From a virus, in the IMG/VR virus record IMGVR_UViG_3300023175_001185, positions 1-33,271 of that record: a stretch of DNA of 33,271 nt; one strand, 5' to 3'. The notes beneath the pieces are model-generated. The model was not told the DNA's origin, did not search any database, and saw nothing but the letters and a program-made list of their open reading frames with translations. Shown in pieces: positions 1-33,271 of the stretch. Numbering within the stretch: the stretch's first letter is position 1; each line of letters opens with the position of its first letter. The translations under genes and the position numbers were made by a program.

Positions 1-1624
1 AACCCTTTAGGTTAAGGGCTGTAGTTCCAGGGTGAGTAACCAAGTTCTGAATCAACTTGTTTTGTATTGTTGCACCCTTACCCCAAAAGTTTTTAACCCT
101 TGTGTTGTATGAGTCTACTACTTTTGTGATAGCCTCTTCAGCATTGATCTCTTTCAATGGTTTGTTGACAAGGTATGTAAGGTTATTCAAGTGCTTTGAT
201 AGTGCCAGAATCCTACCTGCATCTGACGACATTGAAGAGAACTTAGAAAAGAACTGATCAACAGTGTCACCCTTGAATGTGTTGTCAAACTTGTTGAAGA
301 TATTATCGTATAGCTTTTGTACTTCAGCCTTACTTTTCTTATCAAGTAATCCGTATACATCTTTCATGTACAGATTGAAGGTGTCACCCTTTTCTCTTGG
401 CTTCCATGCACCAACCCCATTGTCATATAGGATATCACGAAGACCCCTTTGACCATTAGCCTTGTCACCAAAGTAAAAGTAATGAACTAACTCATAGTCA
501 AACAAGCTATCCCATTCTCCACCTTTTATTTCTTTGTTGGCAAGTCTAAGGTCTAGTCCTTCCCTTACCTGCTCTGCCCAACCCTCTGCATTGTTAGTAA
601 ACTCAGACAACTCTTTATTAAGTTTCTTAGCATTTGCTTTGAGGTTCTCTTTACCAACACCTAAGTCAGTAGCTTCCCTTCTAGCTGCTAGGGTCAGTCT
701 CTCTGATCTATCAATCAACTGAGAATAGAGGGGAAGTCTTTGTGTCCCTCTAGTCTTTTCAAGAACAAGACCAAGGCCACCACCAGTCAAACCCCCGGCA
801 AGAGCAAGCATTCCCCCTACTGGATCATACTCGTTTTGCACATCTGCTTTAACACGAGCACGTTGTTGTGCAGCATCAATCCCACCTGCTACAAGAGTAT
901 CAAAACCTGTGGCTCCAAGAAGTTCTTTCTTGAAAGCTTTTTGTCTAGCAGCTTTGTATGAAGAATCCTGCATGAGTGTCTTCATAAATTCTTTTTGTGC
1001 TGCCTCTTGAAGCTCCCTCTTACCACTTTGGGTAGCAGCTTTTCTTTTACCCATTTGCTTAGAAAGATTTTTAGCAGATTCTATAGCAGCTTTCTTTGCT
1101 ATCTGTGTAGCTGCCTTAGATGCTCCTGCTGCAAACATCTTGCCGACCCCAAAGCTGACAACGTTAACTGGATCCCATATTAAAGCACGAGCATAGTCAT
1201 AAACTGCATCAGCTTTTTCACCTATCGTCCTACCTTTGCTAAATGCACCACCAAGACTATCAAAGAGTTTATAAGCATTACCTGCTATTCTTCTTCTCTC
1301 TTCTAGTTCTTGTTCATTACCTTTGTTGAGGTGTGCTAATTCTTCTAGTGTTGTGATAGACTGACCAAAGTTAAACTTACGCATGTTGTTAATATAGGCA
1401 TCTACGATCTCTCTCTTGTCGTAGTTTCTTTCAGTCATACCCATACGGTCTTCCATGTAGTCACGGATGACTGTGTAGTTCTTGTCTTCCATCAGAGTAT
1501 CAATCAAAGAACCAGACTTGTTTCCCTCAAAGGTTTCAAGCTCTGGTTTCTTTTTTATACCCATGATGCTGTTGAATTGATCAACAGACATTCTACCTGT
1601 GGTTACTCTAGGTTCTCTGCCCAT
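1..1624 (-). CDS. Large internal virion (ejection-like) protein, N-terminal part, cut by the left window edge
   Basis: The frame is open from the ATG at 1622-1624 to the window edge, giving at least 541 residues with no stop. An AGGA-type ribosome binding site lies 6-7 nt upstream and the preceding gene stops 2 nt away, so the start is well supported. The N-terminus is MGREPRVTTGRMSVDQFN. The protein is rich in Lys, Glu and Ala and mostly helical in character. A Gly/Ala/Leu-rich apolar stretch (around VGGMLALAGGLTGGGLGLVL, encoded near 770-830) could contact membrane. The visible end reads NLVTHPGTTALNLKG. Size, helical character and position last in a run of large proteins after the fibres suggest an internal protein ejected with the DNA, comparable in role to T7 gp16 or P22 gp16/gp20. 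That role is inferred from context; no enzymatic motif was recognised. Confidence 0.7.
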   Translation of the reverse strand, partial: MGREPRVTTGRMSVDQFNSIMGIKKKPELETFEGNKSGSLIDTLMEDKNYTVIRDYMEDRMGMTERNYDKREIVDAYINNMRKFNFGQSITTLEELAHLNKGNEQELEERRRIAGNAYKLFDSLGGAFSKGRTIGEKADAVYDYARALIWDPVNVVSFGVGKMFAAGASKAATQIAKKAAIESAKNLSKQMGKRKAATQSGKRELQEAAQKEFMKTLMQDSSYKAARQKAFKKELLGATGFDTLVAGGIDAAQQRARVKADVQNEYDPVGGMLALAGGLTGGGLGLVLEKTRGTQRLPLYSQLIDRSERLTLAARREATDLGVGKENLKANAKKLNKELSEFTNNAEGWAEQVREGLDLRLANKEIKGGEWDSLFDYELVHYFYFGDKANGQRGLRDILYDNGVGAWKPREKGDTFNLYMKDVYGLLDKKSKAEVQKLYDNIFNKFDNTFKGDTVDQFFSKFSSMSSDAGRILALSKHLNNLTYLVNKPLKEINAEEAITKVVDSYNTRVKNFWGKGATIQNKLIQNLVTHPGTTALNLKG

Positions 1625-1626
1625 AC

Positions 1627-2874
1627 TTATTCCTCAGTTGAAAGTTGTACTTCTTCAACTATAATCATTGCACCAGTGCCTGAACCTCTTTTGTTGACGT
1701 ACTTATAGTACTTGATTCCATCTGGTGTCTGGATAGCTACCATCTTATCAGAGTCTACATCTGGTCTTGGTGTGTTATTTCTGAACCAGTCTTGTGCTGC
1801 TCTTTTAGGGTCTTCTCCCTCTTCAACAGTAACAATTGAAAACTCTACCTCAGGTGTCTCAGGCTGATCACCTTCACCATTACCATTTCCATCACCATTT
1901 CCATTACCATTTCCATCACCATTTCCATCACCATTTCCAGGAAGTTCTTCATCACTTGGTGTTAGGTATGTTTCAATAGTTTCAGTAGAGATAAAACCGG
2001 GTTGATTTACAAATATCTCAGGGCTGCTAGTGAAATAATCTTGAGCTAGACTTGGCCCAAGAAGTTCAATCATTTTAGCTAATCTTTCTTTCTTACCACC
2101 AATATCCTGGGTAGTTGAGAGATCTCGAATCCTACTCTGATTCGCAGCCCTTTCTTCTGGTGGTAAGGATACTAGCTTGTTATACTCTCTGGTTAGTAGG
2201 GAATCATACTCAGCTATCAAATCATTCTGTAAGTCTAAGATAAGTCTATCATCAACAGGTTGTAATGATCCGTAGTCTATACGACCTGATCTTGGACCTT
2301 TCTTACCCTCAATAGCAGCAGCTTGCATACTAGATACAATGTCTGCACCAGTTACACCTGGCATAATCTCACTAGCATACACATCACCTGCAATCACATC
2401 CATACCCGGACGTGTAAATAGACGTTGAACTAAGTTACGTTTATCCTCAGGCATCTCTACATCAGCAGCTTGCACAAAGTCTGGTGTAGCTTTTCTGATT
2501 AATTCTGAGGGAGTCATGTCTGGTGCTTCAAAGTTTTGAGATAATTCAACTGCATTGTTTAAAGCAGTAGCACTTAGAGAACCATCAAGTTTTCTTTTGT
2601 TTGCTATCTCAGCAAGTGTCATAAGTTCTTTTGGGTTTTCAGACAATAGATATAGAAGCTTCTCTCTTTCTAACCCTTCGTTAGACAAGAAGTCCACAGC
2701 AGATTCCATATCAAGTCTTGCTTTTTTCTGAGCATTTCTACGTTCTTGCCCTTGAGCAAACAAGTCTGCCTTTAGCCTATCACTAGATGTACGTACAAAT
2801 TCTCTGTTGTTTCTCATCTCTTCTGCAAGACTACCTGCAGCGTGGGATAAGACCCTACTTATATTTACTCTCAT
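1627..2874 (-). CDS. Putative internal virion protein with a GNGD-repeat linker
   Basis: This 415-residue protein starts at an ATG with GAGGA about 7 nt upstream, and its stop is 2 nt before the next gene. Residues 1-300 are charged and predicted helical. A Gly/Asn/Asp repeat linker (24 residues) follows, then a compact C-terminal segment of about 80 residues (PEVEFSIVTVEEGEDP to the end). The C-terminal part has alternating hydrophobic residues typical of a small beta or mixed domain. No catalytic motif was recognised. Its place between the 177-aa protein and the giant protein at the left edge suggests a virion component, perhaps an internal or ejection protein. The linker would join a helical body to a small adhesion or assembly domain; this is inference. 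Confidence 0.7.
   Translation of the reverse strand: MRVNISRVLSHAAGSLAEEMRNNREFVRTSSDRLKADLFAQGQERRNAQKKARLDMESAVDFLSNEGLEREKLLYLLSENPKELMTLAEIANKRKLDGSLSATALNNAVELSQNFEAPDMTPSELIRKATPDFVQAADVEMPEDKRNLVQRLFTRPGMDVIAGDVYASEIMPGVTGADIVSSMQAAAIEGKKGPRSGRIDYGSLQPVDDRLILDLQNDLIAEYDSLLTREYNKLVSLPPEERAANQSRIRDLSTTQDIGGKKERLAKMIELLGPSLAQDYFTSSPEIFVNQPGFISTETIETYLTPSDEELPGNGDGNGDGNGNGNGDGNGNGEGDQPETPEVEFSIVTVEEGEDPKRAAQDWFRNNTPRPDVDSDKMVAIQTPDGIKYYKYVNKRGSGTGAMIIVEEVQLSTEE
1867..1938 (-). repeat. 12-nt coding tandem repeat (GNGD linker)
   Basis: Six in-frame 12-nt units encode GNGD, GNGD, GNGN, GNGD, GNGN and GEGD in the 415-aa protein. The units are nearly identical at DNA level, so unit number may vary by slippage or recombination. 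Confidence 0.85.
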
Positions 2875-2875
2875 T

Positions 2876-3409
2876 TTACATCCTCGACATTAAGCCTGTT
2901 GGTTTTTCTTCTTTTGGCATTTCTTCTGGCATTGCCTCAGACTCAGATGATCCCTCTAGTTCTTCAGCCACTTCTTCCACCACCTCAAAGCCACTGTCTT
3001 TCTGTTCTTCTGGTGTAGCTTTTAATGATTTACGAACCAACATAGCAGCCCTAGTTATAGGATCTTCTACGTCACCATTAAACTCTTCTTTGTACTTTAT
3101 ACCTGCTTCATCTGCAGCACTCTTTACAAAAGCATGTACAATAGGAAAAACAATTAAGCTTATATCAACGTTATGAATGCCTTGTCCAACAGCAGCAGTC
3201 ATCATTGTTTCAACAAGAATAGAAGAAGGTATGCCGTACTCCAAAGCAAAGAATACGTTGTCCATAACATCTACATCTGTCAATCTTTCAATATGATATT
3301 TGATAGCCTCATTGTAGTCTGTGATCTGAGGTGGTCTTTCCCAAGGATAGTTCTTTGGAGTATCTGTTAGAGATTGACCTGGAATAGGAGCCTTAAGGGA
3401 TGCAGTCAT
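2876..3409 (-). CDS. Conserved phage structural-type protein of unknown function
   Basis: This 177-residue protein opens with APIPGQSLTDTPKNYPWERP, an N-terminus I associate with conserved uncharacterised proteins of marine phages. Residues 30-115 look like a helical core, containing the hydrophobic run MMTAAVGQGIHNVDISLIVF. The C-terminal 50 residues are acidic, rich in Glu, Ser and Pro, and end in LMSRM, typical of a disordered tail. The start ATG overlaps the upstream stop by one base (TAATG), so the two genes are translationally coupled. Context among internal virion proteins suggests a virion or assembly role. The function is unknown. Confidence 0.7.
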   Translation of the reverse strand: MTASLKAPIPGQSLTDTPKNYPWERPPQITDYNEAIKYHIERLTDVDVMDNVFFALEYGIPSSILVETMMTAAVGQGIHNVDISLIVFPIVHAFVKSAADEAGIKYKEEFNGDVEDPITRAAMLVRKSLKATPEEQKDSGFEVVEEVAEELEGSSESEAMPEEMPKEEKPTGLMSRM

Positions 3410-4341
3410 TATAAAGTACCTCTAATTTCTCTTATTACTGCATTCTGTCTTTCCTCAGACAACTTTTTAAATCCTTCCCACTCTTTACCCATTTCTTCTC
3501 TGGCTTTTTTCAAGGAGTAATTAGGTTTAACTCTACGTTGTACAAGGTATACAGCAATTTTATCTTGTGTCTCTTCATTAAAGATAGTGTCTTCAGTAAT
3601 ACCTAATTCCTCTAACACACCTCTATCTCTTAGATCACGGAGGGTATTCCCAACAAACTGGTATTTACCTACAGCAGTTGTGTCATGTCCTAGTTCCAAG
3701 TTTCTTTTATGAAAGTCACCATTCAACTCAGTTAAATCATATATTGCAGACATAGGCATAGCAGTAATTTCCATGCCAAGGAATTTACCATCTACACTCT
3801 CTGCATTAGCAAACATACTATCATAAGACTTAGCTTCAGTGTCAGATATAGCAGATCTAAACTCAGAACCTGCTAGGATAAAGGCAGGTAGCCCTTGCCT
3901 TGATGCTCTGTTCTGATCTGTAGCCTCTACTCTTTCTGTTTGAGCATTTGTATTAGTAAGATTTGGTCTTGAAGAGGTGGGATCAAAGGGTGCATCTGAA
4001 TCAATGTCTTGTGAATTGTACCAATCTAAACTTGGTGTCTCACTATCACTTGGTTCCCTAGCACCAACAATAAAACTAGAAAGCCTAGCCATTAGCTTTT
4101 CATTTTCTTCTTCAGCTTCAGCTTTACTTTGTTTTCTTAAGTTATCAAAAGAACGTTTAACACCATACGATGCATCACTCATAGCAGCCTTTGTCTTTGA
4201 GGCTTGCCCTCTTGCAGACATCAAACTTTCTCTTGTAGAAGAACTTGATTTACCAGTTGGATCACCAAGGATAGCTTCTGCCAGTGAGTTCATTTGTCTT
4301 TCTAGTTTTTTTCTTTGTCTTGCTGAAAGTTCTTCTGCCAT
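3409..4341 (-). CDS. Virion-associated lysozyme-like (transglycosylase) protein
   Basis: The protein has 310 residues from the ATG at 4339-4341, one base after the upstream stop. A longer reading from 4365 would need a TTG start inside the previous gene and is less likely. The N-terminal 150 residues are charged and low in complexity. The C-terminal half reads SDTEAKSYDSMFAN, then HDTTAVGKYQFVGNTLRDL, then EETQDKIAVYLVQRR. This resembles the lambda R-type muramidase/transglycosylase family, where a catalytic Glu is followed by an (S/T)AxGxYQF signature. The expected role is local opening of peptidoglycan during DNA entry. The Glu in SDTEA is the candidate catalytic residue by position only. 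An endolysin role is possible but less likely given the place in the virion-protein run. Confidence 0.65.
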   Translation of the reverse strand: MAEELSARQRKKLERQMNSLAEAILGDPTGKSSSSTRESLMSARGQASKTKAAMSDASYGVKRSFDNLRKQSKAEAEEENEKLMARLSSFIVGAREPSDSETPSLDWYNSQDIDSDAPFDPTSSRPNLTNTNAQTERVEATDQNRASRQGLPAFILAGSEFRSAISDTEAKSYDSMFANAESVDGKFLGMEITAMPMSAIYDLTELNGDFHKRNLELGHDTTAVGKYQFVGNTLRDLRDRGVLEELGITEDTIFNEETQDKIAVYLVQRRVKPNYSLKKAREEMGKEWEGFKKLSEERQNAVIREIRGTL

Positions 4342-4342
4342 A

Positions 4343-7300
4343 TTAAGTCCATCCTGCGATACCAACTAGTATCTCTTTAATAAAGTCACCTGTGTTTGCT
4401 TCTGCTTCAAGGTCAGCCTGTAACTCTGCAGCATCCTTTTGAGCTTGTGCAGCAATCTTTTGAAGGACAACCTCATTAGCTCTGTTAGCATTATTTTCTG
4501 AGACTTGGAAAGCCATAGATAAAAGATCTCTTTCACGTTGCCAAATCTCGTCAAGGTTAGTTGCTGTTAGCTCATTCATAGTTTGTGCAAACTGCATATT
4601 ACTTTCATTCTGAGCAGCAGTGTTCATAGTGGCAATGTTCTGTCTCCACTGAGCATTAGCTTGTGCAATAACAAGACCATTTTGTGCATTAAACATCGTT
4701 CTTTGATTTTGCATCTCAGCATTAAATTGTCTTAAAGCATTCACGTTATTCACGTTGAATTGATCCATAGCATTAGCTTGGGATGCATTGAACTGAGATG
4801 CCTGTGCAGAAAGTGAAGCAAAGAATTGATTAGTCTGATTCTCGCTTGTTGCATTAAACTGTGCAGCAGCATTTTCTGCGGCCTGATCTGTAAACAAAGC
4901 TTGTAGGTTCTGCTGTGACTTAAACATTTCAGTTTGTTGAGCATTGTTTAAGTTAGTCATATCCATCTGTAGGAAGCTTTGTGCATTCTGCACTGCAGCC
5001 TGTTGACGGTTATTCAAGTTAGCCATGTCAAGGTTAGCTAATGCTGCAGCCTCTGCCATAACCATAGCTTGCTTATTAGAAAGGTTGTTAAGCTCCATAG
5101 TATTTGCAGCACGAGAATTTTCTAAAGCAATGTTTTGCTCTGCAGTAAAGTTCATGTTGGCAATATCACCAATACGTGCAGAGTTTTGTACACGAGCTTG
5201 GAACTCTTGATCAAACTCTTGCCCTAAGAAGGTAGCACGTTGCTGTGCTGCAAGCATTGCACGTTGTTGTCTATTACTTAGGTTCTGTGCTTCAAAGCTT
5301 GCTCGAGTAGCTGCATCAGCTTGGGCTATTGGTAGTGCAGATTCCATAGCTGCTTGGATTACAGCCTGTCCTGCCATTGAAGAAGCACTCAGTCCTCTAG
5401 CAGCTAGTGTAGCCATTGCAGTTCTCATTGAACCTGCAGCCCAAGGAGGTGTTTCTCCACCTTCAAACTGTTGCATAAGACCTTCTAGTTGTCCTGCAAC
5501 AGTAGCTTGTTTACTTGGTGTTGCTGTAGCAGCCTCAATCTGTTCAGTAAACTTAGCAGCTTTTTCAGCATTAGCTGCACCAGATATAAGCTCACCTTCT
5601 TGGATCTCCCTCTGTACTGGGTTCTCCATCATGATAGCTTGCCCTTGAGCAGCTTCCATTCCAGTTACTGAGCTAGTCTCTTGCTGTTGTGCAGTTACCT
5701 GTGCCTCTTCAGAAACTACACCTTGTTGTGCTTGTAGCTTATCAGTTTCTGCTTGAACTTCAGGAGTAACAGTTGATGTAGTTACTGTACTTGCCCCTGT
5801 CTGTGTTGGCATTTGAGCTTGTGTTACCGTACCAACAGTTGCAGCTTCTGCCATAGAAGCTTGAGCAGGAGCTTGCCCTGCATCTGTACTTATCATGTCA
5901 GCTTCATCTGGGGTTACCTGTGCTACTGCTGACTGTCGAGGACCAGTCATGGTTTCAGTAACAACATTCTTCTGCATTTCTTTAAACTCTTCAGGACCAA
6001 TAGTTGAAGCAAGGTTGTCAACATCAGTCCCTGTCTGTGCTCCCATTCTCACTGACGACATATTTCTTAAAGCATCTGTAAGACTACCAAGCTTTGCAGC
6101 TAGGGCAGGGTTAGCCGACATTTGTTTTTTAAGATCTGATGAATTACCTTGAAAGTTCATCACTCTTTGAGCAATCTTAAGATAAATATCTTCACTTGAT
6201 TTATTTGGGTCAGACTCTAAGCCACCTTTTTCATAACCATTCATAAGTCCACCTCTTGCCACAGCAGTGTAACCTGGTGGAACATAAGTTATAGGATTTC
6301 CTGAAGCATCTACCGTTGCCTGAATCTTTTGACCAAACTGGTTTTGATAAGTTTTTATACCACCAAAGCCACCTTGAGATTGACTAGTCAAGTTAGACAT
6401 AGTTGTTCCAGTGTAGTTGGGTTTTACTGTTATTTGGTTTGGTACTGCTGAAATACCAGAAGTTTGTAGAGGAGTACTAACTGTTCCTGTTGTGCTTGGT
6501 TGTATAACACCAGTAGTTCCAGTAGTTCCAGTAGAGGTTGTATCCATAGTCACGGCCTGTGGGACATCTTCATAAGTTGGTTTTGTAGTATCTGTGCCAA
6601 CATCCCCGACAGCTTCATCAACAGTCTCAACGTCTGGAGATGTAATAGTTTGACCAGTCTCTGTATCATCAATAGTTTCTGTTGTTGTTGCAGTAGTACC
6701 AGTGTCTGTGGAGTCTATTGTTTGAGCAGTAGATACTTTTGGCTGTGGTGTTGAAATACCAGATACAAACTCCATATCCCAAAAATCATTGTAGTCTTCC
6801 CAGGGAGAATAAGAATTTGCTATAGTGTTGAATGTGTTGAAGTAAGTATTTCTTAAGTCTGAATTAAGGTATATGTCTCCTGACATAGCTTCTTTAACTG
6901 GGTCAATCCAAGAGGAATCTCTAACACCAAAACTTTTCAAAGTACCTATAGTAGAGTCTGAATTATTAAGATCCAAACTTCTTAGTATAGTCCCATTTGC
7001 TGCTGTTACATAAGCAAAAGAAGGTTGATTAGGATCATCACTGACCTTATAAGAAACACTTGTCCCACCATACATCTTGGAGGTGGCTATATTTGCTGCT
7101 GCCTCAAGACGATTGGGATCATATTTAAAATCAAAAGTGTCTACATTAGGACCACCTGTTGAAACTTTTGCTGCTTCAAAGATAGCATTCCAGTTTCTAG
7201 TATCTGTATTTGATCCAACAACACCATACAGAAGTTCACTTGCTTTTTTAGTTATTTGGGAGTAATCCTCCCCAGATGAATAAAGCTCTTCTACTGTTTT

Positions 7301-7684
7301 ACCTGAAAGAGCTTCCATCATCTCTCTCATGTTTGGTTTACGTGGGTTGTTTACGTCATAACCATAGTCAGGATCTACCCAATCGGGTATTCCGTTCGTA
7401 GTAGTGCTTGTAGTAGCTGTACTGCCTTTTCTAGCTTCAAAAGCATTAGCTAAAAGACGAGCATCATTAGCTGCACTCAAAGGATTACGTACAGTAGTAT
7501 TGGCAGTAGTACCATCAGACCATGTAATAGTCCAGTTACCTGACCCCCCAGATATGGTATAGTTATCTGGGTCAGCAGGAATATTACCTTCAGATGCAAC
7601 TCTATCGAGGTCATCCTGAATATAAGAAGGTAGATTACCTTTCTCATCATAGAACTTTTCATCACCTTCTGGTATAATAGCCAT
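4343..7684 (-). CDS. Large Asn/Gln/Ala-rich internal or tail protein
   Basis: This 1113-residue protein begins MAIIPEGDEKFYDEKG, with an AAGG-type site about 10 nt upstream. The first 300 residues look globular (NYTISGGSGNWTITW is beta-like). A Thr/Gly/Ser-rich disordered linker follows (TSTGTTGTTG region). From about residue 600 the sequence is almost wholly Ala, Gln, Asn, Met and Phe in recurring short helical units such as NLNNRQQAAVQNAQSF and QFNASQANAMDQFN. The last residues, DFIKEILVGIAGWT, are apolar. Long amphipathic Gln/Asn-rich helices are typical of phage ejection proteins that form trans-envelope channels. It directly follows hldD and opens the second block of virion genes. No enzymatic domain was recognised; the ejection role is inferred. 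Confidence 0.7.
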   Translation of the reverse strand: MAIIPEGDEKFYDEKGNLPSYIQDDLDRVASEGNIPADPDNYTISGGSGNWTITWSDGTTANTTVRNPLSAANDARLLANAFEARKGSTATTSTTTNGIPDWVDPDYGYDVNNPRKPNMREMMEALSGKTVEELYSSGEDYSQITKKASELLYGVVGSNTDTRNWNAIFEAAKVSTGGPNVDTFDFKYDPNRLEAAANIATSKMYGGTSVSYKVSDDPNQPSFAYVTAANGTILRSLDLNNSDSTIGTLKSFGVRDSSWIDPVKEAMSGDIYLNSDLRNTYFNTFNTIANSYSPWEDYNDFWDMEFVSGISTPQPKVSTAQTIDSTDTGTTATTTETIDDTETGQTITSPDVETVDEAVGDVGTDTTKPTYEDVPQAVTMDTTSTGTTGTTGVIQPSTTGTVSTPLQTSGISAVPNQITVKPNYTGTTMSNLTSQSQGGFGGIKTYQNQFGQKIQATVDASGNPITYVPPGYTAVARGGLMNGYEKGGLESDPNKSSEDIYLKIAQRVMNFQGNSSDLKKQMSANPALAAKLGSLTDALRNMSSVRMGAQTGTDVDNLASTIGPEEFKEMQKNVVTETMTGPRQSAVAQVTPDEADMISTDAGQAPAQASMAEAATVGTVTQAQMPTQTGASTVTTSTVTPEVQAETDKLQAQQGVVSEEAQVTAQQQETSSVTGMEAAQGQAIMMENPVQREIQEGELISGAANAEKAAKFTEQIEAATATPSKQATVAGQLEGLMQQFEGGETPPWAAGSMRTAMATLAARGLSASSMAGQAVIQAAMESALPIAQADAATRASFEAQNLSNRQQRAMLAAQQRATFLGQEFDQEFQARVQNSARIGDIANMNFTAEQNIALENSRAANTMELNNLSNKQAMVMAEAAALANLDMANLNNRQQAAVQNAQSFLQMDMTNLNNAQQTEMFKSQQNLQALFTDQAAENAAAQFNATSENQTNQFFASLSAQASQFNASQANAMDQFNVNNVNALRQFNAEMQNQRTMFNAQNGLVIAQANAQWRQNIATMNTAAQNESNMQFAQTMNELTATNLDEIWQRERDLLSMAFQVSENNANRANEVVLQKIAAQAQKDAAELQADLEAEANTGDFIKEILVGIAGWT

Positions 7685-7695
7685 AATACTTTACC

Positions 7696-8466
7696 TTAAA
7701 CTGAAAGAGTGTCCCAAAGCTTTGTTGTGTCTGCTTTAGTAAACTCTTGGTAATTACCTTTTAAATTTTCTGGGAAATCAATAAACTCTATAGTTGCACC
7801 AGTCTTATCAGAAATCTCTAGGGCTACATCGTAGAAGCTACGAGCTTTACCTGTACCAACATTCCAAACACCTGACTCATCTATACTCAAGAATTTCTGG
7901 TGGTAGTCTACAACTTCGTCTACATGGATAAAATCTCTGAAGTACTTAGGAGACCCTTTGAAGATCTTTATCTTACCACTCGTCTTAGCTTGTTCCATAA
8001 ACTTGGTGAAGGGACTTGCTTGATTTCCTTTGTGTTCTTCTTGTGGTCCGTAGACGTTAAAATATCTAAATATGTGTGTAGTAATAGGAGCATTTCTCAA
8101 CTCTACGTATCTCTCAAACATAGCTTTGCTACGTGCGTAATGGTTCTGAGGATTAAGAGGAGAAGTCTCCTTAAAGTCTGACTTCAATCCGTACACAGAG
8201 GCACTAGAAGCAAATTGAAACTTAACATCGTTATTAATACATTCTTCGTATAACTTAATAGTGAACTCTAGGTTCTGTCTATATATCTTTGAGATGTTTG
8301 TTTCTGTGGTGGAGCTAATAGCCCCTAGGTGTATAACCCAGTCTAGATTCTTAATTGAGGGGAACGACATCCCCCATTCGTTCTTAATAATTTCATGTTC
8401 ATCCTGTAGTTTATTGATAAGATTTTTGCCGATAAAACCATTGCTACCTGTAACTAAGATTTTCAT
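7696..8466 (-). CDS. hldD: ADP-L-glycero-D-manno-heptose 6-epimerase (HldD)
   Basis: This 256-residue short-chain dehydrogenase/epimerase would convert ADP-D-glycero-D-manno-heptose to ADP-L-glycero-D-manno-heptose in the cytoplasm. Residues 7-13, GSNGFIG, are the NAD(P)-binding glycine motif. Residues 46-57, HLGAISSTTETN, match the HldD signature HLGAxSSTTE. The catalytic set is SSAS (87-90), Tyr110 and Lys114 (YARSK). FRYFNVYGP (133-141), HKG (145-147) and the C-terminal GNYQEFTKAD also match HldD rather than generic epimerases. E. coli HldD has about 310 residues, so this is a compact form. It overlaps the cupin gene by 4 nt (ATGA) and ends the sugar cassette. Identity as HldD is strong; whether the L,D or D,D sugar is used downstream is unknown. 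Confidence 0.9.
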   Translation of the reverse strand: MKILVTGSNGFIGKNLINKLQDEHEIIKNEWGMSFPSIKNLDWVIHLGAISSTTETNISKIYRQNLEFTIKLYEECINNDVKFQFASSASVYGLKSDFKETSPLNPQNHYARSKAMFERYVELRNAPITTHIFRYFNVYGPQEEHKGNQASPFTKFMEQAKTSGKIKIFKGSPKYFRDFIHVDEVVDYHQKFLSIDESGVWNVGTGKARSFYDVALEISDKTGATIEFIDFPENLKGNYQEFTKADTTKLWDTLSV

Positions 8467-8819
8467 TCTTGACTGTCTCCCTTTCCGACACGATAGTTAT
8501 CTTCAACGGAATCAGGAGTAGAAACTTCTACAAGTGTACCTTCCTCTAAACAAAATATTTGATGAGGAACTAGAGGTGGGTTATGCCATGTGTCTCCCTC
8601 GTTTAACTCTTCAACGTGTAATGTTGCATCTTCAGTATCAATCCAGTGTACTTCAAACTTACCAGATAGGACGTACCATGTTTCATCTTTCTCTTTGTGG
8701 AAGTGCATAGAAAACTTACCACCAAAGTGAAATTGTAAGAACTTACCACAATACTTGTCGTTGGTTGCCCAGATTAGCTCAGACCCCCAACCTTTCTTAA
8801 CGAAGCCTTCAAGTCTCAT
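8463..8819 (-). CDS. Single-domain cupin, sugar-pathway associated
   Basis: This 118-residue protein carries a full cupin motif 1 at about residues 33-55: Gly, five residues, His-x-His, four residues, Glu, six residues, Gly (HFHKEKDETWYVLSG). Motif 2 is GDTWHNPPLVPHQ. The metal ligands (two His, Glu, third His) are therefore present. Single cupins of this type are found among mannose-6-phosphate isomerase type II and sugar-nucleotide isomerase proteins. It overlaps hldA by 11 nt upstream and hldD by 4 nt downstream, so it is made together with the heptose enzymes. It could act on a heptose intermediate or product. The pathway lacks a GmhA isomerase in this window, and a stand-in role is possible but untested. 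Confidence 0.8.
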   Translation of the reverse strand: MRLEGFVKKGWGSELIWATNDKYCGKFLQFHFGGKFSMHFHKEKDETWYVLSGKFEVHWIDTEDATLHVEELNEGDTWHNPPLVPHQIFCLEEGTLVEVSTPDSVEDNYRVGKGDSQE

Positions 8820-9564
8820 TTACTACCTCATCTAGTGTAGGTGCATACACACCTCTGTGTTGTACAGTTACTGCTGCTGCATCCATTGCAAACTTAATAG
8901 CAGCATCCATATCATACGATTCCAAGTACTTAAAAACAAGTCCTGCTAGGAACGTATCTCCTGCACCACACACATCATGAGTTTCTACACTAGGGGGTAG
9001 GTAAGTTCTGTTTTTGTACTCGACTTTCTTTGAGCCGTATGTGACGATCAGATCGTCTGTTAGTGTTTCTGCTGCTTCAAACTCGTACTGGTTTATCTTT
9101 ACGAAGCAGCCATCAAACTGAGCTAGGTTAGTCTTCTTAGTATCTACAAAGATAGGGCCGTTATACTTAGCTCTAAAATCTTTTATGTCACCTTCTGCTA
9201 CAAATCCTTTGTTGTAGTCTGAGATGACAACAGCATCATACATACTTAAGTTTTCGTCTGCTGTATCTATGTGCTCTGTCTTAATCTTTTCATCTACTCT
9301 GATCAGTTGCTGACCAGTCTTGTCATCAACGTATCTGTGTTTACGTTCTCTGTACTCTGTTATGATGTCTACCCTAGTTCCTAGATTAACTAGGTTATTG
9401 TAGACGTTATATGCCATACCTCTTTTGATTACAGTTGAGGTAAGATCAAAGACAGGTACAGGTGCCTCTGGGCTTATTCTGGTTACAGTTCCTGTGTGAT
9501 ACTCATCATAGCAACTGTCTCCTAGTAATAAAATCTTCGATTGCTTTTGTGGTAGACTGCCCAT
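8809..9564 (-). CDS. hldA: D-glycero-beta-D-manno-heptose-7-phosphate kinase (HldE kinase domain, stand-alone)
   Basis: This 251-residue PfkB/ribokinase-family protein corresponds to the N-terminal half of HldE, which phosphorylates heptose-7-phosphate at C1. Residues 15-22, GDSCYDEY, and RISPEAPVPVFD (29-40) match the HldE hallmark (GDxxxDxY, SRISPEAPVPV). SDYNKG (115-120) and DTKK (141-144) follow. GAGDTF (200-205) supplies the catalytic Asp203 and anion hole. The usual HldE kinase domain is about 310-320 residues, so it is shortened, and the common GGAANVA segment is replaced by RGMAYNVYNN. The start ATG lies 59 nt inside hldC. The domains that are fused kinase-first in HldE are here two genes in swapped order. 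Confidence 0.85.
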   Translation of the reverse strand: MGSLPQKQSKILLLGDSCYDEYHTGTVTRISPEAPVPVFDLTSTVIKRGMAYNVYNNLVNLGTRVDIITEYRERKHRYVDDKTGQQLIRVDEKIKTEHIDTADENLSMYDAVVISDYNKGFVAEGDIKDFRAKYNGPIFVDTKKTNLAQFDGCFVKINQYEFEAAETLTDDLIVTYGSKKVEYKNRTYLPPSVETHDVCGAGDTFLAGLVFKYLESYDMDAAIKFAMDAAAVTVQHRGVYAPTLDEVVNET

Positions 9565-9916
9565 TGGTTCTCTCGTAGAATACTATTTCTTTACAGTACT
9601 CCTCCCCAAGTATTGTCTTCCCCTTCCAATCAGATCCTTTTACCATTACGTCTGGTTCATACTGCCTTATGATGTCAACTAGCTCTTGGTCTGTATCAAA
9701 TACTCTGACACTATTGACAGGCTTTAACATAGACATTATATGTTTACGTATTGACAAAGGATTAAAAGGTCTTCCAATACCCTTGTTATACTCAATACGT
9801 GCGTCTGTGTCAATAGCTACGAGCAAATGACCACCTAACATCCCTGCAAAATCAAGGAGATCAAGGTGTCCAGAGTGCAGAACATCAAAAGCACCGTTAA
9901 CGAAAACTTTCTTCAT
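9506..9916 (-). CDS. hldC: D-glycero-beta-D-manno-heptose-1-phosphate adenylyltransferase (HldE C-domain, stand-alone)
   Basis: This 136-residue cytidylyltransferase-family protein matches the C-terminal half of HldE, which makes ADP-heptose from heptose-1-phosphate and ATP. The nucleotide-binding motif HSGH is at residues 14-17 (VNGAFDVLHSGH). GRPFNPLSIR, the lysine motif in DVMVKGSDWKG and the C-terminal GQSTTKAIEDF are all typical of this subfamily. It starts at the ATG at 9914-9916, only 14 bp from the divergent gmhB start, and overlaps hldA by 59 nt. Because gmhB lies between it and the upstream minus-strand genes, its transcript must either read through antisense to gmhB from the 13.2-kb promoter or start locally. 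No convincing local promoter was found. Confidence 0.87.
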   Translation of the reverse strand: MKKVFVNGAFDVLHSGHLDLLDFAGMLGGHLLVAIDTDARIEYNKGIGRPFNPLSIRKHIMSMLKPVNSVRVFDTDQELVDIIRQYEPDVMVKGSDWKGKTILGEEYCKEIVFYERTNGQSTTKAIEDFITRRQLL

Positions 9917-9930
9917 AGGTAATATCCACT

Positions 9931-10578
9931 ATGTCTCGATTCAAACACATAATAGAACAAGACCCACAACAAGTTCAACAACAAAACCTACCCCCTGATT
10001 GGCCTACTGTGTTTCCTAAGTCTATTGTTGGTCTAGATCGTGATGGTGTTATCAACATAGATAAAGGACACTACCTAACTGATCCTGATGACTGGGAGCC
10101 TATCCCTGGATCACTGGAAGCTATTCGTTTGATTAGATTAAAAGGCTACAAAGTAGTAATTCTAACTAACCAAGGTGGTATTACTAAAAAAGAGCAGACA
10201 CATGCACAGGTAGAAGCCATTCATCAACGTATGATGGAAGTCTTTGGCAATGCAGGTATCTACTCCATTGATGGTTTATTCTATTCTGAGTCTTCATTAA
10301 AAGAGGACTACTATGCTAAACCTAACATTGGTATGTTTCATCGTGCTGAAAAAGAAGTATTCAATAACAAAATTAGATTTAAAGACAAAGGGTTCTACGT
10401 AGGTGATAAGGTGACAGATCTTAAAGCTGCGGAACGTATTGGTGCTACCCCAATCTTAGTACGTACTGGTCATGGGGTAGCTACTGAAAAAGATCTTCAA
10501 AAGTTCTCTAAGGAGAAACTAAGAAAAAAGACTAAGGTGTTTGAGAATCTTCTTCAGTTTGCTCAGAAGCTACCATAA
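9931..10578 (+). CDS. gmhB: D-glycero-beta-D-manno-heptose-1,7-bisphosphate 7-phosphatase (GmhB-like)
   Basis: This 215-residue HAD-superfamily phosphatase would remove the C7 phosphate between the kinase and adenylyltransferase steps. Motif I is GLDRDGVIN with Asp36 and Asp38. Motif II is LTNQGGI (78-84). Motif III is KPNIGMF (Lys130). Motif IV is YVGDKVTDLKAA with Asp159 and Asp163. An extra 30-residue Gln/Pro-rich N-terminus precedes the domain. Most GmhB proteins have a zinc-binding Cys/His loop before motif III; here that stretch reads FYSESSLKEDYYAKPN and the protein has no cysteine at all. It is the only plus-strand gene. It diverges from hldC by 14 bp and its last 47 bp overlap the 3' end of the convergent carbamoyltransferase gene. 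Related histidinol-phosphatase activity cannot be excluded from motifs alone. Confidence 0.85.
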   Translation: MSRFKHIIEQDPQQVQQQNLPPDWPTVFPKSIVGLDRDGVINIDKGHYLTDPDDWEPIPGSLEAIRLIRLKGYKVVILTNQGGITKKEQTHAQVEAIHQRMMEVFGNAGIYSIDGLFYSESSLKEDYYAKPNIGMFHRAEKEVFNNKIRFKDKGFYVGDKVTDLKAAERIGATPILVRTGHGVATEKDLQKFSKEKLRKKTKVFENLLQFAQKLP

Positions 10579-12241
10579 CAAGCTTACCTACTTCTGGTAG
10601 GTACATATACTTGATATCACAGTTCTCCATTGTGTGCAGAGCATCTTCTAGTGTCTCTACAAGTGGTTCACCTGCTAGGTTGAAGCTTGTATTAAACAGG
10701 ATTGGTACACCAGTGATCTTACGGAACTCTTCAATCAGATCGTAATAGGCTTCGTTCTGCTCTCTGGTTACCGTCTGGATACGACATGTACCATCTACGT
10801 GCGTGATAGCAGGACATTCACCATGCTTGTCAGACTTAAAGTCCATTGCATACATCATGAATGGTGACTCTTCCATTCCGTATGTTTCAAACCATTCCTC
10901 AAAATATTCCTTGAGCATTGATCCTGCAAAGGGTCTGAACCATTCACGTCCTTTTACTTTGTTGACAACATCCTTGCCTTGTGGGTCTGTGGGATCATAA
11001 AGTATAGAACGATTACCTAGTGCTCTTGGACCTGCTTCTGATCTACCTTGAAAAATAGTAACAATGTTTTTCTCAGAGATAAGCTTTGCTACATCAGCAG
11101 GAGTAACATCCTTTGTGTCGTAGTTTTCTAGAAGGTCATAATTTTCTTTACGTTCTGGACCTAAGTAAAGTGTTGTTAGTGGACGTTTTAGTTTACTTTC
11201 GTATTCTTTGTTCCAGAAGTATATTCCAGTACCTATAGTAGTACCACCATCATGGGAGACAGGATCAACATAGATATTAAGATCAGGAAAACGTTTCTTG
11301 TAGTAATAGTTAGCTACACAGTTTAGACCATAGCCCCCTGCAATAACAATGTTTTTCTTGCCTGTCATATCTACGGCTTTTTCAATAAGGTCACCTGCTA
11401 GTTCTTGTGTTTCCTGTTGAACAGACCAGGCTAGATTCATAGCCTCTTCTGTAACTTTACTAGGATCAGTGTGCCAAGCTTTAGGGTCTTCTTTAAGTCT
11501 AAGCTTTTCAATTCTGTTATAATCAATATGAGCACCTGCAGGGTAATTAGGTATCAGCATATTTCTGTTAGCCTTCCCATCTACAAAAAGATTAGGTATT
11601 GAGTCATCCTTTTGACCGTATGGGGCAAGACCCATTGTTTTACCTGCTTCAATAAAAGTAAAACCTAAGTATTCAGATACAGCTTCGTAGGCTTTAACAA
11701 GAGTTACGGAACTATCCATATATATACTATCAGACGCAGCTAAGAATGTATCTGGATTACCTCCATAGACAGTGTACTTTCTAGTAAAACCATCATCCCA
11801 ACAACAATCAAAAATAGTTTCAGTTTCAAAACCGTAATTTGTTACTTCGTCAGATACTTTTATTCCTCTTCTTGATCCTGCACCATCAATAATAACAGCA
11901 GCAGCTTTACTAAAACCAGAGTTCACAAAAGCAGAACAGGCATGAGCAAAGTGGTGATCTGCACCAATGTTAATAGTTTTTAACTTAGGGTTAAACTTTC
12001 TTAGGAAAGCAGTATAAGGATCTTCACCAGTCCAAGCAAGTCTAGGTAGTTCTTCAGATGTTCCTGTTATAACAAGAATATCTACCCCATATTGTAATGC
12101 TTCAACCATACCTCTGTATGGGTTTCCATCATACTTATATCTAGATAAACGTTCCTCTTCTATATAAAACTTAAGCTTATCGTGCTGCCAAAAAGCAGCA
12201 GATCCATTATGTCCTGGATTAATCACTAAGATATTAGACAT
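10532..12241 (-). CDS. O-carbamoyltransferase, NodU/CmcH/TobZ family
   Basis: This 569-residue enzyme has the two-domain build of the family, which transfers a carbamoyl group from carbamoyl phosphate, through carbamoyl-adenylate, to a hydroxyl group. The Kae1-like N-terminal domain shows GHNGSAA (10-16), EEERLSR (28-34), the metal-binding histidines in ADHHFAHACSAF (His96/97, His100) and IDGAGSR with Asp119. The YrdC-like C-terminal domain shows QGRSEAGPRALGNRSILYDP and FNTSFN. Length is normal for the family. It starts 1 nt after the GT9-like gene stop and lies in the heptose cassette, so the likely acceptor is the heptose or the glycan or protein carrying it; the acceptor is inferred. Its 3' end overlaps gmhB by 47 bp, tail to tail. 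Confidence 0.9.
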   Translation of the reverse strand: MSNILVINPGHNGSAAFWQHDKLKFYIEEERLSRYKYDGNPYRGMVEALQYGVDILVITGTSEELPRLAWTGEDPYTAFLRKFNPKLKTINIGADHHFAHACSAFVNSGFSKAAAVIIDGAGSRRGIKVSDEVTNYGFETETIFDCCWDDGFTRKYTVYGGNPDTFLAASDSIYMDSSVTLVKAYEAVSEYLGFTFIEAGKTMGLAPYGQKDDSIPNLFVDGKANRNMLIPNYPAGAHIDYNRIEKLRLKEDPKAWHTDPSKVTEEAMNLAWSVQQETQELAGDLIEKAVDMTGKKNIVIAGGYGLNCVANYYYKKRFPDLNIYVDPVSHDGGTTIGTGIYFWNKEYESKLKRPLTTLYLGPERKENYDLLENYDTKDVTPADVAKLISEKNIVTIFQGRSEAGPRALGNRSILYDPTDPQGKDVVNKVKGREWFRPFAGSMLKEYFEEWFETYGMEESPFMMYAMDFKSDKHGECPAITHVDGTCRIQTVTREQNEAYYDLIEEFRKITGVPILFNTSFNLAGEPLVETLEDALHTMENCDIKYMYLPEVGKLVMVASEQTEEDSQTP

Positions 12242-12242
12242 T

Positions 12243-13175
12243 TTATTTCACCTTCTTTTCTATGTCTTTCAAGATATTTGAATATATATCATTTATTTCT
12301 TCATCTGTAAATTCAACAGTAGCTTCATTTACTCTATCAGCTAAGTTTCCTTCAAGTTGAGAAAGACGTATAGGTGAATATTTTTTAGGAACATCCTTTT
12401 CAATAATATTAAAGTAATCAGGATAAGAGGTATTTATAGCAAAGGTGGAACCAAGTATAACAGTACCAGGAGTATTCACAGCCCTTGCCATGTGTTGCCC
12501 AACAGAGTCACAACCAATGAAGTAATCTGCTGCGTCAATAAAAGCTGTCCACATACGAAGGTCAGCCTCAGGTTTCATGGTAAAGGTATCTTCAGGAAGC
12601 CAAAAGTTTCTTTCAGCAAATAAGACTAAGTTAAATTTAGCTGAAAGTTTTTTAACTAACTTAAGATAAACATCAGGGTTTATAGAACGTGATGATGCAT
12701 CAAGAGTAACGTTTTCCTGTGGTCTTTCGATTGATCTACCAAAGGGTTGTATAACGATTGTTTTTTGCTTTTTTTGTTGTTGTTTAACTTCCTGCATAAA
12801 CTTAGCAGCGTTAAACTCTTCTGGCCTACTTGTTTTTAATACAGGATTTTCAAGGTCAGAGTGATCATCCGTGTTATTAATTAGATAATCAAAAGCTTCT
12901 GCAAGAGACTTTTCTTGTTTGTAGTACCCAGGTACTCTATAAGGCTCTGGAGATATTACTCTGTCTGCATCCAACAGAAACTGTTCAAAAGAACCTTTTT
13001 GCTCTGGGTTAAAAACGTGGTCTTGTAGTTCTGGTATTCCCCAGAAAATAGTGTCCCACCCATAAACCAAAACTCTAAAATTTTCTTTAGGGTTGGTTCT
13101 TTTAAACTTTAGTAAGGCAGGGATAGCTGCTATAGCCCTTCCTGCCCCACCATCAATCATAAAAACAGTAGTCAT
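12243..13175 (-). CDS. GT9-like (ADP-heptose) glycosyltransferase
   Basis: This 310-residue protein looks like a GT-B fold glycosyltransferase of the GT9 (LPS heptosyltransferase) type. The N-terminal MIDGGAGRAIAAIPALLKFK parallels the family's first Rossmann segment, which usually ends in G-D-x-(I/L)-x-x-x-P. The C-terminal donor-site region, AADYFIGCDSVGQHMARA then GTVILGST, parallels the family's xxD(S/T)GxxHxAxA motif. It is the first gene after the promoter at 13227-13255 and is followed immediately by the carbamoyltransferase. GT9 enzymes add heptose to LPS core or, in the AAH/TibC group, to repeat-rich autotransporter proteins. ADP-heptose as donor is supported by the neighbouring genes; the acceptor (LPS, fibre or other) is not known. 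Confidence 0.75.
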   Translation of the reverse strand: MTTVFMIDGGAGRAIAAIPALLKFKRTNPKENFRVLVYGWDTIFWGIPELQDHVFNPEQKGSFEQFLLDADRVISPEPYRVPGYYKQEKSLAEAFDYLINNTDDHSDLENPVLKTSRPEEFNAAKFMQEVKQQQKKQKTIVIQPFGRSIERPQENVTLDASSRSINPDVYLKLVKKLSAKFNLVLFAERNFWLPEDTFTMKPEADLRMWTAFIDAADYFIGCDSVGQHMARAVNTPGTVILGSTFAINTSYPDYFNIIEKDVPKKYSPIRLSQLEGNLADRVNEATVEFTDEEINDIYSNILKDIEKKVK

Positions 13176-13201
13176 AGTCTTCTTTCTTATTGTTATCTTT
13201 A

Positions 13202-13220
13202 CAGACCCATAGAGGGACTG
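13202..13220 (-). promoter_or_regulatory. Hairpin at the predicted 5' end of the sugar-cassette transcript
   Basis: The RNA reads CAGUCCCUCUAUGGGUCUG: CAG/CUG and CCC/GGG pairs with one U-U mismatch and a 5-nt loop. It begins at the base where transcription would start, about 7 nt after the -10 box. It may protect the message 5' end. Confidence 0.5.
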
Positions 13221-13226
13221 GTGAGT

Positions 13227-13255
13227 ATTATAATAGACTAAATTACGTTAAGCAA
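13227..13255 (-). promoter_or_regulatory. Sigma70-type promoter for the sugar cassette
   Basis: On the minus strand a perfect -10 TATAAT (13232-13227) lies 17 bp from TTGCTT (13255-13250), which matches three of six -35 positions. It is in the 89-bp gap between the Cys-rich protein gene and the glycosyltransferase gene. No strong terminator for the fibre genes is visible in this gap, so read-through is also possible. Confidence 0.6.
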
Positions 13256-13264
13256 GATAATCCT

Positions 13265-14659
13265 TTAAGTTGATTTAATACCATAAATTCTAATTTTTGT
13301 ATCACAGTCAATAGTAGGATAATCACATGAATTCGCATATGTTGGTATATTACAAGCAGGTGAAACAAAGACATGACCAGTTAGACCAGTTGGATAACAC
13401 CAATTACCAGTTGTGTAAGGTGTATCTGATAGGTAAGAAACTTCAGTTGTTCCTTTAATCATTGAATCAAAATCAATGAAAGCGTGTTTACAACTACAGT
13501 TTAGCCACCACCAGAATCTTTTTCCGTCATCTGTTGCACGGAACATTGTTGTATCACCAAAATCAGGACCTGCACAAAGGAACCATTCTTGTGTCATATT
13601 GCTGTTAGCAATAGCCAGACATCTATAATAGTGTCCGTAAACCATCCACTCTTCACAGTAACATGACCAGAATACACCTACTTTTGCACCGCTGAGGTTG
13701 CCCATAATAGTGCAAAAACATTGAATTGCACTTAGTGATGACTGACTACCACACCAGATACACCAACTACAAATTGAACTAGGATTGCCACTACAAACGC
13801 AACAAGTATTAAAACGATATAACGACATATTTCCGTTTACTTGATCCCATTCGATAGCGGCTCTACAAGCACAGCATCCACGACAGCCCACCATAGATAT
13901 ACCATTTTTACCGTATGTACTACGACCTGATCCATTAAAGTTACAAACACATATGAAGCATTCTAGGTCTGCAAAGGTACAAGCTCTCCAGTTGTGTACT
14001 TTTGAACAACCAGGCATTGATGTTACAGCCATATCTGGTGCAATAGCAGTAGTACAGTAGTTAGTATAACAACTATAACATAAAGTATATGTAGTACAAT
14101 TTGATTGTTTATAGAAAACATAAAAATTTGAAACAGAGTTACCATCATAATGATGGGCAGCATACGCATTAGCAAAACCTGGATCGTAGTGTGCAGTACC
14201 ACAGTACCAACAGTTATCACAACATATGCCGCTTAGACACATACAGCCACAACAACCACAGCATTTACAGTGTGTTCCTGCAGCGTTACCCACCATTAAA
14301 GCGCAGCAAAATAAGTAACTTTCAGTATGGTTTGCACTTCCCCCTACTTGCGCTTTTACAACACCAAACGTCATAGGGTAATTACCAGATGTCTCTTTAT
14401 AACAAAGTGTAGTAGAGGGAGGGACAATTAAGTTACCTGTGAGCGAAGCAGAAAGATCACTCCCAACTTTAACACCATCCATATAAAGGTCACCCTTGTA
14501 GCACTTATTGGCTAAGTCAGCTGCTTCATCTTGTTTATATATATCTCGAATAACGTAGCTTGTACTTGCGTCAGTCGTAAGGAGACAAACTATACCGTCA
14601 CCATTAAAAGACATATTACAAATATTTGCACAGGCTATTCTACAAAATTGATCTGCCAT
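13265..14659 (-). CDS. Extremely cysteine-rich protein downstream of the fibre (probable virion/fibre component)
   Basis: The protein has 464 residues, of which I count about 50 cysteines (nearly 11%), with many CC, CxC and CxxC pairs; THCKCCGCCGCMCLSGICCD is one cluster. GAGGA lies 9 nt before the ATG and the fibre gene stops 16 nt upstream, so it is co-transcribed with the fibre. The N-terminus contains ADLANKCYKGDLYMDG, echoing the fibre's DLTNKCYVDG, which suggests a related build. The rest is rich in Tyr, Trp, Asn and Gly, as in beta-structured receptor-binding tips. Cysteines in alternating positions (ECFICVCNF, TCCVCSG, SCYCEEW) would line one face of beta-strands. There is no signal peptide. 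It may be a disulfide- or metal-stiffened fibre tip or adhesin; the fold is not recognised. Confidence 0.75.
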   Translation of the reverse strand: MADQFCRIACANICNMSFNGDGIVCLLTTDASTSYVIRDIYKQDEAADLANKCYKGDLYMDGVKVGSDLSASLTGNLIVPPSTTLCYKETSGNYPMTFGVVKAQVGGSANHTESYLFCCALMVGNAAGTHCKCCGCCGCMCLSGICCDNCWYCGTAHYDPGFANAYAAHHYDGNSVSNFYVFYKQSNCTTYTLCYSCYTNYCTTAIAPDMAVTSMPGCSKVHNWRACTFADLECFICVCNFNGSGRSTYGKNGISMVGCRGCCACRAAIEWDQVNGNMSLYRFNTCCVCSGNPSSICSWCIWCGSQSSLSAIQCFCTIMGNLSGAKVGVFWSCYCEEWMVYGHYYRCLAIANSNMTQEWFLCAGPDFGDTTMFRATDDGKRFWWWLNCSCKHAFIDFDSMIKGTTEVSYLSDTPYTTGNWCYPTGLTGHVFVSPACNIPTYANSCDYPTIDCDTKIRIYGIKST

Positions 14660-14675
14660 GATTTATTTTCCTCGT

Positions 14676-17600
14676 TTAGCTTAAAGCATTTCCATATGCC
14701 ATAGCAGTAGCAATGGAGTACCCTGCTATATTAGTTAGTCCTGCCCCATCTCCTTTGAAGCATGTTGCACAAACTGCTGTTGTTGCACAAAGTACTGGTG
14801 CTTTCACACAAGAGGATGCACAGTGATTTCCATGAGTATAAGACCCATAAGAAGCTGTTTGGAGTTTTACTGCTCCATTGTGATATAGGCAAGCATCTCC
14901 GTTACAACCTGCGTTGAACATCCACTCGTTGGTAATATCGTTATAGATACCTACCTCAGTACCCTGTGACATAAATACGTACTGGTTATTAATTGAGTAT
15001 CCTGTCCAACCATTGTCACCACCAACAATGGAGATAGAACCATAATCACCTGCTGAGTTACAGATACATCTGCCACCTACTGCAAGCCAACTTTCACCAC
15101 AAATTACTGGTGCTTTCACACAACTTGTACCACATGTTACAGGAGCACAGATATTTCCTGAAAAGTTCTGACCTGTGTTGGAGGCTTTACCTGCAAGGCA
15201 TGTTGCTAGTCCATCAACGTTAGCTACTGTGTGGTTATGGCTGTCATCTTGAACAGCTACTGATAGGTTTACGTTACCAGAACCATCAATCGAAGCAGAA
15301 CCTAAAGCATCTCCACAGATACAAAGTGTTCTAGCTGTTTGCCAAGCACTTGCTGTTGCTGCATTACCTGTTGTAGATCCTGAAGATCCAGTTACGTTAC
15401 CTGTAACATTACCTGTCACGTTACCAGTGACGTTACCAGTAAGGTTACCTGTTACATCTCCTGTGACAGGAGCACATACTCTAGCAAAGGTTACTGTGTC
15501 ACCTGTACCTACTGCCTGTCCAATGGCAACATTGTTAGCATTTACTGTAACACCTGTTCCTGCACCAACATTAAAGGTTGTACCATCTAGTGTCAAGCCT
15601 GAACCTGCATCGTATACAGCAGTCTCAGCTATAACAGTAAAGCTAATGTTAGTAGTACCAAATGTAATTGTACCTGATGTGTTCATCACGTACAGTTCAC
15701 CTGCACCTGTGTCACCTTCTTTTACGAAGAATGCGTCACCTTCACCTAGTGCATTCTGATCTGAAGCACCATAGCTGTCAGCATCTGTAGCACGAGTAAG
15801 AACCCAGTTAGTCGAAGCTGAACCAGTGTTGGTTACTGTGTAGACACCATTCTCGTAACCATTTGTTTGGCTATAGATAAGGACACGATCATTGGTGTTT
15901 AGTGTTACACCATCAATAACTAAGGCAGCTTGTGTTCCTGCATTGGTAAGTGTAGCACCTACACCAGATGAACCATTGTCATAAGTAGCATTCAAACTAC
16001 CTGCACTATCTGGTGATTCAACACGTACTGGATCATGGTAGTGAATACCTGCAGCAGCAATCGTATCAACGTACTCTTTTGTTGCAAGTTGGCAAGCCTG
16101 GGTAGGATTACCTGTTACACATACTGATCCAAAACAAACGTTGTCTGATGTACCAACAGACTGTCCAATAGAAATGTTACCAGTTGTGTAAGTAACACCT
16201 GTACCACCTGTTAGGTGACTATCAACTCTAGCTGTTGTGAAGTACTGATTTGTACCTTCTGCTAGATCATCTGTGTCATGATTAGAAAGAGAGGAGACAG
16301 TACCAGTTACATCACCTGTCAGGTTACCTGTAAAAGTACCATATAGGTTTGTAGCACAAACACTTGATACGTTGTAGATACACTCAGAGTCACCATCTAG
16401 AGGGCCACCTAGCTGTGGTGTAGTATCTTCTGCAATTTGAGTAAGAGCATCACCAAGTGTAAATGCTGCAGAAGACCAGATAGATCCTGTGTAAACTTTA
16501 AGAGCATTATCTGTAGTATTCCAGTATAATGCACCAGTTAATAGAGCATCACCATCGTTGTCTACTGATGGGTCTGATGATTTATTGCCAAGGTATCTGT
16601 CGTCAAAGCTATCATAAGATGCAGCAGCATTTGTTTCTGAGGTTGCAGCAGCAGTAGCTGAGTTACTTGCATTAGTCTCTGAAGTAGCTGAAGCAGTTTG
16701 ACTTGCTAGTGCACATGCAGCAGAAGTACAGGCTGCAGTAGCTGATTGTAAGATACCATCTACATAACACTTATTTGTGAGGTCACATGCATTGGCAGGT
16801 GTGTAGCAAGAAATAATAGGACAAGTAGTTTCTACATTTCCTGTGAATGTACCACCTGACAAAGGCATTGCTGTGGCAACACAAGTGTCTGTGTAGTTTT
16901 TAGTACTTGCATCTTGAGCAGCAGTTGGATCACCTAGACCTGTAATCTTAGATGTACCCATTGCAATGGCACCAGACATTGTGCCACCAGTCAAGCTCAG
17001 TTTAAGAGCATCCTGAGTATCTACGTAACCCTTACGAGTCAATGTATCATCTGTAGCAGGTGTGGCTGTAGATGTGGCTTTATTAGCACCAAGGGTAATA
17101 TCCCCTGACATAGTGCCACCTGCACATGCTAGTTTTGTACCTAAACAAGTTGTAAGAGATGTGTAGAAGTCTGCATCATTGTTGATAGCATCAGCTAGTT
17201 CACTCAGAGTATCAAGAGCACCAGGAGCACCACCAATCAGGTTACTGATTTGTTGGTCCACATAACACTTAGTGCTTGCATCTCCATCAAGGGTTGGTGT
17301 TCCAAGAGAGGTAATCTTAGCAGAACCCATATCAAGTCCTGCAGTACCTGTCATGTTAATATCACAGAAAGAAGAGGTACCTGTTGATGTTACATCACCA
17401 GTTAAGTCACCTGTTACGTTTCCTGTAACATTACCTGTGACATTACCAGTCAGATCACCAGTAACATCTCCTGTCACATTTCCTGTAACGTTACCTGTTA
17501 GATTTCCTGTGACATCTCCTGTAACGTCACCAGTGATATTACCTGTGACGTTGCCAGTTACGTTACCTGCTACATTACCTGTGATGTCACCCACAAAGCA

Positions 17601-18623
17601 GGTATTGGCTGTAACTGTTGTACCTGTTATAGCACCTGGTGTAGCACCACCAATAGTAGTACCATCAACAGTACCCCCATTGATATCGACTGTAGCAAAA
17701 GTACCCTGTCCTGTCGTACTAAGTGTAGTAAAGCTACCTGCAACAGGAGTAGTGGCACCAATAACAGTATTGTCAATATTACCTGCATTAATATCTACTG
17801 TACTAAGAGTTGATGTTCCTGTGGCTTTTAGGTTAGGTGCACAGACTGTATCAGAGAAAGTAGAAACACCTGTTACTCCAAGAGTACCAGATAAGGTTGT
17901 ATTACCTGTTACACCAAGTGTACCACCAACAGTTGCGTTACTAGATGCATCCATTGTGGTAAAGTCAGCAGCAGCAGGAGTCGTAGCACCAATAGTAGTA
18001 CCATCAATAGTACCACCATTAATGTCTGCTGTGTCAGCTACAAGGCTGTCAATGTTTGCTGTACCATCAATGTATAGGTCTTGCCACTCTGAAGTAGAAG
18101 AACCTAGGTCATATGTGCCATCTGCAGAAGGGATAAGATCTGAGGCAACATCAGCATTTACTGTAACAGTATCACTATCGTCACTACCAAGAGTAGTATT
18201 CCCATTAACGGTAAGGTTACCCGTAATAGTAGCATTTTCATGCACCGCAAGAGTGTCAATATAACCCACACCATCAATGTAAAGATCTTTAAACTCAGCA
18301 CTCGCAGAACCCAGATCAATATCTTCATCAGTGACAGGAACAATAGCTCCATCTTGTATCCTTATCTGTTCTACTGCAGCACTGCCAACATTTGTAAAGA
18401 AGTTGATCCTGTTATTGGCAGTATCAATTACTACTTTAGTAAAGTTGTTTGTGTCTGAGATCGTTGGGATATAAGCACCTTCAGCAGAAGATCCATCGTG
18501 CTTGTGTCCTGTTGCCTCATTAAAGGCTGCTAGTATCTGCTGAAATTCGTTGTTGACTGGTTCAGCTTTGATAACCTGACCAGAAACAATATCCGCAGCA
18601 CTCTGTCTTGTATAACCTGCCAT
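14676..18623 (-). CDS. Long tail fibre with GNVT repeats and many cysteines
   Basis: This 1315-residue protein begins MAGYTRQSAADIVSGQVIKA directly after the nozzle gene stop. The N-terminal 150 residues (including NEATGHKHDGSS and DLGSASAEFKDLYIDG) are typical of virion-attachment and repeat regions of marine phage fibres. The shaft has short beta-type repeats and two blocks of GN(V/L/I)T or GD(V/I/L)T tetrapeptides, 17 and 6 units. Fibre segments such as STKCYVDQQI, LTGGTMSGAIAMGTSKITGL and ATKEYVD recur between them. I count about 35 cysteines, all after roughly residue 255, often where related fibres have Ala, Thr or Ser. No S74 chaperone domain is seen at the C-terminus. It should bind the host surface, alone or with the Cys-rich protein that follows. 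Confidence 0.85.
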   Translation of the reverse strand: MAGYTRQSAADIVSGQVIKAEPVNNEFQQILAAFNEATGHKHDGSSAEGAYIPTISDTNNFTKVVIDTANNRINFFTNVGSAAVEQIRIQDGAIVPVTDEDIDLGSASAEFKDLYIDGVGYIDTLAVHENATITGNLTVNGNTTLGSDDSDTVTVNADVASDLIPSADGTYDLGSSTSEWQDLYIDGTANIDSLVADTADINGGTIDGTTIGATTPAAADFTTMDASSNATVGGTLGVTGNTTLSGTLGVTGVSTFSDTVCAPNLKATGTSTLSTVDINAGNIDNTVIGATTPVAGSFTTLSTTGQGTFATVDINGGTVDGTTIGGATPGAITGTTVTANTCFVGDITGNVAGNVTGNVTGNITGDVTGDVTGNLTGNVTGNVTGDVTGDLTGNVTGNVTGNVTGDLTGDVTSTGTSSFCDINMTGTAGLDMGSAKITSLGTPTLDGDASTKCYVDQQISNLIGGAPGALDTLSELADAINNDADFYTSLTTCLGTKLACAGGTMSGDITLGANKATSTATPATDDTLTRKGYVDTQDALKLSLTGGTMSGAIAMGTSKITGLGDPTAAQDASTKNYTDTCVATAMPLSGGTFTGNVETTCPIISCYTPANACDLTNKCYVDGILQSATAACTSAACALASQTASATSETNASNSATAAATSETNAAASYDSFDDRYLGNKSSDPSVDNDGDALLTGALYWNTTDNALKVYTGSIWSSAAFTLGDALTQIAEDTTPQLGGPLDGDSECIYNVSSVCATNLYGTFTGNLTGDVTGTVSSLSNHDTDDLAEGTNQYFTTARVDSHLTGGTGVTYTTGNISIGQSVGTSDNVCFGSVCVTGNPTQACQLATKEYVDTIAAAGIHYHDPVRVESPDSAGSLNATYDNGSSGVGATLTNAGTQAALVIDGVTLNTNDRVLIYSQTNGYENGVYTVTNTGSASTNWVLTRATDADSYGASDQNALGEGDAFFVKEGDTGAGELYVMNTSGTITFGTTNISFTVIAETAVYDAGSGLTLDGTTFNVGAGTGVTVNANNVAIGQAVGTGDTVTFARVCAPVTGDVTGNLTGNVTGNVTGNVTGNVTGSSGSTTGNAATASAWQTARTLCICGDALGSASIDGSGNVNLSVAVQDDSHNHTVANVDGLATCLAGKASNTGQNFSGNICAPVTCGTSCVKAPVICGESWLAVGGRCICNSAGDYGSISIVGGDNGWTGYSINNQYVFMSQGTEVGIYNDITNEWMFNAGCNGDACLYHNGAVKLQTASYGSYTHGNHCASSCVKAPVLCATTAVCATCFKGDGAGLTNIAGYSIATAMAYGNALS
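15390..15461 (-). repeat. 12-nt coding repeat block, 6 units (fibre)
   Basis: Six in-frame 12-nt units encode GDVT, GNLT and four GNVT. Synonymous codons vary between units, so the block has drifted while the protein repeat was kept. Confidence 0.9.
17388..17591 (-). repeat. 12-nt coding repeat block, 17 units (fibre)
   Basis: Exactly 204 nt encode 17 tetrapeptides of the form G-(N/D)-(V/I/L)-(T/A). Nine of them contain an N-x-T sequon. The order mixes GN and GD units irregularly, consistent with past unequal exchange. Confidence 0.9.
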
Positions 18624-20174
18624 TTAAAGTCTATCCCCCACTCCAAACGTCACAACAATACCTTGAATACTGTGTGAAGCATTAGTGTCATTTGTAACGT
18701 ATCTAAAAGATACTGATTTTCCTGAACCTGAAACATTTACCCTTTGAACTGGTGATGGGTTACCACTCCAAATTGTAGCACTGTCATTATAAATTGCTTC
18801 GTTGTAATAAGCTGCCGCACCCTCAGTACTTAGTGTAAAGTTAGTGGGGTTTAAAATAGTGTTGTCATCATAATCATAAATAACTGACATAATGATTTCA
18901 CTGTCACCCTCTGATCTGAGGTACGTAGCTACAGTGTGTATAATCTTACGTTGCTCTGGGTCTTGCATATGAAGAAAAGGAGTTTGGTATAAGCTTACAA
19001 TGCTATCCCCACCAAAACTATTTCCTGATTCTTGTCTGTATACTTTCCCTGTAGTATCACCATGAATCACATATTCTTCTTTATCAATATATCCACTATC
19101 TGCACAGGTAGCTTCAATACCAATCATCTGACCAAACTCAAAACCAATACCACCTTGTTGACCTAGACGTAAACCACCAAGAAGTGCATTTCCGTCTTCT
19201 ACGTTGTAGAACAACCTAAACTGAGATTTTTTTCTAATGATAACAGAGGATACTGCATCAAGGTCATTAGTCAAAACAACGTCAGACATAAAAGACTGAA
19301 TATTTTTAGTTAATGTTTCAAGTTGAACGTCACCAATCTTGTCTGTACCTGAGATAGGTCTTAAACCATCCTGTGATAAAAAGATTAGGTCACCACCAAT
19401 TTCAATAACACTATCTGTAGCTAGACAACCAAGGTCATCTGTTACGTGTTGTACCTGCCAGTCTGAAATATTGTTACCAACAAGCCTTTTAATATTGTTA
19501 GTACCAAATATAAATAGTGAATCACGAAATGGTTTGATTGCTACAATAGGGAATCCTACGTTGATAACTCCTGCACCATCTGCAGGTGACCACTTAGTTT
19601 CATCATTGGGTGCACTAAAGTATAGATTTTGATCCTCTGCAGGATCTCCTGCCAACCACATATGGTTCTTAAAGACTGCAGCAAACTTAGGATCTGTAGG
19701 AGCCTCAGTAGCTGTTATCTGTGTGTAAGTTGTACCATCGTAGGTAGCAGCAGGGTTTACACCATCTGTCAGAATAACCTTTGGAGTACCCCAGTTGAAC
19801 TTTGTAAACCTTACTTTTATCACACCTGTCATTGTAGGTGAGCCAGAAGTAGTTACTGCAACCCAAGCCTCTGTAGCATTGTCCCAGTAATAAAGATAGT
19901 TGCTACCACTGTTGGGTTCACGAGCAGCTAGGATACCATCGTTGATACCATTTACGACTGCTACCCCTAAGACCTTCTTTGCACTGTTACCTGGAACTAC
20001 ACCATAATCGTTGCTGTAACCACTTACACGTCTGTAACCACCTTCAATAGCAGGTTCGTAGTTCAACAAAGATATAGCAGATCCGGGCTGTAGCTCACCT
20101 TGTGACAGAACATCTCTGTTTAGGTTTAAGCCACCCTGTGCAAATACTTTAAAAGAGCCTAAGTTGTCTGCCAT
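18624..20174 (-). CDS. Tail nozzle/hub-like beta-propeller protein (P22 gp10 / T7 gp12 role)
   Basis: This 516-residue protein starts MADNLGSFKVFAQGGLNLNR and states its fold through repeated strand units such as HMWLAGDPAEDQNLYFSAPN, DSLFIFGTNNIKRLVG and GGDLIFLSQDGLRPISG. These resemble the propeller blades of podoviral nozzle proteins. The N-terminal GGLNLNRDVLSQGELQPGSA is the usual opening of this family in short-tailed phages. It overlaps the gp4-like gene by one base (TAATG) and ends directly against the fibre start codon, so adaptor, nozzle and fibre form one translational unit. Expected role: the distal tail tube through which DNA exits, and a fibre docking site. Assignment rests on sequence pattern and gene order. 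Confidence 0.75.
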   Translation of the reverse strand: MADNLGSFKVFAQGGLNLNRDVLSQGELQPGSAISLLNYEPAIEGGYRRVSGYSNDYGVVPGNSAKKVLGVAVVNGINDGILAAREPNSGSNYLYYWDNATEAWVAVTTSGSPTMTGVIKVRFTKFNWGTPKVILTDGVNPAATYDGTTYTQITATEAPTDPKFAAVFKNHMWLAGDPAEDQNLYFSAPNDETKWSPADGAGVINVGFPIVAIKPFRDSLFIFGTNNIKRLVGNNISDWQVQHVTDDLGCLATDSVIEIGGDLIFLSQDGLRPISGTDKIGDVQLETLTKNIQSFMSDVVLTNDLDAVSSVIIRKKSQFRLFYNVEDGNALLGGLRLGQQGGIGFEFGQMIGIEATCADSGYIDKEEYVIHGDTTGKVYRQESGNSFGGDSIVSLYQTPFLHMQDPEQRKIIHTVATYLRSEGDSEIIMSVIYDYDDNTILNPTNFTLSTEGAAAYYNEAIYNDSATIWSGNPSPVQRVNVSGSGKSVSFRYVTNDTNASHSIQGIVVTFGVGDRL

Positions 20175-20893
20175 TAGCTTACTCTACTCAAACCTACATT
20201 AGCTCTTTCAACTACTGTTGATCTTATTCTTAGAGGTTCATCTACAAGTATTCTTCTCATAGATTTAATACCTTCTTGGAAAACACCTTGATGTACTGCA
20301 GCACTCTGCTCATTAGATCTAAACCGCATCATGTACATCATAGCACCATCAATAATTACGTGTTTAAATCTGTCAGGAATAACTGTTACATCATCGTAAG
20401 TAACTAGGTCTGAAGGAAATGACCAGTAAATATACTCAACCTCGTATGCTGCATCAGGAATAGGTGTTACTCCAAACTTCTCTTCGTTTGTTTGATAGAC
20501 AAGAGTAGGAGCAGAGATACCTGTTTGATCTCCTGTGTCATCTCCTTGACGATACTTTTGGACGTACTCATCATAAGAAATAACTTTCATAGCTGTAGGA
20601 ATATTAGTCCCACCTGAAAGCTGTTTAATATAGAAAGTTTGCCAGTCTGCTCTAGAAAAGTCAGAGGGAAAGTCGTACTCTCTTGTACCTGCAGTTAATG
20701 TCTGAGTGTACGTAGTCTTAAGAAAAGGCCACTCTTGGCCTGTCTGTAAGATATTTCTAATGGAGTTATTTACAGCTTGTTTAGCTAGTGCTTGTACGTT
20801 ACGTACATCATCAAACCCACTACCTGCAGTAGAAAGGGTAACCTCATTAAGTCTAGTGAGTAGTTCATTAACAAGTGTAACGTAGGTTGCCAT
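20174..20893 (-). CDS. Head-to-tail adaptor, P22 gp4 / tail tubular protein A-like
   Basis: The protein has 239 residues and is mostly helical at its N-terminus (VTLVNELLTRLNEVTLS, then ALAKQAVNNSIRNILQ). The segment TQTLTAGTREYDFPSDFSRA, followed by an aromatic-rich strand region, is characteristic of gp4/TTPA-like adaptors in podoviruses. The C-terminal helix region includes RFKHVIIDGAMMYMMRFRSN. It would sit under the portal and connect to the nozzle. The start ATG lies 1 nt after the ParB-like gene stop. Confidence 0.75.
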   Translation of the reverse strand: MATYVTLVNELLTRLNEVTLSTAGSGFDDVRNVQALAKQAVNNSIRNILQTGQEWPFLKTTYTQTLTAGTREYDFPSDFSRADWQTFYIKQLSGGTNIPTAMKVISYDEYVQKYRQGDDTGDQTGISAPTLVYQTNEEKFGVTPIPDAAYEVEYIYWSFPSDLVTYDDVTVIPDRFKHVIIDGAMMYMMRFRSNEQSAAVHQGVFQEGIKSMRRILVDEPLRIRSTVVERANVGLSRVS

Positions 20894-20894
20894 C

Positions 20895-21272
20895 TTACAT
20901 CTTTCTTGGTTCTATCTCTGTCTTACGGTGTGCACGTTTAACATCATCAAAAGTTTTTACTACGTGGCACTCAATGTGAGTATATCCGTTATCAAGAGCA
21001 AACTTGTATCTGTTGTTTCCTATCAGACATCTGTACTTCTCTTCTATGTTCTCTGGTACAGGTCTACGTTCAAAACGTCTTATGTCTGTTTGTTTAAAGT
21101 CTTTGTCTAAGCAAACCAAGATAGGATGTATCATCCCTTTTGTTTCTAGACTTTTCTTTAGTGTAGCATCAAAGGCAGGATCGTGTCTGTTATCACTAAC
21201 TGAGTTTATATTATCTAGAGGAAGGATAACTGTCTCAAACAGTTTTTGGGAGCACTTTAAAATTCGTTTCAA
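20895..21272 (-). CDS. ParB/sulfiredoxin-like domain protein
   Basis: This 125-residue protein reads as a single ParB N-terminal-like domain: VILPLDNINS, then LKKSLETKGMIHPILV, then GNNRYKFALDNGYTHIEC. The last segment replaces the usual GxxRxxAa...G box. The domain binds nucleotide (CTP in true ParB) and occurs in many phage proteins without a partner. There is no helix-turn-helix after the domain, so chromosome-partition function is unlikely. The frame has no ATG before the conserved region; the start is probably TTG at 21270-21272, which overlaps the methyltransferase gene by 38 nt. The pairing with a methyltransferase suggests joint function. The substrate is unknown. Confidence 0.65.
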   Translation of the reverse strand: MKRILKCSQKLFETVILPLDNINSVSDNRHDPAFDATLKKSLETKGMIHPILVCLDKDFKQTDIRRFERRPVPENIEEKYRCLIGNNRYKFALDNGYTHIECHVVKTFDDVKRAHRKTEIEPRKM

Positions 21273-21768
21273 ATCTTTTTATCTCTACGTCTAGGACTTC
21301 AAAGTATTTCTTGAAGAGGTCTATCCACCATTCCCCAGTCTCTACAATCTTGTGTGCGTTACTACCATCTGAAAGAATAGTAATAGCTTCTTTTGTAGAA
21401 ATATTAAAGAACCCACCCTTCTTCACCAAAATCTGTAAGTGTTTCATTACGTTATCTAGGTAGTCTGGTTCAACGTGCTCCATTACGTCACAACAAACTA
21501 CAAAGTCAACAGGGTGGGGTGGATGGTCTTTACCTCTGATTCCAGGGTCATACTCATAAACAAAGTAGTCTGGTTTCTTTTTGTTCATATAGACTTTGAA
21601 TTTACCATTAGCACATCCATAGTCCAAAATACTTTTAACATCTAAGCTCTTCAAAAAACCTTCGTATCTAGGAAGCTTGTCTATACTGTGTCCACCTCCC
21701 CACTGTTTCTTAGTGAGGTCATGTGTTTCAGCTAGGACTATTTTGTATTCAGAAGAAACTAGATTCAT
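21235..21768 (-). CDS. Class I SAM-dependent methyltransferase
   Basis: This 177-residue protein has the SAM-binding motif I ILDYGCANGKFKVYM at about residues 46-60. The acidic residue after strand 2 is in YEYDPG, motif IV-like VDFVVCCDVMEHVEPDYLDN follows, and then a GGFFNIST strand. This is the standard small Methyltransf_11/23-type fold. No target-recognition domain or (D/N)PPY DNA-methylase motif is present, so it is more likely to act on a small molecule, a sugar or a protein than on DNA. It sits between the capsid and ParB-like genes and overlaps the latter. The ATG has no adjacent ribosome site; AGGAGG lies 28 nt upstream on the far side of a hairpin. Confidence 0.8.
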   Translation of the reverse strand: MNLVSSEYKIVLAETHDLTKKQWGGGHSIDKLPRYEGFLKSLDVKSILDYGCANGKFKVYMNKKKPDYFVYEYDPGIRGKDHPPHPVDFVVCCDVMEHVEPDYLDNVMKHLQILVKKGGFFNISTKEAITILSDGSNAHKIVETGEWWIDLFKKYFEVLDVEIKRFETNFKVLPKTV

Positions 21769-21774
21769 GTGAGT

Positions 21775-21802
21775 AAGAGGGCCACTCTCATGGCCCCCTC
21801 CT
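21775..21802 (-). promoter_or_regulatory. Hairpin between Shine-Dalgarno and methyltransferase start (or weak terminator)
   Basis: A stem of 6 strong pairs (GGGCCA/TGGCCC), extendable to about 10 with G-U pairs, closes a 6-nt loop. AGGAGG (21802-21797) is just 5' of the core stem and the start codon is 10 nt after it. The U-run needed for a good intrinsic terminator is missing (TCTTACTCAC). Confidence 0.55.
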
Positions 21803-21810
21803 TTATTTTA

Positions 21811-22884
21811 CTATGCCAAGTTGTACTTAGCTGTGACCAATGCTTCTGGTCTTAGGATTTTTCTGCCGTACAAGTGCATACCACGCACGATGTCAGCAAA
21901 AGAATCTGGGTCACGGTATGTTTCAGTCTTGTTGATCTGCTCTGCAGTAGCAACGGCTGAATCATGACCTGCAACGATAACACCGTAGTTAGTGTTTTGG
22001 TTAGCTGTACCTGTTGTAGCAGCACCAGTACCAACAGAAGGTAGGTTTGAAGAAGAGTAAACTCTGAAACCATTCCAGTTGTTGATGACTAGACCGTTAC
22101 GTAGGCCACCTGAAGCACCCCACTCAGATTGTAGGAAACGTGAATCTTCGTCCATCAAGATTTCCATCATGACAGGATCGATTACGATCCAACGACCATC
22201 TTTGTCAACTTGTTGTTGATCAAGTAGACGACCCATACGAGCAACCAACATTGTTGGTGAAACGTATGCTGTTGGTAGTGCAGTTGCACCTGGCAAACGT
22301 GCTGCAACAGGGATCGAATGGTCATCAGCACCTGAAGTAGTGATGTTACCAAAGTCACCTTTGTTTAGCTTGTTTGCTGAAAGCAATTCGTCAGAACCTG
22401 CTGTCGAGTTTGCTTTTGTGCCGTTAACTGTTGTGTTAACAGTGTCAGCATTGCTGTGCAATGAAGACTGTGAATAACCTGACAAGTAACCTAGAACTTC
22501 TTGGTCATGCTGATCAGCAAGACGATAAGCTGCACGGTTGGTAGCAAGGTTCATAAAATCGATGTGGCTATGTGCCTCTTCGATATCGTCCATCTTGAAA
22601 GCAAAATAGTTAGCTTTATCAATGACTAACGAGAAATCGTCATCACTAAGATCTTGCGCTGCGATGGTGGTGCCACGAGTGTATGCAGAGACTGAAATCT
22701 CAGGCTCCTTCATAATTTTCACTGTATCACCTTGGTTTGCGATCTCCCCGAAATATTCGGAGTTCGTGATGTCACCTACAACTGTGCTCTTCCTGAACGC
22801 AAGCTGCACTTTTTTCGAGTAGATGACTGGGGAAAAGTTCCCATTTGGCAGGTTGGTATAACCTGAAGCGGATGCAAAAGCCAT
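21811..22884 (-). CDS. Major capsid protein
   Basis: This 357-residue protein starts MAFASASGYTNLPNG. GGAGG lies 7 nt before this ATG (22884), so I prefer it to longer readings from upstream ATGs at 22899 or 22929. The pattern fits an HK97-fold coat protein of podovirus type: VIYSKKVQLAFRKSTVVGDI at the N-arm, GDTVKIMKEPEISVSAYTRG as the first strand region, a long helix (FMNLATNRAAYRLADQHDQE) and a late domain with RWIVIDPVMMEILMDEDS. It follows the scaffold gene and has its own promoter and structured leader, as expected for the protein needed in greatest amount. It is followed by a strong hairpin. Confidence 0.88.
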   Translation of the reverse strand: MAFASASGYTNLPNGNFSPVIYSKKVQLAFRKSTVVGDITNSEYFGEIANQGDTVKIMKEPEISVSAYTRGTTIAAQDLSDDDFSLVIDKANYFAFKMDDIEEAHSHIDFMNLATNRAAYRLADQHDQEVLGYLSGYSQSSLHSNADTVNTTVNGTKANSTAGSDELLSANKLNKGDFGNITTSGADDHSIPVAARLPGATALPTAYVSPTMLVARMGRLLDQQQVDKDGRWIVIDPVMMEILMDEDSRFLQSEWGASGGLRNGLVINNWNGFRVYSSSNLPSVGTGAATTGTANQNTNYGVIVAGHDSAVATAEQINKTETYRDPDSFADIVRGMHLYGRKILRPEALVTAKYNLA

Positions 22885-23046
22885 AGTTAAATCCTCCATG
22901 ATATTTGGCTTTAAGAGAAAGCTAAACACCTTTAAAGAGGCTGTTACTTTTCTAGGGTGCAGAAAGGCAATCAGTTGCGCAACCGAGTACCTACTGGGCC
23001 TATACTTGAACAGGTGGTTCTTTGTAGTTTAGACTTTTATGAAAAA
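22885..23046. other. Leader of the capsid message, no gene seen
   Basis: This stretch between the capsid start and the promoter-proximal hairpin has no reading frame I would support. It holds the capsid Shine-Dalgarno site and a short palindrome, GTTGCGCAAC, near 22974-22983. No tRNA cloverleaf could be drawn. Confidence 0.5.
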
Positions 23047-23090
23047 GTATCTATAGAGGTAGTCCCTAAGGGAGGCTCTATATTAGATAC
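23047..23090 (-). promoter_or_regulatory. Long stem-loop at the predicted 5' end of the capsid transcript
   Basis: In RNA order, GUAUC pairs with GAUAC, then after a small bulge AUAGAGa/uCUCUAU, then across a small internal loop UCCC/GGGA with a UUA loop, about 16 pairs in all. Its first base is within one or two nucleotides of the transcription start predicted from the promoter at 23096-23123. Confidence 0.65.
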
Positions 23091-23095
23091 GTGTA

Positions 23096-23123
23096 GTTAT
23101 ATTGAACACTTCTTAAGTGTCAA
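23096..23123 (-). promoter_or_regulatory. Strong sigma70-like promoter before the capsid gene
   Basis: On the minus strand a perfect TTGACA (23123-23118) is 16 bp from TATAAC (23101-23096). It begins 5 bp after the scaffold gene stop. The -35 box and spacer also form an interrupted inverted repeat (TTGACACTT/AAGTGTTCAA), which could bind a dimeric regulator. Confidence 0.7.
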
Positions 23124-23127
23124 TAGT

Positions 23128-24075
23128 TTATCTGGCTGCACCAGACATGTCGTAGACAAATTTACCAGAAGCCATAGCTGCTTGAATTTCGTCTTGACGA
23201 GCCTCAAACTCCTTAGCTGACATCTTGGCTACATCAGACTCTTTGATCTGGCCTGATACACCCTTTGCATCAATAGAAGTACGAGTTCCTTTGGTAACAG
23301 TAGATGCTGCAGCTTTACGAGTATTTCTTTTAGCTGCAGGGGTCATACCGTTATCAACTTTGTAAAGATCAATCACACGAATAACAGATGCAGGATCATC
23401 CATGTTTTCGTACAGAGCATCCTTAACCCATTTAGGTTGTGCTTCTGCCCAATCATGGAATTCTTCTGATTGTCTTAATTCATCAAAGTCATCGTGAGAC
23501 TTACGAATAACATTTTCTGCTTTCATTCGTAGTGCTTCATTATGAGCTTCATCTAATTCTTTTAGACGTTCTTCTGCTTTACTGAACATCTCTTTTGCTT
23601 TCTTAGAAGCAATCTTTTCAACAATACCTGCTACATCTGGGTATTGTTTTGCCCAAGCCTCAATGTCTTCATCAGACTTAGGGGCAACTACTGCATCAGT
23701 AGCTTTACGTTTCTCAAGAGATTCAAGACGGTCATTCCATTCTTTCTCTTTCTCTTGCATATGTCTACGTAAGTCACCATAACGTTTCTTGAAAGACTTT
23801 TCTTCAGCACTCAAGCTTGAGTCATCTTCTTGTGTTTCGACTTCCGTGGTATCTTCTTTTTCTTGTTCTGTATTACTTGTGGCTTGTACCTTGGTGTCCT
23901 CAGTATCCGTGCCACTGGGTTCACTTTTCTCAACATACTCTTCACCACGAGCTTCAGCTTCTAGACGAGCAATCTCTGCCTCTTCTTCTTCCATACGTTT
24001 TTTACGTTGTACATGGTTAAACCCACGATCTACAAATCCTGCATTCTTAGGGGTTGCTTTAACTGCTACATTCAT
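23128..24075 (-). CDS. Scaffolding protein
   Basis: The protein has 315 residues and is highly charged, helical and low in aromatic residues. The N-terminal half is dominated by Glu, Lys and Arg (RKKRMEEEEAEIARLEAEAR) with an acidic Thr/Ser linker. A coiled-coil centre (KSFKKRYGDLRRHMQEKEKE) and a C-terminal segment with basic residues (AAKRNTRKAAAST) follow, ending near FVYDMSGAAR. This composition and the position immediately before the coat gene are classical for podoviral scaffolds, which bind the coat protein and leave before or during packaging. AAGGA lies about 8 nt upstream of the ATG. Confidence 0.82.
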   Translation of the reverse strand: MNVAVKATPKNAGFVDRGFNHVQRKKRMEEEEAEIARLEAEARGEEYVEKSEPSGTDTEDTKVQATSNTEQEKEDTTEVETQEDDSSLSAEEKSFKKRYGDLRRHMQEKEKEWNDRLESLEKRKATDAVVAPKSDEDIEAWAKQYPDVAGIVEKIASKKAKEMFSKAEERLKELDEAHNEALRMKAENVIRKSHDDFDELRQSEEFHDWAEAQPKWVKDALYENMDDPASVIRVIDLYKVDNGMTPAAKRNTRKAAASTVTKGTRTSIDAKGVSGQIKESDVAKMSAKEFEARQDEIQAAMASGKFVYDMSGAAR

Positions 24076-24096
24076 ATCATTTTCCTTATGTTGGGG

Positions 24097-24120
24097 CCAG
24101 GGTTGATTCCCTGGGTAGCC
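24097..24120 (-). promoter_or_regulatory. Hairpin in the scaffold leader
   Basis: CCAGGG and CCCTGG pair around a 6-nt loop, with outer GG/CC pairs closing the structure after a 4-nt bulge. It is not followed by a T-run, so it is not an intrinsic terminator. It starts at the predicted transcript start of the -10-like element at 24126-24131. Confidence 0.5.
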
Positions 24121-24123
24121 TTA

Positions 24124-24134
24124 TAGTTATATTG
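24124..24134 (-). promoter_or_regulatory. Promoter-like 11-mer CAATATAACTA before the scaffold gene
   Basis: It is identical to the -10 region of the capsid promoter (23094-23104). The expected -35 position overlaps the end of the 1195-aa gene and has no recognisable TTGACA, so any activity would need another factor. Confidence 0.4.
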
Positions 24135-24136
24135 GA

Positions 24137-27100
24137 TTATTTCTTTTTCTTGTTGGACATTAAGCCACCTTCGGCAGCAGCATCTCTCCAGTCAGGGTTT
24201 GATGCACTGCCAAAGAATCCACCAGACCAACCTGAAGCTTCTTGAATAGCTTTAGTTGCAGCTTTACTTGCCTCTGATTGTGCTTTAATTGCATCAGACC
24301 ATGCTTTAGGATCATCAGTACTTGTAGACTGTACTGCTTGAGTTGCTGATACCCAATCATCAGTAGCAGATTTAGCTGCTGCAGTCTTTTCTGCTTGTGT
24401 CTTAGGAGTAGAAGACGTAGTTCTCCCCATAGCCTCTTCCGCTGCTGTTTGATTATCAGCAGCACTAGTATCTTGGATTGATGGTATAACGGCAGTTTGA
24501 TCTCTACGTGCTCCACCAAATGAATCTTTTAATCCTGGCCCTTGCACACCTGCTTTACCATCAAAGCCTAGTAAGTCACCTAACCAAGTATCTCCAAAGT
24601 CTTTACCTTTTTTGTTAGTAGTGCCTAGCTTTTCGTTTTGGTCTGATCTATCAATTAAATTGTCAAAGAGGCTCTTCTCACCACCAAAGATACTTCCTTT
24701 ACGTTTATCTTCGTATTCTTTGTCAGATATAAGTTTTCTATCTCTAGCAACTTCTAACATGTTGTTATAGTTGGCAGCTAGTTGAGATCCAACTAAGGCA
24801 CCTACTGGAAGACCCATTGTGTAGGCTAGGGTTGAACCTGTTCGACCAACAATATTCATTCCCTCTAGAGCAACTTTAAGTTCGTCGTTTGTCATGTCAG
24901 CAACGTTCTTAGGTGGTGTTGTGCCAGTTTTAGTAGTAAATTGTCTGTAGTCTGTTTTGTCGTTAGAGCTACCTGTTGTATCAGTAGTCTCATCACTTGT
25001 TGTAGTAGTATCGTCTGTTTCAACACTTGGTCCTTGCTCTAACAAGGCAGCATCTTTTTGTTCTTTGGTCAACCAACCTTCTTCAATCTTATCAAGGTAT
25101 AGTTGGTAATCTCTCATCATAACAAAGGATAAAACTTGGTTATCTTTAAAGAGTTCAACTACCTGCCCTTCTTGGAATGGTGTATCTCTTACATCATCTC
25201 CAAAGCCAGTTGGTAGGCTGCCATCATTTGTATAAGGGCCAAAGAGTGAGAATCCTAAACCACCACCAGTAAGAGGTTTTGATTGAACAGCAGAAAGATC
25301 TCCACCGTCATCAAACCCAAGAACAGTACCACCTTTGTTCATCATCTGTGGTTGTTGTATTGAAGTATTTCCTACAGCTTGGGGAGGTGGTTGCATGTTA
25401 GGATTAACAGAAGGAACCATACCACCTGTATTCATCTCCATAGCAAGTTCTCTTAGTGCAGACATCTCTTGATCTGTGATGGGTGCTTCATTAGCCTGTG
25501 GCCCACCTTCAGGTACAGGCTCCCCACCGATACGTCCATTAGATTCCATTTCTGCTAGACCACGTTTAGCTTCCATACGTAAGTCCTCAAAGAACTTTAC
25601 ACCGTAGAATCGAACAACGTCAGCAGGAACAACGTATTCACCTTCAGATAGTTGTGCAGGAATGTCATCTCTTACTTCTTCAGCTAAGGAGCCATTAGGT
25701 ATTTCGTTACCTGACACTGGGTCTACTTCTAACCCATCGTCCGTCAGGCCACCGTCATTCATAAATGCCATTTCCATTTGTCTTTGCATGACTGCACCAC
25801 CTTCGTTAAATGTTCTTACTCGAGAGTAGACTGGATGTTCTTTACCACGAACAGAGATAGTACCTACTTGTGGCCCAAGCTCTATTTCACCAACAACAGT
25901 TGGTCTAAGTCTTGGCTCTGTCTTAGAGTTAGGATACTTCTTTAGATTAACACCTTTAGAAAAGTCTGTTTCAATCGTGTAATAATGCTTACCTTTATTT
26001 TCAACAGAGATAAGGGTTGCAATGTCTTCCATGCCCTCAGGAGCATTTGTCCACTTCCAACCTGCTTTCTTTTTAAACAGGTTTGTTTTGATCTGTGTCT
26101 TACCTTTACCAGTAGATCCCACTGATTCAACATCATCATTAGAAACTTTGAATGATGGTTTACCGTCAGGAGATATCTTGAGAGTAGCAGCAGAAACATT
26201 TCTACCTGAGATAACTTCACCTGTGGCAGGGTTTAGATAGTCACCACCTTTTGGTCTAGCATCCTCAGGAAACATTCTTTCTGGTTTTGGAAACACAGAA
26301 ATCATTTCTTGATCATATTTGGCAGGTCTTGGTGTAGTTGGAATTTGACCGTACTTATAAGAACCACCGTCAGGCATGTTAAACTCAATATCAGTAGGAT
26401 CCATTTTTTTAGTAATTCTAGGGTTGTTAATCTTAACACCAGACTCTGCTAATTTTTGTTTTAACTGTTTATTTGTTAAGTATCCTTTAGCCCAGTCATC
26501 AACAGTATCTTCTAGTTTTACAATATCATCGTAGTCGTATACGTCACCATCTACAGTTTTAATTATGTCAGATACTTTATCTGCACCTTTACGTATAAGT
26601 GTTCTTGCTACCCCTTTTACAGGGCCAAGACCCAATAAGTCAGGTGCTACAGACATAGCTATATTAGATAAACTAGGGTCTTCTACGATATCTCCAACAG
26701 TTCCTACTGGGGAGGCTTCAAGACCTAGCTCTGCCATTTGGACACTCGTTGGCCTTTCTTTTCTGTAGTCACCTGTCAGTGGGCTAGTAATAAAGTCTAA
26801 AGCTTTAGAGGCAAAACCACCTTCGTCAAACCCTGAAGTTAATCTATTGTTTCCCTGCATTGGATTATAGGCTTGGTTTTCAAAAGCATTAAAGTCAAAC
26901 TGTTTAGCTTGCTCATCTATAAACTTGTTAAAGTCTGGATTAACTTTTGCTAGTTCTTTGGTAAAATTGTAATCAATATTGTCGTACTGTATTCTTCTTA
27001 TCCCAAGGATATGAGACTTATCAAAAGCTTTCATGCTTATAGCAGCATCTTGACCTTGCTCACCACCTAGAACACCTATGAAGTTACTACCAGGTTTGTT

Positions 27101-27724
27101 GACATCAAGACGATCTCCTGCATAGAAAGTTGCATGGTCACCAAGGCCGTTTCGTTTACCTCTTGTTGGGTCTAGTGTTAATCTTCCATTGGGTAGTTTT
27201 GGAAAATCAAAGATAACGATGTCACCTTCTTGAATGTCTTCTATATCAACAGGAGTACCATACTTCATGTAAGCATTAGCTCTTGTTCTATTGTACTCAT
27301 TCCCTTTATCATCTAAAGGATCAGCACCAATGCTGTCTAACATGTCAGAAATAAAGGTTGTACAGTAGTAGAATGCGTCTAGGTCACCATTAAACTCTTT
27401 ACCTAGAACTCTTGAGGCCATACCTTCAATAGCTTTACGACCTTCAGGAGTAGCCTTGCTAATTTTTACTTTAAAGTCTTCGTCTGCGTCACCTATCAAA
27501 CCCTTGTCTATAGCTTTTTGAACAGGGCTTTGAGGTGTAACAGGTGGAGGGTTGTCTACGTAGTCTTCAGCTTTATCCAAAATTTCTTCAGTAAGACCAG
27601 TCTTCATAACCTCTGTAGGGGAAGTAGGGTTTGCTTCTGGTTCAAGCATTCTTTCTGTTTCACCTGAAACAGCAAACCCCTCTGGTCTTAACATAGGTTT
27701 TGGTGATCTGTCTCTTCTAGCCAT
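24137..27724 (-). CDS. Large virion protein with an NlpC/P60-like peptidase domain
   Basis: This 1195-residue protein lies between the portal and scaffold genes. Residues about 115-245 resemble the NlpC/P60-type TIGR02594 family: Cys121 in FYYCTTFISDML, then IQEGDIVIFDFP, then His197 in GDHATFYAG, then VLGGEQ (218-223) and HILGIRRI. Cys and His are the expected catalytic pair of a murein endopeptidase or amidase. After a long central region comes a segment common in marine phage proteins, DIPAQLSEGEYVVPADVVRF and RGLAEMESNGRIGG. The C-terminal 350 residues are Thr/Ser/Asp- and Ala/Lys-rich and end in NKKKK. It may be an internal head protein that opens the cell wall on infection. The start overlaps the 62-aa gene by 8 nt. 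Confidence 0.75.
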   Translation of the reverse strand: MARRDRSPKPMLRPEGFAVSGETERMLEPEANPTSPTEVMKTGLTEEILDKAEDYVDNPPPVTPQSPVQKAIDKGLIGDADEDFKVKISKATPEGRKAIEGMASRVLGKEFNGDLDAFYYCTTFISDMLDSIGADPLDDKGNEYNRTRANAYMKYGTPVDIEDIQEGDIVIFDFPKLPNGRLTLDPTRGKRNGLGDHATFYAGDRLDVNKPGSNFIGVLGGEQGQDAAISMKAFDKSHILGIRRIQYDNIDYNFTKELAKVNPDFNKFIDEQAKQFDFNAFENQAYNPMQGNNRLTSGFDEGGFASKALDFITSPLTGDYRKERPTSVQMAELGLEASPVGTVGDIVEDPSLSNIAMSVAPDLLGLGPVKGVARTLIRKGADKVSDIIKTVDGDVYDYDDIVKLEDTVDDWAKGYLTNKQLKQKLAESGVKINNPRITKKMDPTDIEFNMPDGGSYKYGQIPTTPRPAKYDQEMISVFPKPERMFPEDARPKGGDYLNPATGEVISGRNVSAATLKISPDGKPSFKVSNDDVESVGSTGKGKTQIKTNLFKKKAGWKWTNAPEGMEDIATLISVENKGKHYYTIETDFSKGVNLKKYPNSKTEPRLRPTVVGEIELGPQVGTISVRGKEHPVYSRVRTFNEGGAVMQRQMEMAFMNDGGLTDDGLEVDPVSGNEIPNGSLAEEVRDDIPAQLSEGEYVVPADVVRFYGVKFFEDLRMEAKRGLAEMESNGRIGGEPVPEGGPQANEAPITDQEMSALRELAMEMNTGGMVPSVNPNMQPPPQAVGNTSIQQPQMMNKGGTVLGFDDGGDLSAVQSKPLTGGGLGFSLFGPYTNDGSLPTGFGDDVRDTPFQEGQVVELFKDNQVLSFVMMRDYQLYLDKIEEGWLTKEQKDAALLEQGPSVETDDTTTTSDETTDTTGSSNDKTDYRQFTTKTGTTPPKNVADMTNDELKVALEGMNIVGRTGSTLAYTMGLPVGALVGSQLAANYNNMLEVARDRKLISDKEYEDKRKGSIFGGEKSLFDNLIDRSDQNEKLGTTNKKGKDFGDTWLGDLLGFDGKAGVQGPGLKDSFGGARRDQTAVIPSIQDTSAADNQTAAEEAMGRTTSSTPKTQAEKTAAAKSATDDWVSATQAVQSTSTDDPKAWSDAIKAQSEASKAATKAIQEASGWSGGFFGSASNPDWRDAAAEGGLMSNKKKK

Positions 27725-27905
27725 TCACTTGATCCCTTAACGTCTTCAATCTACGTAGGGCATGAGCTTGCCCCTGTAAACGATACAGTACTTCTGGTGT
27801 GGCTGCTTGTTCCATTTGAACATGCACTTGTGTAATTCGAGCATCTAGTTCTTCAACAAATGATACCCAAATGTCTTTATTATTTACGAGTAGTTTTAAG
27901 CTCAT
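27717..27905 (-). CDS. Small helical protein between portal and peptidase genes
   Basis: This 62-residue protein is almost entirely helical (EELDARITQVHVQMEQAA, YRLQGQAHALRRLKTLRDQV) and likely forms a coiled coil. Its ATG shares four bases with the portal stop (ATGA) and its end overlaps the next gene by 8 nt. This tight double overlap supports it as a real gene. A comparable small helical gene follows the portal in many phages; the function is unknown, perhaps an assembly factor. Confidence 0.7.
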   Translation of the reverse strand: MSLKLLVNNKDIWVSFVEELDARITQVHVQMEQAATPEVLYRLQGQAHALRRLKTLRDQVNG

Positions 27906-30049
27906 GCTTGGGCTTGTCCTGTGTTACCTGAGAAACCCTGCTCCCCTGGTTGAGGTGCTGTTCCTGTACCCATGTTTCCACCACCAGAACCTTGGGTGTC
28001 TTGGACTTGAACACCTGCAGGTGCTCCCTGCTGTGGATTAGGTGGAGCTTTAACACCTTGTTGCGGTGCATTAGGGTCTACTTCAGGTGGGTTCTCTGCT
28101 TGGAATTTCTTTAGGATTTCAGCTTGTACTGCTGCATCCGACAAAGAGTTTGTAAGTTTATCAGGATCAAGATCCATAGACTTAGCAATCTCTCTGATAA
28201 TATAATCCATTTTAGCAAAGGGTGCAAGTACAGGATTCTGTACCACACCAAGAAATTGCATCAAGCGTTGGCTACGTACTTCATTAGCCATTAAGGATTC
28301 AGTACCTTCAGCTTTAACTTCTAGATCACCCTTAATCTCAGGATCGTAGTCAAACTGCATGTTAAAGCTAAAGAATGCTTTGGCTAGTGGACCTAGTAGA
28401 TAATCGTCAATGTTCTTAACTACTGTACGGATAGAGCCGTTGGCAGCAGACATAAGCATGGAAATACCAGAAGCAGTACGGCCCACACCCTGTACCCCTG
28501 TTTGACCATGTGCGAAAGATGGAAAGCCAGTTGACTCATCTGCTAATACCCTTGCCTTATCAAACATCTGCATGTTTTCTTGAGAAACGTTTTTAAATGA
28601 TGTACCAAAGATAGATTGTCCAGGTGCTCCCCCCATTCTACGGAAGACCTTGCCAGGGTAGATAGAAAGATCTTGCCCAGGGGCTAGGTTTGTTTCATCA
28701 ATCTCAATAAGAAGGTTACCCGAAAGTGCAGCATTATCTACACTCATACGCATAAATCCATTCATAAGGCTCTGTGTATCATCCATATTTTCCGCTATAC
28801 CTACCCCAAAGAATGAGTAAGGATTAACTTCAAAGGGTACAGCATAGTACGGAAGGATAGAAGGAGTAAACGGATTCATTACAAGACGTAGGACTTGACC
28901 GTTACATACCCAGATATTTACTGATACTTGATCTTGATCTTTCAATTCTTTTGGAATGTCTACGTCATGGTCTTCTAGAATAGAAGTATCTACGTATCCC
29001 CAGAACTCAAGAACGTTAAATCTTTCAGACTTAGTTTCTTGGTCTGCATCCTCCATAAGCTGTTCCCACCACTCTTTAGTGTAGGACTCACCCATCTCGA
29101 TTGCAGTATCAATAGCATTTTTGCGGAAGAAAGGTCTACGTTTTAAAGCACGTAGTTGTGAACGAGACATCTTGTGACGTTCTACAACATACTCAGCTTC
29201 GTCCATGTTGTTAGCATCTGGATCAGGGTAGAAGTTCCAGATAGAAACAGAAGAAGTCTGTGGAACAGTCTTAATCGTTGGTGTATACTCACCATCCTCT
29301 GACCAATTAGGATACTCTTTATCTACAGCAAAAGGACCTTTCATAATCCCTGTGCCAAACAAAGCAGCTTCAAATGCTGCAACACGTAGTTGCTTCTTAG
29401 CATTAGATTCATCTAGCTGATCGTGGATCTTCTTTTCCATCTTCTTAGCTGCAACCATAGCAGGATGGAAAGTAATCTTAGTTTGTGTTGTACCCGGGCC
29501 ATCTTCAAGAATATCAGAGACAGGCTCAAGCTTTCTTTTCAAACCACCAAGACGTTCTTGCAGGTCAATAATTGTTTCACCCGGCTGAAGCTTCATATCC
29601 TCTGGAGAGGGCATAGGCTCTTCTTGCTGTGCTTTTCTGTTTTGCTCTTGTGTTTCAAAGTTAACAGCATCAGCAATACCCTCTGGCAAGACACTGGGGT
29701 TAATTGAAACAGGAAACTTGTTAGACCCAAAGAGAACATCTACAATCTGACCGTAAGCAGCAAGAACCTTTGTCTTAGTTACTTTAACAAAGATACGAGA
29801 CTTTTCTGTTGAAGTGAACTGTACGTCTGGTCCGTAGATACCTCTATAGTTTTGGTAAGACTTAATCCAACGTTGTTCGTCAGAGTACCTAGCTTTCTCT
29901 GCACGAGAAAACCTTTCCTCAACAAGACTAACGATAGAACCTACAGTAGGATCGTCATACTCCTCAGAGTCTTTCTTGTCCTCTACAAAAGATGATTCTG
30001 AGTCATCCATGTAAAGTTCTTCTGATTCAAAAATGTCATCTTCTTCCAT
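27902..30049 (-). CDS. Portal protein
   Basis: This 715-residue protein is close to P22 gp1 in size. It starts at an ATG with AAGGA 7 nt upstream, 9 nt after the terminase stop. The acidic N-terminal 30 residues are followed by a region typical of podoviral portals: RWIKSYQNYRGIYGPDVQF, then KTKVLAAYGQIVDVLFGSNK. SVSIWNFYPDPDANNMDEAE and VNPYSFFGVGIAENMDDTQ mark the clip/stem part. The C-terminal 80 residues are Pro/Gln/Gly-rich and flexible. Twelve copies would form the DNA entry and exit ring and bind the terminase and the gp4-like adaptor. Confidence 0.88.
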   Translation of the reverse strand: MEEDDIFESEELYMDDSESSFVEDKKDSEEYDDPTVGSIVSLVEERFSRAEKARYSDEQRWIKSYQNYRGIYGPDVQFTSTEKSRIFVKVTKTKVLAAYGQIVDVLFGSNKFPVSINPSVLPEGIADAVNFETQEQNRKAQQEEPMPSPEDMKLQPGETIIDLQERLGGLKRKLEPVSDILEDGPGTTQTKITFHPAMVAAKKMEKKIHDQLDESNAKKQLRVAAFEAALFGTGIMKGPFAVDKEYPNWSEDGEYTPTIKTVPQTSSVSIWNFYPDPDANNMDEAEYVVERHKMSRSQLRALKRRPFFRKNAIDTAIEMGESYTKEWWEQLMEDADQETKSERFNVLEFWGYVDTSILEDHDVDIPKELKDQDQVSVNIWVCNGQVLRLVMNPFTPSILPYYAVPFEVNPYSFFGVGIAENMDDTQSLMNGFMRMSVDNAALSGNLLIEIDETNLAPGQDLSIYPGKVFRRMGGAPGQSIFGTSFKNVSQENMQMFDKARVLADESTGFPSFAHGQTGVQGVGRTASGISMLMSAANGSIRTVVKNIDDYLLGPLAKAFFSFNMQFDYDPEIKGDLEVKAEGTESLMANEVRSQRLMQFLGVVQNPVLAPFAKMDYIIREIAKSMDLDPDKLTNSLSDAAVQAEILKKFQAENPPEVDPNAPQQGVKAPPNPQQGAPAGVQVQDTQGSGGGNMGTGTAPQPGEQGFSGNTGQAQA

Positions 30050-30058
30050 AGGGATTCC

Positions 30059-31645
30059 TTAGTAACCGAATGTTGGGTCTGATGCTTGAAACCCTGTACG
30101 TTGTGAAGCGGGATCAAAATCAAATAGACTGCTTCTAGGTCTTGTCATCACACCATACCTCAAAGCATCGTATAGGTGATCTTCCGAATTAGTATCTACA
30201 TCCTCAGGGTTTCTCTTATCTAAAGGAATAGAGGGAAGCTGAGATATAAGATTAGTGCAATTAGAAAATATGACAAGCCTTGGCTCCTCTGTAAACTCGT
30301 CAACCTGCAGTCGTCTATGTATTTCGTTTTTACCTGCTACTCTAGACCCTCTTGATCTATCCGCTGGCCTCCACTTACAACCTTTTACAATCATCTGTTC
30401 AGCAAGGCTAGGGCCAGTATCACCACGATTATGCCAAAGAGAAGAGTCAAGAACTCCATATCTAATCTTCTCATCTTGTTCTATGTCCAGGATCATGTCA
30501 GCCAAATCAGTGGCTATTATCTTAGATACATACAACTCTCTGTACACAATTAGCTGTTCAGATCCTGGAACAACTGCAATCCAGACTACACCAGTATAAG
30601 ACCCATACCCATAGTCACAAGCTCTGAAACGTACCCAGTTGCTTGGAATATCGAATGGTTCAACAACGTGTATACGTCTGTTAAACTCTGGGAAAGCTGA
30701 TCCTTCGTTAATGTCCCAGTCACCCTCAAGCAACTGTCTTCGTTGATGCTCAGGCAGAGATAAAAGGTTGGCTTCATACATTCCATCTTCTGCTAGGTAG
30801 GGGTTATCAAAAAGGGTAGCAGGAATAAACTTACGTTTAAAAAGAGGTTGTCCCTCTCTGCTGTGGCCTTGAGGCCATTTAATTACTTCACCGTGTTCAT
30901 CTGTAGCCCAGAAAGCTTTGTTAGGTGGGCTTGGATCTAAGAAGTGTTTACGAACCCATTGGTGTCCCGGACCCCCTGGGTTTGATGTTGCTCTCATGTA
31001 GAGAGGTAAACCTGAAGCTTTTGTTGCACGAAGACGTGACCTCATATAGTTCCAAGCATATGGAGTAGGCCACTGTGTTAATTCGTCAAACCCAATCCAG
31101 TTAAAGGCTTGACCTTGGTATCTCATAACATCGTCATCTCTGTCAAGATACGACATCCAGAGTGTAGCACCATTAGGGGCAACCCAAGTCTTATCTCTTT
31201 CCATGAATCGTATACCCGGTATAGCTCTTGGGTATAGTTGCTTACTTACAGAGATAAGTTCTCTAAGCTCTTCTGTACTACGACGAACAAGTAGCATTCG
31301 TGCATGTGGGTTTGTAAAGAACCTAACTGGATCTGCAACCAACGAATAGCTTTTTCCACCACCTGCTGCTCCTCCATATAGGACTTCTTGTTCTGTTGAA
31401 GCAAGGAACTTAGTCTGTGGCCCCGGATTCGGTTGGAAGATCACCTCTTGTGTTTCCACAGAAGGGGCATCGTTCTCCGTGCTCAAGGTAGATGTATTCT
31501 TCGTCTGTGTCAAGACTTCTGGTGTGCTTTCCACCAAGTCTTTCTTCTTCGATCTTCTTGCTCTTCCTTGCCGCTTCTTTATATTTTTTGGCATACTGAC
31601 GGTAGTTTGAGGAGGCTCTCCGTCTTTTTTCTTCCATTCTGACAC
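30059..31645 (-). CDS. terL: Terminase large subunit
   Basis: This 528-residue packaging motor has an ATPase domain with Walker A GGAAGGGKS (91-99), Walker B WIGFDEL (Asp187, Glu188) and coupling motif ATSNPGG (219-225). The nuclease domain shows the expected acidic residues in RACDYGYGS (Asp344), GVLDSSLW (Asp400) and SEDHLYDALRYG (Asp489/Asp493). The first 70 residues are Lys/Arg-rich and then low complexity. The longest reading begins with GTG at 31643-31645; an in-frame ATG at 31592-31594 would remove 17 residues. Neither has a clear Shine-Dalgarno site, so the start is uncertain. The N-terminal extension overlaps the 173-aa gene in another frame for up to 236 nt. Confidence 0.93.
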   Translation of the reverse strand: MSEWKKKDGEPPQTTVSMPKNIKKRQGRARRSKKKDLVESTPEVLTQTKNTSTLSTENDAPSVETQEVIFQPNPGPQTKFLASTEQEVLYGGAAGGGKSYSLVADPVRFFTNPHARMLLVRRSTEELRELISVSKQLYPRAIPGIRFMERDKTWVAPNGATLWMSYLDRDDDVMRYQGQAFNWIGFDELTQWPTPYAWNYMRSRLRATKASGLPLYMRATSNPGGPGHQWVRKHFLDPSPPNKAFWATDEHGEVIKWPQGHSREGQPLFKRKFIPATLFDNPYLAEDGMYEANLLSLPEHQRRQLLEGDWDINEGSAFPEFNRRIHVVEPFDIPSNWVRFRACDYGYGSYTGVVWIAVVPGSEQLIVYRELYVSKIIATDLADMILDIEQDEKIRYGVLDSSLWHNRGDTGPSLAEQMIVKGCKWRPADRSRGSRVAGKNEIHRRLQVDEFTEEPRLVIFSNCTNLISQLPSIPLDKRNPEDVDTNSEDHLYDALRYGVMTRPRSSLFDFDPASQRTGFQASDPTFGY

Positions 31646-31931
31646 GTTTGTATAACCCTACATGTGAGATGTTTCTACCAGACTGATCAGACAACCACTT
31701 AGCTACTTGTCTAACACTGTAGTCTTGAAGGAACAACTTTGCTTTTTCTAAAAGTTCTAGTTCTTCAGGGATAGGAATCAGAAGCATTTCGTCTTCTTCA
31801 TCCTGTTTGTAACCAAATGGTACGTGTCTTCCTACTCTGACAACAGGATACCATTCTCCTTTTTCACCTCGTAACGGTATCTGCCAGTCTACTTTAGTCG
31901 GGTGGTTAGCCTCTGATGCTCTTTTACTCAT
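31410..31931 (-). CDS. HTH/CxxC protein overlapping the large terminase
   Basis: This 173-residue protein includes a likely helix-turn-helix (KLFLQDYSVRQVAKWLSDQS then ISHVGLYKRVRM), a long basic helix (RMEEKRRRASSNYRQYAKKY) and a C-terminal CPFCGN that looks like half of a zinc-binding site. Its ATG overlaps the end of terS by 8 nt. Its position between terS and terL suggests a DNA-binding packaging or recognition factor. It ends where the TerL ATPase core begins, so its C-terminal part shares DNA with the TerL extension. I do not recognise a named family. Confidence 0.65.
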   Translation of the reverse strand: MSKRASEANHPTKVDWQIPLRGEKGEWYPVVRVGRHVPFGYKQDEEDEMLLIPIPEELELLEKAKLFLQDYSVRQVAKWLSDQSGRNISHVGLYKRVRMEEKRRRASSNYRQYAKKYKEAARKSKKIEEERLGGKHTRSLDTDEEYIYLEHGERCPFCGNTRGDLPTESGATD

Positions 31932-32286
31932 CTTCTTTCGCAGGTAAGATGAATAGTGGCTCTGCAGCTTTCACCTCTACCTTATCTGTTTTTGTAAATC
32001 CTGCACGATCTAGAATGTCTTTAGCTGCTAACATTTTTTCTTTTACACCTAGATCAGTAGGATCAGCCATAACAGAGAACATAGTATATGCAGCCTTAGT
32101 AGACGATTGTGCTATGAACTTCTTTGTAAGGTCTGCAATCTCGTCTGTCAAGGCATTAACAATACTTGATGTAGAAACACCTTCAGCATACCCTGCCAGT
32201 TTTTTAGCTGTCACAGGATCTCCCCTAGCCTCGTCAAAAAGGACATCAAGGAACTTCTGTTGTTTCTCTGTTAGGTTTCTAGCCAT
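31924..32286 (-). CDS. terS: Terminase small subunit
   Basis: This 120-residue protein starts MARNLTEKQQKFLDVLF, with GGTGG 6 nt upstream and a one-base overlap with the previous stop (TAATG). Longer readings into the upstream gene are rejected. LTEKQQKFLDVLFDEARGDP followed by AKKLAGYAEG is the usual helix-turn-helix start of small terminases. A central oligomerisation helix and a short basic/acidic tail follow, with the C-terminus LPAKEDE. It would recognise the packaging site and recruit TerL, encoded two genes downstream. Confidence 0.78.
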   Translation of the reverse strand: MARNLTEKQQKFLDVLFDEARGDPVTAKKLAGYAEGVSTSSIVNALTDEIADLTKKFIAQSSTKAAYTMFSVMADPTDLGVKEKMLAAKDILDRAGFTKTDKVEVKAAEPLFILPAKEDE

Positions 32287-32741
32287 TATGCCACCATGTA
32301 TAATATAAATCCAAGAGTACCAAAACCTAGTAGTAATAAGAAACCTGATATTGTCCAAGTAATTATTGCTTCTTGTAGTTCTGCTTTACGGTATTCTTGT
32401 TCTTTCTTTTGTTTACGAATCTTGGCCTCGATTGCCACTAGCTCGTCCCATGCTGATGGCCCCATCGTGAAAGATATATAATCCTTCAATTCTTTTCTCA
32501 TGGCCTCTGCTTTTCGTTTGGCTGCAAAAACTTCCAAACTTTCGGCCTCTACAGAACCTCCAATGGACTTCCACCAAGGGGGATTCTTAACTTGTTTTTC
32601 AGCCTGACCTAGATCAGACATATGCCCTGCCCACTTAGTTAGTTGACTGGACATATCCTGAAGATCTTTTCCTACAGCAAAGCCTTTTTTAAGGGCATTG
32701 AAGGCAACAGTGGCCCCTGAAATTATAGTAACTGGGTCCAT
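32286..32741 (-). CDS. Membrane-anchored coiled-coil protein
   Basis: This 151-residue protein has a helical, charged body (KRKAEAMRKELKDYI; EAKIRKQKKEQEYRKAELQE) and a single strong C-terminal transmembrane segment, TISGFLLLLGFGTLGFILYM. GGGAGGAGG precedes the ATG. The tail-anchor layout, with a long helix toward one side of the membrane, could suit a lysis protein (pinholin or spanin-like) or a membrane scaffold. There is no lipobox or Rz-like signature, so lysis function is only a guess. Confidence 0.7.
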   Translation of the reverse strand: MDPVTIISGATVAFNALKKGFAVGKDLQDMSSQLTKWAGHMSDLGQAEKQVKNPPWWKSIGGSVEAESLEVFAAKRKAEAMRKELKDYISFTMGPSAWDELVAIEAKIRKQKKEQEYRKAELQEAIITWTISGFLLLLGFGTLGFILYMVA

Positions 32742-32769
32742 TTGCCTCCTCCCAAAGACTTATTAGACT

Positions 32770-33012
32770 TTATTTTTTATTGACTACAAACTCGTATAAT
32801 GTTTCCGCTTGCTTCTTAACTTCTTCTGGAGTGTACATTGTAGGGATGTATCTTTTCCAAGCTTCTAAAGCTAGTTCAGCATTGTCTTTGTACTGCTCCA
32901 TAGCTGCGTATGCTAGTTGAAGCTGTGTGTCATATGTTTTGTCTAACATTTCTTTTGACATAGCCAAAAGGTCTGTACGTATTTGATACGGATTAGAGGT
33001 ATATTTTTCCAT
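32770..33012 (-). CDS. Conserved small phage protein, unknown function
   Basis: This 80-residue helical protein opens MEKYTSNPYQIRTDLLAMSK. The NPYQIRTDLLxM opening recalls a small uncharacterised family I associate with cyanophages and other marine phages. YTPEEVKKQAETLYEFV forms a likely second helix. AAGGA is 7 nt before the ATG. Position at the front of the packaging genes does not fix its role. Confidence 0.65.
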   Translation of the reverse strand: MEKYTSNPYQIRTDLLAMSKEMLDKTYDTQLQLAYAAMEQYKDNAELALEAWKRYIPTMYTPEEVKKQAETLYEFVVNKK

Positions 33013-33035
33013 GTGTGTGTCCTTGTGTGTTGTGT

Positions 33036-33197
33036 TTATAGTGTGTTGCCACGAACTATTCTTTTAATGTCACCACGACCAATACCTAGATCGTTAAGTT
33101 CTCTGTCTGACATTCTCCAGAGGTGCATTTCAGCAATACGAGCATTTGCTTGGGCTTGTCTTGCTTCAATTATTTTATTTAGTAATCTTTTAAACAT
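33036..33197 (-). CDS. DUF1127 (YjiS-like) small protein
   Basis: A 53-residue frame begins MFKRLLNKIIEARQAQANAR and contains HLWRMSDRELNDLGIGRGDI before a short basic end (KRIVRGNTL). The LSDRELxDIGLxRxDI pattern is the signature of DUF1127, a family abundant in Alphaproteobacteria. One member, CcaF1 of Rhodobacter sphaeroides, binds RNA and affects RNA turnover. AGGAG is 7 nt before the ATG. The gene is 23 nt upstream of the next gene and in the same direction. A phage copy could alter host RNA metabolism; this is inference. The ribosome site lies in a hairpin described separately. Confidence 0.8.
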   Translation of the reverse strand: MFKRLLNKIIEARQAQANARIAEMHLWRMSDRELNDLGIGRGDIKRIVRGNTL

Positions 33198-33200
33198 TTT

Positions 33201-33238
33201 CTACTCCTATGTGTTTAACCCTTCATGGGCAGGAGTAG
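33201..33238 (-). promoter_or_regulatory. Hairpin that hides the DUF1127 gene's ribosome binding site
   Basis: A perfect 8-bp inverted repeat, CTACTCCT/AGGAGTAG, encloses a 22-nt loop. The right arm contains the AGGAG used for the ATG 4 nt further on. Inside the loop, CCC and GGG can form a second small stem. When folded, the ribosome site is paired. Confidence 0.65.
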
Positions 33239-33257
33239 TTATATGTTATTAGTTATA
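33236..33257 (-). promoter_or_regulatory. Two promoter-like TATAACTA elements at the right edge
   Basis: TATAACTA occurs twice 14 nt apart (33257-33250 and 33243-33236), the same core as the capsid and scaffold leader elements. Any -35 box for the upstream copy lies outside the window, so function cannot be judged. Confidence 0.35.
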
Positions 33258-33271
33258 CTATACTATTGATA

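Follow-up and report, generated by a model that had tools for sequence, protein, structure and literature searches.

A phage ADP-heptose cassette with a GT9-fold transferase coupled to cysteine-rich fibre proteins suggests S-linked heptosylation of phage fibres

Introduction

7-O-carbamoyl heptose occurs in the lipopolysaccharide (LPS) core of Pseudomonas. S-linked protein sugars occur in the glycocins, which are glycosylated by SunS and its relatives, enzymes of a different glycosyltransferase family from the one considered here that act on a small secreted peptide at one or two sites. The BAHT heptosyltransferases (TibC/AAH) combine a four-cysteine iron finger with an N-terminal beta-barrel, and the catalytic residue of TibC is Asp110 (PMC4358343). 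In the literature searched, we found no report of cysteine-rich fibres or of heptosylated phage fibres, and the terms heptose, carbamoyl, and glycosyl are absent from the main text of the HMO-2011 paper (PMC9038755).

Here, we analyse a sugar gene cassette in IMG/VR virus record IMGVR_UViG_3300023175_001185 (the window, i.e., the whole stretch of 33,271 nucleotides). The source phage is a marine virus of bacteria, an HMO-2011-type podovirus. The cassette itself is not new, as most of the set is already annotated in T4-like cyanophages (P-SSM2, S-CAM3).

Results

Positions 7696-13175 hold the seven genes that a preliminary description had placed there, encoding HldD, a cupin, HldA, HldC, GmhB, a NodU/TobZ-type carbamoyltransferase (CTase), and a GT9-fold transferase. 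GmhB lies on the opposite strand to the other six genes, convergent with the carbamoyltransferase gene and overlapping it. Profile searches of the cassette genes (NCBIfam, Pfam, PHROGs) and structure prediction agreed with the families proposed for the kinase, phosphatase, adenylyltransferase, epimerase, carbamoyltransferase, and GT9-fold enzyme. The same gene order is kept in 31 viral contigs including the source phage, as far as each contig extends, with L036 as the one contig lacking GmhB, and cyanophages have a closely similar order minus GmhB; the cassette is therefore not a chance assembly.

The Hld enzymes score under the strict NCBIfam equivalog cut-offs, and two of them are shortened. 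The HldD-type ADP-heptose 6-epimerase (7696..8466, minus strand, 256 aa) matches TIGR02197 (6.6e-69) with 232.5 bits, below the cut-off of 274.6; aligned to E. coli HldD (1eq2), it is ~31 aa shorter after beta-strand 1 and retains the catalytic YxxxK and the HKG loop lysine. The shortened HldA-type PfkB kinase (8809..9564, minus strand, 251 aa; TIGR02198, 1.9e-35) retains the GAGD motif and matches a D-beta-D-heptose 7-phosphate kinase in the PDB (4e84). For the HldC-type adenylyltransferase (9506..9916, minus strand, 136 aa; TIGR02199, 2.4e-27), the best PDB match is a glycerol-3-phosphate cytidylyltransferase. The best NCBIfam matches of HldA and HldC are rfaE domains I and II, both below cut-off, and in L081 an HldE-type kinase-adenylyltransferase fusion replaces the two proteins in the module. 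The GmhB-type HAD phosphatase (9931..10578, plus strand, 215 aa) has PRK08942 as best match (1.5e-38), matches D,D-heptose 1,7-bisphosphate phosphatase in the PDB (4pnh), and retains the HAD motif DRDGVIN; the zinc-binding cysteine cluster is absent, with 0 Cys in the protein.

Pfam and NCBIfam searches of the cassette genes revealed no SIS protein that would represent the isomerase GmhA. A candidate substitute for this missing phosphoheptose isomerase step is the cupin (8463..8819, minus strand, 118 aa; Cupin_2, 5.6e-9), which has a conserved HxH...E...H pattern. It accompanies the Hld genes of HMO-like phages, of cyanophages, and of L069 and L081, and is likewise found with them in the GT9-less phages L004 and L044-L046, where no Cys-rich fibre was seen. 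Because the cupin travels with the Hld genes in phages without GT9, a role in the pathway fits better than an enzyme acting on fibre cysteines, as its PHROG name 'cysteine dioxygenase' would imply. The cyanophage protein annotated as 'phosphoheptose isomerase' was considered as a supplier of the GmhA step and ruled out, as it is HAD-like. Ordinary HldD was not found over the cut-off in the Rhodobacteraceae-type host family (0/61), which gives a reason for these phages to carry an ADP-heptose pathway of their own.

The NodU/CmcH/TobZ-family carbamoyltransferase (10532..12241, minus strand, 569 aa; phrog_1601) matches Carbam_trans_C (7.8e-62) and Carbam_trans_N (2e-20), both above the Pfam cut-offs, and has 7xb6 and TobZ as best PDB matches. 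Its substrate is presumably heptose.

The GT9-fold transferase (12243..13175, minus strand, 310 aa, 1 Cys) lies in the late virion block and is a candidate heptosyltransferase for fibre proteins. NCBIfam matches were weak (RfaQ / heptosyltransferase III, 3e-7 and 6.5e-7), and neither Pfam nor a profile search against PDB sequences gave a match. As the PDB sequence search was empty, the fold was predicted instead. The AlphaFold model is of moderate confidence (pLDDT 70, pTM 0.73) and has a GT-B fold of the heptosyltransferase type; its best Foldseek matches were 3tov, TibC, WaaC, and WaaF, with E-values down to 1e-7 and TibC not ranked clearly above the LPS enzymes. In a MAFFT alignment, Arg13 falls in the column of WaaC/WaaF Asp13 at the start of helix 1, an equivalence based on this alignment and on the model's secondary structure; hhalign against E. 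coli WaaC aligned only the C-lobe DSVGQH/DTGLSH region. Arg replaces the catalytic Asp in 110/110 distinct homologues. The distribution of this GT9 is almost phage-only: a search of 84,980 genomes gave 7 full-length matches, most of them on MAG contigs that are short and phage-like.

The gene preceding GT9 (13265..14659, minus strand) encodes a candidate acceptor, a protein of 464 aa with 50 Cys (10.8%), and is itself preceded by a tail fibre gene (14676..18623, minus strand; PHROG tail fiber; 1315 aa, 35 Cys). Other virion proteins of the source phage are almost Cys-free. The preliminary description had not remarked on the Cys-rich protein. Over its N-terminal ~95 aa, the Cys-rich protein matches a protein of roseophage CRP-113 that is low in Cys and adjacent to the fibre. 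In the fibre itself, the aligned region contains 0 Cys in orthologues from phages lacking the cassette. Among HMO-2011-like contigs, the orthologous fibre contains on average 2.66% Cys if GT9 is present and 0 Cys in the compared contigs without GT9, while the major capsid protein, portal, and other virion proteins have ~0% Cys in both groups.

The coupling of GT9 to Cys-rich proteins extends across phages. HMO-2011-like contigs encode a Cys-rich protein in 17/17 cases with GT9/CTase versus 0/10 without (Fisher 1.2e-7; 1.3e-5 after dereplication to 11 versus 8). Each of the eight GT9-bearing loci from cyanophages or marine sources contains Cys-rich ORFs. Of 50,697 phage records, just 21 contain a relative of one Cys-rich S-SSM7 protein, and every one of these comes from a GT9-bearing cyanophage. 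In Vibrio N4-like phages and Aeromonas HJ05, GT9 adjoins a Cys-rich tail protein or domain, and the coupling is also present in freshwater contigs. Of 56 loci whose GT9 has an upstream flank of 5 kb or more, 52 are Cys-rich and four are below the Cys threshold. It is GT9 that the Cys signal tracks, and neither the Hld genes nor the carbamoyltransferase: seven of the eight GT9 loci without CTase are Cys-rich, whereas the CTase-bearing phages S-CAM8 and P-RSM4 and the Hld-bearing phages, all without GT9, are not. Hld genes of S-SM2, P-TIM68, S-T4, and Sf-CH8 lie among LPS-type glycosyltransferase genes, and these phages have no GT9 of this kind. L036 encodes GT9, CTase, HldC, HldA, cupin, and HldD, and no Cys-rich protein was found in the stretch examined.

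Within the Cys-rich proteins, 53% of cysteines are conserved between sequences that share 46% identity overall, and lost cysteines are replaced mostly by S/N/T/A/G; cysteine turns over almost like an average residue. Even and odd Cys counts are balanced (54 versus 52), showing no parity bias, and CC and CxC pairs are enriched 1.4-1.6 fold. We found no fixed sequence motif around the cysteines in these proteins, and the sites homologous to Cys in low-Cys homologues show only a mild Ser excess. Ser and Thr make up 8.5% and 8.7% of the Cys-rich proteins. For a Cys-rich protein of the cyanophage type, the predicted structure (pLDDT 54) was too poor for assessing solvent exposure.

Discussion

On balance, we think it somewhat probable that the phage makes ADP-heptose and that its GT9 enzyme places (carbamoyl)heptose on the phage's own Cys-rich fibre proteins, probably on the cysteine sulphur. 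Briefly, HldA, GmhB, HldC, and HldD would convert host sedoheptulose 7-phosphate to ADP-heptose, possibly with the cupin in GmhA's place. The heptose would be carbamoylated by the carbamoyltransferase before or after its transfer by the GT9-fold enzyme to the Cys-rich fibre and adhesin proteins of the phage. The most likely product would be S-linked heptosyl-cysteine, because GT9 no longer has the Asp base that hydroxyl acceptors require and the proteins it is coupled to abound in exchangeable cysteines. The host cytosol is reducing, and fibre thiols should thus be free before lysis. A sugar coat would then keep disulphides from scrambling and either shape the receptor-binding surface or conceal it. 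The comparisons establish the gene set, its conservation, and the tie of GT9 to Cys-rich fibre proteins in several phage lineages, whereas the heptose donor, its carbamoylation, the S-linkage, and the benefit are inferred.

The preliminary description had named host LPS and the neighbouring fibres as possible acceptors, the latter in analogy to the heptosylation of repeat-rich adhesins by AAH/TibC. Two observations now favour the phage's own fibres: the link between GT9 and fibre proteins recurs in unrelated phages, and TibC scored among the top structural matches. The analogy holds for the fold, but the hallmark of the acceptor is cysteine rather than repeats, and the O-linkage of TibC to Ser is probably not transferable because Arg replaces the Asp base used by TibC and WaaC. 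We therefore regard it as rather unlikely that (carbamoyl)heptose is attached to fibre Ser/Thr in a TibC-like manner while the cysteines serve otherwise, for example in interchain disulphide cross-links. Heptosylation of adhesin Ser by BAHT is known chemistry (PMC4358343), TibC resembles the model, and the Cys-rich proteins are also rich in Ser and Thr; however, the general base is Arg in every GT9 compared, and it is Cys content that distinguishes GT9-bearing phages in the orthologous-fibre comparison. Cysteine turnover also seems too free for intrachain disulphides, although trimer contacts could relax that constraint.

Modification of host LPS with carbamoyl-heptose, leading to receptor masking or superinfection exclusion, with the fibre adjacency reflecting a receptor-recognition locus, would agree with WaaC and WaaF being the classical GT9 enzymes of the LPS core, with the carbamoylated heptose of Pseudomonas, and with the position of Hld genes among LPS-type glycosyltransferase genes in cyanophages S-SM2 and P-TIM68. 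Such LPS-type clusters lack this GT9, though, which makes LPS less likely as acceptor; the GT9 gene instead resides among the late virion genes and is coupled to Cys-rich fibres in several lineages, and LPS modification offers no reason for the Cys enrichment of orthologous fibres. We consider this explanation unlikely. It is more doubtful still that the cysteines merely bind metal or harden the adhesin by disulphides, the sugar genes being linked to them through one exchanged host-recognition module. The enriched CC and CxC pairs and the cassette-bearing L036 without Cys-rich proteins are in line with this proposal, but the low Cys conservation relative to overall identity and the balanced parity speak against it, as do the gain of fibre cysteines only in GT9-bearing phages and the recurrence of the coupling across otherwise unrelated phages.

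Proteins with 8-13% Cys are very unusual in virions that are otherwise almost Cys-free, and the literature searched offered no explanation for them. The coupling of such proteins with a base-less GT9, seen in several lineages, leads directly to a hypothesis open to testing: that receptor-binding fibres are densely glycosylated through S-linkages. We consider the chances evenly balanced that the phage GT9s with Arg for Asp, placing carbamoyl-heptose on dozens of cysteines of their own fibres in unrelated marine and freshwater phages, represent a new class of protein S-glycosyltransferases. If so, this would add one more linkage to protein glycosylation, explain what the annotated sugar genes of cyanophages are for, bear on host recognition by abundant marine phages, and provide an enzyme for cysteine labelling.

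The ADP-heptose/Nol-like carbamoyltransferase clusters of P-SSM2, S-CAM1, S-CAM3, and S-SSM7 share GT9, CTase, HldC, HldA, cupin, and HldD, arranged almost as in the source phage, with adjoining tail fibres and Cys-rich proteins before GT9. These T4-like clusters differ in that they belong to myoviruses of cyanobacterial hosts, have HldD on the opposite strand, encode, in the place of GmhB, a short protein of the HAD type labelled 'phosphoheptose isomerase', and have Cys-rich proteins of the Gly_rich_2 type. With TibC and AAH (and their adhesins TibA and AIDA-I), the phage system has in common a GT9-type heptosyltransferase fold, a presumed heptose donor, and a co-encoded adhesin as candidate protein acceptor. 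Unlike these enzymes, the phage GT9 has no beta-barrel or four-Cys iron finger, has Arg for the catalytic Asp and a Cys-rich phage fibre as candidate acceptor, and is accompanied by the phage's own ADP-heptose pathway and carbamoyltransferase. The LPS heptosyltransferases WaaC and WaaF (GT9) share its fold and the second-domain motif D-[ST]-x-x-x-H (DSVGQH in the phage enzyme), whereas the phage enzyme has Arg in place of Asp13, an almost phage-only distribution, and a tie to fibre genes. With glycocin S-glycosylation by SunS, an S-linked sugar would be common to both if our preferred reading is right, while glycosyltransferase family and acceptor differ and the phage case would involve dozens of sites.

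Results

The 33,271-base viral record is an HMO-2011-type podovirus and resembles Roseobacter phage CRP-9 (host Rhodobacteraceae FZCC0023; identities of 98% for the major head protein, 89% for the portal and 90% for the terminase). Gene calls place a seven-gene cassette at 7696-13175, as stated in the preliminary description, and family searches bore out its assignments to heptose synthesis, transfer and carbamoylation, with the Hld proteins scoring below strict NCBI cut-offs. The minus strand encodes HldD (7696-8466), a cupin (8463-8819), HldA (8809-9564), HldC (9506-9916), a NodU/CmcH/TobZ-family carbamoyltransferase (10532-12241) and a GT9-like transferase (12243-13175); GmhB (9931-10578) is on the plus strand. 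The reading frames of HldA and HldC overlap at 9506-9564 (59 bases by these coordinates), GmhB and the carbamoyltransferase gene are convergent and overlap at 10532-10578, and GmhB starts only 14 bases from the HldC start. HldA and HldD are short proteins; aligned to its E. coli counterpart, HldD has preserved both the YxxxK motif and the HKG loop. GmhB retains the HAD motif and contains no cysteine, and the zinc cluster is therefore absent. Adjoining the major head protein gene, a ParB-like ORF overlaps one for a methyltransferase (20895-21768).

Immediately before the GT9 gene lies a gene (13265-14659) for a 464-aa protein with 50 cysteines, which is itself preceded by a 1315-aa fibre with 35. 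The major capsid protein, the portal and window proteins w_1195, w_315, w_239, w_516 and w_1113 contain four cysteines in total in about 4,500 residues. Residues 1-95 of the Cys-rich protein match the protein directly after the tail fibre in roseophage CRP-113, a phage without the cassette, whose counterpart has 2 cysteines in 444 aa. We gathered HMO-2011-like contigs through the virion protein w_516, independently of the cassette, and counted the 27 that extended for 5.5 kb or more downstream. A Cys-rich protein was encoded on all 17 contigs with GT9/carbamoyltransferase and on none of the 10 without (Fisher 1.2e-7; dereplicated set, 11 vs 8, Fisher 1.3e-5), although these values overstate independence because the contigs are mutually related. 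Orthologous fibres (42-77% identity, 207-1152 aligned residues) averaged 2.66% cysteine with GT9 and had none in GT9-less contigs, whereas the remaining virion proteins showed no difference between the two groups.

The cysteines follow GT9 rather than the carbamoyltransferase or Hld genes. No Cys-rich proteins were seen in phages S-T4, S-SM2, P-TIM68 and Sf-CH8, which have Hld genes and lack GT9, nor in S-CAM8 and P-RSM4, which carry a carbamoyltransferase beside fibre genes and lack GT9, whereas 7 of 8 GT9 loci without carbamoyltransferase were Cys-rich. In S-SM2, examined over nearly its entire genome, the proteins annotated as fibres and appendages contain 1-7 cysteines in 554-2519 aa.

The coupling extends to other phage lineages. 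Cys-rich proteins lie just upstream of GT9 in 8/8 cyanophage/marine loci first found with GT9, and relatives of a Cys-rich Gly_rich_2 protein of S-SSM7 occur in 21 of 50,697 records of a phage collection, all of them GT9-bearing cyanophages (in one single-cell genome the two genes lie on separate contigs). In Vibrio N4-like phages SBP1, D505 and K479 a tail protein that is partly Cys-rich directly follows GT9; Vibrio phages D63 and 1.004.O, with no GT9 among the matches listed, have distantly related fibres that are low in cysteine. Aeromonas phage HJ05 encodes a 559-aa protein with 23 cysteines and GT9 directly after it. Near GT9, neither these three Vibrio phages nor HJ05 showed any Hld genes. 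Vibrio- and Aeromonas-type hosts produce ADP-heptose for their own LPS. Among 61 genomes of the family to which a Rhodobacteraceae MAG belongs, none passed the HldD cut-off, and a phage of such hosts would therefore need its own ADP-heptose supply. In 52 of the 56 loci with enough flank, a broad GT9 scan picked up a stretch with 6% cysteine or more. Viral locus L036 (1360-12000) is a real and the one clear exception: it has GT9, carbamoyltransferase and Hld genes, a fibre with 3 cysteines followed by ORFs with 1 and 0, and, in the stretch available, neither GmhB nor a Cys-rich protein. Bacteria and archaea hardly ever carry this GT9 family: 84,980 genomes gave 7 full-length matches, which lie mostly on short, phage-like MAG contigs, with Cys-rich ORFs near each match. 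These contigs are assigned to 'archaeal', actinobacterial, flavobacterial and other MAGs, likely through binning contamination.

A scan of viral contigs yielded 31 loci with cassette genes, in identical order as far as each contig extends, with GmhB missing from L036. One locus (L069) has all seven genes with one block reversed and another (L081) is rearranged with an HldE-type fusion; rearranged versions retain most or all of the gene set. CRP-9 and further close relatives carry different genes at the cassette position, and the module is therefore an exchangeable insert beside the fibre. In Sf-FS3 and S-SSM7, 2OG-Fe(II) oxygenases and second carbamoyltransferase-like genes are inserted among the cassette genes, in S-SSM7 also a tryptophan halogenase; extra modification is possible there. 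Three GT9-carbamoyltransferase loci with an incomplete Hld set (L107, L110, L101) have downstream sulfotransferase, Glycos_transf_1 glycosyltransferase or DegT aminotransferase genes, which suggests longer or different glycans.

T4-like cyanophages carry GT9, carbamoyltransferase, HldC, HldA, cupin and HldD, together with a short protein annotated 'phosphoheptose isomerase' (phrog_1238; L003:12728-13072 and relatives in P-SSM2, S-SSM7 and S-CAM3). We rejected it as a SIS isomerase: the protein is HAD-like (MSKRYCIDIDGTI..., EcbF-BcbF family) and hence likely a phosphatase, and the name is probably a misnomer. The HMO-2011-type phages and the T4-like cyanophages thus both have kinase, phosphatase, adenylyltransferase, epimerase and cupin, without GmhA.

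Discussion

The gene set and the GT9/cysteine coupling are observed; each chemical step of the route proposed below is inferred. Sedoheptulose 7-phosphate would be converted to heptose 7-phosphate by the cupin or a host enzyme, then to the 1,7-bisphosphate by HldA, to heptose 1-phosphate by GmhB and to ADP-heptose by HldC, with HldD forming the epimer. The carbamoyltransferase would act at some stage of the route, and GT9 would transfer the sugar to fibre cysteines in the cytosol. The cupin, in which HxH, E and H are conserved, is a candidate for the GmhA step. Its profile matches include sugar isomerases, ranked behind oxalate decarboxylases, and its motif and context are no less compatible with a sugar isomerase than with the PHROGs name 'cysteine dioxygenase'.

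Alternatively, the cysteines could be paired as disulphides, possibly between the chains of trimeric fibres. Some constraint on them is indicated by pairs of Cys-rich proteins at 50-70% identity, in which 80% of cysteines are kept vs 64% of residues overall. However, across pairs with an overall identity of 46%, only 53% of cysteines are kept compared with 69% of glycines, lost cysteines being mostly exchanged for S, N, T, A or G, and even and odd cysteine counts are balanced (54 and 52 among 106 representatives). This free turnover and parity appear more consistent with numerous exchangeable sites of modification than with a fixed scaffold.

As modification sites, the cysteines would be served by the GT9 enzyme. 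The literature searched, of partial coverage, contained nothing on Cys-rich or heptosylated phage fibres, and the cassette by itself is already annotated in cyanophage genomes; what sets it apart is its link with Cys-rich fibres and a GT9 of the Arg type. The structure model of the latter (moderate confidence; pLDDT 70, pTM 0.73) finds among its strongest PDB matches nearly exclusively GT9 heptosyltransferases (3tov, TibC, WaaC, WaaF), and its DSxGQH motif lines up with the WaaC sequence DTGLSH. For TibC, superposition on WaaC and MurG points to Asp110 as the candidate catalytic base (PMC4358343). Whereas WaaC and WaaF have Asp13, the phage enzyme has arginine in that column, as do 110/110 distinct homologues in the alignment; a thiol, far more acidic than a hydroxyl, could dispense with a base, and the arginine could even favour the thiolate.
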